Assembly (NCBI GenBank): GCA_025359205.1
Contig: JANYHD010000023.1
Location: 1-64,000 of the forward strand
Source of the DNA: Gammaproteobacteria bacterium
GTDB taxonomy: Bacteria > Pseudomonadota > Gammaproteobacteria > Steroidobacterales > Steroidobacteraceae
Direction: 5' to 3'
Length of the DNA: 64,000 nucleotides
Shown here: positions 1 to 64,000 of the stretch, piece by piece
Layout: every line of letters starts with the position of its first letter
How positions within the stretch are numbered: the stretch's first letter is position 1
Position numbers and translations under genes: made by a program
The notes under the pieces: model-generated
Seen by the model: the letters and a program-made list of their open reading frames with translations, nothing else
Told to the model about the DNA's origin: nothing
Databases searched by the model: none

Positions 1-250
1 GCCGGATCACCTTGAAGTGCTCCGGGATGAACTCAAGGATCTCGGCGACATCCTCGCCCAGGGGGCGCGCGTGTGGCTCGCGGCTGGCGTGACCGACATG
101 CGCAACGGCTTCGATGGCCTGGCGGCGATCGTCAAGACGGCCGTGACCAAACGCTTACAAGCAGGTCATCAAAGCGCTACACAGGAATGGGCGCCCCTAA
201 AACCAGGTGCCCGGAGATTTCCAATCTCGCTCAGGGCTTACATCTTATGA
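1..250 (+). pseudogene. IS66-family Orf2 (TnpB-like) remnant, cut by window start
   Basis: An open frame from the left edge encodes VWLAAGVTDMRNGFDGLAA, the hallmark of the small IS66-family Orf2/TnpB accessory protein. That similarity stops near position 160, and the rest of the frame (to 250) does not look like the family. The usual protein is about 115 residues, so this is a broken remnant, probably of an insertion sequence whose other parts lie to the left. It borders an AT-richer polysaccharide gene, which fits an insertion-prone surface-polysaccharide locus. The identification rests on the motif alone; the upstream part cannot be judged. Confidence 0.7.
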
Positions 251-272
251 GCTAACGTGAAATAATTGGGAA

Positions 273-2216
273 ATGCGTTCCAAGTTACCTTCAGGATATC
301 AATCTCGACTGGTCGCGCTGCCTCGAAATGTCAAGCGCGCCTTTATGGTGCTGGCTGATTTCAGTGCAGCGATCGGCTGTCTCGCAATTGCATTCTTTTT
401 CAAGTTCGATCATTGGGCATCGGCTGGTGCAGTGTCGCCTTGGCTGTATGTGTGGGCTGCGGCATCCGCAGTGGTCAGCTTCGGAAGCTTCGGCCTTTAC
501 CACGCAGTGCTGCGGTTCATGAGTGTTCCGGCATTGGCTGCTATCGCATTCGGCGGGGCGGTTTCGGCTGCCATCGTCTGGCTGGCGGCAGATGCTTTTG
601 TCCGACCGCCAATGAGTTACACGCTTTGCGGCATTTACGCACTGGTGCTGGTGGCGGCGGTTTCAGGAATCCGCATTCTTGCCCGTTGGCTCGTTTCTCC
701 AGGTGTTTCCTCACGCGTACCCGTCGTCATATTTGGGGCTGGCGAGGCGGGCGCTCGGCTAGCGGCTTCGCTCAGCGCTACGGGAAACATGTATCCCGTG
801 GCCTATGTGGACGAAAAGCGGGCGCTGCAGGGTTCCACCGTTTCTGGCATCCGCGTCCGCTCGCCGGATTCGCTGCGAGGGTTGATCGAGCGATTTGAGA
901 TCAGACACGTACTTCTCGCCATCCCCGGTGCTTCTCGCCGCCGGCGTTCGGAAATCATCGGCAGCCTGGCGGACCTGGGTGTGCACGTGCAGACAGTGCC
1001 CGACCTTTACGAAATAGTTTCTGGTGCCGCGCGCGTCGGCGATCTGCGCGAAGTATCCGTGGCTGACCTTCTGGGTCGAGACCCCGTGGCGCCGCAGGCG
1101 GAGTTGCTGGGCGCCTGCATCACTGACAAGTCGGTGATGGTTACCGGAGCCGGCGGCTCGATCGGTTCAGAGCTTTGCCGCCAGATCATCGGCCAGAAGC
1201 CCCGGAAGCTGATCCTCTACGAGCTCTCTGAAGTTGCTCTTTACCAGATCGACAAGGAACTCCGATCTTCGTTGCAGCGCTCCGGGCAGGCCATGGAACT
1301 GGTGCCGCTGATCGGCAATACGCGCCACAAGGAGCGGATCAAGCAGGTCATGCAGAGCTACGGCGTGCAGACCGTCTACCATGCAGCGGCGTACAAGCAC
1401 GTGCCGATCGTCGAGCAGAACATCATCGAGGGCGTGCACAACAACGTGCTCGCGACCTGGACGGCCGCCGAGGCAGCTATTGCCGCCCGCGTGGAGACGT
1501 TCGTCCTCATTTCGACGGACAAAGCGGTCAACCCGACCAATGTAATGGGGGCGACCAAACGTTTTGCCGAGATCGTCCTGCAGGCGCTGCAGAAGCGCCA
1601 ACTGTCGACAAAGTTGTGCATGGTGCGGTTTGGCAACGTGCTGGGTTCTTCTGGCTCCGTCGTGCCGCTGTTTCATGAACAGATCCGCGCCGGCGGTCCG
1701 GTGACGGTTACCCATCCGCAGGTCATGCGCTATTTCATGACCATTCCGGAGGCCGCTTCACTGGTGCTGCAGGCCGCCTCGATGGCGAAAGGTGGCGAGG
1801 TTTTCGTACTGGACATGGGCCAACCGGTGCTCATCGATGAACTGGCGCGCCGGATGATCGCCTTGTCCGGACATTCGGTGCGCGATGAGCGAAATCCGGA
1901 TGGCGATATACCGATCCAGTATTCCGGGCTTCGGCCGGGCGAGAAGCTTTTCGAGGAACTGCTCATCGGGGACAACGTCTCCGGAACCCCTCATCCGATG
2001 ATCATGCGTGCCATGGAGCACGCTCCCAGCTGGGAAACTGCAGAGGCGCTATTGCATCGCATGACGGAGGCCCTGAACGCCTTTGACTGCGAGAAAGCGA
2101 GGGCATTACTCGCCAATGCGGTGGTGGAGTATCGGCCCGAGGCACGCCTTCATGACCTCGTTTGGGAGTCGCGCAGCAGGCCCGTCGTAACGAAGCTTGC
2201 TGATCGACGGTCTTAG
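273..2216 (+). CDS. CapD/WbpM-type nucleoside-diphosphate-sugar 4,6-dehydratase, membrane form
   Basis: Large membrane-anchored UDP-sugar 4,6-dehydratase of the WbpM/PglF/CapD family (647 aa), acting at the inner membrane on UDP-GlcNAc or a similar sugar to start dideoxy- or diamino-sugar synthesis for O-antigen or capsule. Four hydrophobic segments fill roughly residues 20-145. A first Rossmann-like domain starts near residue 155 (FGAGEAGARLA). The catalytic SDR domain starts near residue 290 with VTGAGGSIGSEL. YHAAAYKHVP lies near 370, and STDKAVNPTNVMGATK near 414 carries the Lys and the Met that replaces the usual SDR Tyr in long family members. The start is an ATG at 273. Base composition is visibly AT-richer than most of the window, as is common for horizontally exchanged polysaccharide genes. 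Confidence 0.93.
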   Translation: MRSKLPSGYQSRLVALPRNVKRAFMVLADFSAAIGCLAIAFFFKFDHWASAGAVSPWLYVWAAASAVVSFGSFGLYHAVLRFMSVPALAAIAFGGAVSAAIVWLAADAFVRPPMSYTLCGIYALVLVAAVSGIRILARWLVSPGVSSRVPVVIFGAGEAGARLAASLSATGNMYPVAYVDEKRALQGSTVSGIRVRSPDSLRGLIERFEIRHVLLAIPGASRRRRSEIIGSLADLGVHVQTVPDLYEIVSGAARVGDLREVSVADLLGRDPVAPQAELLGACITDKSVMVTGAGGSIGSELCRQIIGQKPRKLILYELSEVALYQIDKELRSSLQRSGQAMELVPLIGNTRHKERIKQVMQSYGVQTVYHAAAYKHVPIVEQNIIEGVHNNVLATWTAAEAAIAARVETFVLISTDKAVNPTNVMGATKRFAEIVLQALQKRQLSTKLCMVRFGNVLGSSGSVVPLFHEQIRAGGPVTVTHPQVMRYFMTIPEAASLVLQAASMAKGGEVFVLDMGQPVLIDELARRMIALSGHSVRDERNPDGDIPIQYSGLRPGEKLFEELLIGDNVSGTPHPMIMRAMEHAPSWETAEALLHRMTEALNAFDCEKARALLANAVVEYRPEARLHDLVWESRSRPVVTKLADRRS

Positions 2217-2329
2217 ACCAGTCATTCCCGATTTCGTTGTAGCCGGCGAGTTTTCGGTAGCTGTTTAGCCCGAATTCCACTCTTTATTCCCGAAGGTGGT
2301 CATTTTCTTCCGGGGACGAGGGGCAATTC

Positions 2330-3448
2330 GTGCTTCTGGTGGCGTTTTCGGCCTGTGCAGTCACGATCCTCGCTATTTTTGCGCTCAGGCCGCTGGCGCT
2401 GAGCGTGGACTTGGTTGCCGAACGGAAGGGCCGCGGCGGGCCGAGTCATCGCGTGCCCGTCATTGGCGGCTTGGCCATGTTCATTGGGCTGGTTGCTGGG
2501 GTAGGCCTGATCAAGCATAGCGCACAGCCGATCAATCCCTTGCTGGCCGTATGCGGCCTCATGCTGGTGACGGGCCTGCTGGAAGACCGATATACGCTCT
2601 CCCACTCCCTTCGCGTATTAGTGCGGCTGGTAGGTGGGGTCGTTGTGGTCGGCACGACGCACCTGATAGTGCGAAACCTGGGTGATCCCTTCGGTACCGG
2701 CGGAATCGTATTGGCCGGCACGGCGTCCGTGTTGTTCACGATCGTGAGCATTGCAGGCTCGGTTGCCCTTTTCCAGGCGCGCGATGGCATGGACGGCCTC
2801 ACAGGCCTGAACGCACTAGCGACGCTGGTCGGCCTGTCGATGCTGGCCTGGGACAGTGGGCACGGGACGGTCGAGGTGCCGCTCTGCCTGATTTTGGGTT
2901 CGGCGATCGCGGGCTTCACGCTATGCAACGGCCCGTTTGGCTTGGATCGACGCCTGCGTTGCCCCATGGGCGACGCGGGCAGCACCTTCATCGGCATGGC
3001 GATCGGCTGGCTTGCCGTGGCCACCAGCCAGATTCCGCTCCACGACGGGCTGGCGCATCCGAGCTATGTGCTCTGGATGGTCGCACTGCCGCTGTTCGAG
3101 CTCTGGTCTACATTCATGCGCCGCACGCTGGCGGGGCGTTCTCCTTTTGCCGCCAAGGTCAGTATGGGCTTGCGCGCCTCGTTCATGGTATTCCTGGGCC
3201 TCGACGTGCTGCTGGTGGGCTCGGGCCTGCTGCTGGCTCACTTTGGCGCGCCCGATTGGTTCGCCTTTGCGCTGCTGGTTGTTACCGGGTTTGCGATGGT
3301 CTACTCCATGGATTACGCCCACCACCTGGCCCGCTGGCTCGCCAAGCCGATGCTAGCGCGGGCAGCGGTTGGTCGTCAGCCCGCGCGCGCTACCGCCGAA
3401 ACCAGCACCACCCACATCGTCATCAGTACCAGCCAACTGGCGAAATAG
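2330..3448 (+). CDS. WecA/MraY-like polyprenyl-phosphate sugar-1-phosphate transferase
   Basis: Polytopic membrane protein (372 aa) of the glycosyltransferase 4 family (WecA/MraY), which loads a UDP-activated sugar phosphate onto undecaprenyl phosphate to begin a lipid-linked polysaccharide. About ten hydrophobic segments are apparent. Family landmarks are HRVPVIGGLAMF near residue 40, DGMDGLTGL near 150 and MGDAGSTFIG near 213. Two normally conserved sites differ: the DD pair of the first cytoplasmic loop reads ED (LLEDRYTLS), and the Asn before the DGxDGL motif is absent (FQARDGMDG). The start is a GTG with a G-rich Shine-Dalgarno stretch. Its 3' end overlaps the convergent MAPEG gene by 73 bp. 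With the upstream CapD-like gene it forms the tail of a surface-polysaccharide cluster; the substrate is unknown. Confidence 0.85.
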   Translation: MLLVAFSACAVTILAIFALRPLALSVDLVAERKGRGGPSHRVPVIGGLAMFIGLVAGVGLIKHSAQPINPLLAVCGLMLVTGLLEDRYTLSHSLRVLVRLVGGVVVVGTTHLIVRNLGDPFGTGGIVLAGTASVLFTIVSIAGSVALFQARDGMDGLTGLNALATLVGLSMLAWDSGHGTVEVPLCLILGSAIAGFTLCNGPFGLDRRLRCPMGDAGSTFIGMAIGWLAVATSQIPLHDGLAHPSYVLWMVALPLFELWSTFMRRTLAGRSPFAAKVSMGLRASFMVFLGLDVLLVGSGLLLAHFGAPDWFAFALLVVTGFAMVYSMDYAHHLARWLAKPMLARAAVGRQPARATAETSTTHIVISTSQLAK

Positions 3449-3813
3449 GCGCGTATGCGCCAGCGCAGCTTGTTGGGGCCCAGGTGGATCGCGGCGTGGG
3501 CGATCCGTGCGGCCACGTAGCACCAAGCCAGTATCACCAGCGTCATCCCGCCGCGCTGCGTGATCATCGAGGCGAGGCAGGCGACGTAGAACAGCGTCGG
3601 CGCCTCGAACAGATTGCTGAAATGCCTGGCGGCCTTGGCGGCGCTCTCGGGTTCCGGCACGCCCTGGTCCTGGTAAATGCGGTAGTACGCCGTCGTGATC
3701 AATCGTTCCTTGACCGCTTGTACGCGCCGGCGAAACAGCATCACCAGCACCACTACAGTGAGCAGCACCATGGCAAACATGGGGTAAACCAGACTGTAGC
3801 GGTCTGCGATCAT
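3376..3813 (-). CDS. MAPEG family membrane protein
   Basis: A 145-residue integral membrane protein with four hydrophobic segments. It matches the bacterial MAPEG group (membrane-associated proteins in eicosanoid and glutathione metabolism): a long first helix, RRRVQAVKERL on the cytoplasmic side, then the ARHFSNLFEAPTLFYVACL region and AARIAHAAIHLGPNKLRWR, where an Asn, Glu and Arg of the family are expected. The start is an ATG preceded by GAGGAG, a good ribosome binding site. A longer in-frame reading upstream is antisense to the neighbouring oxidoreductase and is not real. The reaction of bacterial members is mostly undefined, so no specific function is claimed. Its 3' end runs 73 bp into the convergent glycosyltransferase gene. 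Confidence 0.85.
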   Translation of the reverse strand: MIADRYSLVYPMFAMVLLTVVVLVMLFRRRVQAVKERLITTAYYRIYQDQGVPEPESAAKAARHFSNLFEAPTLFYVACLASMITQRGGMTLVILAWCYVAARIAHAAIHLGPNKLRWRIRAYFASWLVLMTMWVVLVSAVARAG

Positions 3814-3867
3814 GTTGAGCTCCTCGCGCAGCCCGTTAGAATGGCTTCCGTTAGTCAGGGTAGCACG

Positions 3868-4851
3868 ATGCAGCACATCGCCTTTGGCCCGGATCCGCTC
3901 GCCGATTCGATGCGCCTCACCGAGGGGCCGATGCCCGTGCCGGGCGCGGGCGAGCTGCTGATCGCCGTCGATCACGCCGGTGTCAATCGGCCGGACGTGC
4001 AGCAGCGCGCGGGCAAGTATCCGCCGCCGCCCGGCGCCTCGCCCATCCTCGGGCTCGAGGTCTCCGGAACGATCGCGGCCTTGGGCGCGGGCGTCACGGG
4101 CTGGAACCTGGGCGATGCCGTTTGCGCGCTGACGCCGGGTGGCGGCTACGCGCAGTATTGCCTCGCGCCCGCGGGTCAGGCGCTGCCGGTGCCGGCGGGT
4201 TGGAGCCTCGAGCGGGCGGCGGGACTGTGCGAGACCTGGTTTACGGTCTGGGCCAACCTCGTCGACATCGGGGGCTTGAGCGCCGGGCAGCGCGTGCTCG
4301 TGCACGGCGGGTCGAGCGGCATCGGGCTCGCGGCTATCGAGCTCATCAAACTGCGCGGCGCGCAGAGCATCGTCACCGTGGGCGATGAGGACAAGGCGCG
4401 CTTCTGCCGCGAGTACGGGGCGGGCGCGGCGATCAACTACAAGAGCGAGGACTTCGTGGCGCGGGTGCGCGAGCTCACCGGCGGTGCGGGCGTCGACCTG
4501 GTGCTCGACATGGTCGGTGGCGACTACATCCCGCGTAACCTGGAAGTGCTGCGGCGGGACGGGAGATTGCTGCTGATCGCGCTGCAGCGCGGTTCCAGGG
4601 CCGAAGTGGATTTCAACCTGGTGATGCGTAACCGCCTGGTGATCACCGGTTCGACCATGCGACCGCGCACGATTGGCGAGAAGACGCTCATACGCGATGC
4701 GTTGCGGCGCGAAGTGTGGCCGGGCTGCGAGGCGGGCCGGGTGCACGTGCATGTGCACGCGACTTTCCCGCTGGTGCAGGCCGCCGAGGCGCACCGGCTC
4801 ATGGAGAGCGGCCGCCACATCGGCAAGATCCTGCTGCGGGTAGCGTCCTAG
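3868..4851 (+). CDS. NAD(P)H:quinone oxidoreductase, zinc-independent MDR family
   Basis: Medium-chain dehydrogenase/reductase of the PIG3/quinone oxidoreductase type (327 aa, usual length), predicted to reduce quinones or enones with NADPH in the cytosol. The N-terminal GroES-like fold shows HAGVNRPDVQQRAGKYPPPP and LGLEVSGTIAALG; the nucleotide-binding fold shows LVHGGSSGIGLAAIEL near residue 145. No zinc-binding cysteine cluster is visible, as expected for this subgroup. The ATG at 3868 is chosen because AGGG lies about 8 nt upstream and the family sequence begins there; an ATG at 3841 would add nine residues. The 3' end overlaps the convergent lipoprotein gene by 4 bp. Confidence 0.93.
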   Translation: MQHIAFGPDPLADSMRLTEGPMPVPGAGELLIAVDHAGVNRPDVQQRAGKYPPPPGASPILGLEVSGTIAALGAGVTGWNLGDAVCALTPGGGYAQYCLAPAGQALPVPAGWSLERAAGLCETWFTVWANLVDIGGLSAGQRVLVHGGSSGIGLAAIELIKLRGAQSIVTVGDEDKARFCREYGAGAAINYKSEDFVARVRELTGGAGVDLVLDMVGGDYIPRNLEVLRRDGRLLLIALQRGSRAEVDFNLVMRNRLVITGSTMRPRTIGEKTLIRDALRREVWPGCEAGRVHVHVHATFPLVQAAEAHRLMESGRHIGKILLRVAS

Positions 4852-6872
4852 TTGGCGTCGATCCAGTCCATCACGGCACTGTGGTTCAGCGCACCGGGCC
4901 GGAAGGTCACGACGCGGTTCGGCCCCACCTCATACAGCACGAACGGCGCGCCGGCGCTGCCCGTGACGCTGACATAGCCCAGCGCTCGTCCGGTGAGCGT
5001 GTCGAGCACGTAGTAGCCGCTGGCGTTGGTCGCCGAGAAGGTGCCATTAGCGATATTGACTGCGGGCAGCAGCACCATCGGCGCCACGTCCTCGGGATAC
5101 TGCGTGCCGCTGACAAAGAAGCCGGGCACGCTTGAGGTGAACGGCCCTGCCGCCTGGGCTTCGAGCAAGCCTGCACCGCCTGCCGTCCCGCTGTGTTCGA
5201 CGACGTAGCCATTGGCCGTACCGTCGAGATAGATCACGAACTGTCGGGTGGCTGTGGCATTGACGAAACTGAAGCTGGTGCGTCCGTCCGCGGCCCGCAC
5301 CGCGTAGCTGGCGCCTGTAATGGCGGTGTCCAGGGTCAGGGCGATCTTGTTGGCGCGGTCCAGATGCAGATCGAGCGTGCCGTTGGTCGCGTTTGCGTTC
5401 GACAGGCGCGCGAGTTCGATCACCGATTTCGGTGCGGCCACGGCCTCAGCACCCCACAGGCTCAGTATTCCAGGGCTGGCCAGCGAGGCATTGCTGAAGG
5501 GCCCGCTCTGGCGCGTCATAAAGCCCGCCAGCCGTGGCGCCTGGTCCGTGGTAACCAGCAACAGGCGGTCCTTGCTGACAACGTAGTACGCGAAATGGAA
5601 AGTCTGGTTGCCGCCTGCGGCCGTGGCGGTGAGCGTCAGGGTGCCGCGGCCGGTGTTGGTGTCGGGAGTACCAAGATTCCCGGCCAGCGCGGCATCGGTG
5701 AGTGCGTTGCTGCCGTTGGAATCGGCATGCCCGTCGGTGATCAGGCCGCCGGCATCGAAACTCACGGTTCCAGCGAGGCCCATGCGCCTGCCATCGGTCT
5801 GCACGCCCAGCGTGCCGAAGGCAAAGCGGCCGGCCAGCGAGGCTTGCACGAAGTCCGTAGGCGTCTGCTTGACGAAGAACCCGCTGCCCGATTGCGCATC
5901 GCCTGAATTCTGGAGCTGGATGCGGCCGCGGTTGAGTGCGGTGGTCACGGCAAAGTCGTATTCAGGCGAATTCGCCGTGCCGGTCAGCTTCAGTGTGCCG
6001 TTGTTACTGGTGCGATTGGTGCAGGTGCCGGTCAATGTCTCAGCCACCGGTGGCGTGGTCGACGTGAAATCGTGGTAGCCAGCTACAGTGCCGGTCGCGG
6101 ACACAGTGACGCTCGCCCCGCTCACGGTCATCTGGTTGTTCAAATAGCCCGTATACACGAGCGTGTATTGACCGTTGAGCAGGCAGGCCTCGGCTGGGTT
6201 GACCACAATCGTGAGATCGACCGTCGCGACGTTGGTGGGGGCGTTGCTGTCGGTCACCTTGATCTGGAAGGTGTAGGTGCCCGGCGCGGTGGGCGTGCCG
6301 CTGAATGTGGTGGCCGAAGTGGTCGAGGTGGTCGTGAGCGTGATGCCCGGGGGTAAGGTGCCCGTGCCCTGGGCCCAGGTGAAGGGGCCGAGTCCGCCGG
6401 CCACCGAAACCTGGGCGCCATAGAGACTGCCGACGTTGGCCGGAAACAGGACCGGCGAGCTGAGCACCGGCGTGCCCATCACCACCATCGTGGCCGTGGA
6501 GGTTTGCGTGATGTCGTAGATGGAGGTCGCCGTAATGGTCGGCGTGCTGACGCCGACGATGCCGCTGGCCGGGGCCGTGTAGGTCACGGCCTTGGTCGTC
6601 TTGTTCGAGAGCGTGCCGACGCCCGTGAGTGTCCAGGTGACACCCTGGCTGGACGGATCTGTCGCCACGGTGGCTGAGAGCACCAGCGAGTTGCCCTGTT
6701 GCACCGTGGTCGTATTGGTGGAACTGGTGACCGCGATGCCCGTCGGGGTGCCTACGGGAGTGGTGCCGACCGCGCGCGCGCTGCCGCTGCAGGCGGCCAG
6801 GAGCAGGGCGAGGGTGGCGCCCAGGCAGGCGCAGGCAAGGCGCCCGGCGGGCGCGCGTTCGATAAGGCTCAA
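4848..6872 (-). CDS. Ig-like repeat lipoprotein, secreted
   Basis: A large putative surface lipoprotein (674 aa from this start). The N-terminus has a hydrophobic stretch ending in LALLLAAC, a lipobox. A bacterial Ig-like domain follows (about residues 40-120, with VQQGNSLVLSATV), then a putative-Ig region (GGLGPFTWAQGTGTLPPGI). The rest is a long beta-rich Gly/Ala/Thr-rich region without a recognised domain. The TTG at 6872 is preferred because AGGAGAG sits 5 nt upstream; an ATG at 6890 in the same frame would add six residues but would place that strong Shine-Dalgarno inside the gene. It lies just downstream of, and in the same direction as, the secreted subtilase, so the two may be co-expressed. 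An adhesive or matrix role is possible but unproven. Confidence 0.85.
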   Translation of the reverse strand: MSLIERAPAGRLACACLGATLALLLAACSGSARAVGTTPVGTPTGIAVTSSTNTTTVQQGNSLVLSATVATDPSSQGVTWTLTGVGTLSNKTTKAVTYTAPASGIVGVSTPTITATSIYDITQTSTATMVVMGTPVLSSPVLFPANVGSLYGAQVSVAGGLGPFTWAQGTGTLPPGITLTTTSTTSATTFSGTPTAPGTYTFQIKVTDSNAPTNVATVDLTIVVNPAEACLLNGQYTLVYTGYLNNQMTVSGASVTVSATGTVAGYHDFTSTTPPVAETLTGTCTNRTSNNGTLKLTGTANSPEYDFAVTTALNRGRIQLQNSGDAQSGSGFFVKQTPTDFVQASLAGRFAFGTLGVQTDGRRMGLAGTVSFDAGGLITDGHADSNGSNALTDAALAGNLGTPDTNTGRGTLTLTATAAGGNQTFHFAYYVVSKDRLLLVTTDQAPRLAGFMTRQSGPFSNASLASPGILSLWGAEAVAAPKSVIELARLSNANATNGTLDLHLDRANKIALTLDTAITGASYAVRAADGRTSFSFVNATATRQFVIYLDGTANGYVVEHSGTAGGAGLLEAQAAGPFTSSVPGFFVSGTQYPEDVAPMVLLPAVNIANGTFSATNASGYYVLDTLTGRALGYVSVTGSAGAPFVLYEVGPNRVVTFRPGALNHSAVMDWIDAN

Positions 6873-6915
6873 ATCGACTCTCCTAGGCATTCATGGGTCG
6901 GCTGGGGGGCCGTAG

Positions 6916-9027
6916 TCAGCCGCTTAGCATAGCGGCAGACGCCCTCCGGCGTCCCCGCAACCCGGCCGCAGCGCCCCCGGCCAGGATCAAAAGCCCTACC
7001 GGGCCCAGGGCGCCCCCGCCGCCGCCAGCACTGAGGGACACCGAATTGATGATCTTGCTCGCCGTATCCGGGTGCCCGGCGCTGTCGGTCACGGTCAGGG
7101 TCACGGTGACCGGCCGCAAGGCCGGAAACACGAGTGTCGCCACGGCGCTGGTGGCGTTGGCGATCGAAACGTCGGGGTCGGCCTTCCACTGGTAGCCGGC
7201 TATCGTGAGGTTCTTCGCGGCCGAACTGGCGCTCGCGTCCAGTTTGATGCTCTCGCCTACGCTGGCCCGGTCCGTCGAGGTCGTGAAACTGGCGAGCGGG
7301 TAGAGCGAGTGGGCCATGGCCGCGACGGCATTGAGCATGCCTGCGCCGCAGGTGGCGGTGGTGCACTGACATTCATTGCTCTGGACATCGGTGTAGGCGC
7401 CGCTCGCGTCGGCGGTCAGTGCGGCGACATGGCAGACGCCCCCTGCAGGCGCACTCGCCGGGACGGGGAACGGCGTGGCGGAGGCCATGAGGCGCGCGGT
7501 GAGTTGCGCGGCGCTCATGTTGGGGTTGGCCTCGATCATCATGGCGGCCACGCCCGCGACGATCGGCGCGGCGAAGCTGGTGCCGGTCGTGCCTTCGTTG
7601 AGCAGGTTGCCGCTGTAACCCGGGTTCATCATCGAGTAGGTGTAAAACGCGTTGGCCGGGATGGTGTCCGCTGCAGTCAAGCCGTCATTGCTGGTGGTAT
7701 CGATCGAATACAGGCAGGGCAGCGGGTACCAGGGGTGATAGGTGACGAGGTTGACGCAATTGCCCGCAGGCGCGGCAATGGTGATGGCCGCCGCGGTGCT
7801 GCTGACGTTGCTGTAGCCCACCTTGGTGCCGATATGCCGGATCCCCGCCACTGCGATCACGCCGCTGCAGTTGGCCGGCGCCAGCACCGGGCCCCCATCG
7901 TTCCCAGCAGCTGCGACGATCAAGTGCCCGTCCTGGGTGATGGTGGTCACCGCTTCCTGCTCGGTCTGGCTGCACGGGCCGGTGCCGCCGAGGCTCAGGT
8001 TCAGCACCTGCGCGGGGTAGGAGTTCGTGGACAGTGTGCTCGTAGCAGTCGTCGTCAGGCCCGCCGCCCAGTACATGCCGGAGACGATGTCCGACAGGTA
8101 GCCCTTGCACTTGCCGAGCACGCGTACGGGCAGGATGTATGCGCCCGGCGCCACGCCGGCGACGCCGATGCCATTGCTGGTGATGGCCGCGGCGATGCCC
8201 GCGACGCGCGTGCCGTGCCAGTCGCTCGGCACCATCTGATCGTGGTTCGGGCCCAGGCCCTGGCCGGGACACAGCCCGCCGGTGGCGACATCCAGGACGG
8301 TAAGCCAGTTGCCGGGATCGCTGGCGTCGGCATCCCATCCGTCGCCGTCATTGGCGACCACGTAGGTGTTGCCGGTCGCGGTGCCGCTGCAGTTCGTGCC
8401 GGAGTCGTTGCAGATGAAATCACGCCCCGGGAGCAGCTTGCCCCCGGTCCCGGCGAGGCCCAGGTCCGGGTGGTTGTAATCGACGCCACTGTCGAGCACG
8501 GCGATGATGTAGGGCGCGCCGGTGGCCGTGTCCCAGGCCGTGGTGGCGCCGATGGCCGCGGGCACGTCCGTGGTCGGGTCTTTCAGGTACCACTGGCCTT
8601 GCCATTGCCCGAAGCTGTCGCTGCCCGCGTTGAAATGCGGATCGTTCGGGTCGCCGAGTGCGTAGCGCACCTGGTCCGGCTCGGCATATTTCACCGACAG
8701 GTCCGCGCCGAGCCGCGCCACGACGCGTCGCAGCGCCGCCCCGGACAGGGGTGCGTCGAGCTGCACCACGTCGAGCCGCTCGCGGATCTGGCGCAGGGCC
8801 TGTAGCCGGATGCCCGTCGCCTGGCTGAGCCGCGCGGCGCGATCCGTGTTGTTCGGAATCTGGATGGCGGCGACGCCGCTATCGCGCCAGCGCACGATGA
8901 TCCGATCCGTCGGTGCCTCGCCGCTCGGGTAGCTGCGCAGCGGGGCGGCGACCGCCGAAACGCAGACGGCGGCAAGGGCGCACAGCACCCCGGCCAGGAG
9001 CACCCGATGCAGCCTGCGGTTCGACAT
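6916..9027 (-). CDS. Secreted S8 (subtilisin-like) serine protease with PKD domain and C-terminal sorting tail
   Basis: Exported subtilase precursor (703 aa). A signal peptide (first ~28 residues) is followed by a propeptide-like region and the S8 catalytic domain. The triad is visible as Asp in VLDSGVDYNHPDL (about residue 177), His in DWHGTRVAGIAAA (about 270) and Ser in GTSFAAPIVAGVAA (about 483). A PKD/Ig-like module occupies about 580-665. The C-terminus has a Gly-rich run, a hydrophobic stretch (GPVGLLILAGGAAAGL) and an Arg cluster (RGRRR). This resembles GlyGly-CTERM tails, which rhombosortase-type proteases process at the cell surface. The ATG at 9027 has AGAGG upstream. It is divergent from the export operon at 9118 and upstream of the Ig-like lipoprotein. 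Confidence 0.92.
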   Translation of the reverse strand: MSNRRLHRVLLAGVLCALAAVCVSAVAAPLRSYPSGEAPTDRIIVRWRDSGVAAIQIPNNTDRAARLSQATGIRLQALRQIRERLDVVQLDAPLSGAALRRVVARLGADLSVKYAEPDQVRYALGDPNDPHFNAGSDSFGQWQGQWYLKDPTTDVPAAIGATTAWDTATGAPYIIAVLDSGVDYNHPDLGLAGTGGKLLPGRDFICNDSGTNCSGTATGNTYVVANDGDGWDADASDPGNWLTVLDVATGGLCPGQGLGPNHDQMVPSDWHGTRVAGIAAAITSNGIGVAGVAPGAYILPVRVLGKCKGYLSDIVSGMYWAAGLTTTATSTLSTNSYPAQVLNLSLGGTGPCSQTEQEAVTTITQDGHLIVAAAGNDGGPVLAPANCSGVIAVAGIRHIGTKVGYSNVSSTAAAITIAAPAGNCVNLVTYHPWYPLPCLYSIDTTSNDGLTAADTIPANAFYTYSMMNPGYSGNLLNEGTTGTSFAAPIVAGVAAMMIEANPNMSAAQLTARLMASATPFPVPASAPAGGVCHVAALTADASGAYTDVQSNECQCTTATCGAGMLNAVAAMAHSLYPLASFTTSTDRASVGESIKLDASASSAAKNLTIAGYQWKADPDVSIANATSAVATLVFPALRPVTVTLTVTDSAGHPDTASKIINSVSLSAGGGGGALGPVGLLILAGGAAAGLRGRRRASAAMLSG

Positions 9028-9117
9028 TAAATGACCTCTGCGGACCCGAATTCAGAGCGCACGTTAGCCTGTTAGTTCCGCAGCCGGCAAGCCGTGCCCC
9101 TGCGTTAATATGTACTG

Positions 9118-10086
9118 ATGTCGCGACGCGCACTGGGTGTGTTCCTTCTCGGTGGCGCCAGCCTGTTGTGCGCCGCTTGCGGGCGCGAGCCGCAGGCGCC
9201 GGCCGTTGGCACTCTGGAGCGTCACCGCTTCGAGATCGCCGCAACCGCCGCCGAGCAGATCGTGGCTATGCCGGTCCGCGAGGGCCAGGCCGTCAAGCAG
9301 GGCGAACTCGTGGCGCAGCTCGATGGCGGTTCGCTGAGCGCCAACCGCGCCAGCGTGGCGGCGCAGGCGAGCCAGCTGCGCCACCGCCTGGATGAGCTCA
9401 CTCACGGGGCACGCGCGGGCGAAATCGACCAGGCCCGTGCGCAGGTCGCCGCCGCGACCGCGCAGCGCGACCAAAGCGCGAAGGAATACCAGCGACTTGC
9501 CGACCTCGCCACGCGCGGCCTGGTCGCCCAGTCGCAGCTCGACCAGCAACTGCAGTTGCGCGACAGCAGCGCGGCTGCGCTGCGCTCGGTCCAGGCGGGC
9601 CTCGAGCTGCTGCTCGAGGGCACGCGCAGCGAGCAGCTCCAACAGGCGCGCGCAGCGCTCCAGTCCGCCGAGTCGCTCCTGCAACAACAGGACGTGCTGC
9701 TCGAGCGGCTCCGCCTGGTGGCGCCCGTCGACGGCACCATCGAGGCCCTGCCGTACCGCCTCGGCGAGCGGCCGGTGCTGGGTGCGCCGGTCGTGATCAT
9801 GCTCGCCGGCGGCATGCCCTACGCGCGTGTTTACGTTCCGGAGCCGCAGCGCGCCGCGTTGCGTGCCGGCCAGGCCCTGCAGGTGCGCGTCGATGGCATC
9901 GCGCAGCCCTTCCAGGGCACGCTGCGCTATATCGCGGGCGAAGCGAGCTTTACGCCCTACTTTGCGCTCACGCAGCGCGATCGGAGCCGGCTGGCCTTCC
10001 TCGCCGAGATCGATCTGCCCGAGCCCGCGGCGCGCGAGCTGCCGGCGGGCGTCCCGGTTGAGGTGCGGTTGGACCAGGCGCCGTGA
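9118..10086 (+). CDS. HlyD-type membrane fusion lipoprotein of an ABC exporter
   Basis: Periplasmic adaptor (322 aa) of the HlyD/YbhG family, linking an inner-membrane ABC-2 exporter to an outer-membrane channel. The N-terminus carries a lipobox (SLLCAAC), so it is probably anchored as a lipoprotein. A biotinyl-lipoyl-like half (VREGQAVKQGELVAQLDGG, about residues 58-77) is followed by a long alpha-helical coiled coil (about 80-195, rich in Gln, Ala, Arg) and the second lipoyl half (RLVAPVDGTIEALPYRLGE). Its stop codon overlaps the GTG of the ATPase gene (GTGA), and the permease follows. A TAATAT hexamer only 6 nt before the ATG could be a -10 element for a leaderless or near-leaderless transcript. 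The exported substrate is unknown. Confidence 0.92.
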   Translation: MSRRALGVFLLGGASLLCAACGREPQAPAVGTLERHRFEIAATAAEQIVAMPVREGQAVKQGELVAQLDGGSLSANRASVAAQASQLRHRLDELTHGARAGEIDQARAQVAAATAQRDQSAKEYQRLADLATRGLVAQSQLDQQLQLRDSSAAALRSVQAGLELLLEGTRSEQLQQARAALQSAESLLQQQDVLLERLRLVAPVDGTIEALPYRLGERPVLGAPVVIMLAGGMPYARVYVPEPQRAALRAGQALQVRVDGIAQPFQGTLRYIAGEASFTPYFALTQRDRSRLAFLAEIDLPEPAARELPAGVPVEVRLDQAP

Positions 10087-11057
10087 GCGCCGGCGGCGCG
10101 GCGGACGCGGGCGGCGCGGCGGACGCCGGCATCGCGATCGAAGCGCACGCGCTCACGCGCCGCTTCGGTCCGGTGGTGGCGGTCGATGGCGCCGAACTCT
10201 CCATCCCGCGCGGCCGCATCTACGGGTTCCTTGGGCCTAATGGATCGGGTAAATCGACTACGATCCGCATGCTCTGTGGCCTGATCAGGCCCACCAGCGG
10301 CACGATGCGCGTGCTGGGCCTCGACATTCCGCGGCAGGCCGAGGCGCTCCGCACGCTGATCGGCTACATGACGCAGCGCTTTTCACTGTGGGAAGACTTG
10401 AGCGCGCGCGAAAACCTGGCGTTCATGGCCAGCATCTACACACTCGCACCCGACCACGCCGTGCAGCGCATCGCCGCGGCGGTCGAGGAGTACCGGCTCG
10501 CTGAGTACCTCGATCGGCCCGCCGGCACGCTCAGCGGCGGGCAGAAGCAGCGCCTCGCGCTCGCGGCGGCCACGCTGCACGAGCCACCGCTCCTGATGCT
10601 CGACGAGCCCACCAGTGCGGTCGATCCGCAGAGCCGACGCGATTTCTGGGAGAGCCTGTTCACGCTGGCCGCGCGCGGCACCACCATCCTGGTGTCGACC
10701 CACTACATGGACGAGGCCGAGCGCTGCCATGCGCTGGCGATCCTCGATCGCGGGCGCATCGTCGCCAATGGTCCGCCGCAAAAGCTGATGGCCGAGCTGC
10801 CGCTGCAGGTCCTCGAGATCGAGACCGAAGACACCGTGGGTGCGCGCGCCGCGCTGCGCGGGCTCGATTCGCTCCGCTCGCTGGCGCAGCTCGGGCTGCG
10901 GTTGCACGCCTTGCTCGCGCCGGGCGAGGCGGACGTCGTGGCGCGCGTCGAGCGGCTGCTGGCAGAGCAGGGCGTGTCGGCGGTGGTGCGCCGTTCCGCC
11001 GCCAGTCTCGAGGACGTGTTCGTCGGCGCCACGCTGGCCGGCGGCGGGGGCCGATAG
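10083..11057 (+). CDS. ABC transporter ATP-binding protein (YbhF-like half)
   Basis: Nucleotide-binding subunit (324 aa) of an ABC-2 exporter. The Walker A motif GPNGSGKST lies near residue 50, the signature LSGGQ near 150, Walker B LLMLDEPTSAVD near 170 and the switch His in VSTHYMDEAERC near 205. The C-terminal ~90 residues form an accessory domain typical of the CcmA/YbhF group. The start is a GTG that overlaps the previous stop codon, showing translational coupling with the membrane fusion gene; the permease ATG follows the stop directly. The first 15 residues include a doubled GGAADA unit encoded by an 18-bp tandem repeat, ahead of the conserved domain. Confidence 0.95.
   Translation: MSAGGAADAGGAADAGIAIEAHALTRRFGPVVAVDGAELSIPRGRIYGFLGPNGSGKSTTIRMLCGLIRPTSGTMRVLGLDIPRQAEALRTLIGYMTQRFSLWEDLSARENLAFMASIYTLAPDHAVQRIAAAVEEYRLAEYLDRPAGTLSGGQKQRLALAAATLHEPPLLMLDEPTSAVDPQSRRDFWESLFTLAARGTTILVSTHYMDEAERCHALAILDRGRIVANGPPQKLMAELPLQVLEIETEDTVGARAALRGLDSLRSLAQLGLRLHALLAPGEADVVARVERLLAEQGVSAVVRRSAASLEDVFVGATLAGGGGR
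10092..10127 (+). repeat. 18-bp tandem duplication at the 5' end of the ATPase gene
   Basis: Two adjacent 18-bp units differ only in their last base and encode Gly-Gly-Ala-Ala-Asp-Ala twice, before the conserved ABC domain begins. It is in frame, so slippage here would lengthen or shorten a non-conserved N-terminal tail by six residues. Confidence 0.85.
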
Positions 11058-12161
11058 ATGCTGCCCGCGTCGCTACGGCGCACCCGTGCCATCGCCGTCA
11101 AGGAGCTGCGGCAGCTCTCGCGCGACCGCCTGACACTCGGCATGGTGGTCGGCATACCGCTGGTGCAGATGCTGATCTTTGGTTATGGCATCAACTACGA
11201 CGTGCGCCATATCCGCGCCGGCGTGGTCGACCTGGCCAACACGCAGGCCTCGCGCGCGCTGGTGGCCGACATCGCCTCGAGCCAGGTGGTCGATATCGTC
11301 GCCCGCCCACCTGGCGCGGAGGAATTGCGCCGGATGATCGTCACCGGCGAAGTGCACGCCGGCCTGTACATCCCGCCTGATTTCGAACGGCGACGGATCG
11401 ACGCGACGCGACCGGTGGCGCAGGTGATCGTCGATGGCACGCGGCCCGGGGTCGACACCGCAGTGCGCGCCATCACCGATGCACCGCTCCCGGGACGAGC
11501 CGGCCTGGTGCGGCGCGCGACCCCCGCCATCGAGGTGCTGACCGAGTTCAACCCGGAGCGGCGCACGGCGGTGCAGGTCGTGCCGGCGCTGATCGGCGTG
11601 ATCCTCAGCATGACCATGGTGATCTTTACCGCCATCGCGCTGGTGCGCGAGCGCGAGCGCGGCAATCTCGAACTGCTGATCACGACACCGGTGCGTTCGA
11701 TCGAGCTGATGGTCGGCAAGATCCTGCCCTATATCGGCGTCGGGCTGGTGCAGACCACGCTGGTGCTGCTGGTCGGCGTGCTGCTGTTTGACGTGCCGAT
11801 CAACGGCAGCCTGCTCGAGCTCTACCTGGGCGCAGGCCTGTTCATTGCCGCCACGCTCGGCCTGGGTCTGCTGATCTCGACGATCGCGGCCACGCAGTTC
11901 CAGGCCATGCAGCTCGGGTTCTTCACCTTGCTCCCCTCGATCCTGCTGTCGGGTTTCGCATTTCCGTTCGAGGGCAGCCCCAGGGTGGTGCAATACCTGG
12001 CGCAGGTGCTGCCGCTGACGCATTTTGTCGAAATCCTGCGCGGCGTGATCCTGCGCGGCGCCACGCTGGCCGAGCTGTGGCAGCCGGTGGCCAAGCTGGC
12101 CGCTTTCCTGGTGGTGGCGGTGGGGCTGGCAGCCGTCCGCTTCCGCAAGCGCCTGGACTAG
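11058..12161 (+). CDS. ABC-2 type exporter permease
   Basis: Inner-membrane permease (367 aa) of the YbhS/YhhJ group of ABC-2 exporters. A first membrane helix near residues 25-42 (MVVGIPLVQMLIFGYGINY) is followed by a large periplasmic region to about 170, then five hydrophobic segments that include LVRERERGNLELLITTPV, the conserved coupling-helix region. The ATG begins immediately after the ATPase stop codon. Together with the two upstream genes it makes a three-gene export system that would need an outer-membrane factor such as TolC from elsewhere. The substrate cannot be deduced. Confidence 0.94.
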   Translation: MLPASLRRTRAIAVKELRQLSRDRLTLGMVVGIPLVQMLIFGYGINYDVRHIRAGVVDLANTQASRALVADIASSQVVDIVARPPGAEELRRMIVTGEVHAGLYIPPDFERRRIDATRPVAQVIVDGTRPGVDTAVRAITDAPLPGRAGLVRRATPAIEVLTEFNPERRTAVQVVPALIGVILSMTMVIFTAIALVRERERGNLELLITTPVRSIELMVGKILPYIGVGLVQTTLVLLVGVLLFDVPINGSLLELYLGAGLFIAATLGLGLLISTIAATQFQAMQLGFFTLLPSILLSGFAFPFEGSPRVVQYLAQVLPLTHFVEILRGVILRGATLAELWQPVAKLAAFLVVAVGLAAVRFRKRLD

Positions 12162-12182
12162 CGAACGGCGGGTTTCACCGGC

Positions 12183-12210
12183 TTGCGGGGAAAGCGTGTG
12201 GGCCTTAAAG
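12183..12210 (+). promoter_or_regulatory. Possible sigma-70 promoter of the thr operon
   Basis: TTGCGG (12183-12188) and TTAAAG (12205-12210) are separated by 16 bp, about 35 bp before the thrA ATG. The match is moderate. A 7-bp inverted repeat (GGCGGGT at 12167, ACCCGCC at 12223) brackets it. No Thr/Ile-rich leader peptide was found, so attenuation as in E. coli is not supported here. Confidence 0.35.
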
Positions 12211-12244
12211 TGCCGCGGTTTTACCCGCCACAAGTGCCCAGGTC

Positions 12245-14728
12245 ATGAGTTCCCCAGATCCCAGTTCCTGGGTCGTCCATAAATTTGGTGGTTCGAGCGT
12301 CGCGAACGCGGATTGCTTCGCGCGCGTCGCCACGATCATCGAATCGCACCCCGGCGCCCGCCTGGCCGTCGTGCTCTCGGCCTGCCGTGGCGTGACCGAT
12401 GCCCTGCTGCAACTCGTGCTGCTGGCCGAGCGCCAGGACGAGGCTTGGCGCTCGCAGCTGGCGGCGCTGCGAGCGCGCCACGCCGACATCGCGGGCGCGC
12501 TGCTGCCAGCGGCCGGCACGGCCCAGTACCTCGCCGAATTCGATCGCGACGCGGCTGACCTGGACGGCGTGCTGCGCACCACGCAGGTGATGCGCACCGC
12601 GGGCCAGCACATGCGCGACAAGGTCTCGGGGTACGGCGAAATCTGGTCGACGCGCCTGTTTTGGCGCTACCTCGCGCACCGCGGCAAGCGCAGCGGACTG
12701 CAGTGGATCGACGCGCGCGCCTGCGTGGTGGCCGAATGGGGTCCGCTGGGACCAGCCATCCAGTGGCACTCCTCCACGGCACGGTTGCGCGCGCTGCTGC
12801 AGCCCGCCGCGGCGACGCTGGTCATCACCGGTTATATCGCCAGCGACCCGGCGGGCATCCAGACCACGCTCGGCCGCAACGGGAGCGACTTCTCGGCGTC
12901 CATTTTCGGCGCATTGCTCGCGGCCGGCGAGATCCAGATCTGGACCGACGTCGATGGCGTGCTCTCGGCCGACCCGCGCCGCGTGCCCGACGCGCAGATC
13001 ATCAGCGCGCTGTCCTACAACGAGGCCATGGAGCTGGCGTATTTTGGCGCCAAGGTGATCCACCCGCAGACCATGGCGCCGGCCGTCGGGCGCGACATTC
13101 CCATCTGGATCCGCAACACCTTCGCGCCCGAAAAGCCCGGCACGCTGATCTGTGCGCAGCCGCGCTCCGAGCAGCCGGTCAAGGGCATCACCAGCATCGA
13201 GGACGTTGCGCTCGTCAACCTCGAGGGCGCAGGCATGATCGGCGTGCCCGGCACCGCGCACCGCCTGTTCGGCGCGCTGCGCGAGGAGGACATCTCGGTC
13301 ATCCTGATTTCGCAGGGCAGTTCGGAGCATTCCATCTGCTGCGCGATTCCGGCTGCGCAGGCCGCTCGCGCCACGCAGGTGCTCGAGCGCGCCTTTGCGC
13401 GCGAGCTCGCTGACGGGCAGATCCAGAGCGTCGATGTCACCACCGAGCTCGCGATCCTCGCGGTGGTCGGCGATGGCATGGCCGGAATGCCGGGCGTCGC
13501 CGGCAAGGTCTTCAACGCCCTCGGCTCCGCCAACGTCAACGTGCGCGCCATTGCGCAGGGCGCTTCGGAGCGCAATATCTCAGTCGTGGTCGAGGGGAGC
13601 CAGGCGACGCGTGCACTGCGTGCGGTGCACGCCGGTTTCTATCTCTCGCCGCATACCCTCTCGATCGGCGTCATTGGCCCGGGCACCGTGGGCAAGGTGT
13701 TGCTCGACCAGCTCGCCAGCCAGCGCGAGCGCCTGGCGCGGCAGTTCAACATCGATTTGCGGGTGCGCGGCATCATGAGCTCGAAGTCGATGAAGCTGGC
13801 GGAGCAGAGCATCCCGCTGCAGCGTTGGCGCGAGGAAATCGCGCAGAGCGCGGTGAGCGCGGACTATGCGAAGTTCTTCGCGCACCTCAAGGTCGATCAC
13901 CTGCCGCATACTGTGATCATCGATTGCAGCGCCAACCAGGACGTGGCGAACCGCTACCACGACTGGCTGGCCGCGGGCGTGCACGTGATCACGCCCAACA
14001 AGAAAGCCAACAGCGGTCCGCTGGCTTACTACGAGTCGCTGAAGAGCGCGCAGCGCCAGAGCGGTGCACACTATCTCTATGAAGCGACCGTGGGCGCGGG
14101 GCTGCCGGTGATCCAGACGGTGCGTGACCTGCGCGAGACCGGCGATGACATCGCGAGCATCGAGGGCATTTTCTCGGGCACGCTGGCCTACCTGTTCAAC
14201 GTGTACGACGGCAGCACGGCCTTCGCGGCGATCGTGCGCGACGCCAAGCAGCGCGGCTATACCGAACCGGATCCGCGTGATGACCTGTCGGGGATGGATG
14301 TCGCGCGCAAACTCATCATCCTGGCGCGCGAGATGGGGCTGAAGCTCGAGCTCGGTGACGTGCGCGTCGAGAGCCTGGTGCCCGGCGATCTCACCGGCGG
14401 CAGCAGCGAGGAATTCCTGGAGCAACTCCCGCGCTATGACACGCAGATGGCACAGCGCTATGGTGCAGCAAAGGCGCGCGGGCGCGTGCTGCGCTACGTG
14501 GGCCGCATCACGGCCGCCGGGGAGGCTACGGTGGGTCTGGAGGAACTCGATGCGAAACATTCTTTCGCCAACATCGCGCTGACCGATAACGTTGTGCGAT
14601 ATTCCACTTCACGTTATTGCGATAATCCGCTGATTGTACAAGGTCCAGGAGCGGGACCTGCCGTCACGGCCGGTGGCGTGTTCGCCGATCTGCTGCGGCT
14701 GGCGACTTTCCTGGGGGCGCGGCTGTGA
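12245..14728 (+). CDS. thrA: Bifunctional aspartokinase / homoserine dehydrogenase I
   Basis: Fused enzyme (827 aa) for the first and third steps of the threonine-methionine branch: phosphorylation of aspartate and NAD(P)H-dependent reduction of aspartate semialdehyde to homoserine. The kinase domain starts with VVHKFGGSSVANAD and includes GRNGSDFSASIFGALL near residue 215. Two ACT regulatory modules occupy about 315-460 and normally mediate threonine inhibition. The dehydrogenase domain begins near 473 (IGVIGPGTVGKVLL) and includes TPNKKANSGPLAYY and the LTGGSSEEFLEQLP segment. The thrB GTG overlaps its stop codon by 4 bp (GTGA), so thrA-thrB-thrC is one coupled operon. A second aspartokinase is encoded at 47328. 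Confidence 0.97.
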   Translation: MSSPDPSSWVVHKFGGSSVANADCFARVATIIESHPGARLAVVLSACRGVTDALLQLVLLAERQDEAWRSQLAALRARHADIAGALLPAAGTAQYLAEFDRDAADLDGVLRTTQVMRTAGQHMRDKVSGYGEIWSTRLFWRYLAHRGKRSGLQWIDARACVVAEWGPLGPAIQWHSSTARLRALLQPAAATLVITGYIASDPAGIQTTLGRNGSDFSASIFGALLAAGEIQIWTDVDGVLSADPRRVPDAQIISALSYNEAMELAYFGAKVIHPQTMAPAVGRDIPIWIRNTFAPEKPGTLICAQPRSEQPVKGITSIEDVALVNLEGAGMIGVPGTAHRLFGALREEDISVILISQGSSEHSICCAIPAAQAARATQVLERAFARELADGQIQSVDVTTELAILAVVGDGMAGMPGVAGKVFNALGSANVNVRAIAQGASERNISVVVEGSQATRALRAVHAGFYLSPHTLSIGVIGPGTVGKVLLDQLASQRERLARQFNIDLRVRGIMSSKSMKLAEQSIPLQRWREEIAQSAVSADYAKFFAHLKVDHLPHTVIIDCSANQDVANRYHDWLAAGVHVITPNKKANSGPLAYYESLKSAQRQSGAHYLYEATVGAGLPVIQTVRDLRETGDDIASIEGIFSGTLAYLFNVYDGSTAFAAIVRDAKQRGYTEPDPRDDLSGMDVARKLIILAREMGLKLELGDVRVESLVPGDLTGGSSEEFLEQLPRYDTQMAQRYGAAKARGRVLRYVGRITAAGEATVGLEELDAKHSFANIALTDNVVRYSTSRYCDNPLIVQGPGAGPAVTAGGVFADLLRLATFLGARL

Positions 14729-15672
14729 GCGCGGCAAAGACACCTCGCGATGTGGCGCGCGCCTTCGCGCCGGCCTCGGTGGGCAATGTCGCGATTGGTT
14801 TCGACATCCTCGGATTTTCGGTGGGCGCGATCGGTGATCGCGCCACGGTGCGGCGCACCGATGCGGCGGGCGTGCGCATCGCGGCGATTCGCGGCGTGGC
14901 CGCTGACCTGCCGCTGGAAGCGGCCAAGAACACCGCAGGCCGGGCCCTGGAGGCGATGCGCGAAGCGCTCGGGCTCTCCTATGGCTTCGCGCTCGAACTG
15001 GACAAGGGCATCCCGCTCTCATCGGGCCTGGGCGGCTCGGCGGCCTCAGCCGTGGCGGCGGTGGTGGCGGCGAACGCGCTGTTGCCCGAACCTTGCACGC
15101 AACTGCAGCTGCTGAAATTCGCGATGCAGGGCGAGAGGGTTGCCAGCGGTTCGCTGCACGTCGACAACATCTCGCCCTCGCTGTTCGGCGGCCTGGTGCT
15201 GACCGTGGGCATCGACCAGCCGCGCGTCAAGCAGATCCCGGTGCCGGCGGCGGTCCGCGCCGTGGTGGTCCACCCGCACATGTTCCTCTCAACGCGCGAG
15301 GCGCGCGCGATCCTGAAGACCAGCGTGCCGATGAAGGATTTCGTCTGGCAGACCGCCAACCTCGCCGGTTTCATCTCGGGCTGCTACACCAATGACCTGG
15401 ACTTGCTGCGCGAGTCCTTCGAGGACGTGGTGATCGAACCGCAGCGGGCCGCGCTGATCCCGGGCTTCACGGCGGTGCGGCGCGCGGCGATGTCGGCCGG
15501 TGCGCTCGGCTGCTCGATTTCCGGAGCCGGTCCCACGGTGTTTGCCTGGTGCGTCGAGAGTCATGCACTGGCCGTGCGCGAAGCGATGGTCGTGCAGTTC
15601 TCACACCACGACCTGCAGTGCGACCACTGGATCACGGCGCTCGAGCCCGTGGGCGCGCGCGTGGAGGCCTGA
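14725..15672 (+). CDS. thrB: Homoserine kinase
   Basis: GHMP-family kinase (315 aa, usual length) that phosphorylates homoserine with ATP in the cytosol. The N-terminal FAPASVGNVAIGFDILGF and the ATP-binding loop IPLSSGLGGSAASA (about residues 93-106) are diagnostic, and the C-terminal ISGAGPTVFAW motif is present near 270. The start is a GTG overlapping the thrA stop (GTGA); the stop TGA shares bases with the thrC ATG (TGATG), again translational coupling. Confidence 0.97.
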   Translation: MSAAKTPRDVARAFAPASVGNVAIGFDILGFSVGAIGDRATVRRTDAAGVRIAAIRGVAADLPLEAAKNTAGRALEAMREALGLSYGFALELDKGIPLSSGLGGSAASAVAAVVAANALLPEPCTQLQLLKFAMQGERVASGSLHVDNISPSLFGGLVLTVGIDQPRVKQIPVPAAVRAVVVHPHMFLSTREARAILKTSVPMKDFVWQTANLAGFISGCYTNDLDLLRESFEDVVIEPQRAALIPGFTAVRRAAMSAGALGCSISGAGPTVFAWCVESHALAVREAMVVQFSHHDLQCDHWITALEPVGARVEA

Positions 15673-16976
15673 TGCAGTTCGTCAGCACGCGCGACGCAGC
15701 GCACCGGGCAGCATTCAGCGAGGCCCTGAGCCGCGGCCTGGCCTCTGGCGGCGGGCTGTACGTGCCGCTCGACTGGCCGGAAGCGGCGGTGGCCGGTGTG
15801 CGCGCGGGCGAACCGCTGGCCAGACAGGCTGCGCAGTTCCTGGCGCCCTTCGCCAGCGGTGATCCGCTGGCGGCGGAAATGCCCGTGATCGCCGCCGAGG
15901 CCTTCAATTTTCCAGCGCCGCTGGTGCCGCTCGACGGCGACCAGCTCGGCGTGCTCGAGCTCTTCCATGGGCCGACCGCGGCGTTCAAGGATTTCGGTGC
16001 GCGTTTCCTCGCCGCGGCGTTGACGCGCCTGCGGCGCGGCGCGGCGCGGCCGCTGAAGATCCTGGTGGCGACTTCTGGTGATACCGGTGGCGCCGTGGCG
16101 GCCGCCTTTCACCGCCAACCGGGCATCGAAGTGGTGGTGCTGTTTCCGAAAGGACAGGTGTCGCCGACGCAGCAGCAGCAGCTCACGTGCTGGGGTGACA
16201 ACGTGCAGAGCCTGGCGGTGCGCGGCAGTTTCGACGACTGCCAGCGCATGGTGAAGCAGGCGTTCGTGGAGCCGGAATTCGCGGCGCTGTGGGACCTGTC
16301 TTCCGCCAACAGCATCAATCTCGGGCGGCTCCTGCCACAGGCCGTCTACTACGTTGCCGCCAGCGTCCAGGTGCACGCGCGCACGGGCGAGCGGGCTTCA
16401 TTCGTCGTTCCGAGCGGCAATCTCGGCAACGCCACCGCCTGCGTGTGGGCGCGGCGCCTGGGCGCGCCGATCGCGGAGATCGTGCTCGCGCACAACGCCA
16501 ACCGCACGGTGCCCGATTACCTGTCGGAAGGCGTGCTGCGGATCCGCGCCAGCGTGGCCACGCTCGCTTCGGCGATGGATGTGGGCAACCCCAGCAATCT
16601 CGAGCGTCTCACTGCGCTGTATCCGGACGCGGCTGCGCTGGGACTGGCCATCAGCGCGGTGTCGATCGACGACGGCGCGATCCGTGCGCGCATCCGTGCC
16701 GATCACGAGCGTTTCGGCGCGCTGTGGTGCCCGCACACGGCGACCGCGGCCGAGGCTTGGGCGCAGATGCCGGCCGAGCGACGCAAGGGGCAGCACTGGG
16801 TGCTGGTGGCCACCGCGCATCCGGCCAAGTTTCGCGAGATCGTCGAGCCGCTGGTCGGCCGGCCGGTGCCGGTGCCCGAGACGCTCGAGCGGCTGTTCAG
16901 GCGTCCGGCGCATTACACTGAAATTGACGCCACGCTCGCTGCGCTCCGCAGCACACTCGAGCGGCGGGCCGCATGA
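15672..16976 (+). CDS. thrC: Threonine synthase
   Basis: PLP-dependent lyase (434 aa) converting O-phosphohomoserine to threonine, the last step of the pathway. The N-terminus MQFVSTRDAAHRAAFSEAL is family-typical. The PLP lysine lies in TAAFKDFGARF near residue 107, and the phosphate/PLP loop ATSGDTGGAVA near 137. The ATG at 15672 overlaps the thrB stop (TGATG); longer in-frame readings would run into thrB and are unlikely. The stop overlaps the ATG of the next gene (ATGA), tying a NERD-domain protein to the operon. Confidence 0.96.
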   Translation: MQFVSTRDAAHRAAFSEALSRGLASGGGLYVPLDWPEAAVAGVRAGEPLARQAAQFLAPFASGDPLAAEMPVIAAEAFNFPAPLVPLDGDQLGVLELFHGPTAAFKDFGARFLAAALTRLRRGAARPLKILVATSGDTGGAVAAAFHRQPGIEVVVLFPKGQVSPTQQQQLTCWGDNVQSLAVRGSFDDCQRMVKQAFVEPEFAALWDLSSANSINLGRLLPQAVYYVAASVQVHARTGERASFVVPSGNLGNATACVWARRLGAPIAEIVLAHNANRTVPDYLSEGVLRIRASVATLASAMDVGNPSNLERLTALYPDAAALGLAISAVSIDDGAIRARIRADHERFGALWCPHTATAAEAWAQMPAERRKGQHWVLVATAHPAKFREIVEPLVGRPVPVPETLERLFRRPAHYTEIDATLAALRSTLERRAA

Positions 16977-17599
16977 TCGACCTGCAGCCGGTGCGCGAAA
17001 TGCTGCGCAGCCTCGACACGCGCGCTGCGGGCAGCGTGGCGGGTGCAGTGGTGCTGATCGTGCTGCTGCTGGTGCTGTGGCGCTGGTACCGGCGCCGCCG
17101 CGCGGCTGCGGCATTGCTCGCCACGGTGACCGGCGGCGCCTTCGAATACCTGCGCGACGTGCTCGTGCCGGACGGCCAGGGCGGCTCGCTGCACGTCGAT
17201 TTCCTGCTGCTCACGGCGCGCGGCTGCATCGTCATCGATATGCGCAACGTCGCCGGCAACATCTTCGGTGGCGACCAGATGACCGAGTGGACCGTCATGC
17301 ACCGCGAGCAGCGCTATACCTTCGCCAATCCGCAGACCGGCCTGTACGACCGCATCGCGGTGGTGCGTGCCCTGATCGCAGAGTTGCCGGTCGAGGGCCG
17401 CGTGGTGTTTGCGCCGCGTGGACGCTTCCCCAAAGGCCTGCCACGCTTCACGCTCATGCTGGGCTCGCTCGGCGCCGAGTTCCCGCTGGCCGAGCGCGAG
17501 CAGTCGGGCGCGCTACCGGATGCGTGGCGGAGCGAGTGGGCACGGCTGGTCGCGGTCTGCAAGCCCAGCAGCCTGGTGGCACCGAAAGCCGCGGTCTAG
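16973..17599 (+). CDS. NERD (nuclease-related) domain membrane protein
   Basis: A 208-residue protein with one N-terminal membrane helix (about residues 22-40, GAVVLIVLLLVLWRWY) followed by an Arg cluster and a NERD-like domain: GGAFEYLRDVLVPD, VDFLLLTARGCIVIDMRN and VVFAPRGRFPKGLPRF. NERD proteins are distantly related to the restriction-endonuclease-like fold; the acidic residues in VDFLL and the Lys/Arg positions are only partly conserved, so nuclease activity is uncertain. It is coupled to thrC by an ATGA overlap and overlaps the convergent tatD gene by 4 bp. A link with threonine synthesis is not obvious; position at the operon end may just reflect gene packing. Confidence 0.8.
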   Translation: MIDLQPVREMLRSLDTRAAGSVAGAVVLIVLLLVLWRWYRRRRAAAALLATVTGGAFEYLRDVLVPDGQGGSLHVDFLLLTARGCIVIDMRNVAGNIFGGDQMTEWTVMHREQRYTFANPQTGLYDRIAVVRALIAELPVEGRVVFAPRGRFPKGLPRFTLMLGSLGAEFPLAEREQSGALPDAWRSEWARLVAVCKPSSLVAPKAAV

Positions 17600-18432
17600 G
17601 GCCTGTGCACGCTCAAGGCGTGGCCGACCGGCGCGGGTATTCCAAACAGCCGGCGCGCCGCGGCGGTGGTGTGGTCCGCACAGTCCGCAAGCGTTTCGCC
17701 GCGCAACCGCGCCACAGTCGCGGCGATGTGCACCAGGAACGCGGGTTCGTTGCGCCGGGACGGCGGCCGCGGCTGCAGGTCACGGGGCAGCAGGTAGGGA
17801 CCATCCGATTCGAGCAGCAGCCGACCAGCCGGGATGCGCTGCACCAGCGATTGCAGCTGCAGGCCGCGCCGCTCGTCGCAGATCCAGCCGGTGATACCGA
17901 TGTGCAGCCCCAGCTCGAGGTAGGCGTCGAGTTCCGCCTCACCGCCCGTGAAGCAGTGCGCCACGCCGTGCAGCGCGCCGCTTGGCAGCGCACGGGCGTG
18001 CTCGCGCAGTGCCGCGATGAAATCGGCATGGGCCTCGCGCTGGTGCAGGAACAGCGGCTTGCCGGATTCCGCGGCGAGCCCAAGTTGCAGCGCGAACGCG
18101 TTACGCTGCGCCGCACGCGGCGAGTAGTCACGGAAATAATCCAGCCCGCATTCACCGGCGGCGATGCAACCGGGTTCAGCCAGCAGTGCGCGCAGCTGCG
18201 GCAGTCCGGCGGCGGTGAATTCAGCGGCGTGATGCGGATGGATCCCGGCCGTCGCGTACAGCCTGCCCGGCTGCGCGCGGGCGAGCTCGAGCGCCGCCGC
18301 GCTCGAGGCGAGCGTCGCACCCGTCACGATGAGTTGGGTCACCGCGGCGCCTTCGGCCCGCTCCAGCACAGCCGCCCGGTCCACCTCGTAGCTGTCGTGC
18401 GTGAGGTTAACGCCGATGTCGATGAGTTCCAT
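17596..18432 (-). CDS. tatD: TatD family metal-dependent hydrolase (DNase)
   Basis: TIM-barrel metal-dependent hydrolase (278 aa) of the TatD/YcfH family, cytosolic, with 3'-5' DNase activity in characterised members. Metal-binding and family segments are visible: IDIGVNLTHDSYEVDR at the start (the second metal His of the usual HxH is replaced here by Asn-Leu), AGIHPHHAAEF, ECGLDYFRDYSPRAAQ, PLFLHQREAH, HCFTGGEAELDAYLELG and LLESDGPYLLPR. The ATG at 18432 gives the family-standard N-terminus (MELIDIG); a GTG at 18450 would add six residues. No clear Shine-Dalgarno precedes either. It is divergent from the metallopeptidase gene that follows. Confidence 0.93.
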   Translation of the reverse strand: MELIDIGVNLTHDSYEVDRAAVLERAEGAAVTQLIVTGATLASSAAALELARAQPGRLYATAGIHPHHAAEFTAAGLPQLRALLAEPGCIAAGECGLDYFRDYSPRAAQRNAFALQLGLAAESGKPLFLHQREAHADFIAALREHARALPSGALHGVAHCFTGGEAELDAYLELGLHIGITGWICDERRGLQLQSLVQRIPAGRLLLESDGPYLLPRDLQPRPPSRRNEPAFLVHIAATVARLRGETLADCADHTTAAARRLFGIPAPVGHALSVHRP

Positions 18433-18479
18433 GCGCGCGTCAGTGTACACAGCGCGGCAGCGTGCGCACCCCTGTTATC

Positions 18480-19271
18480 ATGTCCCTCGCAATGACTACC
18501 GCAGCCCTGCAGCAGCTGCCGCTCTGGAGCGAGGGCGCGATCGACGGCGCCTGGCGCGTACGGCGCAGCCGACGCGCCCGCCGGCTGGGCGTGCGTGTCT
18601 TTCGCGACGGCACGGTGGAGATCGTCGTGCCGCCGGGTGCGGGCGCGCGCGCCGTGTCGGGCTTTGTCGCGCGGCACCGCGACTGGATCGAACGTCATCG
18701 CCAGCGCGCGCCGCACGCAGACTTTGCCTTCCCGCCCGAACGCATTGAGCTGCCGGCGAGCGGCGAAAGCTGGGCTTGTCAGGTGGTGCCGCCGGGCGCG
18801 CCGGGCGCACCGCGCGTACGGCGCGGACCCCTGGTGCGCGCGCTTGCCACGAGCGCAGCAGGCGGCGTTCTCGAACTGCGTGGCGACACGGATGATTCGA
18901 CGCTGCGCACGGCCTTGCTCGAATGGCTGTGCGAGCGTGCCGCGTCGGCCCTCGAGCCACAGCTTGCCGCACTGGCGGATGGCTGCGGCGCGAGCTACCG
19001 ACGCCTGCAGATCCGCCGCCAGCGCACACGCTGGGGCAGTTGCTCGGCGCGCGGTACCATCAGCCTGAACTGCTGCCTGCTGTTTCACCGCCCGGCCGTG
19101 GTTCGCTACCTGCTGGTGCACGAACTTTGCCACCTGACGCACATGAATCACTCAGCGCGTTTCTGGCGGCTGGTCGAGTGCCACGATCCGCATTGGCGCG
19201 AGCACGATCGCGAGCTGGCAGCGGGATGGAGCCAGGTGCCCGGGTGGGTGCTGCGGACGCTGCGGGCCTGA
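18480..19271 (+). CDS. YgjP-type zinc metallopeptidase (M48-like, DUF45)
   Basis: Cytosolic predicted metallopeptidase (about 263 aa) of the YgjP/DUF45 family. The zinc motif HExxH appears as LLVHELCHLTHMNHSARFW, with the downstream His-x-x-x-F-W typical of this family; RQRTRWGSCSARGTISLN is the conserved segment before it. The N-terminal part (RRSRRARRLGVRVFRDGTVEIVVPP) is the usual beta-rich lead-in. The exact start is unclear: ATG codons at 18480 and 18492 are both possible, and neither has a convincing ribosome binding site. The substrate is unknown in the family. Confidence 0.85.
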   Translation: MSLAMTTAALQQLPLWSEGAIDGAWRVRRSRRARRLGVRVFRDGTVEIVVPPGAGARAVSGFVARHRDWIERHRQRAPHADFAFPPERIELPASGESWACQVVPPGAPGAPRVRRGPLVRALATSAAGGVLELRGDTDDSTLRTALLEWLCERAASALEPQLAALADGCGASYRRLQIRRQRTRWGSCSARGTISLNCCLLFHRPAVVRYLLVHELCHLTHMNHSARFWRLVECHDPHWREHDRELAAGWSQVPGWVLRTLRA

Positions 19272-19313
19272 TGGTCGCTGATTTGAGGTCGTTGCAATGA
19301 ACGGAGCTTGCGC

Positions 19314-20177
19314 TTGAACCCACAAGACCCGCCTGGTGAGCATCTCGGCAGCGTCGACCTGCGCGATGAGCCCGTGCACTGGAACCTCGGGGATTCGCTG
19401 TCCTATGGGCAATACCTGCACCTCGATCTGCTGCTCGCGGCGCAGCGGCCGCTGACGAGCGAGCACAACGAGATGCTGTTCATCATCGTTCACCAGGTCT
19501 CGGAGCTGTGGATGCGCCTGCTGCGCCACGAGCTCTCGGCGGTCATGGACTGCGTGCGCCGCGATGAGCTGGCTGCTTCCTTCAAGATGTTCAGCCGCAT
19601 TGATCACGTGCAGGGTCAGCTGCTCGCCGTCTGGGACGTGCTGTCGACGATGACGCCATTCGACTACTCGGCCTTCCGCAACGCGCTGGGCCGCTCATCG
19701 GGCTTCCAGTCGCTGCAATACCGACTGATCGAGTTCATGCTCGGCAACAAGAACGCCGACACGATCAAGGTGCACCAACGCGAGCCGCAGGCATTTGCGA
19801 TGCTCGAGAACGCGCTGCGCGCGCCGAGCCTCTACGACGAAGTGCTGCGATTGCTCTCACGCCGCGGGCGCGAGGTGCCGCAGGAACTGCTGGCGCGCGA
19901 TTTCTCGCTGCCCTATGAGGCGAACAAGCTGGTCACTGCAGCCTGGCTCAGTGTTTACCTCAACGCCGAGAAGGACTGGGACCTCTACGAGCTCGGCGAA
20001 CATCTGGTCGACCTGGATCACCGCTTCCAGCTCTGGCGCTTCCAGCACATGAAGACCGTCGAGCGGATCATCGGCTACAAGCCCGGTACCGGCGGCACGG
20101 CCGGCGTGGCCTACCTGGCCAAGGCGCTGCGCCTCAGGTTCTTTCCGGAACTGTGGGAAGCGCGGAACTCGATGTAG
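19314..20177 (+). CDS. kynA: Tryptophan 2,3-dioxygenase
   Basis: Heme enzyme (287 aa from this start) opening the indole ring of tryptophan to N-formylkynurenine, first step of the kynurenine pathway. Family landmarks are LSYGQYLHLDLLL, EMLFIIVHQVSELWMRLLRH, SGFQSLQYRLIEFMLGNK, DLDHRFQLWRFQHMKTVER with the heme-ligand His, and the GTGGTAGVAYL loop. The TTG at 19314 is preferred because GGAG (19303-19306) is 7 nt upstream; a TTG at 19308 would be too close. A six-codon ORF starting ATG at 19297 ends in a TGA that overlaps this TTG. The last 44 bp overlap the convergent msrQ gene. No other kynurenine-pathway gene is nearby. Confidence 0.95.
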   Translation: MNPQDPPGEHLGSVDLRDEPVHWNLGDSLSYGQYLHLDLLLAAQRPLTSEHNEMLFIIVHQVSELWMRLLRHELSAVMDCVRRDELAASFKMFSRIDHVQGQLLAVWDVLSTMTPFDYSAFRNALGRSSGFQSLQYRLIEFMLGNKNADTIKVHQREPQAFAMLENALRAPSLYDEVLRLLSRRGREVPQELLARDFSLPYEANKLVTAAWLSVYLNAEKDWDLYELGEHLVDLDHRFQLWRFQHMKTVERIIGYKPGTGGTAGVAYLAKALRLRFFPELWEARNSM

Positions 20178-20814
20178 TGCCTCGTTGCTGAGTGGTGCGG
20201 CGCTGCCGCCACCAGCGCCAACCCAGCAGCACGGCCGCCAGGCCTGCGTAGAGCAACGGCTCGCGGATGTCCTTTTTCACCTGCCACCAGTAGTGCCAGA
20301 CGCCGAGCGCCGTGACCACGTAGATCAGCCGGTGGAGTCGCTGCCAGCGGCGCCCGAGGCGCCGCATCCAACCGTTGGTCGAGGTGACGGCCAGCGCGAG
20401 CAGCATCAGGAGGGCCGCGAATCCCAGCGTGATGTATGGCCGCTTCACCAGGTCGGCAGCAATCGCGTGTCCGTCGAAACCCTGAAACGGCCCCACGTAC
20501 ACGAGGAAATGCAGCAGCGCGTAACTGCAGGCAAACACGCCGAGCATGCGCCGCAGCCGCAACAGTTGCGCATTGCCGGTGAGCGCTCGGAGTGGTGACA
20601 CGCACAAGGTGATGAGCAGCAGGTTGAGTGCACTGTGGCCGAAGATGCCGAGCATGCGCCGCACCGGATCGGCTCCCAGGCCAGGCACCGGTAAATTCGT
20701 CGCGGCCATGGCGTTGGCGACGCCTGCCACCACCCATGCCAGTGGCACCAGGCAGGCGAGGAACAACGCCGGCTTGTAGATATAGCGATAACGCTTGTCG
20801 GTACTGTGGCTCAT
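20134..20814 (-). CDS. msrQ: Heme-binding membrane subunit of protein-methionine-sulfoxide reductase
   Basis: MsrQ (YedZ) family inner-membrane cytochrome b-like protein (226 aa) that feeds quinol electrons to periplasmic MsrP, repairing oxidised methionines in envelope proteins. About six hydrophobic helices are visible; heme-ligand His candidates lie in LLHFLVYVGPF, in MRRLGRRWQRLHRLIY and in LGVWHYWWQVK, the last two being family hallmarks. It lies 24 bp downstream of msrP on the same strand, so the two form an operon. Its 3' end overlaps the convergent tryptophan dioxygenase gene by 44 bp. Confidence 0.95.
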   Translation of the reverse strand: MSHSTDKRYRYIYKPALFLACLVPLAWVVAGVANAMAATNLPVPGLGADPVRRMLGIFGHSALNLLLITLCVSPLRALTGNAQLLRLRRMLGVFACSYALLHFLVYVGPFQGFDGHAIAADLVKRPYITLGFAALLMLLALAVTSTNGWMRRLGRRWQRLHRLIYVVTALGVWHYWWQVKKDIREPLLYAGLAAVLLGWRWWRQRRTTQQRGTTSSSALPTVPERT

Positions 20815-20838
20815 GGCTGCAAGTGGAGCGGACAGGGC

Positions 20839-21810
20839 CTAGTAGCTGCGGCGCAGGTCGAGGCCCCGGTACAGGCCTGCGACCTGCTCAGCATAGCCAT
20901 TGAACAACTCGGTCGGGCGACGCGGAGCGAACAGGCCGGCGCCGATGCGCCGCTCGGTCGCCTGGCTCCAGCGCGGGTGATCGACCATGGGGTTGACGTT
21001 GGCGTAGAAACCATACTCACCGGGCGACGCAGCCGGCCAGGATGTGAGTGGTTGGCGCTCGGTAAAGCGTATCCGCACGATCGATTTGCCGCTTTTGAAC
21101 CCGTATTTCCACGGCAGGTGCACGCGCAGCGGGGCGCCGTTCTGGTTTGGCAATTCGCGCCCGTATACGCCCACCACCATCAGTGCCAGCGGATTCATGG
21201 CTTCATCGATGCGCAGGCCCTCGACGTAGGGCCAGTCGAGCACCGCGCGCTGTTGCCCGGGCATCTGCCGCGGGTCGAGCAGCGTCGTGAACTCGACGTA
21301 TTTCGCCCGTGAGTTGGGCCGGAAACGCGCCAGCAGGTCGGCCAGTGGAAAGCCGACCCAGGGGATGACCATCGACCAGCCTTCGACGCAGCGATGACGA
21401 TAGATCCGCTCCTCGAGCGGGTGAGGCTTGAGGATGTCCTCGAGGTGAAACGTGCCGGTGACCTCGGCTTCGCCGGCTATGGTGAGGCTCCAGGGGCGGG
21501 TGCGGAGCGATCCGGCGTTGGCGGCCGGATCAGATTTGTCCAGGCCAAACTCGTAGAAATTGTTGTAGCCCGTGATTTCCTCGTAGCTATTCGAGCGGTC
21601 CGTGACCGCATAGCGGGGATTAGGGGTATAGCGCAACGCAGCCGGGCCCGGCGCAACATTTGGTGCAGCGCTGGCTGCGCGGCCAGGCGCGGGCAGCAGG
21701 GAGGCCGTGGCCAGGCCCAGCCCGCTGGCGAGCAGCCCGCGGCGCATATGGAAATAGCGCTCGGCGGTAATCTCCGAAGGGCGGACTGCAGGTAGCTTGA
21801 GATCGCGCAT
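20839..21810 (-). CDS. msrP: Periplasmic molybdopterin protein-methionine-sulfoxide reductase, catalytic subunit
   Basis: MsrP (YedY) catalytic subunit (323 aa, usual length), a molybdenum enzyme exported folded by the Tat system. The Tat signal is visible as [20 protein letters not shown] near residues 21-40. The molybdenum-ligand Cys is in [19 protein letters not shown] near residue 145, and LNWYGREL-like family text appears as [17 protein letters not shown]. The ATG at 21810 precedes a typical long N-region ([14 protein letters not shown]). msrQ follows after 24 bp. The 86-bp gap upstream, shared with the end of the HAD gene, must contain the promoter, but no strong sigma-70 hexamers stand out. 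Confidence 0.95.
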
Positions 21811-21896
21811 GGGATTGAACCAAACACCAGGGTAAGAAACCGGGCCGGCATCGCGCAGACCACTGTCACCCCTATATCGTCACGGCCTGCTAAAGG

Positions 21897-22592
21897 TTAC
21901 AGACCCGCTGCCGCGGCCAAAGTGCCCACATCACCGGGCGACGACCAGATCACCGCACGCACGGAGGGCAGATCCTGCAGGTCCTGTGGCCGGCCATTGA
22001 CGTAGGTGCCGGCGCTCACCAGTCGCAGGTGGTCAAGATCGGCACGGCTGTTGCCGTAGGCGTGCGCGAGCAGCGGTTGGTGCTCGGACAGCAGCAGGCG
22101 CACGCAGCGGGTCTTCTCCGCGCCGCGCCGGTTGGCCGAGGCCAGCGCGCCGTCGAGGGTTCCGTCCTTTTGCCAGCGCACTTCACTGCAGATGCATTCG
22201 TCAAAGCCCAGCGCGGTTGCGATCATCGGCACGTACAGATCCGGACTCGCCGACAACAGCACCAGGTGCGCCTGCGCGCGCCGGTGCGCCGCGATGCAGG
22301 TGATTGCCTCAGCGTACAGACCCGTGCGGAGCACTTGCTGCGTAAAGCGTGCGGCCCAACCATCGAGCTCGGCGCGTGTCAGGCCGCCCAGCGTAAGGTG
22401 GATGACCGCGCCTTTGAGCGCACCACGGTCGCGGCCGGCAGTGAAATATCTCAGCAGCGACGCCAGGCACAGCGGCAAGCGCCACCAGCGCTGCGGATGG
22501 CGCAGCAGGTAGCCGCGGATGAACGGCCACAGCGTGTCGTGGCGCGTGATCGTGCCATCGAGGTCGAAGATGGCCAGCGTGCTTTCGGCCAC
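21897..22592 (-). CDS. HAD-superfamily phosphatase (HAD-IB, PSP-like)
   Basis: Cytosolic HAD hydrolase (231 aa) of subfamily IB, related to phosphoserine phosphatase and CicA-like proteins. Motif I is FDLDGTITRHD (two Asp nucleophile/acid), motif II LLSASPDLYV, motif III Lys in GAEKTRCVR and motif IV YGNSRADLDHL. An alpha-helical cap lies between motifs I and II. It begins only 11 bp after the aconitase stop codon, so it is probably co-transcribed with acnA; the physiological substrate is unknown. Confidence 0.9.
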   Translation of the reverse strand: MAESTLAIFDLDGTITRHDTLWPFIRGYLLRHPQRWWRLPLCLASLLRYFTAGRDRGALKGAVIHLTLGGLTRAELDGWAARFTQQVLRTGLYAEAITCIAAHRRAQAHLVLLSASPDLYVPMIATALGFDECICSEVRWQKDGTLDGALASANRRGAEKTRCVRLLLSEHQPLLAHAYGNSRADLDHLRLVSAGTYVNGRPQDLQDLPSVRAVIWSSPGDVGTLAAAAGL

Positions 22593-22603
22593 CGGCGCCC
22601 GGC

Positions 22604-25297
<2,694 letters not shown>

Positions 25298-25345
25298 AGT
25301 GCCTCCGTAACGCCGCCGGTCAATGTTATCGGCCGCGGCCGCATA

Positions 25346-26437
25346 TTATAGAGTCTCTTCGATCGCACCGCCGCCGAGACAGCGCGCGCCGGCGTACAGC
25401 GCCGCAGTCTGGCCCGGCGTCACCGCCCACTGCGGCATTTCGAACTGGATGAGCACGCTGCCGTCGGCCTGCGGCGTGACGCGCGCTGCCTGGTCCGGTT
25501 GCCGGTAACGGGTCTTCACGCCCGCCACGAATGCGGCGAGCGGCGGCTCGATCAGCCAATTGACCACGCCGGTGCGCAGCGCTGCCGTGGTCACGGAGCC
25601 ACGTTCGCGCGCGGGCACCACGACCAGCGCATTGCGCCCGGTGTCCTTGTGCGCGACGTACCAGGGATCGCCGCTCCCGCCACGCACGCCGCCAATCTCG
25701 AGGCCGCCGCGCTGGCCGAGCGTATAGAAGTGCAGGCCGCGGTGCGTGCCGAGCCGTCGGCCGTCGGTGGTCTCAATCGGGCCCGGATCCTGCGGCAGGT
25801 AGGCAGCCAGGAATTGGGCGAACGGCCGTTCACCGATGAAGCAGATGCCCGTGCTGTCGGGCTTGTTGAACACAGGCAGGCCCGCACGCTGCGCCTGCGC
25901 GCGCACTTCGGCCTTGGGGAGCGAACCGATGGGAAACTGCACCTGCGCAAAGCGCGCGCGCTCCACGCCGCACAGAAAATAGGACTGGTCCTTGCCCGCA
26001 TCTGCCCCGCGCAGCAGCACCGGGCCGCTCGCTTGCTGTTCGAGCTGCGCATAGTGGCCGGTGGCGAAGCACTGCGCACCCAGTCGCTGCGCGTAGTGCA
26101 GGCACACGCCGAATTTGATCTCGCGGTTGCACAGCACGTCCGGATTCGGCGTGCGCCCGCGCCGGTATTCGTCCAGGAATTCCGCGAACACCCGTTGGCG
26201 GTATTCAGGCTCGAAGCTGACCCGGTGTAGCACGATGCCGAGCTCGCGCGCCGCGGTGCGCGCGTCCTGGTAGTCCTGGGCGTTGTTGCAATAGGCGTCC
26301 TCGTCGTCCCAGTTGCTCATGTACAGGCCGTGCACTTCGTGGCCGGCTTCGATCAGGCGCAGTGCAGCCACGGCCGAGTCGACGCCGCCGGACATGCCAA
26401 CGACGATGCGCGTGCCAGTTGCGGCGCCCATATTCAT
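25346..26437 (-). CDS. mnmA: tRNA-specific 2-thiouridylase MnmA
   Basis: Sulfurtransferase (363 aa) that makes 2-thiouridine at the wobble base of Lys, Glu and Gln tRNAs. The PP-loop ATP motif GMSGGVDSAVAA lies near residue 14, DVLCNREIKFG contains the catalytic Cys near 105, and the second catalytic Cys is in DSTGICFIGER near 200. The start could be the ATG at 26437 or the one at 26431. A TATACT hexamer lies just upstream of the ATG on the coding strand, raising the possibility of a very short leader. It sits between a DUF7931-like gene and acnA, all on the minus strand. Confidence 0.96.
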   Translation of the reverse strand: MNMGAATGTRIVVGMSGGVDSAVAALRLIEAGHEVHGLYMSNWDDEDAYCNNAQDYQDARTAARELGIVLHRVSFEPEYRQRVFAEFLDEYRRGRTPNPDVLCNREIKFGVCLHYAQRLGAQCFATGHYAQLEQQASGPVLLRGADAGKDQSYFLCGVERARFAQVQFPIGSLPKAEVRAQAQRAGLPVFNKPDSTGICFIGERPFAQFLAAYLPQDPGPIETTDGRRLGTHRGLHFYTLGQRGGLEIGGVRGGSGDPWYVAHKDTGRNALVVVPARERGSVTTAALRTGVVNWLIEPPLAAFVAGVKTRYRQPDQAARVTPQADGSVLIQFEMPQWAVTPGQTAALYAGARCLGGGAIEETL

Positions 26438-26480
26438 GGCACCAAGTATAAAGGCGGGCCGCCCGGGCGCGCTCTGGCCG

Positions 26481-27071
26481 CTACTGCATGCGTGCGGCGC
26501 GGCGGTGGTGCTGGTCGTGGCTGGCGAGCCAGGCGGCGTCGAATTCCTGCAGGTACTGGCGCGCCACCGGCGGGCTGTTCACGGCAGCAATCCCGTCCCA
26601 GCGGTCGGCCCGCATCCGGTAGACGATGCCGCGGTCGTCCGAGACGCAATAGGAAGCGGTCAGGTGTTGGAACTGCGGCACGAGGATGCGCAGCTCCAGG
26701 TAACTGGTAAGCCGCCGCGCCATGGACATGAAGCGGCTGCCCGAGCCCGTGTGGCGCGTGTGATCACGCAGCAGCACGCGCACCTTGGCAAAACTGTGGC
26801 TCAACACGAAGCGCTTGATGACCTCGATCACCTTCGGATCATCGTAGAGCTGCGGCTCGAGGTCGGGCGTGAAGATCGAGATCAGCCGCTGTCCGGTGGC
26901 AATGACTGCGGCGGTGGTCTGGCGTACGTCCGACAGGCTGGTCAGTACCTGCAATTCGTCGGCGGCCGGCATCGGCATCGCGAGGATCACCGGCTGTGCC
27001 GGACGCTCGGCGGCCGCGAGGCTTTCGAGCCATGCTTCGGTGGTTGAACGCTGCTTGTCCGACTTGGCCAC
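26481..27071 (-). CDS. DUF7931-like conserved protein
   Basis: Conserved protein of about 196 residues with no assigned role. It resembles proteins often found beside purB or mnmA in gammaproteobacteria and now grouped as DUF7931; this is from recollection of sequence features (ISIFTPDLEPQLYDDP, LRDHTRHTGSGSRFM, DDRGIVYRMRADRWDG) and not from a search. The DRGIVYR stretch and the overall alternation of short strands and helices suggest a PLD-like or related alpha/beta fold, which is only a guess. A GTG at 27071 is taken as start because AAGG lies about 10 nt upstream; longer readings run antisense to purB. It lies between purB and mnmA. Confidence 0.75.
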   Translation of the reverse strand: MAKSDKQRSTTEAWLESLAAAERPAQPVILAMPMPAADELQVLTSLSDVRQTTAAVIATGQRLISIFTPDLEPQLYDDPKVIEVIKRFVLSHSFAKVRVLLRDHTRHTGSGSRFMSMARRLTSYLELRILVPQFQHLTASYCVSDDRGIVYRMRADRWDGIAAVNSPPVARQYLQEFDAAWLASHDQHHRRAARMQ

Positions 27072-27201
27072 GCCGTTTGCCTTAAATCCAAGGGTGTAGG
27101 CACAGGCATGGTATGGAGCGGGCGCGCGCAGGCGAGTCGATCGGATCACGCTCCGCGGGCGCGGCAATGTGACGGAGGCCGCAGTTCGGGCCGGCAGCAG
27201 C

Positions 27202-28575
27202 TTATTCGGGCAGGTCGAGCGCCAGTTCGGCGGCCAGGCCGACGTAATCGGCGGGGCCGAGCGCGGCGAGCCGCGCGCGTTCGGCAGCGGGCAACGGCAG
27301 CCCCGCGACGAACTGGCGCATGGCGGCGGCGTCGATCGCCGCGCCGCGCGTGAATTCCTTGAGCAGCTCGTAGCCATCGGGCACACCGTGCGCGCGCAGC
27401 ACGGTCTGGATCGCCTCGCCGAGCACTTCCCAGGCCTGGTCGAGCTCGCGCGCGCAGCGTCCGGCATCTGCGGCCAGCTTGCCAAGGCCAAGCTGCAGCG
27501 CGCGCCAGGCGATCAGCGTGTGCGCATGCGCGACGCCGACATTGCGCAGTACAGTTGAATCGGTGAGGTCGCGCTGCCAGCGCGACACGGGCAGTTTGTC
27601 GGCGAAGTGCCGCCACAGCGCATTGGCGACGCCGAGGTTCCCCTCGGCGTTCTCGAAGTCGATCGGATTGACTTTATGCGGCATGGTCGAGGAACCGACC
27701 TCTCCGGCCACGGCGCGCTGGCGCAGGTAGCCAAGAGAAATATATCCCCAGGTGTCGCGGCACAGATCGATGAGTATGACGTTGATGGCGGCGACGGCAT
27801 CGGCGTACTCGCCGATCCAGTCGTGCGGTTCGATCTGCGTCGTGTAGGCATTCCACTCGAGCTCCTGGCTGCCGACGAAGCGCGCACTGATGGCGCGCCA
27901 GTCTGCCTCCGGTAGTGCGGCCTGGTGCGCGTTGTAGTTGCCAACCGCGCCATTCCACTTGCCCAGGATCGCCACGGCCTGCAGCCGCGCGCGTGCGCGC
28001 TTTAGCCGCGCGGCGACGTTCGCATATTCCTTGCCCAGCGTGGTCGGGCTCGCACTCTGGCCATGAGTGCGCGCGAGCATCGCGACGCGCGCGTGCTCGC
28101 GCGCAAAGCCGCGCAGCACGGCGATGATCTGCGCGAGCTCGGGCAGCAGCACCTGCGCGCGCGCGCGGGCGAGGAGCCGCGCGTAGCTGAGGTTGTTGAT
28201 GTCCTCGGAGGTGCAGCCAAAGTGCACCAGCTCGAGCGTGGCCGGCGATGCGCCGGCCGCTTGCAGCTCCTGGCGCACGAAATACTCGACCGCCTTGACG
28301 TCATGCTTGATGAGCGCCTCAATGGCCTTAACCGCCTCCGTTGCCTGCGGTCCCGGATCGCGCGCCAGCGCTTTGGCGCGCGCGGCCACCGCGGCCGGCA
28401 GCGCAGCGCCCGCGAGCTGCGGCACGGCGGTGGTCAGATCCAGCAGCCAGAGGGCTTCGACGCGGATGCGCTCGCGTATCAAGCCTGCTTCGCCGAACAA
28501 TGCGCGCAGCGGCTCGGCCGCCGCAGCGTAGCGCCCGTCAACGGGTGATATGGCCAGCAGGCGGGATTGGTCCAT
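27202..28575 (-). CDS. purB: Adenylosuccinate lyase
   Basis: Purine biosynthesis enzyme (457 aa, matching E. coli PurB) that splits SAICAR and adenylosuccinate, releasing fumarate. The superfamily signature is GSSTMPHKVNPIDFENAEG near residues 290-310; the catalytic region TSEDINNLSY and ARTHGQSASPTTLGKE are present. The ATG at 28575 gives the standard start MDQSRLLAISPVDGRY; an upstream in-frame ATG at 28632 adds unrelated residues. It is divergent from fumC with 74 bp between them, so two fumarate-linked enzymes of the same superfamily sit back to back. Confidence 0.97.
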   Translation of the reverse strand: MDQSRLLAISPVDGRYAAAAEPLRALFGEAGLIRERIRVEALWLLDLTTAVPQLAGAALPAAVAARAKALARDPGPQATEAVKAIEALIKHDVKAVEYFVRQELQAAGASPATLELVHFGCTSEDINNLSYARLLARARAQVLLPELAQIIAVLRGFAREHARVAMLARTHGQSASPTTLGKEYANVAARLKRARARLQAVAILGKWNGAVGNYNAHQAALPEADWRAISARFVGSQELEWNAYTTQIEPHDWIGEYADAVAAINVILIDLCRDTWGYISLGYLRQRAVAGEVGSSTMPHKVNPIDFENAEGNLGVANALWRHFADKLPVSRWQRDLTDSTVLRNVGVAHAHTLIAWRALQLGLGKLAADAGRCARELDQAWEVLGEAIQTVLRAHGVPDGYELLKEFTRGAAIDAAAMRQFVAGLPLPAAERARLAALGPADYVGLAAELALDLPE

Positions 28576-28649
28576 GCAGCAGGCAACACTCGCGGTTAGA
28601 ATGCGAGAGTGTAGCGCGTTTTGCCGGATCACCGGAGGGTCGGAGCGTC

Positions 28650-30053
28650 ATGGGATCGAAGGGATTCAGGCTGGAACGCGACAGCATGGGCGAATTGCGG
28701 GTACCGGCCGACGCGCTGTGGGGCGCCCAGACCCAGCGCGCGGTCAACAACTTTCCGGTCAGCGGCCGCACGCTGCCGCGCGCCTTCATTCGCGCGCTGG
28801 CCCTGATCAAGCAGGCCGCTGCGCAGGCCAATGCTGAACTCGGCCTGCTCGAACCGCGGCTCGCAACGGCCATCAGCGCCGCCGCGGCCGCGGTGGCCGC
28901 CGGCGCTCACGATGCGCAGTTCCCCGTTGATGTCTTTCAAACAGGCTCGGGCACCAGCAGCAATATGAACGCGAACGAGGTCATCGCGCACCTCGCCGCA
29001 GGCAACGCCCCCGACGTGCATCCCAACGATCACGTCAACATGGGTCAGAGCAGCAACGACGCGATCCCGACCGCCATTCACGTCAGCGCGGCTTTGCTGG
29101 TGCGCGAATCGCTCCTGCCGGCGCTCGAGCACCTGGCCGCCGTGATCGCAGGCCGCGAGGCGGACACGGCTGCCATCGTCAAGACCGGACGCACGCATCT
29201 CATGGACGCGATGCCGGTCACGCTCGCACAGGAGCTGTCGGGCTGGCGCACGCAGATCGAAAACGGCGCGGCGCGCGTGCGCGCAGTCGAGCCGCGCCTG
29301 TTGTGCCTCGCGCAGGGCGGTACCGCCGTCGGCACGGGCATCAATGCCGATCCGCGCTTCGGCGGCGCATTCTGCCGCGCACTCAGTGCTCTCGTGGGCA
29401 TCAACTTCCAGCCCAACCGCAACTACTTCGAATCGCTGTCGGCGCAGGACGCCGCCGTGGAACTTTCCGGCCAGCTCAAGGTGATCGCTGTCAGCGTGAT
29501 GAAAGTCGCGAACGACCTGCGCTGGATGAACAGTGGTCCGCTGGCGGGTTTGGGCGAGATTGCGCTGCCAGCGCTCCAGCCCGGCAGCAGCATCATGCCC
29601 GGCAAGGTCAATCCCGTGATCCCCGAGGCGGCCGCGATGGTCGCGGCCGAAGTCATCGGCAACGACGCTGCCATCACCATTGCCGGCCAGTCCGGCAATT
29701 TCCAGCTCAACGTCATGTTGCCGCTGATTGCCTGGAACCTGCTCGAGAGCATTCGCCTGCTGGCGAATGTCACACGGCTGCTGGCCGATAGTGCCATCGC
29801 GGGCTTCACCGTCAATCGCGCGCGGGTCGCCGAGGCGCTCGAGCGCAACCCGATCCTGGTCACGGCGCTCAATCCGGTCATTGGCTATGAGAAGGGCGCG
29901 GCCATCGCCAAGCGCGCCTACGCCGAAGGCAAGCCGATCCGCGAGGTGGCGGCTGCCATGACCGACCTGCCGCCGTCCGAGCTCGCGAAACTTCTCGATC
30001 CCGCGGCGCTCGCCCAGGGCGGCATCAAGGGCGGGACCAGCGGCGGCGGCTAG
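28650..30053 (+). CDS. fumC: Fumarate hydratase class II
   Basis: Iron-independent fumarase (467 aa) of the aspartase/fumarase superfamily, catalysing fumarate to malate in the TCA cycle. The superfamily signature GSSIMPGKVNPVIPEAAAM lies near residues 315-333; SGTSSNMNANEVIA and KTGRTHLMDAMPVTLAQE are also present. The ATG at 28650 is preceded by CGGAGGG and CGGAGCG, acceptable ribosome binding sites; longer readings would be antisense to purB. A Nudix gene follows after 30 bp. Confidence 0.97.
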   Translation: MGSKGFRLERDSMGELRVPADALWGAQTQRAVNNFPVSGRTLPRAFIRALALIKQAAAQANAELGLLEPRLATAISAAAAAVAAGAHDAQFPVDVFQTGSGTSSNMNANEVIAHLAAGNAPDVHPNDHVNMGQSSNDAIPTAIHVSAALLVRESLLPALEHLAAVIAGREADTAAIVKTGRTHLMDAMPVTLAQELSGWRTQIENGAARVRAVEPRLLCLAQGGTAVGTGINADPRFGGAFCRALSALVGINFQPNRNYFESLSAQDAAVELSGQLKVIAVSVMKVANDLRWMNSGPLAGLGEIALPALQPGSSIMPGKVNPVIPEAAAMVAAEVIGNDAAITIAGQSGNFQLNVMLPLIAWNLLESIRLLANVTRLLADSAIAGFTVNRARVAEALERNPILVTALNPVIGYEKGAAIAKRAYAEGKPIREVAAAMTDLPPSELAKLLDPAALAQGGIKGGTSGGG

Positions 30054-30083
30054 GGCCGCTGCCAGCGCCGCTGCTGAGTGCGC

Positions 30084-30731
30084 ATGAACCTGTTGCCGGC
30101 AGACTGGCTGGTGCGGCTGCGCCGCTCGCTGGCGGCGACGCCCGATCACGACCCGGCTCATTGGCACCTCGCCGGGCGGCCACTGGCCGAGGCGGCAGTG
30201 GCAGCGGCGGCGCGCGCCGCCTTACCGATCGCGCCGCGGGCGGCGGCAGTGCTGGTGCCCATCATCGATCGGCCGGGCTCGCCATCGCTGCTGCTGACCG
30301 CGCGTGCCGGACACCTGCGGCACCACGCGGGGCAGATCAGTTTCCCCGGCGGTGGCATCGAGACCAATGACGAGGACGCGGTGGCGGCAGCACTGCGCGA
30401 GACGCGCGAAGAAATTGGCATTGAGAGCCGCTACATCGAGCCGCTCGGCTTCCTGCCCGACCAGATCGTGCTGACGGGTTTCCGCATCACGCCGGTCGTG
30501 GCACTGCTGCGGCCAGATTTCAAGCTGCAGATCGACGAGTCGGAGGTGGCGGAGGTGTTCGAAATACCTTTGGATTTTATCGTCGACGAGCACAACTACG
30601 TCCCGGTGCGCCGCACATTACGCGGCGTCGAGGTGACACTGAACGACCTGAACTACAACGGCCGCGTGGTCTGGGGCGCCACGGCCGCAATGCTGCAGGT
30701 GCTGCACCGCGCCCTGCAGGCCCAGGAATGA
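30084..30731 (+). CDS. Nudix hydrolase, CoA pyrophosphatase type
   Basis: Nudix enzyme (215 aa) of the NudL/CoA-pyrophosphatase group. The Nudix box reads GGIETNDEDAVAAALRETRE followed by EIGI, exactly the G-x5-E-x7-RE-x2-EE-x-G pattern, near residues 92-115; upstream, LRHHAGQISFPGG matches the CoA-type extension LxxHxGxxxFPGG. The predicted reaction splits CoA or its oxidised forms to phosphopantetheine and 3',5'-ADP. The ATG at 30084 is chosen over a GTG two codons earlier. Its stop codon overlaps the mazG ATG (ATGA), so the two housecleaning enzymes are coupled. Confidence 0.93.
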   Translation: MNLLPADWLVRLRRSLAATPDHDPAHWHLAGRPLAEAAVAAAARAALPIAPRAAAVLVPIIDRPGSPSLLLTARAGHLRHHAGQISFPGGGIETNDEDAVAAALRETREEIGIESRYIEPLGFLPDQIVLTGFRITPVVALLRPDFKLQIDESEVAEVFEIPLDFIVDEHNYVPVRRTLRGVEVTLNDLNYNGRVVWGATAAMLQVLHRALQAQE

Positions 30732-31528
30732 ACGATCCGGCTGCACGCCTTGAAGCGCTGCTCGCGCTGATGAGCGCCCTGCGCGATCCGGTGCGAGGCT
30801 GCCCCTGGGACCGCGCGCAGACCTTTGCCACAATCGCGCCGCACACGATCGAGGAAGCCTATGAGCTCGCCGATGCGATCGCCGGCGACGAGCCGGCCAG
30901 AATCCGCGACGAACTGGGTGACCTGCTGTTCCAGGTCGTGTTTCATGCGCAGCTCGCGCGCGAGCGCGGCTGGTTCGATTTCGCGGACGTGGCCGCGGGA
31001 TTGCACGACAAGCTGGTGCGCCGCCACCCGCACGTGTTTGGCCATGTGTTTGGCAATACCGCAGCGGGCGCTGCCCCCGACCTCGCGCGCGCCTGGGACC
31101 AGGCCAAAGCCAGTGAGCGCGCCGCCGCAGGTGCAAAGGGCGCGCTGGCGGGAGTGGCGATGGCCCTGCCGGCCCTGGCGCGCGCGGCCAAGCTGGCGCG
31201 GCGCGCGGGTGCAGTCGGCTTCGACTGGTTCGATGAGGCGGCGGTCCGCCCCAAGATCGCCGAGGAACTGCGCGAGACAGAGGCGGCCGTCCGCTTGGGA
31301 GATGCGACCGCCATCGAAGAGGAACTCGGGGACACGCTGTTCGCGGTGGCCAATTGGGCGCGGCTCCTCAACGTCGATCCGGAAAGCGCGCTGCGTGCCG
31401 CGAACCACAAATTCGAGCGGCGCTTCGCGGCCATGGAGGCGCTGATCGCAGCTCGCGGCTGGGTGGTGGCGGACCTGGATGCCGCCCGCTGGGAAGAGCT
31501 GTGGGTCGCCGTCAAGGCGGCCGAATAG
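30728..31528 (+). CDS. mazG: Nucleoside triphosphate pyrophosphohydrolase MazG
   Basis: MazG (266 aa, two-domain form) hydrolyses NTPs to NMPs and pyrophosphate, a housecleaning role. The N-terminal domain shows CPWDRAQTF, HTIEEAYELADAI and DELGDLLFQVVFHAQ, the EExxE-x12-ExxD metal sites; the C-terminal domain repeats them as EEELGDTLFAVANWARLL. The ATG overlaps the stop of the Nudix gene. About 100 bp separate it from the glycine-zipper gene, where a new promoter region is seen. Confidence 0.96.
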   Translation: MNDPAARLEALLALMSALRDPVRGCPWDRAQTFATIAPHTIEEAYELADAIAGDEPARIRDELGDLLFQVVFHAQLARERGWFDFADVAAGLHDKLVRRHPHVFGHVFGNTAAGAAPDLARAWDQAKASERAAAGAKGALAGVAMALPALARAAKLARRAGAVGFDWFDEAAVRPKIAEELRETEAAVRLGDATAIEEELGDTLFAVANWARLLNVDPESALRAANHKFERRFAAMEALIAARGWVVADLDAARWEELWVAVKAAE

Positions 31529-31551
31529 CCGGGTTTGCGCTTCCACGGCAG

Positions 31552-31585
31552 GTTCAGGGGTCGTTCAGGCGCGGCCCGCTAGCAT
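31552..31585 (+). promoter_or_regulatory. PhoP-box-like tandem half-sites and -10 element
   Basis: Two identical hexamers GTTCAG at 31552-31557 and 31563-31568 are in direct orientation with a 5-bp spacer (11-bp period). This is the geometry of PhoP boxes and other OmpR-family tandem sites. A TAGCAT hexamer at 31580-31585 lies 11 bp downstream, a spacing seen at PhoP-activated promoters that lack a good -35. The operon that follows ends in an OmpR-family regulator and its kinase, so autoregulation is the natural inference. Confidence 0.5.
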
Positions 31586-31592
31586 TCTGACC

Positions 31593-31613
31593 CATGGGCA
31601 CCAATCGCCCATG
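31593..31613 (+). other. Stem-loop at the predicted 5' end of the mRNA
   Basis: CATGGGC (31593-31599) and GCCCATG (31607-31613) form a 7-bp perfect stem with a 7-nt loop, right where transcription from the predicted promoter should begin. It could protect the mRNA 5' end. The AAAGGAG ribosome binding site lies further down, outside the stem. Confidence 0.5.
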
Positions 31614-31634
31614 CGCGTTAGAAAGGAGCCACTT

Positions 31635-32237
31635 ATGTTCACCAAACCCATGTTGCTGGCCTTGGCCGCCGGCCTCGTGATCGGCGCACCCGTCATGGCC
31701 GACCAGAATTCTGATTGGCAGAACGATCGGCCCGCGGATGCCAGCTCCCCGGACTATGACTACGCGCAGGTGACGCACGTCGAACCGCGCTACCGCCAGG
31801 TGCGCGTGAGCGTGCCGCGCCAGGAGTGTTACACCGAAACGCGTTACGAGCCGGATCGGCCGTATGCGGCCGAGCGCCCGGCAGCGGGCGGCATGATCCT
31901 TGGCGGCCTGATCGGCGCGGTGATCGGCCACCAGTTCGGGCATGGTCATGAGCGGGCCTTCGGCACGGTGGCGGGCGCCGTGGTTGGCAGCGCCATCGGA
32001 CACGATGCCGCACAGCGCCGTGATGACGGTGGGGATGACCGTGGTTATGGCGATCGCGGCGACCGGCCGGTCGAAAGCGAGCGCTGCGTGACCCGCTATG
32101 GCGAGCGCGTCGATCAACGCATCGACGGCTACCGCGTGAGCTATCGCTACAACGACCGGAACTACCAGACAGACCTGCCTTATGATCCGGGCGAGCGATT
32201 GCGGGTGCGCGTGGCGGTGAGCCCTGAGGGATACTAA
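31635..32237 (+). CDS. Glycine-zipper 2TM-domain envelope protein
   Basis: Exported protein (200 aa) with a signal peptide cleaved near MADQ (about residue 22) and a glycine-zipper stretch at about 90-125 (GGMILGGLIGAVIGHQFGHG, AGAVVGSAIGHDA), as in the 2TM/SlyB-like family of envelope proteins. Two Cys (QECYTETRY and SERCVTRYG) flank it. An acidic Asp/Gly/Arg-rich linker follows. The ATG has an excellent AAAGGAG 7 nt upstream. It leads a likely operon with a PepSY protein and a PhoPQ-like system. In enterics slyB is under PhoP control, which fits the PhoP-box-like repeat upstream. Confidence 0.87.
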   Translation: MFTKPMLLALAAGLVIGAPVMADQNSDWQNDRPADASSPDYDYAQVTHVEPRYRQVRVSVPRQECYTETRYEPDRPYAAERPAAGGMILGGLIGAVIGHQFGHGHERAFGTVAGAVVGSAIGHDAAQRRDDGGDDRGYGDRGDRPVESERCVTRYGERVDQRIDGYRVSYRYNDRNYQTDLPYDPGERLRVRVAVSPEGY

Positions 32238-32295
32238 AATGCCCCCGCCACCGCTCGCGCCTCACGCGGGCGGCGGCGGCGTTGCAGGAGGGAGC

Positions 32296-32625
32296 ATGAG
32301 GGCAGGGCGGCGGTATTCATTGTGCGCGGTTGCATTGCTGCTGGGTTGCGCGCTCGGCACTGCCATTCCCGCGCGCGCCATGGTTGTCCCCGCGCTCGCC
32401 GCCTTCGACGCTCCATCCGCGGCGCGCAGCTTGGCCGGCGGTGATGGCGCGAGCCGTGACCGCATCATCGACGCGGTCCAGAAGCGCTACCACGCGCGCG
32501 TGCTGCGGGTGTCCGAGACCAGCGTGAACGGCCGGCCGGCGCTGGAACTGCGGCTCCTGTCCGAACAGCGCGTGTTCAATATCGTGGTTGACGCCGCCTC
32601 CGGGCAGGTGCTGTCGGGTGGGTAG
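32296..32625 (+). CDS. Exported PepSY-like protein
   Basis: Small secreted protein (109 aa) with a signal peptide (about residues 1-28, ending ARA) and a C-terminal PepSY-like module: IIDAVQKRYHARVLRV, then LELRLLSEQRVFNIVVDAASGQVLSGG. PepSY domains often act as inhibitors or signal-sensing modules in the periplasm and are frequently encoded beside OmpR-family two-component systems. An AGGAGGGAG Shine-Dalgarno precedes the ATG. It is followed after 6 bp by the response regulator gene, suggesting that it senses or tunes the pathway. Confidence 0.85.
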   Translation: MRAGRRYSLCAVALLLGCALGTAIPARAMVVPALAAFDAPSAARSLAGGDGASRDRIIDAVQKRYHARVLRVSETSVNGRPALELRLLSEQRVFNIVVDAASGQVLSGG

Positions 32626-32631
32626 ATCCTG

Positions 32632-33321
32632 ATGCGCATTCTGGTGGTCGAAGACGAGACCGCGTTGCGCGATTCCCTCAAGCACGACCTGAGCGCCGCG
32701 GGCCACGCGGTCGATACGGCGGCCGATGGCGAAGAGGGCCTGTACGCCGCGCTCGAATACCCCATCGATGTCGCGATCATCGACCTGGGCCTGCCGAAAC
32801 TCTCGGGGCTCGAGCTCATCCGGCGCGTGCGCACCGCGGGTAAGAGCTTTGGCGTGCTGGTGCTCACGGCACGCGATCGCTGGCAGGACAAGGTTGAAGG
32901 GCTCAGTGCCGGCGCCGACGACTATGTCGCCAAGCCGTTTCATTTCGGCGAGCTGCAGGCGCGCCTGGGCGCACTGCTGCGCCGTTCGAGCGGCTGGACC
33001 ACCCCGCTCCTGCAGTGCGGCCCGGTCGTGCTCGACACGCGCGCCCAGTCGGTGGCGGTGAGCGGCGCGCCGATCGAGCTCACCAGCTTCGAGTACCGGC
33101 TGCTCGAGCACCTGATGTTGCATGCCGGTGAAGTGGTTTCGAAGACCGAGCTCACCGAAAAGCTGTACGAACAGGATTTCGAACGCGACAGCAACGTGAT
33201 CGAAGTGCTGATCGCCCGGCTGCGTCGCAAGCTCGACCCGGACGAGCAGCTCAAGCCGATCGAGACGCTGCGCGGCCGCGGCTACCGCATCACGCTGGCG
33301 CGCAGCGCCGCCGGCGCGTAG
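32632..33321 (+). CDS. OmpR-family response regulator, PhoP-like
   Basis: Two-component response regulator (229 aa). The receiver domain has acidic residues in ILVVEDETALRDSL, the phosphoryl-acceptor Asp in VAIIDLGLPKLSG near residue 51, Thr in LTARDRWQDKV and Lys in YVAKPFHFGEL. The C-terminal winged helix (about 125-225) includes LTSFEYRLLEHLM and SNVIEVLIARLRRKL and ends GYRITLAR. Gene order and sequence style match the PhoP/PhoQ group of gammaproteobacteria. The kinase follows after 22 bp. Confidence 0.94.
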   Translation: MRILVVEDETALRDSLKHDLSAAGHAVDTAADGEEGLYAALEYPIDVAIIDLGLPKLSGLELIRRVRTAGKSFGVLVLTARDRWQDKVEGLSAGADDYVAKPFHFGELQARLGALLRRSSGWTTPLLQCGPVVLDTRAQSVAVSGAPIELTSFEYRLLEHLMLHAGEVVSKTELTEKLYEQDFERDSNVIEVLIARLRRKLDPDEQLKPIETLRGRGYRITLARSAAGA

Positions 33322-33343
33322 CCACAGCCGGCGCGCAGCGCGC

Positions 33344-34741
33344 ATGGCCCGCACACCTTCGGTCAGCCGGCAGCTGGTCATCGCCGTGGCCGTGCCGCTG
33401 GTGCTGTCTTTTGCGCTCACGGTGTTCGTGCTTGATCGGATCTTCCGTGACTCGGCGCTGCAGGCTCTGCGCGAGCGGCTCGACCAGGAAGTGATCGCGC
33501 TGGTCACGGCGGCGGAGCTCACCGATTCGGGTCGTATGGGCCTGCGCCTGCTCGATCCCGAGTCGCGCCTGAGCCGGCCGCGCTCCGGACAGTACGCGGC
33601 GGTGCGCAATGCGCGCGGGCGTGTGCTGTGGAGCTCCCCGTCGATGGAGGGAGTGGCCCTGAACTTCGGAGCGCCGGTGCTCATGGGTCAGACGGATTTC
33701 TTCCAAACGCGGCTTGCCGACGGCACGCAGCTCGGCATTGTCAACCGCGGACTGGAGTGGGACTACGCTCCGGGCAACAGCGCCAACCTGGTGTTCAGCG
33801 TCGCCGAAGACCTGGCCGGGCAGCAGGCGCGGCTCGAGCGCTTCCGACAGCAACTGGTTGCCTGGTTCGGCGCGCTGGCGCTGCTGCTGCTGGCGGTGCT
33901 CGGCGGATTGCTGCGGCGCGTGCTGCGGCCGGTGCGGCGCATGGAGCGGGAAATCGCCGAGGTTGAAAGCGGCCAGCGCGCGCAGCTCGGCGCGGGTTTT
34001 CCGCGCGAGCTCGCCGGCGTGGCGCGCTCGCTCAATGCGTTGCTCCGCTCGGAGCGAGCCCGCATTGCGCGTTACCGCGATACGCTCGGCAACCTGGCGC
34101 ATGGACTGAAGACCCCGCTGGCCATCATGCGCGCCGCGCTGGCCGGCGGGCCCGGACAGCATGCCACGCTGGATCGCGAGATCGACCGTATCGCACAGAT
34201 CGTCGATCACCAGCTGCAGCGCGCGGCCACGAGCGGCGGCGTTACGCTGGGACAGCAATTGGTGCCGGTGGCGCCGGTGGTGGCCGATCTGCGCGCGGCG
34301 CTGCGCAAGGTGCACTCCGGCAAGGACCTCGCGATCGACGCCGACATCCCGCCGCAGGCCGGCTTCGCCGGTGATCGCGGCGACATCATGGAGCTGCTCG
34401 GCAACCTGATCGACAACGCCTGCAAGTGGTGCCGCAGCAGCGTGCGCGTGCAGGTACGGCTGGATGCCGCGCGGCCGCTGCAACAGCGGCTGGTCATCGT
34501 GGTCGAGGACGACGGCCCTGGCATCGCGCCCGCCGACCGCAGCCGCGTGCTGGGCCGTGGCGTGCGGGCCGACGAGCTCGCCAGCGGCCACGGTCTGGGC
34601 CTGGCCATGGTCGCCGACACAGTGGCGCTCTACGGCGGGGAACTCGTCGTCGGTGAATCCGCCATGTTGCATGGCGCCAGCATCGAGGTGGCCCTGCCGG
34701 GAAGGCCGGTGGATGGGGCCGTGTTAATATCCCGCGGATGA
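33344..34741 (+). CDS. Sensor histidine kinase, PhoQ-like
   Basis: Membrane-bound histidine kinase (465 aa). A first membrane helix lies at about residues 10-30, a periplasmic domain at about 30-165, and a second helix at about 167-192 (LVAWFGALALLLLAVLGGLL). A HAMP-like region follows. The phospho-acceptor His is in LAHGLKTPLAIMRAAL near 252; N box GNLIDNACKWC near 355; G1 VEDDGPGIAP; G2 GHGLGLAMVAD. The Gly-Leu-Lys-Thr-Pro form of the H box is common in PhoQ-type kinases. Its stop overlaps the ATG of the DAHP synthase gene (ATGA), an unusual coupling of signalling and metabolism. Confidence 0.93.
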   Translation: MARTPSVSRQLVIAVAVPLVLSFALTVFVLDRIFRDSALQALRERLDQEVIALVTAAELTDSGRMGLRLLDPESRLSRPRSGQYAAVRNARGRVLWSSPSMEGVALNFGAPVLMGQTDFFQTRLADGTQLGIVNRGLEWDYAPGNSANLVFSVAEDLAGQQARLERFRQQLVAWFGALALLLLAVLGGLLRRVLRPVRRMEREIAEVESGQRAQLGAGFPRELAGVARSLNALLRSERARIARYRDTLGNLAHGLKTPLAIMRAALAGGPGQHATLDREIDRIAQIVDHQLQRAATSGGVTLGQQLVPVAPVVADLRAALRKVHSGKDLAIDADIPPQAGFAGDRGDIMELLGNLIDNACKWCRSSVRVQVRLDAARPLQQRLVIVVEDDGPGIAPADRSRVLGRGVRADELASGHGLGLAMVADTVALYGGELVVGESAMLHGASIEVALPGRPVDGAVLISRG

Positions 34742-36093
34742 GATCGACCGACAGCAATTCCTGGCAGCCGACCAGCTGGCAGTCACGCAAGGCACAGCAA
34801 CAGCCCAGCTATGGCGACAGCGCCGAGCTCGAGCGTGCCGTGGCCGACCTGGCGCGCCTGCCGCCGATCGTGGTGTCGTGGGAAGTCGAGAACCTGCGCC
34901 TGCGCCTGGCCGCGGCCCAGCGTGGTGAGGCCTTCCTGCTGCAAGGCGGCGACTGCGCCGAGAGCTTTGCCGACTGCGAATCCGACCGCATCGCCAAGCA
35001 GCTCAAGGTGCTGTTGCAGATGAGCCTGGTGCTGTTGCAGGCGATGAAGCGACCGGTAGTGCGTGTCGGCCGTTTCGCCGGCCAATATGCCAAGCCGCGC
35101 TCGGCGGATACCGAGACCCGCGACGGCGTATCGCTCCCGGCCTACCGCGGCGACCTGGTCAATCATTCCGAATTCACGGCCGCGGCTCGTCGCCCTGATC
35201 CGCAGCTGCTGCTGCGCGGCTATGAACGCGCGGCACTGACGCTGAACTTCGTGCGTGCGCTGGTCGACGGCGGCTTCGCCGACCTGCATCACCCGGAATA
35301 CTGGGACCTCGGCTTCATGCGTCACGCGCAGTTGCGCGACGCCTACCAGCGCATCGTCGATTCCATCGGCGACGCACTCGACTTCTTCGAATCGCTCACC
35401 GGCCAGAAAGCGGGCGATGCCAACCGCGTGGAATTCTTCGCCAGCCACGAAGGCCTGCATCTGCTTTACGAACAGGCGCAGACGCGCTTCATCGCGCGCC
35501 AGGACCGCTGGTACAACCTGTCCACGCACATGCCCTGGATTGGCATGCGCACCGCGCAGGTCGACGGCGCGCACGTCGAGTATTTCCGCGGCATTGCCAA
35601 CCCGATCGGCGTCAAAGTCGGCGCCGCGATGAGCGACGAGTGGCTGCAGGAGCTGGTGGCGGTGCTCAATCCGCACAACCAGCCCGGCCGGCTCACGCTC
35701 ATCCACCGTTTTGGCGTCAAGGAAATCGAGCAGCACCTGCCACGCGCCATCGAGGCGGTGCGGCGCACCGGCTCGACCGTGCTGTGGTGCTGTGATCCGA
35801 TGCACGGCAACACCGAGACCACCAGCGGGGGCGTCAAGACGCGGCGCTTCGAGAATATCCTGAAGGAGCTCGACGTCTCGTTCCGCATCCACCGCGAACT
35901 CGGCTCGCTCCTCGGCGGCGCGCATATCGAGCTGACGGGTGAGGATGTCACCGAGTGCACCGGTGGCGCGCGCGGTCTCACCGATGCTGACCTGCAGCGG
36001 GCCTACCGCTCGCAGGTGGATCCGCGCCTGAACTACGAGCAGGCGCTCGAACTGGCGATGCTGATTGCCGAGCGCAGTAAGCAGCGCACGTGA
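34738..36093 (+). CDS. 3-deoxy-7-phosphoheptulonate synthase, class II
   Basis: Class II (plant/Pseudomonas PhzC-like) DAHP synthase (451 aa), condensing PEP and erythrose 4-phosphate at the entry of the shikimate pathway. Family features are LPPIVVSWEVENLR, LLQGGDCAESF with the conserved metal-ligand Cys, RVGRFAGQYAKPRS, YRGDLVNHSEF, and CCDPMHGNTE followed by an ECTGGARGL segment near the end. It is unrelated in sequence to the class I enzymes of E. coli. The ATG overlaps the stop of the upstream kinase gene, and uvrC starts directly after its stop codon. Confidence 0.96.
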   Translation: MRSTDSNSWQPTSWQSRKAQQQPSYGDSAELERAVADLARLPPIVVSWEVENLRLRLAAAQRGEAFLLQGGDCAESFADCESDRIAKQLKVLLQMSLVLLQAMKRPVVRVGRFAGQYAKPRSADTETRDGVSLPAYRGDLVNHSEFTAAARRPDPQLLLRGYERAALTLNFVRALVDGGFADLHHPEYWDLGFMRHAQLRDAYQRIVDSIGDALDFFESLTGQKAGDANRVEFFASHEGLHLLYEQAQTRFIARQDRWYNLSTHMPWIGMRTAQVDGAHVEYFRGIANPIGVKVGAAMSDEWLQELVAVLNPHNQPGRLTLIHRFGVKEIEQHLPRAIEAVRRTGSTVLWCCDPMHGNTETTSGGVKTRRFENILKELDVSFRIHRELGSLLGGAHIELTGEDVTECTGGARGLTDADLQRAYRSQVDPRLNYEQALELAMLIAERSKQRT

Positions 36094-37920
36094 GTGTCCG
36101 GGCCCGCCACAGCATTTGATCCGCAACGCTTCGTTGCCTCCCTGCCGTTCCGGCCGGGCGTCTACCGCATGTACGAGGCCGCCGGCGAGCTGATCTACGT
36201 CGGCAAGGCGGCACGGCTCCGCGATCGCGTCGGCAGCTACTTCAGTTCGCGCCCGCAATCGCCCAAGGTCGCGGCGATGCTCAAGCGCGTCACGCGCGTC
36301 GAAGTGACTGTGGTTGGATCCGAGACCGACGCACTGCTGCTGGAATGCAACCTGATCAAGGCGCACCGGCCGCGCTACAACGTCATCCTCCGCGACGACA
36401 AGTCATTCCCGTACCTGCTGTGCCCGCAGGACCATGAATTCCCGCGCCTGCAGTTCTGGCGCGGCCTGCGCCGGCCCACCGGCCGGCTGTTTGGTCCGTT
36501 CCCGAACCCGCAAGTGGTCAAGCAGGTGCTGCATCAGCTGCAGAAGGTGTTCCGCATCCGCAACTGCCGCGACAGCTTCTTCGCGCACCGCACGCGGCCA
36601 TGCCTGCAATACCAGATTGGCCGCTGCTCGGCGCCCTGCGTGAGCCTGATCAGCGCGGCCGACTATCGCCACGATCTCGATGCAGCGCTGCGCGTGCTTG
36701 AGGGCGGCAGCGAGGGGTTGCGCGCGCAATTGCGCGAACGCATGGCGGTGGCCGCGACCGGGCTGCAGTTCGAGGTCGCGGCGCGGCTGCGTGACCAGCT
36801 CGCGGGCCTGACCGAACTGCAGACCCAGCAGATCTCCAACGCGCCGCGCACGCGCGACGTCGACATGATTGCGCTGGCGGGCGAACCCGGACAGTACGCC
36901 GTCACGCTGCTGACGGTGCGCGAAGGCGCGAGCCTCGGTACGACGAATTTCTTTCCCACGGCCGTGAGCGAGCCCGCCGACGCGCTCGCGGAGTTCCTGC
37001 TGCAGCACTACGCGCGGGCGGCCGTGCCGGCCGAGATCGTCATCAACCAGGAATTGCCCGATCATAGCTCGGTCGCCGAGGCGCTGCTCGCCGTCGCAGG
37101 CCACGCGGTGCGGCTGCGCCAGGGTGCACGCGGCCTGCCGGGCCGCTGGCTGGAGCTGGCCGAGGAAAATGCGCGCGAGGCGCTGCGCATGCGCGCCAAC
37201 CGCCGCGATTCGGTGGCGCTGGCGCTGCAGTCGCTCGCCACGATGGTCGGGCTGCCGCGCCTGCCCGAGCGCATCGACTGCTTCGATATCAGCCACACGG
37301 GCGGCGAGGGCACCGTCGCCGGCTGCGTCGTGTTCGGCCCGGATGGTCCCGTCAAGCGCGCTTACCGGCGCTATAACATCGAGGGCGTGGCGGCCGGCGA
37401 TGACTACGCGGCGCTCGAGCAGGCGCTCGCCCGCCACGGCGCGCGCATCGTCGCGGGCGACCTGCCGCGCCCGGACCTGCTGCTGATCGATGGCGGCCCC
37501 GGCCAGCTGAACGCGGCGGCACAGGGGCTGGCGCGGGCCGAGTGCACGGGACTGGCGTTGCTGGGCATATCGAAGGGCGCCGATCGTCGCCCGGGACAGG
37601 AGCGACTGCATTTGCCCGGAGAGAGCGCGGCACTCACGCTCGCGCCCGACAGTCCGGTGTTGCACCTGCTGCAGCGGATCCGCGATGAGGCGCACCGCTT
37701 CGCCATCACCGGACACCGCCGGCGACGCGCGCGCCGCTTCCAGGAATCCATACTCGAAACCGTGCCGGGGCTGGGCCCGGCCCGGCGGCGCGCGTTGTTG
37801 GTGCATTTCGGCGGGCTGCCCGGTGTCCTGCGCGCCGCCATTGCCGACCTGGAGCAGGTCGAAGGAGTGGGGACAGCACTGGCCCGGACGCTTTATGATC
37901 ACCTGCATCCGGGAGCATAG
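36094..37920 (+). CDS. uvrC: Excinuclease ABC subunit C
   Basis: Nucleotide-excision-repair nuclease (608 aa) that makes both incisions around a UvrAB-marked lesion. The N-terminal GIY-YIG nuclease domain (about residues 15-95) reads PGVYRMYEAAGELIYVGKA, the UVR interaction motif lies near 205-240, the RNase H-like C-terminal nuclease begins near 385 (RIDCFDISHTGGEGTVA) with DLLLIDGGPGQL, and helix-hairpin-helix motifs (ETVPGLGPARRRALLVHF, QVEGVGTALARTLY) close the protein. The start is a GTG one base after the upstream TGA. pgsA follows immediately, the common gammaproteobacterial uvrC-pgsA arrangement. Confidence 0.97.
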   Translation: MSGPATAFDPQRFVASLPFRPGVYRMYEAAGELIYVGKAARLRDRVGSYFSSRPQSPKVAAMLKRVTRVEVTVVGSETDALLLECNLIKAHRPRYNVILRDDKSFPYLLCPQDHEFPRLQFWRGLRRPTGRLFGPFPNPQVVKQVLHQLQKVFRIRNCRDSFFAHRTRPCLQYQIGRCSAPCVSLISAADYRHDLDAALRVLEGGSEGLRAQLRERMAVAATGLQFEVAARLRDQLAGLTELQTQQISNAPRTRDVDMIALAGEPGQYAVTLLTVREGASLGTTNFFPTAVSEPADALAEFLLQHYARAAVPAEIVINQELPDHSSVAEALLAVAGHAVRLRQGARGLPGRWLELAEENAREALRMRANRRDSVALALQSLATMVGLPRLPERIDCFDISHTGGEGTVAGCVVFGPDGPVKRAYRRYNIEGVAAGDDYAALEQALARHGARIVAGDLPRPDLLLIDGGPGQLNAAAQGLARAECTGLALLGISKGADRRPGQERLHLPGESAALTLAPDSPVLHLLQRIRDEAHRFAITGHRRRRARRFQESILETVPGLGPARRRALLVHFGGLPGVLRAAIADLEQVEGVGTALARTLYDHLHPGA

Positions 37921-38493
37921 ATGGTCTGGAACCTGCCCATTTTCCTGACGTGGCTGCGGATCCTGGCGATACCGCTGATCATCGTGCTGTTTGTGATGGG
38001 CCGCCGCAATCCCGACGGCGTCGCCGATGTCGCGGCGGGTTTGGTGTTTGCCGCCGCGGCCATCACCGACACATTGGATGGTTACCTCGCGCGCCGCCTC
38101 GGGCAGACCACCTCGCTCGGCGCATTCCTTGATCCGGTGGCCGACAAGCTCATCGTGACCGTGGCGCTGGTGCTGATCGTCAGCCGCGATCCGCGCCTGG
38201 TGATTGTGCTCGCGGCCGTGGTCATCATCGGGCGCGAGATCGCCGTCTCGGCGCTGCGGGAGTGGATGGCGGAGCTCGGCCATCGCACCAAGGTGGCGGT
38301 GTCGGCGCTCGGCAAGTACAAAACCATCTTGCAGATGGTGGGCGTGAGCCTGCTGCTCTACCGCCACGATCTCGCCGGGCTCCCCATGTACCTGCTGGGC
38401 CAGTGGCTCACGGTCGTGGCGGCCGCGCTGACGCTGTTCTCCATGTTCGTATACCTGCGCGCCGCGCTGCCCTACCTACGGGAAAAGCGTTAA
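37921..38493 (+). CDS. pgsA: CDP-diacylglycerol-glycerol-3-phosphate 3-phosphatidyltransferase
   Basis: Inner-membrane enzyme (190 aa) making phosphatidylglycerophosphate, first committed step to phosphatidylglycerol and cardiolipin. The CDP-alcohol phosphatidyltransferase motif D-G-x2-A-R-x8-G-x3-D-x3-D is complete in DTLDGYLARR, then GQTTSLGAFLDPVADK (about residues 50-80). Four or more membrane helices are visible. The ATG follows the uvrC stop codon with no gap. No tRNA cluster, common after pgsA in related bacteria, is found in the 70 bp downstream. Confidence 0.97.
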   Translation: MVWNLPIFLTWLRILAIPLIIVLFVMGRRNPDGVADVAAGLVFAAAAITDTLDGYLARRLGQTTSLGAFLDPVADKLIVTVALVLIVSRDPRLVIVLAAVVIIGREIAVSALREWMAELGHRTKVAVSALGKYKTILQMVGVSLLLYRHDLAGLPMYLLGQWLTVVAAALTLFSMFVYLRAALPYLREKR

Positions 38494-38563
38494 CCCGCCA
38501 GAATTGCGCCAGCCGCGTCGGGCGGCGCTCAAGTCGGTCGCGGGCCTGCCGATAAGCGCGGGT

Positions 38564-39451
38564 ATGGCACCTCCACAAGCTGAAACGACCGCCCCCGCGT
38601 CCTCGGCGGATACCGCTGCCTTCAACCTGGTGCGTGAACTGGCCGCCGCGCTGTCGGCTGGCACGGTAGCCCTGCCGAGCTATCCGCAGGTGGCCATCCG
38701 GCTGCAGAAACTCCTGGCCGACGAAGACAGTGATGCCGACCGCCTGGTGCGAGTGCTGGGCGCCGAGCCGGTGCTGGCGGCCCGTGTCACGACTATGGCG
38801 GGAGCCGCCGCGCTGAACCCGGGCGGCCGCAAGATCTCGGATCTGCGCACGGCGATCGTGCTGCTGGGCTTCGATGCGCTGCGCACGACCGCGGCCGCGT
38901 TCGCGATGGTGCAGATCCGCCAGGCCAGCGAGTTCCACAACATTGAAAAACCCATGGCCGCGCTGTGGCGCGAGAGCGTGGCGCGCGCGGCGATGGCCTA
39001 CGTGGTGGCACGCGCCACCGGCAAGTGCCGCCCGGATACGGCGATGCTCGCCGGTATACTCTCTGGCATCGGCAAGCTGTACCTGCTGACACAGATGAGC
39101 CGGCATCCCGAGCTGTTCGAGGACGAGGCGGCCTTTCAAAGCCTGGTGCGCGACTGGCACCCGAGCGTCGCGCAGGCGCTGCTGGAGAGCTGGCAGATGG
39201 CGCCGGAAATCGTCGCAGCTGTCCGCGACTGGCCCACGGTCGACAGCGATCCGCGCCACACGGCCGATCTGGCGGACGTGCTGGCCGCCGCGGACCTGTT
39301 GATCAGCCACGGTGAGGATCCAGAACTGCTGCAGGGACTGCTGGCCGACTCGCGGCCGATGCAGCGCCTGGGACTCAAGGCGGGCTGCGCGGGCCTGCTG
39401 GCCGATTCGGCCGCCGAGCTGGAATCGCTCCGCAAGGCGCTGGGCACCTGA
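38564..39451 (+). CDS. HDOD domain protein
   Basis: Cytosolic HDOD-domain protein (295 aa), a non-enzymatic relative of HD hydrolases often tied to signalling, motility or stress output. The domain runs from about residue 30 (LPSYPQVAIRLQKLLAD) through LVRVLGAEPVLAARV and LRTAIVLLGFDALRTTAAAF to ALLESWQMAPEIVAAV. The region around AMLAGILSGIGKLYLL is where HD enzymes keep a metal-binding HD pair; here it reads SGIGK, so catalysis is not expected. The ATG at 38564 is chosen; the frame is open 60 bp further upstream with no good start. Convergent with dnaE2, 29 bp apart. Confidence 0.87.
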   Translation: MAPPQAETTAPASSADTAAFNLVRELAAALSAGTVALPSYPQVAIRLQKLLADEDSDADRLVRVLGAEPVLAARVTTMAGAAALNPGGRKISDLRTAIVLLGFDALRTTAAAFAMVQIRQASEFHNIEKPMAALWRESVARAAMAYVVARATGKCRPDTAMLAGILSGIGKLYLLTQMSRHPELFEDEAAFQSLVRDWHPSVAQALLESWQMAPEIVAAVRDWPTVDSDPRHTADLADVLAAADLLISHGEDPELLQGLLADSRPMQRLGLKAGCAGLLADSAAELESLRKALGT

Positions 39452-39480
39452 TTGCCCGCTTGGGCACGGTGGCGCGGCCG

Positions 39481-42400
39481 CTAGTGAAAATCGCGCGAAC
39501 GGCGCGCCATCCCCTCAAGCCAGTTTGAACGGTCGTGCAGTGTGCGCGCGACCACGTGCGCGACGCCGTGCTGGTTCTGCAGCGTGCCGTTCACTTCCAG
39601 CAGGCTGGCCGCGAGTGCCGGCGCGCGCTGTGTCTCGAACACCTGCGGCCACAGGATCACGTTGACGATGCCGGTCTCGTCCTCGAGCGAGAGGAAGACC
39701 ACGCCCGAGGCCGTGCCGGGCTGCTGCAGGTGCGTGACCAGGCCGCCCACGCGCACGGGCGCGCCGTCCGGCAGGGCGCGCAGCTCCAGGTTGCTGGATA
39801 GCCCACGCGCGCGCAGCTGCTCGCGCAGCAGGGCGAGCGGATGCTGCGTGGTGCTGAGTGAGAGCTGGCGGTAGTCCGCCATGATCTCCTGGGCCGCGTC
39901 CGGCCGCGGCAGGATCACCGCCGGCTCGGTGGCCGCCTCGAGCGGCAGCGTGCCGGGCGGCGGCTCGGCGCCGAGCGCCAGCCACAGCGCCTCGTGGCGG
40001 TGCGTGCTGAGCGCCCGCAGCGCACCCGCGCCCGCCAGCAGCTGCATGCTGCGCCTCGGCAGGGCCGCGCGCTGCGCCAGGTCAGCGATGCTGTGGAACG
40101 GCCGCACGCTGCGTGCGGCCATGATCCGTTCCGCCTCGGCGCGCGGCAGCGAGCGCACCAGAGCCAGGCCGATGCGGATGGCGGCTGCGCCGCCGGCGGC
40201 GGTTTCCAGCGTGCAGTCCCGCTCGCTGACCAGCACGTCCGGCGGCAGGATGGCGACGCCGTTGCGCCGCGCTTCCTGCACCAGCTGCGCCGGCTGGTAA
40301 AAACCCATCGGCTGGCTGTTGAGGAGCGCGGCGATAAAGGCGGCGGGCTCGTGGCACTTGAGCCAGCAGGAGATATAGGTGAGCAGCGCGAACGAGGCGG
40401 CGTGCGATTCCGGGAAGCCGTATTCGCCAAAGCCAAGGATCTGCCGGTAGATGCCGTTGGCGAAGTCCGCGCTGTAGCCATTGGCCGCCATGCCCGACAG
40501 CAAGCGCTCGCGAAACGGTTCGAGTCCGCCGCGGCGCTTCCATGCCGCCATCGAGCGGCGCAGCTGGTCGGCCTCGCCGGCGGTGAAATTCGCGGCCGCG
40601 ACCGCGATCTGCATCACCTGCTCCTGGAAGATCGGCACGCCGAGCGTGCGCCGCAGCACTTCCGCGAGGGCCGGGCTCGGATAGCTGACCGCGGCCGGAT
40701 TCGCGCGGCGCTGCAGGTAGGGATGCACCATGCCGCCCTGGATGGGGCCTGGGCGGATGATCGCCACCTCGATCACCAGGTCGTAGAAACAGCGCGGTTT
40801 CAGCCGCGGCAGCATGCTCATCTGCGCGCGCGACTCGATCTGGAACACGCCGACGGTCTCAGCGCGGCAGATCATGTCGTAGGTGGCGCGATCCTCGGCG
40901 GGGATGTCCTGCAGGCGCCGCGGCCAGCCGCGCCGCGCGGCGACGAGCGCGAGCGCCTTGCGCACCGCGGTGAGCATGCCGAGCGCCAGCACGTCGACCT
41001 TGAGCAGGCCCAGGGTCTCAAGATCGTCCTTGTCCCACTGGATCACCGTACGCTCAGGCATGGCCGCGTTCTCGATCGGCACCAGTTCGTGGAGCGGTTC
41101 GCCCGAGATCACGAAGCCGCCGACGTGCTGCGAGAGGTGGCGCGGGAAGCCGCGCAGCTCGGCGACCAGTTGGGCGGCGAGCTCTGCGTGCTGCGCACGC
41201 GCGGCAGCGGAGGCCGCCGCCGGCAGCGGGCCCAGCGCGCGTCCGACATCGCGCCGCGCGCTGCGCCCACGGTAGGTGATGACCGTGGCGGCCAGCGCGG
41301 TGCGCTCGCGCCCGTACTTGGCATAGATGTACTGGATCACTTCCTCGCGCCGCTCGTGCTCGAAGTCGACGTCGATGTCGGGCGGCTCGCGCCGCTCGCG
41401 GCTGATGAAGCGTTCGAACAGCAGGCTCATGCGCGCCGGGTCGACCTCGGTGATGCCGAGCGCGTAGCAGACGGCGGAATTGGCGGCCGAGCCGCGGCCC
41501 TGACAGAGGATGCCGCGCGCGCGTGCAAAGGCGACCACGTCGTGCACCGTGAGGAAGAAGTGCTCGTAGCGCAGCTCCGCGATCAGCAGCAGCTCCCGCT
41601 CCAGGAGCGCCGCGACCGCGGCGGGTACCCCGCCAGGCCAGCGTGCGGCCGCGCCCGCCATGGCGAGGCTGCGCAGGTGCGCACCGGCGCTGCTCCCGGC
41701 CGGCACCAGCTCGGCGGGATACTCGTAGTGCAGTTGGCCCAGATCAAAGCCACAGCGTTCGGCAATGGCGATGCTTGCAGCGAGCAATTCTGGGGGATAG
41801 AGGCGCGCGAGCGTCGGCAGCGGTCGCAGGTGCCGCTCGCCGTTGGGGAACACGCGCTCACCCGCTGTCGCGAGCGTGCAGCCGTGGCGGATCGCGGTCA
41901 GCAGGTCCTGCAGCCGGCGGCGGCTGCGCCGGTGCATGTGCACGTCGCCGGCCGCGGTCGCGGGCAGCGCGCATTGCCCGGCCAGCTCCAGGCAATGCGC
42001 CAGGTGGGCGCGATCGCCGCCGCCGCGGTGCAGTTCCACCGCCAGCCAGGCGCGTTCTGCAAAGCGCTCGCGCATGCATCGGCCCTGTGCCAGCGCTGCA
42101 GCCCACGCCATCGCGGTCCGCGCGGGCGGCAGCCACAGCGCGAGGCAGGCATCCAGCCCGTCATCAAGATCCGCCGGCGTGAGTTCGTAGCGGCCCTTGG
42201 CGGCGCGCCGCCGCGCGCGGGTGATGAGCCGGCAGATCTGCGCGTAGGCGCGCTGCTCCGGGGCCAGCAGCACCAGTCGCAGCGCGTCGCTGCAGCGGAA
42301 TTCGGCGCCGACGATCAGCTGCAGCCCGCCTCCGCCGGGCAGTGCGCGCGCGGCCTCCCAGGCCCGCACCACGCCGGCCATCGAGCATTCATCGGTCAGC

Positions 42401-42513
42401 GCCAGCGCGCGGTAGCCAAGCTCGTGCGCGCGCGCCACCAGTTCGGCCGGATGCGAGGCACCACGCAGGAAGCTGAAGTTGCTGAGGCAATGGAGTTCGG
42501 CGTAATCGGTCAT
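39481..42513 (-). CDS. dnaE2: Error-prone DNA polymerase DnaE2 (ImuC)
   Basis: Catalytic subunit of the ImuA-ImuB-DnaE2 mutasome (1010 aa from this start), a C-family polymerase that copies past DNA damage at the cost of mutations. The N-terminal PHP domain begins YAELHCLSNFSFLRGASHP. The catalytic Asp residues are in PPDIDVDFEHERREEV near residue 380 and in LLKVDVLALGMLTAVRKA. Palm and finger landmarks include GFPESHAASFALLTYISCWL. An OB fold near the end (VRVGGLVTHLQQPGTASG) is present; the tau-binding tail of replicative DnaE is not. The ATG at 42513 begins family-typical MTDYAELHCLSNFSF. The start codon lies inside an inverted repeat (see the repeat at 42510). Confidence 0.96.
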   Translation of the reverse strand: MTDYAELHCLSNFSFLRGASHPAELVARAHELGYRALALTDECSMAGVVRAWEAARALPGGGGLQLIVGAEFRCSDALRLVLLAPEQRAYAQICRLITRARRRAAKGRYELTPADLDDGLDACLALWLPPARTAMAWAAALAQGRCMRERFAERAWLAVELHRGGGDRAHLAHCLELAGQCALPATAAGDVHMHRRSRRRLQDLLTAIRHGCTLATAGERVFPNGERHLRPLPTLARLYPPELLAASIAIAERCGFDLGQLHYEYPAELVPAGSSAGAHLRSLAMAGAAARWPGGVPAAVAALLERELLLIAELRYEHFFLTVHDVVAFARARGILCQGRGSAANSAVCYALGITEVDPARMSLLFERFISRERREPPDIDVDFEHERREEVIQYIYAKYGRERTALAATVITYRGRSARRDVGRALGPLPAAASAAARAQHAELAAQLVAELRGFPRHLSQHVGGFVISGEPLHELVPIENAAMPERTVIQWDKDDLETLGLLKVDVLALGMLTAVRKALALVAARRGWPRRLQDIPAEDRATYDMICRAETVGVFQIESRAQMSMLPRLKPRCFYDLVIEVAIIRPGPIQGGMVHPYLQRRANPAAVSYPSPALAEVLRRTLGVPIFQEQVMQIAVAAANFTAGEADQLRRSMAAWKRRGGLEPFRERLLSGMAANGYSADFANGIYRQILGFGEYGFPESHAASFALLTYISCWLKCHEPAAFIAALLNSQPMGFYQPAQLVQEARRNGVAILPPDVLVSERDCTLETAAGGAAAIRIGLALVRSLPRAEAERIMAARSVRPFHSIADLAQRAALPRRSMQLLAGAGALRALSTHRHEALWLALGAEPPPGTLPLEAATEPAVILPRPDAAQEIMADYRQLSLSTTQHPLALLREQLRARGLSSNLELRALPDGAPVRVGGLVTHLQQPGTASGVVFLSLEDETGIVNVILWPQVFETQRAPALAASLLEVNGTLQNQHGVAHVVARTLHDRSNWLEGMARRSRDFH

Positions 42514-42778
42514 GACGCCGCCACGGTCGCGGTCGCGGCCGGATGTGAGCGTCGCCGGAACGTGGTCGGGTGCGCCGCTGCGGGAGAACTTTTTAGCAGG
42601 AAGAGAGAGCAGCGCGCGCAGCGGCGATGCTCGCGCGATCCGCCGCGCGCGGCGCCAGTGGACCTGTGGTACACCATTGCGTCGCACCGGCGCGCGGCTG
42701 GCCCGCGCTTCGCCACCCTCCGACACGTTCCGGCGACGCTCACATCCGGCCGTGACCACGCCCACGGTGACACCATGA
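42510..42778. repeat. Inverted-repeat element 1, between imuB and dnaE2
   Basis: Perfect 29-bp inverted arms lie at 42536-42564 and 42724-42752, starting CGGCCGGATGTGAGCGTCGC on the plus strand of the left arm. Weaker symmetry continues outward: the next 25-27 bp on each side still match at well over half of positions and include the dnaE2 start codon on the left. About 160 bp lie between the arms. The region has no convincing gene. It may be a decayed mobile palindromic element or an inverted duplication of the dnaE2 leader. Confidence 0.85.
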
Positions 42779-42863
42779 TCATCGCGCTGGTGGCGTGCGC
42801 CACGCGCAGCGCGCCGCCCAGGTGGTGCGCGCGTGTAGCCGCCGCGGGTGTGTACGCGTGTCT

Positions 42864-43060
42864 GGATGCGTTCGCATGGTTTCCGGATGTGTCGGAGGCC
42901 GCCGCAGCCCGAGCGAGGCGCGACGCTGCGCTGCGCTGTGCGCTCGCATTGACCTCATGTGCAGTCGCACCCGCGAGGGCAAGGTTCGCCAGCCGTGCGG
43001 CGCATGCGCCGCACGGCTGAAGCGCGGCCGACCACATCCGGAAACCATGCGAGCGCATCC
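42864..43060. repeat. Inverted-repeat element 2, just downstream of imuB
   Basis: Arms of 28 bp at 42864-42891 and 43033-43060 match with one mismatch (left arm begins GGATGCGTTCGCATGG). Inside lies a perfect 28-bp palindrome at 42991-43018 centred on GCGCATGCGC. Both arms contain CCGGATGTG, also present in the arms of element 1. The imuB stop codon is 12 bp away. The layout resembles a small non-autonomous palindromic element; no gene is seen within it. Together with element 1 it fills the 559-bp gap at 42514-43072. Confidence 0.85.
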
Positions 43061-43072
43061 GGGCGCGCATGC

Positions 43073-44392
43073 TCATGACCACAGCCCATGCAGACACCAC
43101 GCGCCACTGCGCAGGTCGTTGTACACCCACAGCTGCGCGCCGTGCTCGCCGCGCGCCAGGTAGTAATCGCGTGCGACGTCGGCGCCGTCCCACCAGCCGC
43201 TCTCGATGCGCTCGGGGCCGGCCAGCAGTTCGCGTGGCATGTCGATGCGGCGCGGTTCCAGCAGCAACCAGCAGGGGCGGTCGGGCGCCTGCGTTGCGGG
43301 CTGTGCAGTGAGTTGCACTGTGAGTTGCGCCGTGGACTGCGCGGCGCGCAGGCGCCAGGCGCGCTCGGGCCGATGATCTGCGCTGCGCTCCAGCGTGCGC
43401 ACCGCGTCGTGGCCGAGGCGCGCGGCAAGCCGGTCGAGCGAGTGCTGGAGCTGCTCGGCCTGTTGCGCCGCGTGTGAAAACATATCGCCTTGCAGCACCA
43501 GCGGCTGCAGCAGTTCGTTGGCCTCGACGCGGAGCCCGTGCACGGGTGCGGCCAGCGTGGTCGCGGCCAGCCGCTCGCGGGCCAGCGCCAGGAACTGCGC
43601 GGCATCGCGGCCGGGCCGGGCGAGGCCGATCGTCAGTTGCGTCGCATCGGCGCGGTGATGTTCGAGGCACAGGCTGTAGCGCTGCACGGCGCGGTCGAGC
43701 GAGCGCAGGTATCCCTGCAGCCCGGCGAGCAGCCGTTGCAGCGGGAACAGCAGCGCCGTGGTGTCGCTGATGGCGCCGGAGAATTCGCAGCGGCTGGCGA
43801 AATGCGCCGGCGCTTGTACGTAGCGCTGCGGTTCGCGCGTGGCGCCACGGAGCCGTTGCAGATACAGGCTGGCGGCGGGGCCAAAGCGCCGTGCGATCGC
43901 AGCCGCGGGGAGCGCCAGCAATGCGCCGATGTGCCGCAGGCCGGCGCCGTGCAGGGCTGCGAGCTGCTCGTCCGGGAGCGAGAGGAACCGGAGCGGGAGC
44001 GGCCCGAGCTGCCGCAGCAGCTGCGCGCGGGTCAGGGCGACGCTGGCGAGCCCGGCGCGCGCCAGGATGGTCGCGCCCTGCGGCGTGGGTGCGATGCCGA
44101 GCCGGAAGCCATAGCCAAGCGGCGTGAGTTCGGTGGCCAGGCGCGCGCGCAGCGCGGTGTGATCGCCGAACAACTGGCGGCTCGCGCCGATCTCGAGCCA
44201 CAGCGCAGCGCCGTGCGCCGCGGCGATGCGCTGTGCATCGTCGCTCCCGGCGCGCGTGCTGACCTGGCTGCTCCATTGCAGCGCCCACAGCGCCAGGGTC
44301 GCGAGCGCTGAGCGCGTGCCGGGCGCAGCGCGTGCGCCGCCGGCCGCGGCCTCAAGCGCAAATTGCGGCAGCAGGATGCATAACCACAGCAT
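43073..44392 (-). CDS. imuB: ImuB, Y-family-like polymerase accessory protein
   Basis: ImuB (439 aa), the hub of the DnaE2 mutasome; related to Y-family polymerases but catalytically dead. The places where active enzymes carry metal-binding acids read LPQFALEAA (instead of a D-x-D motif) and GASRQLFG (instead of SIDE). Finger/palm and little-finger regions follow (LGYGFRLGIAPTPQGATILA; LSLPDEQLAALHGAGLRHIG). QGDMFS near residue 300 resembles the beta-clamp binding motif expected in ImuB. A short Gln/Thr-rich repeat (TAQLTVQLTAQ) and a C-terminal domain ending in WVYNDLRSGAWCLHGLWS close it. Its 5' end overlaps imuA by 41 bp. Confidence 0.93.
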   Translation of the reverse strand: MLWLCILLPQFALEAAAGGARAAPGTRSALATLALWALQWSSQVSTRAGSDDAQRIAAAHGAALWLEIGASRQLFGDHTALRARLATELTPLGYGFRLGIAPTPQGATILARAGLASVALTRAQLLRQLGPLPLRFLSLPDEQLAALHGAGLRHIGALLALPAAAIARRFGPAASLYLQRLRGATREPQRYVQAPAHFASRCEFSGAISDTTALLFPLQRLLAGLQGYLRSLDRAVQRYSLCLEHHRADATQLTIGLARPGRDAAQFLALARERLAATTLAAPVHGLRVEANELLQPLVLQGDMFSHAAQQAEQLQHSLDRLAARLGHDAVRTLERSADHRPERAWRLRAAQSTAQLTVQLTAQPATQAPDRPCWLLLEPRRIDMPRELLAGPERIESGWWDGADVARDYYLARGEHGAQLWVYNDLRSGAWCLHGLWS

Positions 44393-45098
44393 GCGCACGT
44401 CCGCCACGGGCTTTCTGGATTTCGACCTGCAGGCAGCCGGCCACGCTCCGCAATCGCAGTCGCAGCGCCGCGGGCGAGGGCTGTAGTGCCGCGGCCGGCG
44501 GCCGATAGAGCAGGCCGCAGCTGCCGCCGGCCTCGGCCGCGAGCTGGAGCCGCCGCACGCGCCGGTCATCGAGCGATGTGGGCCAGGCGAGCACCGCGCC
44601 GATCGCGGGGCAGCGCAGTGCCTGTTCGATGGCCCACAGCACGGTGCGCGCATCCTGCGCCTGCACGAGCAGGAGACGCTCGAGCGCGAGGCCATGCTGC
44701 GCGAGCGCCGGCGGGTAGGGCAGGCAGGGCGGAGCGATCCACGCCAGGTAGCGTCCCGCGCGGCCAAGCTGCGCGAGCGCCGGCATGAGGAGCGAGAGCT
44801 CGCCGATTCCCTGCGTCTCGGGCATCAGCTCGGTGATCGCCCCCACCGGCCACCCGCCGCCGGGCAGCACCGCATCGAGCTCGGCAAACCCCGTCGGCAG
44901 CGCCACCGGCCGCGCCTGATCGTCGGCGTGGGCGCCCCGCCCCATGCGCTCCAGCCGCGCACGCAACTCATCCCGGTCCAGGCGCGGTGCGGGCTGGCCG
45001 GGGAGCACGTCCGCCAATTTTCCAAAGCGAGTATCGGGGAGCGACGAAAATTGGCGGACGTGCTCCTCGTCCGTCTCATACAACGCCTGTCCCGTCAT
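44352..45098 (-). CDS. imuA: ImuA, SulA/RecA-like mutasome protein, with palindromic N-terminal insertion
   Basis: ImuA (248 aa), the RecA-fold partner of ImuB and DnaE2 in damage-induced mutagenesis. The conserved core begins near residue 68: ALPTGFAELDAVLPGGGWPV, then GAITELMPETQGIGELSLLM and YLAWIAPPCLPYPPALAQHG, ending RLRLRSVAGCLQVEIQKARG. The first ~38 residues are unlike the family: residues 11-33 are encoded by a 65-bp near-complete palindrome (45002-45066) read in frame. The ATG overlaps the lexA stop codon (ATGA), and the 3' end overlaps imuB by 41 bp, so the whole lexA-imuA-imuB set is translationally coupled. Confidence 0.93.
   Translation of the reverse strand: MTGQALYETDEEHVRQFSSLPDTRFGKLADVLPGQPAPRLDRDELRARLERMGRGAHADDQARPVALPTGFAELDAVLPGGGWPVGAITELMPETQGIGELSLLMPALAQLGRAGRYLAWIAPPCLPYPPALAQHGLALERLLLVQAQDARTVLWAIEQALRCPAIGAVLAWPTSLDDRRVRRLQLAAEAGGSCGLLYRPPAAALQPSPAALRLRLRSVAGCLQVEIQKARGGRAHAVVMHPAAAICA
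45002..45066. repeat. 65-bp palindromic element read in frame inside imuA
   Basis: Perfect 21-bp inverted arms at 45002-45022 and 45046-45066 (left arm GGAGCACGTCCGCCAATTTT plus one C) flank a 23-bp loop. It would fold to a strong hairpin in DNA or RNA. It has the look of a REP-type or RPE-type repeat and adds about 22 residues to the ImuA N-terminus without breaking the frame. Confidence 0.92.
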
Positions 45099-45736
45099 GA
45101 CTTGCGTGCCTGGGGCATGCCACTGCGCACGAGCCCGACGACCAGACCCTCGATCACGCAGTGCTGGTGACGCAGGTCGACTTCGATGGGTTGAAAGGCG
45201 GCGTTGGCCGGCTCGAGCCGCAGCAGGTGGCCCTTGCGGCGGTAATACTTGACGGTGGCTTCATCGCCCAGGCGCGCGACGACGATCTGGCCGTTGCTGA
45301 CCTGCGCGGTGCGATGCACGGCGAGGATGTCGCGGTCGTGGATGTCGGCCTCGAGCATGCTCTGGCCGTGCACACGCAGCAGGAAATCGGCGCGCGGGCG
45401 GAACAGCGCCGGATCGAGCAGCAGTTCGTCCTCGACGTTGCCCTGCGCCAGCGTCGGCACGCCCGCCGCCACCCGGCCATAGAGCGCCAGCCGGCGTGTC
45501 AGTGCGAAAGAGGGCTGCAGCAGGCGGATGTTGCGGGCCACGCCGGGTTCGAGCGCGATCAGCCCCTTGAGCGCGAGCGCGCGCAGGTGCTGGTCGATCC
45601 CCTGGCGATTGCGCAGCCCCATGGCGCTGGCGAGATCGGCGCGGGTCGGCGGCCGGCCGTGGCGGCCTAAGTACTGCTCGATCAGTTCCAGCAGCTGGCG
45701 TTGGCGGGGGCTGGGCTCGGTGGTAGCGGCATTCAT
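45095..45736 (-). CDS. lexA: LexA-type SOS repressor
   Basis: LexA-family repressor (213 aa). The N-terminal winged helix runs to about residue 70 (RQRQLLELIEQYLGRHGRPP; LASAMGLRNRQGIDQHLRAL). The self-cleavage site is Ala-Gly in GRVAAGVPTLAQ near 90; the catalytic Ser is in VHGQSMLEADIHDRD near 129 and the Lys in DEATVKYYRRKG near 166. It heads the imuA-imuB-dnaE2 cassette, the arrangement described for LexA2-type repressors. The ATG at 45736 is preferred over one at 45748 because the latter lies inside the palindromic operator. No Shine-Dalgarno is visible, so the transcript may be leaderless or nearly so. It could be the only LexA or a second copy; the window cannot tell. Confidence 0.94.
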   Translation of the reverse strand: MNAATTEPSPRQRQLLELIEQYLGRHGRPPTRADLASAMGLRNRQGIDQHLRALALKGLIALEPGVARNIRLLQPSFALTRRLALYGRVAAGVPTLAQGNVEDELLLDPALFRPRADFLLRVHGQSMLEADIHDRDILAVHRTAQVSNGQIVVARLGDEATVKYYRRKGHLLRLEPANAAFQPIEVDLRHQHCVIEGLVVGLVRSGMPQARKS

Positions 45737-45740
45737 GGTT

Positions 45741-45764
45741 GATACCATACATTTGTCTGGTATC
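45741..45764 (-). promoter_or_regulatory. Predicted LexA operator
   Basis: GATACCA (45741-45747) and TGGTATC (45758-45764) form a perfect 7-bp inverted repeat with a 10-bp spacer; counted as 10-bp arms around ATTT, nine of ten positions pair. It lies 4 bp upstream of the lexA ATG and between the divergent lexA and L,D-transpeptidase genes. It is not the E. coli CTG-N10-CAG box, as expected for cassette-borne LexA proteins. Confidence 0.7.
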
Positions 45765-45824
45765 GATTTAAAGCTGGCAGTTTGTCCGTGCTAGGCTTGC
45801 AGCTGCGGTTTCCCTGTCAAAACA

Positions 45825-46916
45825 ATGCTCAAAACGAAAACTTATATTGCGCTGCTGCTGGCAGCGGCCAGCGGGCCCTGTGCGGCGACGGTTTACGAGC
45901 TCACCGACCCCGCGCAGCGGGTCTTCGGCGAAGACCAGCGCGTCCAGACCGTCTACGAAGACACGCTCTACGACATGGCACGCCACTACAGCCTGGGCTC
46001 GGACGAGCTGATCCGCGTGAACCCGCGGCTCGATCCCTGGATTCCGGGCGCAGGCAAGACCGTGTTCATCCCGGGCCGGCACATCCTGCCGCCCGCTGCG
46101 CACGAGGGCATCGTCGTCAACATCGCCGAGCACCGCCTCTACTACTATCCGAAGCCCAAGCGCCATCAGCCGCAGCAGGTGATCAGCTATCCGGTGAGCA
46201 TCGGCAAGATGGACTGGCGCACGCCGCTGGGCGCAACGCGCGTGATCGCCAAGCAGAAGGATCCGTGGTGGTTCCCGACCGAGTCAGTGCGCGCCGAGCA
46301 TGCGAAGGACGGCGATACGCTGCCGGTGCGCGTGCCGCCCGGACCGGACAATCCGCTCGGGGACCGCGCCCTGCGGCTGGCGGCCGGCATGGGCACCTAC
46401 CTCATCCACGGCACCAACAATCCGATCGCCGTCGGACTGGCGGTGACGCACGGGTGCATCCGCATGTACCCGGAGGACATCGAGGCGCTGTTCGAGATGG
46501 TCCCGGTTGGTACCAAGGTAACCATCGTCAATGAACCGGTGAAGGTCGCCTGGGTCGAGGGCGAACTGCTGCTCGAGGCCCATCCGCCCGTCGATGCCCA
46601 GGGCCAGAGCTACGAGCCGGACGTGGAGAAGTTCTCCGAGCTGCTGCGCGAGGCGGTGGGCGACAGCACGGTGGCCATCCATTGGGACTACGCACGCGAG
46701 GTGCTGGCACGGGCCGATGGCGTGCTCGCCACGGTTGGGCTTGAAGCCGATGCGCCGAATGCGCCGCCTGCACCGGCCACCGCCGCGGCGACAGCGGCCG
46801 CCGCCGCGGCGACACCGGCCGCTGGCGGGGAGGTGCCCTTGTCGCCTGCTGCGGAGCCGCCCGAGAAACCGGCTGGGGAGCCCGCAGGGTCCGTGCCGAC
46901 GACGGGGCCCCAATAG
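45825..46916 (+). CDS. L,D-transpeptidase (YkuD) with LysM-like N-terminus
   Basis: Periplasmic L,D-transpeptidase (363 aa) that makes 3-3 peptidoglycan crosslinks or attaches proteins to the wall. A signal peptide (about 1-21, cleaved near CAA-TV) precedes a LysM-like peptidoglycan-binding segment (DTLYDMARHYSLGSDELIRV) and the YkuD domain (about 95-235) with IHGTNNPIAVGLAVTHGCIR, in which the Cys is the nucleophile. The C-terminal 60 residues are a low-complexity Ala/Pro tail. The layout matches ErfK/YbiS-type enzymes. It is divergent from lexA, whose operator lies 60 bp upstream, so a link to SOS control is possible but not shown. Confidence 0.94.
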   Translation: MLKTKTYIALLLAAASGPCAATVYELTDPAQRVFGEDQRVQTVYEDTLYDMARHYSLGSDELIRVNPRLDPWIPGAGKTVFIPGRHILPPAAHEGIVVNIAEHRLYYYPKPKRHQPQQVISYPVSIGKMDWRTPLGATRVIAKQKDPWWFPTESVRAEHAKDGDTLPVRVPPGPDNPLGDRALRLAAGMGTYLIHGTNNPIAVGLAVTHGCIRMYPEDIEALFEMVPVGTKVTIVNEPVKVAWVEGELLLEAHPPVDAQGQSYEPDVEKFSELLREAVGDSTVAIHWDYAREVLARADGVLATVGLEADAPNAPPAPATAAATAAAAAATPAAGGEVPLSPAAEPPEKPAGEPAGSVPTTGPQ

Positions 46917-46928
46917 GGGCACCTTTTT
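46907..46928 (+). terminator. Possible intrinsic terminator of the L,D-transpeptidase gene
   Basis: GCCCC-AATA-GGGGC (46907-46920) is followed by ACC and five T residues (46924-46928). The stem overlaps the stop codon and is short (5 bp), so efficiency may be modest. Confidence 0.45.
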
Positions 46929-46946
46929 GCCGTTTTTGGGTCGGAG

Positions 46947-46974
46947 TTGAATAGCGCGACAAATCAGCTATAGT
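46947..46974 (+). promoter_or_regulatory. Sigma-70 promoter of the small acidic protein gene
   Basis: TTGAAT (46947-46952), 16-bp spacer, TATAGT (46969-46974). This is one of the best sigma-70 matches in the window, lying after the putative terminator of the upstream gene. Transcription would begin near 46981, leaving a ~60-nt leader that contains a 23-codon ORF (46988-47059). Confidence 0.65.
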
Positions 46975-47042
46975 TCGCTGCCTCCGGATGACCCAATTCA
47001 TGCTTAACCCGCTGATCCTGAAGAATATTTTCAAGAAACGCC

Positions 47043-47255
47043 ATGTCAGAGCGCGATAGCGAAAATTTCGACATCGACGAAGAATTTGTAGCCGAGGCCG
47101 AAGACAGCACCGATTACGACGGCTTGCTGGCGCGCGTCGACAAGCGCGTGCGCACGCAGGGCAAGAAGGGCAAGGCGGCCTGGAGCAAACTCGAAGAAGT
47201 GCTTGCTGATCGCAAGCTCGAAAAAGATCTGCGCGAGCTGTTCGACGAAGAATAG
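47043..47255 (+). CDS. Small acidic protein, PA3496-like
   Basis: A 70-residue protein, acidic at both ends (MSERDSENFDIDEEFVAEAE; LRELFDEE) with a basic middle (VDKRVRTQGKKGKAAWSKLE). The C-terminal KLEEVLADRKLEKDLRELF region resembles the PA3496 family of small proteins, a proposed envelope-integrity group; this assignment is tentative. It is predicted soluble, with no signal peptide or membrane helix. It has its own strong promoter and lies 72 bp upstream of lysAC. No clear Shine-Dalgarno is seen, and translation may be coupled to the overlapping short upstream ORF. Confidence 0.75.
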   Translation: MSERDSENFDIDEEFVAEAEDSTDYDGLLARVDKRVRTQGKKGKAAWSKLEEVLADRKLEKDLRELFDEE

Positions 47256-47266
47256 CCAGCTGCACT

Positions 47267-47292
47267 CCGGCGCCTGATCGATCATGCGCCGG
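47267..47292 (+). other. Stem-loop between the small protein gene and lysAC
   Basis: CCGGCGC (47267-47273) pairs with GCGCCGG (47286-47292) across a 12-nt loop. Only a weak pyrimidine stretch follows, so it may be a weak terminator or a leader hairpin for lysAC. Confidence 0.45.
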
Positions 47293-47327
47293 GCCGTCAA
47301 CCTCTCTTGTCATTTTTCAGGTAAGCG

Positions 47328-49916
47328 ATGAGCGCAGGCGCTGCGGCTGAATGGATCGTGCTGAAATTCGGCGGCACGAGCGTTTCCACGCTGGCCAACT
47401 GGCGCAACATCGCTGCGGTCGTGCGCGCGCGTCGCGCCGCCGGTGCGCGCGTGCTGGTCGTGCACTCGGCGCTGAGTGGCGTTACCGACAGCCTAGAGAA
47501 ACTCATCACCGCGGCGCTGATCGGCACGCAGGCACCGCTCCTGGCGGCGCTTGAGGAACGTCACCGCGCGCTCGCCGACGAGCTTGCGATTGGCAGCTCG
47601 CCCGTATTCGAACAATTTCTGGCCGGGCTGCGCAGCCTGCTCGAGGCCGTGGCGCGCCTGGGTGCCGTGAGCGATCGTGATCGCGCCCGCATCATGGCCT
47701 GCGGCGAGCTGCTGGCCACCGAGCTGGGCGCGCGTTTCCTGCGCGCACAGCACATCAGCTGCAGCTGGTTGGATGCGCGCACCGCATTGCAGTCAGTGCC
47801 GCGTGCCAACGCGCCTGCGAGTGCGCACTACCTGTCGGCCACCTGCGATTATTCCGCCGATGCGGCGCTGCGCGCGCGCCTCGACGCGCTCGAACCCGTG
47901 GTGCTCACACAGGGATTCATCGCCGGCAACGCGGCCGGCGACACGGTGCTGCTCGGCCGCGGCGGCTCGGACACCTCCGGCGCCTATTTCGCGGCCAAGC
48001 TGCAAGCGGCGCGCCTCGAGATCTGGACCGACGTGCCGGGCATGTTCAGCGCCAATCCGCGCGCGACGCCGGCGGCGCGCCTGCTGCGCGCGCTGCACTA
48101 CGACGAGGCGCAGGAGATCGCCAGCAGCGGCGCCAAGGTGCTGCATCCACGCTGCATCCTGCCGGCCCGGGTGGCGCAGATCCCACTGTGGATCTACGCC
48201 ACGCAAAATCCGCAACTCGAAGGCACGCACATCAGCGCCAGCGGCGGCGATGGCGCCGCGCAGGTCAAGGCGGTGTGCATCAAGAAGGGCATCACGCTGG
48301 TCGCGCTGGACAGTCCGGGCATGTGGCACGAGGTCGGATTCCTGGCCGACGCCTTCCGGGTATTCAAGCAGCACGGCATGTCGGTCGACCAGGTCTCCAC
48401 TTCGGAGACCAGCGTCACCGTGTCGCTCGATCCGGCGGCGAACAATCTCGAGCAGGATGCGCTCGACGCGCTGGTCGCCGATCTCAACCAGTTGTGCCGC
48501 GTGCAGGTCATCGGGCCCTGCGCGCAGGTGAGCCTGGTCGGACGCAATATCCGCGGCATTCTCCACCAGCTCGGTGCGGCCTTCGAGCTGTTCGCCGAGC
48601 AGCGCATCTACATGGTGAGCCAGGCGGCGAACGACCTGAATTTCACCTTCGTGGTCGACGAGGCGCAAGGCGATCGTCTGGTGCAGGGCCTGCACGATTT
48701 GTTGATCAGGCCGGTGCCGGGCGACACCGTGCTGGGACCGACCTGGGCCGAACTCTACGGCATCACGCGGCGCAGTGCCGTCGTGCCGCAACCGTGGTGG
48801 TACGCGCGCCGCGCCGAGCTGCTGCGCGTGGCCGCGGAGCATGACTGCGCCTACGTCTACGACGGCGGCGTGGTGCGAGCTGCCGCGCAGGACCTGCGCG
48901 CGCTGAAGTCCTTCAAGCAGGTCTACTACGCCATGAAGGCGAACCCGAACGCCGAGCTGCTGCGGATCGTCGGCGCCACCGGTCTCGGTTTCGAGTGCGT
49001 TTCGCGTGGCGAACTCGATCATGTCTTCGCCTCCGTGCCGGGCGTGGACCCGCGGCGAATTCTGTTCACGCCCAATTTTGCCGCGCGTGAGGAATATGCC
49101 TGGGCGCTCGAGCGGGGCGTGACGTTGACCATCGACAATCTGTACGTGCTGCAGGCCTGGCCGCAGCTGTTCGCCGGGCGCGAGGTGCTGCTGCGCGTCG
49201 ACACCGGCACCGGCCGTGGTCACCACCATCACGTGCGCACCGCCGGCGTGAATTCCAAGTTCGGCGTGCCGCTGGCCGAGCTCAACGCAGTCGCACAGCT
49301 GGCCGCTGCGGCCAATTGCCGCATCATCGGATTGCACGCGCACACCGGCAGCGGCGTGTTCGACATCGCGAGCTGGACCGAGACCGCGGAAATCCTCTGC
49401 ACCGCGGCGCGGCGGTTCCCGGCGGTGCGGATCATCAACGTCGGCGGCGGCCTCGCGGTGCCGGAGCGGCGCGAGCAGGCGGCGCTCGATCTGGCAAGCT
49501 TCGATATGGCGCTGGGCGCGATCGTTGCACAGTCACCCGGCATCGAGCTGTGGCTCGAGCCCGGCCGTTACGTGGTGTCGGCCGCCGGCGTGCTGCTGGC
49601 GCGCGTGACGCAGACCAAGTCCAAGGAAGACACGCACTACGTCGGCGTGGCAACCGGCATGAACTCCCTGATCCGTCCGGCGCTCTATGGCGCCTGGCAC
49701 GAGATCGTGAACCTGACCCGCCTCGACGAGCCGGCCACCGAGCTCGTCAACATCGTCGGCCCGATCTGCGAGTCGGCTGACGTGCTGGGCCACGACCGGC
49801 TGCTGCCGCCGACCTTCGAGGGCGACGTGCTGTTGGTCGCCAATGCCGGCGCCTATGGCCGCGCCATGAGTTCCAGCTACAACCTGCGCCAGCCGGCGGC
49901 GGAACTGGTGCTCTGA
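47328..49916 (+). CDS. Bifunctional aspartokinase / diaminopimelate decarboxylase
   Basis: Fusion (862 aa) of the first and last enzymes of lysine synthesis. The aspartokinase part (about 1-465) has VLKFGGTSVSTLANWRNIAA, GRGGSDTSGAYFAAKLQAA and two ACT modules (VSTSETSVTVSLDP region). The decarboxylase part (about 490-862) is PLP-dependent: YYAMKANPN with the PLP Lys near 537, HAHTGSGVFDIA, LEPGRYVVSAAG and the active-site Cys in GPICESADVLG near 811. Such AK-DAPDC fusions are known from Xanthomonadales relatives. One polypeptide would let lysine feedback act on pathway entry while the same chain produces lysine. The ATG at 47328 is preceded by AGG. Confidence 0.96.
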   Translation: MSAGAAAEWIVLKFGGTSVSTLANWRNIAAVVRARRAAGARVLVVHSALSGVTDSLEKLITAALIGTQAPLLAALEERHRALADELAIGSSPVFEQFLAGLRSLLEAVARLGAVSDRDRARIMACGELLATELGARFLRAQHISCSWLDARTALQSVPRANAPASAHYLSATCDYSADAALRARLDALEPVVLTQGFIAGNAAGDTVLLGRGGSDTSGAYFAAKLQAARLEIWTDVPGMFSANPRATPAARLLRALHYDEAQEIASSGAKVLHPRCILPARVAQIPLWIYATQNPQLEGTHISASGGDGAAQVKAVCIKKGITLVALDSPGMWHEVGFLADAFRVFKQHGMSVDQVSTSETSVTVSLDPAANNLEQDALDALVADLNQLCRVQVIGPCAQVSLVGRNIRGILHQLGAAFELFAEQRIYMVSQAANDLNFTFVVDEAQGDRLVQGLHDLLIRPVPGDTVLGPTWAELYGITRRSAVVPQPWWYARRAELLRVAAEHDCAYVYDGGVVRAAAQDLRALKSFKQVYYAMKANPNAELLRIVGATGLGFECVSRGELDHVFASVPGVDPRRILFTPNFAAREEYAWALERGVTLTIDNLYVLQAWPQLFAGREVLLRVDTGTGRGHHHHVRTAGVNSKFGVPLAELNAVAQLAAAANCRIIGLHAHTGSGVFDIASWTETAEILCTAARRFPAVRIINVGGGLAVPERREQAALDLASFDMALGAIVAQSPGIELWLEPGRYVVSAAGVLLARVTQTKSKEDTHYVGVATGMNSLIRPALYGAWHEIVNLTRLDEPATELVNIVGPICESADVLGHDRLLPPTFEGDVLLVANAGAYGRAMSSSYNLRQPAAELVL

Positions 49917-49999
49917 AAAGTGCGGTTGCGTCGGCAGATTGACGCCAGACTTGAGCGCACCTTTCGTCAAATGAGACCCGTGTCACGTCCATAACGTGC

Positions 50000-50054
50000 C
50001 CGATAGCAAGAATTCCACTCCACAGCGGGTCCACGACGGTCCCGCGGCTATCGG
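50000..50054 (+). promoter_or_regulatory. Inverted-repeat leader structure upstream of the pilus operon
   Basis: CCGATAGC (50000-50007) and GCTATCGG (50047-50054) are perfect inverted repeats, with an inner GCGGG/CCCGC pair (50025-50029 and 50041-50045). CTATCGG occurs once more in direct orientation at 50068-50074. The 177-bp region upstream of the first pilin gene has no strong sigma-70 hexamers, so this may be a regulator site or a structured 5' leader. Confidence 0.45.
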
Positions 50055-50093
50055 AACGTCATCTCGACTATCGGGTTCTTCTAAGGAGTGCTC

Positions 50094-50594
50094 ATGCGCA
50101 AGATTCTCACTGCTACGCTGGCCGCGTCGGCCCTGGCCGTCGCCGGCAGCGCCGCTGCCCTAACGGCCACCACGACCTTCGGCGTCTCGGCCACGGTCCT
50201 CAAGACCTGCTCGGTCGCTGCCAATCCGTTGGGCTTTGGTAACTACACGCCGGGCTCCGGCGCGCTGGCTGCCAACACCACAGTCAACGTCAAGTGCACG
50301 AAGGGCACGGCCTTCACGGTCGCGCTCAACGGCGGCACAACCGCGGGCGGCACCATCACACAGCGCCTGATGACCAATGGCGCAGACACGTTGCAGTACA
50401 ACCTGTATACGACGGCCGCATTTGCCACACTGTTTGGCGACGGCGTCACCGGTAGCACGGTGCCGGGCGCGGGCACGGGTCTGGCCACGGCGGTCGCGGT
50501 CACGGTGTTTGGCAGCCTGCCGGACAATGCCACCAACCAGGGTGTGTCGACCGGCGCCTACACCGACACGATCAACGTGACCGTCACGTATTGA
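50094..50594 (+). CDS. Spore coat U domain pilin (Csu-like major subunit)
   Basis: Secreted pilin-like protein (166 aa) of the spore coat U (SCPU) family, which forms archaic chaperone-usher pili such as Csu. A signal peptide (about 1-22, ending SAAA) precedes ATTTFGVSATVLKTCSVAAN; two Cys in the body (KTCSVAA, VKCTKG) would form the subunit disulfide, and the C-terminus GAYTDTINVTVTY is the typical donor-like last strand. The ATG at 50094 has AAGGAG 5 nt upstream. First gene of a four-gene cluster: subunit, chaperone, usher, second subunit. Confidence 0.94.
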   Translation: MRKILTATLAASALAVAGSAAALTATTTFGVSATVLKTCSVAANPLGFGNYTPGSGALAANTTVNVKCTKGTAFTVALNGGTTAGGTITQRLMTNGADTLQYNLYTTAAFATLFGDGVTGSTVPGAGTGLATAVAVTVFGSLPDNATNQGVSTGAYTDTINVTVTY

Positions 50595-50613
50595 TCCAAA
50601 GTTAACGAGCGCT

Positions 50614-51360
50614 GTGAGCCCCGCTTGCGACCAGCGGCCAGCGATGGCCGGTACTGTCACTGCGTGGATGCTGATGCTCGCGGCGGCCGGACCGGCCGCC
50701 GCGGGCACATTCAGCATCGCGCCAGTGCGGATCGAACTGGCCGGGGCGCAGCGCACCGCGGTGCTGACCGTGCACAACGATGACGCGGCACCGCTGGTGG
50801 TACAGGTGTCCGCCCTGAACTGGGCGCAGACCGCGGGCGAGGAAGGCTACGCGGCCACGCACGAGCTGCTGGCAACACCGCCCGTGTTCACGCTGCCACC
50901 CAATGGCGAGCAGATCGTGCGGGTGGCGCTGCGGCGTGATCCGGACGCCACGCGCGAACTCGACTACCGTTTGCTGCTGGCGGAAGTGCCGCAGCCCATT
51001 GACAAGAATTTCACCGGCCTGCGCGTGGCGCTGCGCCTGAGCATTCCCGTATTTGTGAGAGCAGCCAGCCCGGTTCCCGCCGCGCTCGCCTGGCGGGCGC
51101 AATGGCAGGACGACGGCGAGCTGGCCGTGAGCGCCAGCAACACCGGCCAGACGCACCAGCAGGTGAGCGATTTCACGTTGCACTTCGCCGGCTCCGAAGG
51201 CTCGGCGCGCGGCGTCGTCAGCCGCTACGTGCTGCCGGGCAGTACCGTGACCTGGAAGATCGCGCCGCCCGCGGGCGTTGCCCGTGCCAGCGCCATGAGC
51301 ATTCGCGGCGCCAGCGACCAAGGGGACTTCCAGGCCGACGTCGCGCTCGCTGGCCCCTGA
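50614..51360 (+). CDS. PapD-like periplasmic pilus chaperone
   Basis: Chaperone (248 aa) with two Ig-like domains that folds pilin subunits in the periplasm and delivers them to the usher. The signal peptide ends near AAAG; the mature part begins TFSIAPVRIELAGAQRTAVL, and ATPPVFTLPPNGEQIVRVAL and DYRLLLAEVPQP are family-typical. The second domain carries SIPVFVRA. The GTG at 50614 is taken as start; an ATG at 50644 is possible and would still leave a usable signal peptide. The usher gene follows after 15 bp. Confidence 0.93.
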   Translation: MSPACDQRPAMAGTVTAWMLMLAAAGPAAAGTFSIAPVRIELAGAQRTAVLTVHNDDAAPLVVQVSALNWAQTAGEEGYAATHELLATPPVFTLPPNGEQIVRVALRRDPDATRELDYRLLLAEVPQPIDKNFTGLRVALRLSIPVFVRAASPVPAALAWRAQWQDDGELAVSASNTGQTHQQVSDFTLHFAGSEGSARGVVSRYVLPGSTVTWKIAPPAGVARASAMSIRGASDQGDFQADVALAGP

Positions 51361-51375
51361 AACAAGGCGCGCGCG

Positions 51376-53736
51376 ATGAGCCCCGCTGCGCGATTTTCTC
51401 TGCTGCGGTTTAACCTAGTCTGGGCCCTGTGCCTGCTGGGCGCCGCGGCCGTGCGTGCCGACGACGCGGGGGCGCCAGCCGACGAGGGCTACCGCGAGGC
51501 CGTCATGAATGTCACGGTGAACAGGCAGGCACAGGGCGAGACGCTGATCGTGCTGCGCGACGCATCGAACGCACCGTGGTTTGACGCCGCGGATTTTCCG
51601 CGCCTGCGGCTGCTCACGCCGCCTGGCACTGGCCACCTGCACCTGGGAAGGCGCTACCTGCCGCTCTCTGCGGTGCCCGGAGTGAGCTTCGATCTCAATG
51701 AGGCGGCGCAGACCATCGTGGTGAACGCGCCGCCGGCTGCGTTTACCGCCACGCACATGAGCAAGCCGCAAAGTGCCGCGCCGACGGTGAGCCGCGCCAG
51801 TCCAGGCGCATTCCTCAACTATCAGCTATCCGCGCAGCGCGTCGCCGGCCTCAACCTCACCGGCGCCTACGCCGAGCTTGGTGTGTTCTCATCGCCAGGC
51901 GTGCTGCTCAATTCCGGCGTGCTGCGTTCGCTCGACGGGCATACGCAGTCGGTGCGGCTCGACACGAGCTTCACCATGGATTTCCCGGAACGCATTGAGC
52001 GCACCACCTTCGGTGATGCGATCAGCGATGGCAGCACCTGGGGCAGCGCTGTGCGCTTCGCGGGCATCGGCTGGGGCCGCAATTTTTCTCTGCGACCGGA
52101 CCTGTTGACCGCGCCGCTGCTCAGCGCGGCCGGCACTGCACTGGTGCCCTCGACCGTCGATGTCTATGTGAACAACCAGAAGGTATCGAGCGCGACGCTG
52201 CCGCCTGGACCCTTCGTGATCGACCAGCTGCCGGCCGTGACCGGCGCCGGGCAGGTGAGCGTGGTGGTGCGCGACGCGCTGGGCCGCGAGCAGCAGGTGA
52301 CGCAGCCATTCTATTCGAGCCTGCAGTTGCTCGCTGCGGGACTCAGCCAGTACGAGGTCGACATCGGCAAGGTGCGGCGTGACTACACCACGGCCAGCGC
52401 GCACTACGGGCCGCTGATGGGCACCGCCAGCTACCGGCGGGGACTCAGCAACATGTTCACGCTGGAGGGCCACGCCGAGTACCTCGATCAGCGCGCGCAT
52501 GCCGTCGGCGTCGCCGGCGCCGCGGCGCTCGGCCATTTTGCCGTCGTGAATTTCACCGCCGCGGCCGGTGGCGGCCCGGGCGTGTCCGGCGCGCTGTACG
52601 GCCTCGGCTTCGAGCGCCAGGGACGGCGTTTCAACCTCGCCCTGAACACGAGCGTTGCGGGCGATGGTTACCGGCAGATTTCATCGGCGGAAGTCGCGGC
52701 GCTGCAGTTTCGGCGGCGCGATCTGGCGCAGGTCGGCGTGAATCTGCAGCGCCTGGGTTCGCTGGCTGCGGTCGTGGTGCGCCAGGAATTCACCACGCTG
52801 CCCACCGAGCAGACCGCCAGCCTCAGCTACAGCCGCAGTCTCAGCGATCGCGGCGCATTGAACCTGACCGCGACCCGCAGCAGCCAGGGCCTGATCGTTG
52901 CGCGCAGTATCTTCCTCACTTTTACGCTCGCGCTGGCCGAGCGCCGCGCAGCAGTATTCACCGCCAACAGCGGCAGTGGCCCGGGTTCGCCGGACGATGA
53001 GCTTTACGCAACGTATATCGAGAATGCGCCGCGCGGACCCGGACAGGGCTGGCGCCTGGGCGGTTCGAGCCGCGGCAACTACGATGGCGAGTTGCGCGAA
53101 CAGTGGCAGCCGGGCGATCTGCTGCTGCAGGCCGCGCGCAATCACGGCGTGAGCGGTGCGAGCGTCTTCTGGAGCGGTGCGGCCACGTTGCTGGACGGTG
53201 ACCTGCGCGCCGCACGGCAGGTAGCCGGGAGCTTTGCGGTCGTGGACATTGCAGGCCTCCCGGCGGTGCCCGTGTACCTGGACAACCAGCTGGTCGCCTA
53301 CACGAACCAGCAGGGGCGCGCGCTGCTGCCGGAGCTGCTCCCGTATGAGGCCAATCGCGTCAATATCGAGCCGGTCGAACTGCCGCTCGACACCAGCATC
53401 GCTGCCCGCACGCTGACTGTCACGCCGCGCTACCGGAGCGGTGTGGTGGTGCAATTTCCGGTCGAACGCGTGCGCGGCGGCACCTTCAGGCTGGTGACGG
53501 CCGAGGGCGCGCCGGTTCCGGCCGGCGCGCTGGTGCGCTTCATGGGCCAGGATTTTCCGGTAACCTACGACGGAGTGACTTACGTAACGGGCTTTGATCA
53601 CGGCACCGCCGGCAGCGCGCAGTGGAGCGACAAGCGCTGCAGCTTCCGCCTCGAGCCGCCACCGATGGACGATCCGTTGCCGGATATGGGCACTGTCTTC
53701 TGCCACCCGCTGCCGGGACCGGAGCGGAATCCGTGA
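51376..53736 (+). CDS. Outer-membrane pilus usher (FimD/CsuD-like)
   Basis: Usher (786 aa) forming the outer-membrane pore through which SCPU pili are assembled. After a signal peptide (about 1-28) come the N-terminal chaperone-binding domain (EAVMNVTVNRQAQGETLIVL), the 24-strand barrel with its plug domain (STVDVYVNNQKVSSATLPPG and VRDALGREQQV), and the C-terminal domains (NRVNIEPVELPLDTSI). A Cys pair near the end (KRCSFRLEPP, VFCHPLP) is expected. Its stop overlaps the GTG of the next subunit gene (GTGA). Confidence 0.95.
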   Translation: MSPAARFSLLRFNLVWALCLLGAAAVRADDAGAPADEGYREAVMNVTVNRQAQGETLIVLRDASNAPWFDAADFPRLRLLTPPGTGHLHLGRRYLPLSAVPGVSFDLNEAAQTIVVNAPPAAFTATHMSKPQSAAPTVSRASPGAFLNYQLSAQRVAGLNLTGAYAELGVFSSPGVLLNSGVLRSLDGHTQSVRLDTSFTMDFPERIERTTFGDAISDGSTWGSAVRFAGIGWGRNFSLRPDLLTAPLLSAAGTALVPSTVDVYVNNQKVSSATLPPGPFVIDQLPAVTGAGQVSVVVRDALGREQQVTQPFYSSLQLLAAGLSQYEVDIGKVRRDYTTASAHYGPLMGTASYRRGLSNMFTLEGHAEYLDQRAHAVGVAGAAALGHFAVVNFTAAAGGGPGVSGALYGLGFERQGRRFNLALNTSVAGDGYRQISSAEVAALQFRRRDLAQVGVNLQRLGSLAAVVVRQEFTTLPTEQTASLSYSRSLSDRGALNLTATRSSQGLIVARSIFLTFTLALAERRAAVFTANSGSGPGSPDDELYATYIENAPRGPGQGWRLGGSSRGNYDGELREQWQPGDLLLQAARNHGVSGASVFWSGAATLLDGDLRAARQVAGSFAVVDIAGLPAVPVYLDNQLVAYTNQQGRALLPELLPYEANRVNIEPVELPLDTSIAARTLTVTPRYRSGVVVQFPVERVRGGTFRLVTAEGAPVPAGALVRFMGQDFPVTYDGVTYVTGFDHGTAGSAQWSDKRCSFRLEPPPMDDPLPDMGTVFCHPLPGPERNP

Positions 53737-54221
53737 AGCGTCGAGGCCATTTGCTGTCGGCGCTGGCCACGGCCATAGCGCTGGTGCCGTACGTGGCCAA
53801 TGCCGCCGTGACTTGCTCCGTGAGTGCCAATGGGCCGGCCTTCGGCGTATACAACCCGCTCAACGCCACGCCCACCTATGCCAATAGCACGGTACAGGTC
53901 AGCTGCACCTTGCTCAGCGGCGGTGCGACCGCCGTGACCCTGGTGTCGAGCTACAGCACCGGGGCCAGCGGCAGCTATGCATTGCGCACGATGCTCTCTG
54001 GCGCAAGCACGCTCGGCTACAACCTGTATTACGACGCGGCCTACACGCAGATCCGCGGCAACGGCACCGGGGGTTCGCTAACCGGCGGTGCGACACTCAA
54101 TCTCACGCCGGGCAATCCGACACAGACCGCCATGGGCACCATTTATGGACGGATACCGGCGGGGCAGGACGTGGCGGCCGGCAGCTACACTGACACCATC
54201 GTGGTGACGATCACTTACTAG
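53733..54221 (+). CDS. Spore coat U domain protein, second (tip-like) subunit
   Basis: Second SCPU-family subunit (162 aa). The GTG start overlaps the usher stop codon (GTGA). A signal peptide ends near ANA, then AVTCSVSANGPAFGVYNPLN; Cys residues VTCSVS and QVSCTLL pair, and the C-terminus reads GSYTDTIVVTITY, very similar to the end of the first subunit. Being last in the operon and distinct from the major subunit, it could serve as a minor or tip component; this is inferred from the layout of Csu operons. Confidence 0.92.
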   Translation: MKRRGHLLSALATAIALVPYVANAAVTCSVSANGPAFGVYNPLNATPTYANSTVQVSCTLLSGGATAVTLVSSYSTGASGSYALRTMLSGASTLGYNLYYDAAYTQIRGNGTGGSLTGGATLNLTPGNPTQTAMGTIYGRIPAGQDVAAGSYTDTIVVTITY

Positions 54222-54232
54222 AGCGGACGGGG

Positions 54233-54736
54233 TTACAGCGGGCGTGCGCGCAGCAGCAATGGCCAGGCGTACAGGCCGGGCACCAGGCCCGGCTCGAGCC
54301 TGAAACGCAGGCGCAGCTCCAGTACGCGCGATGGTGCGCGCTGCCAGCGTTGCACGATCGTGCCGCCCTCGGCGCCGAGTGTGACCTGGGTGTCCAAGCC
54401 CTCGATGGCCACGGCCGTGAACCAGGGACTCTGGGCCGATACATCCAATGCGAAGCCCGCCCGGCTGTTGCTATAAACGTGCAGGCGCAGCGGGTGCGGC
54501 GTATCGACGAAGCCACGCGCCAGGTCCGCGCTGGTGATCAGCAGCGGGGCGGGCGCCACGCCTTCCAGGCGTGCAACGGGACTGACATTGGCGCTGACCT
54601 GCAGCTGGGTGCCCGAATCTGCCCCGCACCAGCTGGCCAGGCCCCCGGAGAGCGCGGTGCATGCGAGTGCGCGCAGCGCCGGCAGCTGCCAGCGGCGCCG
54701 CAGTGGAACTCGATTCTGGGCACGCGCGGATTCCAT
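54233..54736 (-). CDS. Exported beta-rich protein next to pilus operon, function unknown
   Basis: A 167-residue protein with a positively charged N-terminus and a signal-like hydrophobic stretch (about 17-38), then a beta-strand-rich body: TQLQVSANVSPVARLEGVA, LLITSADLARGFVDTP and LRLHVYSNSRAGFALDVSA. The pattern recalls pilin or chaperone-usher subunit folds, but only one Cys remains in the mature part, and no family is recognised with certainty. It converges with the SCPU operon (11 bp apart). It could be an accessory pilus subunit expressed separately, or the last gene of the his transcript, since hisIE ends 57 bp upstream on the same strand. Confidence 0.7.
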   Translation of the reverse strand: MESARAQNRVPLRRRWQLPALRALACTALSGGLASWCGADSGTQLQVSANVSPVARLEGVAPAPLLITSADLARGFVDTPHPLRLHVYSNSRAGFALDVSAQSPWFTAVAIEGLDTQVTLGAEGGTIVQRWQRAPSRVLELRLRFRLEPGLVPGLYAWPLLLRARPL

Positions 54737-54793
54737 GCCCCCGGGTTAACGGCGCGCAATGCAGAGTCTTGAGTTGACAGAATCTGCGCAGTA

Positions 54794-55447
54794 CTAGGAA
54801 TCCGGGGCGCGTGAGTCGCGGCTGGCATGCCGGGCGCGCAGTTCGGCCACCACGCCGCTCAGCCTCAGGCCTCGGCCGCGCAGCAATACCAGCAGGTGGA
54901 ACAGCAGGTCGGCCGACTCGGCGCTCAAGCGCTCATCCGGTTCACACACCGCGGCAAGCGCCACTTCCAGTCCTTCTTCGCCAACCTTCTGCGCCACGTG
55001 ACGCACGCCTCGCCCATGGAGCTGCGCGGTGTAACTGCTTTCCGGGCCGTCCGCGAGGCGCGCGTCGATGATGTCCTCGAGCTCGGCGAGGAAGCCGAGC
55101 TGCACAGCCGCGCTCGGCGGCTCCTCGCCGAAGCAGGTGGCCGTGCCCAGGTGGCACACTGGCCCTGCAGGTATGGCCGTCAGCAGCAGCGTATCGCCAT
55201 CGCAGTCGCGGCGGATGCCGGTCACCTGCAAGCTGTGGCCGGAACTCTCGCCTTTTTCCCACAGTTGCTGGCGGGAGCGGCTGTAGAACACGGCGCGCCC
55301 GCGCGCCAGCGTGGCGCGCAGGGCCTCGCGGTTCATGTAGGCGAGCATGAGCACGGTGCCACTGTGTGCATGCTGCACGATCGCGGGCAGCAGCCCGTTG
55401 TGCTTGTCCCAGGCGAGCCCTTCGAGATCCGATTCCTGCAGCTTCAT
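54794..55447 (-). CDS. hisI: Bifunctional phosphoribosyl-AMP cyclohydrolase / phosphoribosyl-ATP pyrophosphatase
   Basis: HisIE fusion (217 aa) catalysing the second and third steps of histidine synthesis. The cyclohydrolase part (about 1-110) shows [34 protein letters not shown], and the zinc cysteines in [11 protein letters not shown] and [13 protein letters not shown]. The pyrophosphatase part (about 120-205) shows [20 protein letters not shown] followed by [10 protein letters not shown] with metal-binding acids. The ATG at 55447 overlaps the hisF stop (ATGA). Last structural gene of the his operon. Confidence 0.96.
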
Positions 55448-56211
55448 GGACGCACCTCGATGTGCTGCGTGCGCAGCCAGGACTTGAGCGTGGCGATGGA
55501 AAGTTCCCCTGAGTGAAACACGCTGGCGGCCAGTGCCGCGTCGACCTGGGCTTCGTTGAATGCGGCCGCGAAGTGCGCGGCGTTGCCGGCGCCGCCCGAG
55601 GCGACCAGCGGCACGCTGCAGCACTCGCGCACCGTGCGCAACTGGGCAATGTCGTAACCGCTGCGCACCCCATCAGCCGCCATGCAATTGAGGACGATCT
55701 CGCCGGCGCCGCGCTCCTGGACTTCGCGTACCCAGTCGAGCGTGGCCCGTCCGCCATCGCGCGTGCGGGTCGCATCGCCCGTGTGCAGCTGGACGCGGTA
55801 GCCGCCGTCGGTGAGCCGGCTGTCCATGCCCACCACCACGCACTGTGTGCCGAAGCGCCGCGCCAGCTCGTCGATCAGCGCGGGCCGTTGCAGGGCCGGC
55901 GAATTCACCGAGACCTTGTCCGCGCCTGCCGCCAGCACCGCCTCGGCGTCCGCCACGCCAGCGATCCCGCCGGCCACGCAGAAGGGTATGTCGAGCAGGC
56001 GGGCCACGGCGCTCACCCAGGCGCGATCCACGGAGCGGCCTTCCGGACTCGCGGTGATGTCATAGAACACGAGCTCGTCGGCGCCGGCGTCACGGTAGCG
56101 GCCAGCCAGTTCGAGGATGTCGCCGACCACGCGGTGCTCGCGAAAGCGCACGCCCTTGACCACCTGGCCAGCGCGTACGTCAAGGCAGGGGATTATGCGG
56201 CGCGCAAGAAT
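55444..56211 (-). CDS. hisF: Imidazole glycerol phosphate synthase, cyclase subunit; probable ATT start
   Basis: HisF (255 aa) makes IGP and AICAR from PRFAR, using ammonia from HisH. Reading from an ATT codon at 56211 gives (M)[20 protein letters not shown], aligned exactly with the universal HisF N-terminus and including the essential Asp of IPCLD. The first conventional start codon, a GTG at 56163, would delete strand beta-1 and this Asp. GGAGAG lies 8 nt before the ATT. No ATG, GTG or TTG occurs in this frame for at least 45 nt upstream. Other landmarks: [51 protein letters not shown]. It overlaps hisA by 19 bp. Confidence 0.93.
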
Positions 56212-56933
56212 GGCTGCAACTCTCCGCTGGGCAGTTGGCCTTCGAGCAGGGCTGTGCCGCTGATCGCCGCCGCTGCGCCCGCTGCGGCGAGCGCGTGCAG
56301 ATCGGTGACGCTGGCGATGCCACCCGAGGCCTGCCAGCGCAGTTGCGGGTGGCGTTGCACCGCCCCCTGGTAGAGCGGCAGGTTTGGGCCGCCGCGCAGG
56401 CCGTCGCGTTCGATGTCAGTGCACAGTACGTGCACGAGCCCGGCGTCGAGATAGCGCTCGACGCATTCCCACAGGGAGCACTGGCCGCTCACCTGCCAGC
56501 CACGCGTGCGCAGCATGGGAGCGCCCGCTGCGTCATGGCGGACATCGAGGGCGAGGCAGATTTGCCCGGGGCCAAACTCATTGAACCAGCGGCTGACTTC
56601 ATCCGGCTCCTCGACCGCGGCGCTGCCGATCACCACGCGCGCCACGCCCAGCGCCAGCAGATCGGCTGCCGCCGCCCGCGTGCGCACGCCGCCACCCACC
56701 TGCAGCGCGATGCCCGGCTCGGCCGCGAGCGCGGCGATGAGAGCATGATTGGCGCGTGCACCATCGCGCGCGCCGTCGAGATCGACGAGGTGCAGCCAGG
56801 GCGCGCCCAGGTCGCGGTAGCGTTGCAGCAGCTGCAGCGGCGAGTTTGGGTAACGGGTTTCGGCGCTGAAGTCTCCCTGGCGCAGGCGCACGCAGTGGCC
56901 GCCGCGCAGGTCGATTGCGGGGATGAGCAGCAT
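56193..56933 (-). CDS. hisA: ProFAR isomerase
   Basis: HisA (246 aa), a TIM-barrel isomerase converting ProFAR to PRFAR. The N-terminus [20 protein letters not shown] holds the catalytic Asp of [49 protein letters not shown] with the second catalytic Asp, and [11 protein letters not shown] follow. The ATG at 56933 shares one base with the hisH stop (TGATG). A Shine-Dalgarno for hisF (GGAGAG) lies inside its last codons. Confidence 0.97.
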
Positions 56934-57532
56934 CACTGCTCCAGGAAGTTGCGCAACACGCGCGCCCCGGCGTGACCGGAGCGCTCCGGATGGAACTGGA
57001 CCCCGCACAGATTGCCGCTGCGCATGAGCGCGCAGAGTGGCGCGCCGTAGTCGACTGCGGCGCAACTGCAAGCGCTGACCGCCGCCGCGTAGCTGTGCAC
57101 GAAATAGAAATAGTCCGTGTCGTTGATGCCCGCGAACAGCGGGTCAGATCGCAGCGAGCGGCAGGTGTTCCAGCCCATGTGCGGCACGGACCTGCCGGGC
57201 GCCGCCGGAATGCGTCGGACTGTTCCCGCCACCAGGCCCAGGCACGGTACACCGCCTTCCTCTGAATGCTCATACAACAGCTGCATGCCGAGGCAGATGC
57301 CAAGCAGGGGTTGGCGGAGGCCGCGCATGGTCCCGGCGAGCCCGTCCGCGCGCAGCCGGTCCATCGCATCTGCTGCGGCGCCTACGCCGGGCAGCAACAG
57401 GCGCGGGGCCGCTGCGATCACCTGTGGATCTGCGCTCACCAGGCTGCGGGCGCCTAGGCGCTCGAGTGCGTAGCGGAGCGAGGCGAGGTTCGCACCACCG
57501 CTGTCGATGATTACGACGTCAGCGTCGCTCAC
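56933..57532 (-). CDS. hisH: Imidazole glycerol phosphate synthase, glutaminase subunit
   Basis: Class I glutamine amidotransferase subunit (199 aa) that passes ammonia to HisF. The nucleophile Cys is in LLGICLGMQLLYEHSEEG near residue 80; the catalytic His-x-Glu is in CGVQFHPERSGHAG near 180. The N-terminus VVIIDSGGANLASLRYALE is standard. It overlaps hisB by 4 bp upstream and touches hisA downstream. Confidence 0.97.
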   Translation of the reverse strand: MSDADVVIIDSGGANLASLRYALERLGARSLVSADPQVIAAAPRLLLPGVGAAADAMDRLRADGLAGTMRGLRQPLLGICLGMQLLYEHSEEGGVPCLGLVAGTVRRIPAAPGRSVPHMGWNTCRSLRSDPLFAGINDTDYFYFVHSYAAAVSACSCAAVDYGAPLCALMRSGNLCGVQFHPERSGHAGARVLRNFLEQ

Positions 57533-58614
57533 AGCACGCCCTTGGTGCTCGGCAGTTCATCGCCCTCGCGTCGCAGTGCCGGGCGCAGGGCCCGGCCGAC
57601 GCCCTTGAAGCAGGCCTCGATCTGGTGGTGCGTATTCTCGCCGCGTACCGCGAGGTGCAGCGCGCAGCCCAGCGCGTCGGCCAGCGAGCGGAAGAAATGC
57701 GGCACCAGCTCGGTAGGCAATGCCCCCACCTGTGCACGGCCGAACGTACCTGTGAACGCAAAGTAGGGGCGGCCGGACAGATCAATCGCCACCTGCGCCT
57801 CCGCCTCGTCCATGGCAAGCAGGAAGCCGTAGCGTCCGATGCCGGCCTTATCGCCCAGCGCACGCCGCAAGGCTTCGCCGAGCGCCAGTGCGCAGTCTTC
57901 CACCGTGTGGTGTTCGTCGATGTGCAGGTCCCCCTGGCACTGGAGGCGCAATCCGAAGCCGCCATGCCGCGCCAACTGCTCGAGCATGTGGTCGAAGAAA
58001 CCGATACCGGTGCTGATCTGCGTTTCGGGCAGGCCGTCGAGTTCGACCTCGACGCTGATCGCAGTCTCGCGCGTGCGGCGCTCCACCCGGGCGCGGCGCG
58101 CCACCAGCGTGCGCACCACATCCGTCCAGCTTTCCCCCGCCGCGGCGAGCGCTCGCACTCGGCAACCGCGCACGCCGAGGTTGGCGGCGAACTGCAGATC
58201 GCTGTCCCGATCGCCGATCACCGCGCTGCGCGAGCGATCGTAGGCGTTGAGCGTCAGCCATTCGCGCAGCAGTCCGGTCTGCGGCTTGCGGCAGTCACAG
58301 CCCGCGCTGGCCAGGTGCGGGCAGAGGCACACGGCGTCGAAGCTGATCCCCTGCGACGCGAAGCTGCGCAGGATGAAATCCTGGCAGCGCTCGAAGTCGG
58401 CGCGCGGGAAAGCGGCCGTGCCCAGTCCGTCCTGGTTACTCACCATAACCAGGCGGAAGCCGGCTTTGCGCAGGCTCGCGAGCGCGGCGAATACGCCGGG
58501 CATGAAGCGGATCTTGTCGAGGGAATCAACCTGCTCGTCGGCGGGTTCTTCCACCAGCGTGCCGTCGCGATCGACGAACAGCGTGGGCAACGGCAGCTTC
58601 ACGGCGTCGCTCAT
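57529..58614 (-). CDS. hisB: Bifunctional histidinol-phosphatase / imidazoleglycerol-phosphate dehydratase
   Basis: HisNB fusion (361 aa). The N-terminal HAD phosphatase (about 1-165) has LFVDRDGTLVEEP, LVMVSNQDGLGT, a Cys/His zinc site (CLCPHLASAGCDCRKP) and IGDRDSDLQFA. The C-terminal dehydratase (about 170-361) has GFFDHMLEQLARHGGF, EHHTVEDCALALGEAL and ENTHHQIEACFKGVGRAL, providing the manganese-binding His residues. Fused HisB is typical of gammaproteobacteria such as E. coli. It overlaps hisC and hisH by 4 bp each. Confidence 0.97.
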   Translation of the reverse strand: MSDAVKLPLPTLFVDRDGTLVEEPADEQVDSLDKIRFMPGVFAALASLRKAGFRLVMVSNQDGLGTAAFPRADFERCQDFILRSFASQGISFDAVCLCPHLASAGCDCRKPQTGLLREWLTLNAYDRSRSAVIGDRDSDLQFAANLGVRGCRVRALAAAGESWTDVVRTLVARRARVERRTRETAISVEVELDGLPETQISTGIGFFDHMLEQLARHGGFGLRLQCQGDLHIDEHHTVEDCALALGEALRRALGDKAGIGRYGFLLAMDEAEAQVAIDLSGRPYFAFTGTFGRAQVGALPTELVPHFFRSLADALGCALHLAVRGENTHHQIEACFKGVGRALRPALRREGDELPSTKGVL

Positions 58615-59666
58615 GGCAGGCTTGCCAGCAGCCGATCGTTCTGTTCAGGCGTGCCCACGCTGATCCGCAGCGCCTGCCCGAGCGTCGGTGCGCGGCGCAG
58701 GTCACGCACCAGCAGGCCCGCCGTGTGGCAGCACTCAAGCGCCGCGCCTGGGTCGCGGAACTCGACCAACAGGAAATTGGCGGCGCTGGGCCAGACGCGC
58801 AGCACTGCAGCGCGTGTGGCGAGCGCGAACGCCATGCGCTCACGCTCGGCGATGACCATCGCCACGTGCGTACGCGTCTCGGCAAGCGGCTTAGGCTCAA
58901 GCGCGTGGAACACGGCCTCGATCGTCAGCTGGGTCACGGCGTAGGGCTGGATTACCCGTCGCAGCAGGTTGATGATTTCCGGATGAGCCAGCACGGCGCC
59001 GCAGCGTGCGCCGGCGAGGCCATGCGCCTTGGACAAGGTGCGCAGCAGCACCAGGCCCGGCTGCGCGGCCAGTTCGGTGCTCAGCGAGCGCGCGCCGGAA
59101 AATTCCACATAGGCTTCGTCGACGACCAGCAGCGCCTGGCCCGCGAGGGCGGCGGCCAGCTCGAGGATCTGCGCGCGCCCGATGAGATTGCCGGTGGGAT
59201 TGTTGGGCGAGCACAGGTAGACGAGTTTCACGGCCGGCGTGAGGGCCGCGAGGAGCTCTGGCAGGTCCGGCTCGTAGCCCGCGGCGCGGCGTAATGGCAC
59301 TTCGATCACGGCCGCACCCTGCACGCGCGCACAGATCGCATACATGCCAAAAGTGGGCGGCGCGATCAGCACCGCGTCGCGACCATGCTGGGCGTAGCAG
59401 CGCGTGAGCAGGTCGATGGCCTCGTCGCTCCCGCGGCAGGCGAGCACGGATCCGGCGTCGATCTGGTAAAGCTCGGCCAACCGGGCCGCCAGTGCGAGCG
59501 GGTGGGGCTCGGGATAGCGGTTCAGTCCGGCTTCGCTCGCATCGGCGAGCGAGCGCCAGGGCAGCTCGTTGGCATGCAGCCGCACCAGGCCGGGTTCCCA
59601 GCTGGCGTGCTGGTAAGGCTGCAGCGAGCGGATATCCGGCCGCGCGATGGCCTCGAACCAGCTCAT
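58611..59666 (-). CDS. hisC: Histidinol-phosphate aminotransferase
   Basis: PLP-dependent class I/II aminotransferase (351 aa) converting imidazole acetol phosphate to histidinol phosphate. Landmarks are the N-terminal YQHASWEPGLVRLHANELPW, SVLACRGSDEAIDLL, LVYLCSPNNPTGNLIG, VVDEAYVEFSGA, the PLP Lys in LRTLSKAHGLAGARCGAVLA near residue 210, and C-terminal ALRISVGTPEQNDRLL. It overlaps hisD and hisB by 4 bp each. Confidence 0.97.
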   Translation of the reverse strand: MSWFEAIARPDIRSLQPYQHASWEPGLVRLHANELPWRSLADASEAGLNRYPEPHPLALAARLAELYQIDAGSVLACRGSDEAIDLLTRCYAQHGRDAVLIAPPTFGMYAICARVQGAAVIEVPLRRAAGYEPDLPELLAALTPAVKLVYLCSPNNPTGNLIGRAQILELAAALAGQALLVVDEAYVEFSGARSLSTELAAQPGLVLLRTLSKAHGLAGARCGAVLAHPEIINLLRRVIQPYAVTQLTIEAVFHALEPKPLAETRTHVAMVIAERERMAFALATRAAVLRVWPSAANFLLVEFRDPGAALECCHTAGLLVRDLRRAPTLGQALRISVGTPEQNDRLLASLP

Positions 59667-60985
59667 GCCGCGGTCTCCGTGGAGCGCGAGGCGAGCGAGG
59701 CGAGGCGCGTTTCGACGGCCGCAGCGTGCGCGTCGAGTCCCTCGAGCTGCGCCAGCGTCACCGCGACCGGCCCGAGTTCTTGCAGCGCAGCGGCGCTGAG
59801 TTCCTGCACCGTCATGCTGCGCATGAAATCACTGACCGACAGGCCGCTGTAGGCGTGCGCATGGCCGTAGGTTGGCAACACGTGGTTGGTGCCCGAGCAG
59901 TAGTCGCCAATCGGCTCTGGCGACCAGCCGCCCAGGAACACCGAACCGGCGGTACTGATGGATGCCAGCAGCGCGCGTGGCGCGCGTACCTGCAGCAGCA
60001 AATGCTCGGGCGCGTACTGTTCGGCAATAGCGGCCGCGCTCGCCAGATTGGGCACGACGATCAGCCGCACATGGTTGAGCGAGGCGGCCAGGATGTCCTG
60101 GCGTGACAGCGCCAGCACGCGCGCGCGGATCCGCGCGGCCACACGCTGCGCCAGCGCGGTATCCGTGCTGAGCAATATTGCCTGCGCCAGCACATCGTGC
60201 TCGGCCTGCGCGAGCAGGTCCGCGGCCACGTAATCGGGGTTGGCCGAGTCATCGGCAATGACACAGACTTCGGAAGGGCCGGCCGGCAGGTCGATCGCCG
60301 CTCCGTGCGGATCGGCGGCCACCAGCTGCTTGGCCGCGGTCACCCAGCGGTTGCCGGGTCCAAAAATCTTGACGACCTTGGGGATCGTGGCCGTGCCGTA
60401 GGCCATGGCCGCGATCGCCTGCGCGCCGCCGACCTTGAATACCGTGTCGATGCCGCACAGTTGCGCCGCCGCCAGCACGCCCGGATCGGCGAGGCCGTCC
60501 CGCCGCGCGGGCGTACACAGGATCCGCTGCGGGCAGAGGGCAATCGCCGCCGGCACCGCCAACATGATCGCGGTCGAGGGCAGCGGGGCGGTGCCGGCCG
60601 GAACGTACAAGCCCACCGCACGCAGCGGGCGCCACAGCCGCTCGCAGCGCACGCCCGGCTGTGTCTCTACAGCCAAATCCGTGGGCAGCTGCGCGGTATG
60701 GAAGGCGCGAACGTTGCCGATCGCCATGCGCATCGCCGCCAGCGCCACTGCCGGCACCAGCGCCTGTGCCGCGGCGAATTCGGCGGGCGTCACCTGTAGC
60801 GCGCCCAGTTCGACGCCCTCGAACTCGCGCGCGCAGGCGCGCAGCGCGGCATCACCGTCGCGGCGCACCGCAGCGATGATCGAGCGCGCCTCGGCCCACA
60901 CCGCTTTGCTCGTGCCCGCTGGCGGTCGCGCGAGGGCCGCGCGCCTACCGGCATCATCCAGCGCCTGCCAGTCGAGGATCTGCAT
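59663..60985 (-). CDS. hisD: Histidinol dehydrogenase
   Basis: Zinc-dependent NAD enzyme (440 aa) oxidising histidinol to histidine in two steps. Family text includes AGLYVPAG-like [81 protein letters not shown] and the C-terminal [19 protein letters not shown]. The ATG at 60985 is chosen; it begins 4 bp after the hisG stop. The hisC ATG overlaps its stop codon. Confidence 0.97.
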
Positions 60986-60989
60986 GGGA

Positions 60990-61889
60990 TCAGGCCAGCA
61001 TCTTTTCAACCGGCAATACCAGCACGGAGCTGGCACCTGCCTGTTTGAGGCTCTCGAGCGTTTCCCAGAACACGTTTTCGCGGCAGACCGCATGCACGAC
61101 GACCCGCTCCGGAAAGCCATCGAGCGGGATGATGGTCGGCGATTCGCTCCCGGGCAGGAGTTTGCGGATCGCGGGCAATGCGGACCGAGGTGCGTGCAGC
61201 ATGACGTACTTGCTTTCCTTGACGCGCTCGACGCCGTCGATGCGCAACAGCATGCGTTCGACCCAGCCAGCCTTGAATGCTGGCAGCGGCACCGGCGTGC
61301 GGATCAATACCGCGTGGCTCTCGGCGACCGTCAACACCTCGCGCAGGTGGTTGGCCTGCAGGGTCGAACCCGTGGACACGAGGTCGCAGATCAGGTCCGC
61401 GCGGCCAAGGCGTGGCGCGATTTCGACCGCGCCCGAGAGCGTGACGATTTCGGCGGCGATGTCCATGGTCTGCAGGTAGCGCCCAAGCATGAACGGGTAG
61501 GTGGTGGCGATGCGCTTGCCGCGCAGTGTTTCCGGGCCATCGAAGCGCGCCTCGTTGGGTGCGGCGATGGCCAGCCGGCAGCGGCCGAAATCGAGATCGC
61601 GCAACTTTTCGAAGCGCGCGACGGCGCCGCGCGCTGCCAGTTCGAGGCGGCGCTCCTCGAGCACGTTCAGGCCGACCAGGCCCAGATCGCAGACGTCCTC
61701 CTGCACCAGGTCGGGTATGTCATCGTCGCGTACGAACAGCACGTCGAGCGGCAGGTTCTCACCGAACCCCACCAACTGGTCCTTGCCGCGTGCGAGCTTC
61801 AGCCCGCAGCGATTCAGCAGGTCGAGCGACGGGTCGGTGAGGCGCCCGCTCTTCTGCACGGCGAGCTTGAGGCGCGGATTCTCATCCAT
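60990..61889 (-). CDS. hisG: ATP phosphoribosyltransferase, long form
   Basis: First enzyme of histidine synthesis (299 aa), condensing ATP and PRPP. The length and C-terminal ACT-like domain (about 225-299, GFPERVVVHAVCRENVFWE) mark the long, histidine-inhibited form. The N-terminus LKLAVQKSGRLTDPSLDLL, LVGLNVLEERR, TYPFMLGRYLQ and DLICDLVSTGSTLQANHL with the PRPP-binding loop are visible. The ATG at 61889 overlaps the end of the upstream TrpR-like gene by 8 bp, so the regulator and hisG are coupled. Confidence 0.97.
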   Translation of the reverse strand: MDENPRLKLAVQKSGRLTDPSLDLLNRCGLKLARGKDQLVGFGENLPLDVLFVRDDDIPDLVQEDVCDLGLVGLNVLEERRLELAARGAVARFEKLRDLDFGRCRLAIAAPNEARFDGPETLRGKRIATTYPFMLGRYLQTMDIAAEIVTLSGAVEIAPRLGRADLICDLVSTGSTLQANHLREVLTVAESHAVLIRTPVPLPAFKAGWVERMLLRIDGVERVKESKYVMLHAPRSALPAIRKLLPGSESPTIIPLDGFPERVVVHAVCRENVFWETLESLKQAGASSVLVLPVEKMLA

Positions 61890-62199
61890 GCATGCCCCCG
61901 GCCAGCCGCCGTGCGGCCAGCTCATAGCCGCCGTTACCCTGCGCCAGGTAGCGCGCCACGCGCCCGATGGTGGTCACGCTGACGCCGGTGTGGTCGTGGA
62001 TCTCGCGGTAGGGCAGGCCGCGCCCCAGGTCGCGCACCACCGCCCAGCGGTCGGCCATGGCCTGCAGCTCGGCCGGCGAGCACAGGTCACGCAGGAAAGC
62101 GCGGCACTCGCTGGCCGTGCGCAGCGTCAGCAGCGCCTCGGCCAGCCGTTGCTCAGCCAGCGACTCCTGCCGGTCAGAGATGTTCTTGTGGGGTTTCAT
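61882..62199 (-). CDS. TrpR-like (YerC/YecD family) regulator heading the his operon
   Basis: Small helical DNA-binding protein (105 aa) of the TrpR superfamily, YerC/YecD group. The core (about 20-95) includes EALLTLRTASECRAFLRDLC, SPAELQAMADRWAVVRDLGR and the helix-turn-helix GLPYREIHDHTGVSVTTIGR VARYL, the latter very like TrpR. As the first gene of the his transcript, overlapping hisG by 8 bp, it is best read as a histidine-pathway repressor. A 20-bp perfect palindrome lies 11 bp upstream of its ATG, giving an autoregulation site for the whole operon. AGGA precedes the start codon. Confidence 0.9.
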   Translation of the reverse strand: MKPHKNISDRQESLAEQRLAEALLTLRTASECRAFLRDLCSPAELQAMADRWAVVRDLGRGLPYREIHDHTGVSVTTIGRVARYLAQGNGGYELAARRLAGGMHG

Positions 62200-62210
62200 G
62201 CCTGTCCTAA

Positions 62211-62239
62211 TGTATTAACGCGTTAATACACTACATCAA
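62211..62239 (-). promoter_or_regulatory. his operon promoter with 20-bp perfect palindromic operator
   Basis: The operator TGTATTAACGCGTTAATACA at 62211-62230 is a perfect palindrome. A TTGATG -35 (minus strand, 62239-62234) and TAATAC -10 (62217-62212) are 16 bp apart, placing the operator over the spacer and -10. The half-site GTATTAAC resembles the TrpR operator half (GTACTAGTT), consistent with the TrpR-like product of the first gene. Confidence 0.75.
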
Positions 62240-62279
62240 CCGGGGGGCGCCGGCAAGCCCACCGCAGGCAGGCGCCAGC

Positions 62280-62345
62280 GCCGCGAGCCGGCCGCGAACC
62301 CGCCGCGAATCCGCCGCGACCTTGCCGCGCCGTGGCCGCAGGCGG
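62280..62345 (+). repeat. 11-bp tandem repeat upstream of metB
   Basis: Six consecutive 11-bp units begin with GCCGC, four of them with GCCGCGA (unit starts at 62280, 62291, 62302, 62313, 62324, 62335). The period equals about one helical turn, so the repeated face is always on the same side. It lies between the his operator and the metB promoter. Confidence 0.8.
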
Positions 62346-62367
62346 CCGTGGCCCGTCCGCCCGCGGC

Positions 62368-62397
62368 TTGACGCGCTCGGCGCGCCGCCCCTAGACT
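62368..62397 (+). promoter_or_regulatory. Sigma-70 promoter of metB
   Basis: TTGACG (62368-62373), 18-bp spacer, TAGACT (62392-62397). The predicted start near 62404 leaves about 19 nt before the GTG, with GGAG at 62413-62416 as ribosome binding site. The arrangement is coherent. Confidence 0.6.
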
Positions 62398-62422
62398 CGC
62401 GGCCCGAAATTCGGAGAACGGC

Positions 62423-63595
62423 GTGACTTCCAGCACCGAAAAACCCGCTGCCAGCGAGACCCGCGCCGTGCGCGCTGGCCTGGCCAGCGACCTGTCCACC
62501 GGCGCGGTCGTGCCGCCGATACACCTCAGCACCACCTACGCTTTCCGCGGTTACGACGACAAGCGCACCTACGACTATTCGCGCTCAGGCAACCCGACCC
62601 GCGACCTGTTGGGCAGCGCGCTGGCCGACCTCGAAGAGGGCGCCGGGGCGGTCATCACCGGCTCCGGGATGGGCGCCATCACCCTGGTGGGGCACCTTTT
62701 CAAGGTGGGCGAGCGCATCGTCGCGCAGCACGACTGCTACGGCGGCAGCTACCGGCTGTTCGAGGAGTGGCAGCGGCGCGGTGAATTCAGCGTCGATTTC
62801 GTCGATTTTGGCGACGCCGCAGCCGTGAGCGCCGCACTGTCGCGGCCGGCCGCGCTGGTGTGGATCGAGACGCCGAGCAACCCGCTGCTGCGCATCACCG
62901 ATATTGCCGCGGTGGCCGAGCAGGGACACAAGGCCGGCGCGCTGGTGGTGGTGGACAACACCTTTCTATCGCCCGCCTGGCAGCAGCCGCTCCGGCTCGG
63001 GGCGGACATCGTCGTGCACTCGACCACCAAGTACATCAACGGCCACAGCGACGTCGTGGGCGGCGCGGCGGTGGGCAAAACCGCCGAACTGCATGAGCGT
63101 CTGAGCTGGTGGGCCAACACGCTGGGGCTGACCGGCTCACCCTTCGACAGCTACCTGACCCTGCGCGGGCTGCGCACGCTCCATGCCCGCCTGGCCGTGC
63201 ACGGCCGCAATGCGCAGGGCCTCGCGGAGTTCCTGGCCGGCCACCCGGCTGTCAGTCGCGTCTGGTATCCGGGCCTGCCCACGCACACGGGTCACCAGCT
63301 CGCCGCGCGGCAGCAGCAGGGCTTCGGCGCGATCGTGTCGTTCGAGCTGCGCGACGGCATCCCGGCCGTGAAGCGCTTCGTGGAAGGGCTACGCTGCTTC
63401 ACGCTGGCCGAATCGCTCGGCGGCGTGGAAAGTCTGGTGGCCCATCCGGTGACCATGACTCATGCCGCGATGGACGAACCCTCGCGCCGCGCGGCCGGCC
63501 TCACCGATGGCTTGTTGCGCCTGTCGGTCGGTATAGAGGCGCTGGAGGACCTGCGCGGTGACCTGGCTGAGGCCCTGGGGCGCGCCCGGGGTTGA
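62423..63595 (+). CDS. metB: Cystathionine gamma-synthase (trans-sulfuration PLP enzyme)
   Basis: PLP enzyme (390 aa) of the Cys/Met metabolism family. It most resembles O-succinylhomoserine-dependent cystathionine gamma-synthase, which joins cysteine to an activated homoserine on the way to methionine. Visible features are [52 protein letters not shown], the PLP Lys in [18 protein letters not shown] near residue 200, and the C-terminal [19 protein letters not shown]. Gamma-lyase and sulfhydrylase activities cannot be excluded from sequence alone. The GTG start has GGAG 6 nt upstream. A 5-bp stem-loop (63601-63615) follows the gene but lacks a T-run. Confidence 0.9.
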
Positions 63596-63621
63596 CGGTC
63601 TGGCCTCAAAGGCCAATCGCC

Positions 63622-63629
63622 TGTAAAAT
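63622..63629 (+). promoter_or_regulatory. Possible extended -10 of the gfa promoter
   Basis: TGTAAAAT has the form of an extended -10 element about 30 bp before the gfa ATG. No good -35 lies at the right distance (a TTGACG at 63592 is too far upstream). Evidence is limited. Confidence 0.3.
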
Positions 63630-63660
63630 CCGTGGGTTAGTCATCCACGAGGGGGGTCCT

Positions 63661-64000
63661 ATGGCTGCGATCTCTATCCATCCTTCCGTTGACAATGGCA
63701 TCAGGCCTACCGCCAAGGATTTCGCCGGCGGCACCCTGGTTTGCAAGTGCGCGCAGAATCCGGTCGAGGTCACGGTCAAGTCACAGTCGGCGCACAACCA
63801 CGCCTGCGGCTGCACCAAGTGCTGGAAGCCCAAGGGCGCGCTTTTTTCGGTCGTGGCGGTGGTGCCGCGCGACAAGCTCAGCGTCAGCAAGAATGCCGAG
63901 AAGCTCGCCGTCGTCGATACCGCCGCGACCATCCAGCGCCATGCCTGCAAGGGCTGCGGCGTGCATCTGTACGGCCGCGTCGAGAAAACCGGGCATCCGT
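63661..64000 (+). CDS. gfa: S-(hydroxymethyl)glutathione synthase, truncated by window end
   Basis: The first 113 codons of a Gfa-family zinc protein that promotes condensation of formaldehyde and glutathione, feeding the glutathione-dependent formaldehyde pathway. Zinc-binding cysteines are in place: [13 protein letters not shown] near residue 31, [18 protein letters not shown] near 52-57 and [20 protein letters not shown] near 98-101. Full-length family members have about 190 residues, so roughly 40 percent lies beyond the window. The ATG at 63661 is preceded by a strong GAGGGGGG Shine-Dalgarno. Partner genes such as a glutathione-dependent alcohol dehydrogenase would be expected to the right. 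Confidence 0.93.

Follow-up and report, generated by a model that had tools for sequence, protein, structure and literature searches.

Dispersed hairpins with a near-invariant loop and freely varying arms: a palindrome within imuA of a Steroidobacteraceae bacterium and its relatives

The palindrome that lies within imuA in the window (the whole stretch of DNA analyzed here, 64,000 nt long) belongs to a family of dispersed hairpins, which share a near-invariant 23-nt loop and differ freely in the arms around it. Families of dispersed palindromes are usually recognized by their conserved stems; here the pattern of conservation is reversed. The family is rare and patchy in its distribution and apparently undescribed so far. 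The reading preferred below, which appears rather probable, is that these are REP-like dispersed hairpins whose loop is recognized on the folded strand and whose arms are rewritten by template switching.

The original prediction had placed two perfect 21-bp inverted arms with a 23-nt loop inside imuA, and all 21/21 pairs between 45002-45022 and 45046-45066 are indeed complementary in the window sequence, with 23 nt between them (Table 1). It was equally right about the reading frame: the ORF 44352-45098 (248 aa) stays open across the palindrome, and the ATG of imuA shares bases with the lexA stop. A repeat search of the window gives arm lengths of 64 nt at 78%, and imperfect pairing reaches ~60 nt on each side, decaying outward. 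Outer arm positions 23-62 form Watson-Crick pairs in 27/40 cases, a value reached by 0/20,000 shuffles; thus, a single hairpin spans the lexA stop, the imuA start, and ~46 ImuA codons. The computed fold of the 151-nt hairpin strand amounts to -92.3 kcal/mol as RNA (z -8.6) and to -49.2 kcal/mol as DNA (z -7.7). The T run typical of an intrinsic terminator was found neither after either arm of the imuA hairpin in the window nor in the group consensuses.

Table 1. Features of the lexA-imuA region (positions refer to the window)
Feature	Position	Strand	Remarks
Left perfect arm, 21 nt	45002..45022	+	GGAGCACGTCCGCCAATTTTC; locus-specific, other sequence in orthologs
Conserved loop, 23 nt	45023..45045	+	CAAAGCGAGTATCGGGGAGCGAC; portion common to all family copies
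Right perfect arm, 21 nt	45046..45066	+	GAAAATTGGCGGACGTGCTCC; complement of left arm
Outer left arm	44959..45001	+	Imperfect pairing with 45067-45109; extends into ImuA codons ~33-46
Outer right arm	45067..45109	+	Imperfect pairing; holds lexA stop and imuA start codon
imuA, SulA/ImuA family, 248 aa	44352..45098	-	~32 extra N-terminal residues from the element
lexA	45095..45748	-	Perfect hairpin arms begin ~28 nt behind the lexA stop

The palindrome had been taken for a repeat element, and its loop does recur elsewhere in the genome; the repeated unit, however, is the 23-nt loop and not the palindrome with its arms. Searching an 85-mer against the own genome (G000) matched further loop copies, so the segment is not unique; apart from the self match, significant matches cover the loop region only, each matched loop sitting mid-way between different inverted arms. 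The loop CMAAGCGNRTWDCGKGGAGCGAC is present in ~12 copies in this genome, all with their own locus-specific complementary arms. When the loop core was searched in the pooled loci without requiring arms, hairpins made up 160/202 unique sites. Next to the searched core, these 160 sites have fixed bases (C[ACT] before and C after, with rare exceptions), and the 42 non-hairpin sites, mostly chance matches, have mostly mixed ones. Since the flanking bases lie outside the search pattern, their fixation guards against ascertainment. Within the loop, R7 and K13 covary (GG 88, AT 70, AG 2, GT 0).

The arms keep pairing rather than sequence. Among 45 aligned copies, 97.6% of the cells pair compared with 47.3% after shuffling, the covariation score is 1.247 versus 0.236 (sd 0.017), and double changes occur in 22/22 arm pairs, with both sides varying. 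Stems across the family measure 20-26 bp or more and carry no constant foot motif. Mismatches on the loop strand are G-T rather than A-C at a ratio of 61:13 (averaged over clusters), and the G-T excess lies on the strand reading CMAAGCG in 37 clusters versus 3 (p ~2e-8). Because this excess tracks the CMAAGCG strand while copies occur in both orientations, it points to a single-stranded form of that polarity, DNA or RNA, G-T tolerance being compatible with both.

A loop-core pattern run on named genome contigs identified at least Luteimonas, Lysobacter, Thermomonas, Halioglobus, Pseudohaliea rubra, and Pandoraea as carriers, and gammaproteobacterial and Burkholderiaceae MAGs were also among the matches listed. 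Pseudohaliea harbors ~55 copies, the stems of which are mostly 26 bp long and of two types, combined as inverted pairs of unlike members. A covariance model detected copies in 5/15 species of the genus under study, and among 369 sampled genomes of the class the own genome alone had copies. Copies of one genome largely agree in their loop variant: 30/30 listed copies of G069 carry AATTACGTGG, 14/15 copies of G073 carry GTATCGGGG, and G004 has GTTACGGGG at 8/8 listed sites, the orthologs of which read otherwise elsewhere, while G000, G002, and Pseudohaliea each hold two main variants. Six 16-nt loop strings had 0 occurrences in the open-access literature searched. Rfam, at gathering score, matched no hairpin among sources that took in an ortholog (L054) and left out the imuA copy itself. 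Nine loop matches in viral contigs include 0 that pass the filter for arms and are thus chance matches. Members of a pair usually lie ~100-300 bp apart; in Pandoraea terrigena (L124 6690-7456) the distance is 745 bp, and the pair encloses a stretch without a clear gene, which contains further long inverted repeats.

The comparison between species shows that the sites are old and orthologous, not new insertions. The flanks of most copies in the genus align over kilobases, and at the imuA site G001 and G002 have this loop, too, with orientation and frame unchanged and with rewritten arms on either side. In 21 comparisons of orthologous sites, the flanks are 82% and the loops 91% identical; arm positions 1-6 are 83% identical, and positions 7-22 only 49%, versus 36% for unrelated copies. 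Arm changes at these sites are more often double (144) than single (70). When G000 is compared with G002, the fourfold-degenerate sites of lexA and imuA agree at 79-82% and the distal arms (7-22) at ~41-59%, meaning that the arms change in step and faster than near-neutral sites, at a rate that may be overstated by the ungapped comparison. Loop orientation is reversed between species at three sites (clpB-fmdB, greB, and sspB), a finding that depends on the assemblies, most genomes compared being draft MAGs. One 3-kb stretch, L025 (G000 C7:35266-38285) versus L276 (G002 C1:4461-7480), is 99.6% identical, unlike the other compared G000/G002 flanks (only ~79-89%); it holds a decayed loop copy, and its near-identity reflects either recent transfer or shared contamination. 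The imuA copy of G000 and its atpA-atpG copy (L279, the + member at 1805) share a 9-bp apical arm, CCAATTTTC, and have different loop variants; this arm is missing from the atpA ortholog of G002, and an exchange between the loci is possible.

At the imuA locus, an empty site was found in a close relative, G013, whose ImuA reads MTGQALRPTREELRARL. At this place the window protein consists of MTGQALYET, ~32 residues, and RDELRARL, and thus bears ~32 extra residues. The site is filled in G000, G001, and G002 and empty in G013, with the frame kept, as for an RPE-like element. The segment is therefore absent from some ImuA orthologs, as a mobile element would predict. The proposal that it was captured as coding sequence holds as far as the kept frame and the empty G013 site are concerned; it does not hold as a recent or imuA-directed event, the site being shared with G001 and G002. 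An ImuA-core tree pairs, with moderate support, G013 with G000 and G014 with G002, which together with the filled site of G001 makes loss of the element from G013 and G014 the simpler reading of these sequences. Independent gain is less simple but conceivable, given that the imuA hairpin of G001 is set 15 nt more distant from the start codon and has the other loop variant. The fmdB copy is likewise missing in G014.

In the genus, most copies are located within some tens of nt behind stops of Pfam-checked neighbors, the distances deriving from heuristic gene calls where these lie away from Pfam matches. Such genes are clpB, fabI, atpA, rpoC, sspB, and greB as well as those for an M16 peptidase, a PPIase, and a CBS protein; further copies lie in the tuf-rpsJ interval or ahead of rpsL. 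The single pair found in a Halioglobus japonicus genome (L111 796-1013) lies between rpoC and rpsL, an operon region used repeatedly by unrelated lineages (L111 and, in the genus, L274 and L018). A copy at L195 6437-6459 is situated within an ORF with a short-chain dehydrogenase domain and is a possible second in-frame case. A UvrA-like ORF across the L085 copy gained no confirmation from Pfam and was dismissed.

A dedicated driver was sought in the carriers. The proposed link to a REP-associated tyrosine transposase (RAYT) failed: Y1_Tnp (PF01797) was not found in this genome or the four other carriers of the genus (G000, G001, G002, G004, and G012 in all), nor in Pseudohaliea and two other positive genomes, whereas some Y1_Tnp occurs in 11/14 positive genomes outside the genus. 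With many carriers lacking Y1_Tnp, RAYT was rejected as the driver. RVT_1, expected with a DGR target, is absent from G000, G002, G004, G012, and Pseudohaliea (G063), and reverse transcriptases, DGRs, or retrons were discarded as a common factor, as most positive genomes are without RVT_1. SbcD exceeds the cut-off in 1/19 positive genomes and is missing from the 10 negative genus members as well, so that lack of SbcCD is at most permissive and was rejected as the cause of the patchiness. An all-against-all comparison of the ORFs of 78 loci returned only ABC ATPases, translation GTPases, and translated repeats as recurring; with no gene recurring beside the copies, a trans factor, if there is one, is unlinked.

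According to the preferred reading, the hairpin would act as a folded single strand of CMAAGCG polarity, be it ssDNA exposed during replication or a transcript, and a putative trans-acting factor would read the loop and require of the stem only that it be present. The loop would change in concert genome-wide, following this factor, and replication template switching between the arms would rewrite them, keep their complementarity, and also flip the loop. Template switching has been described as homogenizing the arms of inverted repeats while inverting their spacer (PMC8604942) and as a means of maintaining RNA hairpins (PMC8794818). By itself it leaves the loop unfixed, from which selection or a trans factor acting on the loop is deduced; moreover, template switching alone predicts approximately neutral arm change, whereas the observed change is faster. 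A separate element class is a serious, if less probable, candidate: a dedicated loop-reading trans enzyme or RNA-binding protein would rewrite the arms, flip the loop, and keep one to two variants per genome, and loss of the factor would lead to loss of all sites (G013, G014). A selected mRNA regulatory hairpin (a 3' UTR stabilizer, a device for post-stop ribosome stalling, or translational control of imuA) under ordinary compensatory evolution would fit the location just behind stops, with several copies inside operons (atpA-atpG, tuf-rpsJ, clpB-fmdB, lexA-imuA), the strong fold, and the imuA start in the outer stem, and E. coli REPs close behind stops lower translation (as cited in PMC12306157). 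It is nevertheless unlikely: relative to the upstream gene, the loop strand runs antisense in many cases (lexA, clpB) and sense elsewhere (tuf), the loop flips between species, inverted pairs hold both orientations, the G-T excess tracks the loop strand whatever the orientation of the gene, and arm change outpaces fourfold sites.

Rather improbable is a classical mobile REP/REPIN, i.e. a RAYT-moved non-autonomous hairpin with the imuA copy as a plain insertion captured as coding sequence. Dispersed copies, often in inverted pairs, the empty site of G013, arms conserved within the Luteimonas, Lysobacter, and Halioglobus genomes as after recent spread, and the Y1_Tnp genes outside the genus agree with it; the carriers without Y1_Tnp, the orthology of sites across species, and the freedom of the arms, the expected target of RAYT, without the constant GTAG foot, do not. 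Mobility of the loop alone, where a short core enters pre-existing hairpins or terminators either way round and the arms are host sequence, would explain locus-specific arms, both orientations, and the post-stop position. It is very improbable, given that the empty sites of G013 (imuA) and G014 (fmdB) have no long palindrome (by inspection), that orthologous sites largely conserve the 6 proximal bp of the arm, and that arms of 20-60 nt exceed the length of terminator stems. An assembly or library artifact can hardly be credited. Locus-specific inverted arms around a constant loop are what a hairpin adapter would produce, and one G004 scaffold folds back with N; yet, the copies come from many independent projects, isolate genomes included, they occupy orthologous positions, their arms have diverged, and their loops differ by genome and covary internally. 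For the family as a whole this distribution refutes an artifact. In the scaffold in question (L038, G004 C29:2378) the N falls on the hairpin, which marks a faulty assembly at this element.

Among known systems, REP/BIME sequences (GTAG and CGTC superfamilies, PMC3733652) and REPIN/RAYT (PMC3116915) are similar in being dispersed, mostly extragenic hairpins that tend to follow coding regions, often as inverted pairs of two unlike units, with G-T pairs in the stems and some copies inside genes, DNA repair genes among them. Unlike REPs, whose stems measure 6-13 bp and whose loops mostly 2-15 nt, the present hairpins have stems of 20 bp or more and a loop of 23 nt; the loop is conserved and the stems are free, and the short stem with a GTAG/CGTC foot tag and a short loop was not found in them. 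They also differ from REPINs in that many carriers are without RAYT and in copy number, which is no higher than ~12-55 in the counted genomes. The likeness to Rickettsia palindromic elements (RPEs) drawn by the original prediction applies to the outcome, an in-frame palindrome that gives a protein ~30 more residues, and to nothing beyond it. RPE-4 and RPE-6 correspond to CGTC REPs and are classed by stems (PMC3733652), whereas the constant part here is the loop alone and copies are mostly outside genes. Structure and phylogeny make it unlikely that the imuA element is a member of the known RPE families. Integron attC sites are alike in that the structure of their arms rather than the sequence is kept and one strand is active; however, neither cassettes nor attC core sites were seen here. 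The DGR target-site hairpin is recognized by its loop, with the stem sequence of little matter, and in this resembles the loop hairpins. Its loop and stem are much shorter, though, and it is tied to a reverse transcriptase (PMC3240598). Template-switched quasipalindromes, too, have arms made complementary together and an inverted spacer, but nothing in them (PMC8604942, PMC8794818) demands a conserved spacer, which is the most conserved part here. REP finders at default loop limits, e.g. RepRanger with at most 11 nt (PMC12306157), would miss loops of 23 nt. Orthologous sites with arms changing in step provide natural data on how hairpins are made and kept (template switching versus selection), and the pattern points to a putative loop-reading factor, the search for which could start from the five positive and ten negative species of the genus.

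As the family resides mostly directly behind stops of conserved genes, "behind lexA" is the natural description of the imuA copy, which is translated because imuA starts within the lexA stop. Read through in this way, it would add ~32 residues to a poorly conserved N-terminus, presumably tolerated rather than selected. With the start codon in the outer stem of the modeled fold, the mRNA hairpin might possibly alter ImuA output. At the other end of lexA, a perfect inverted repeat, GATACCA-N10-TGGTATC (45741-45764; 0.03 expected by chance), overlaps the start region and represents a candidate LexA operator for the lexA-imuA operon.
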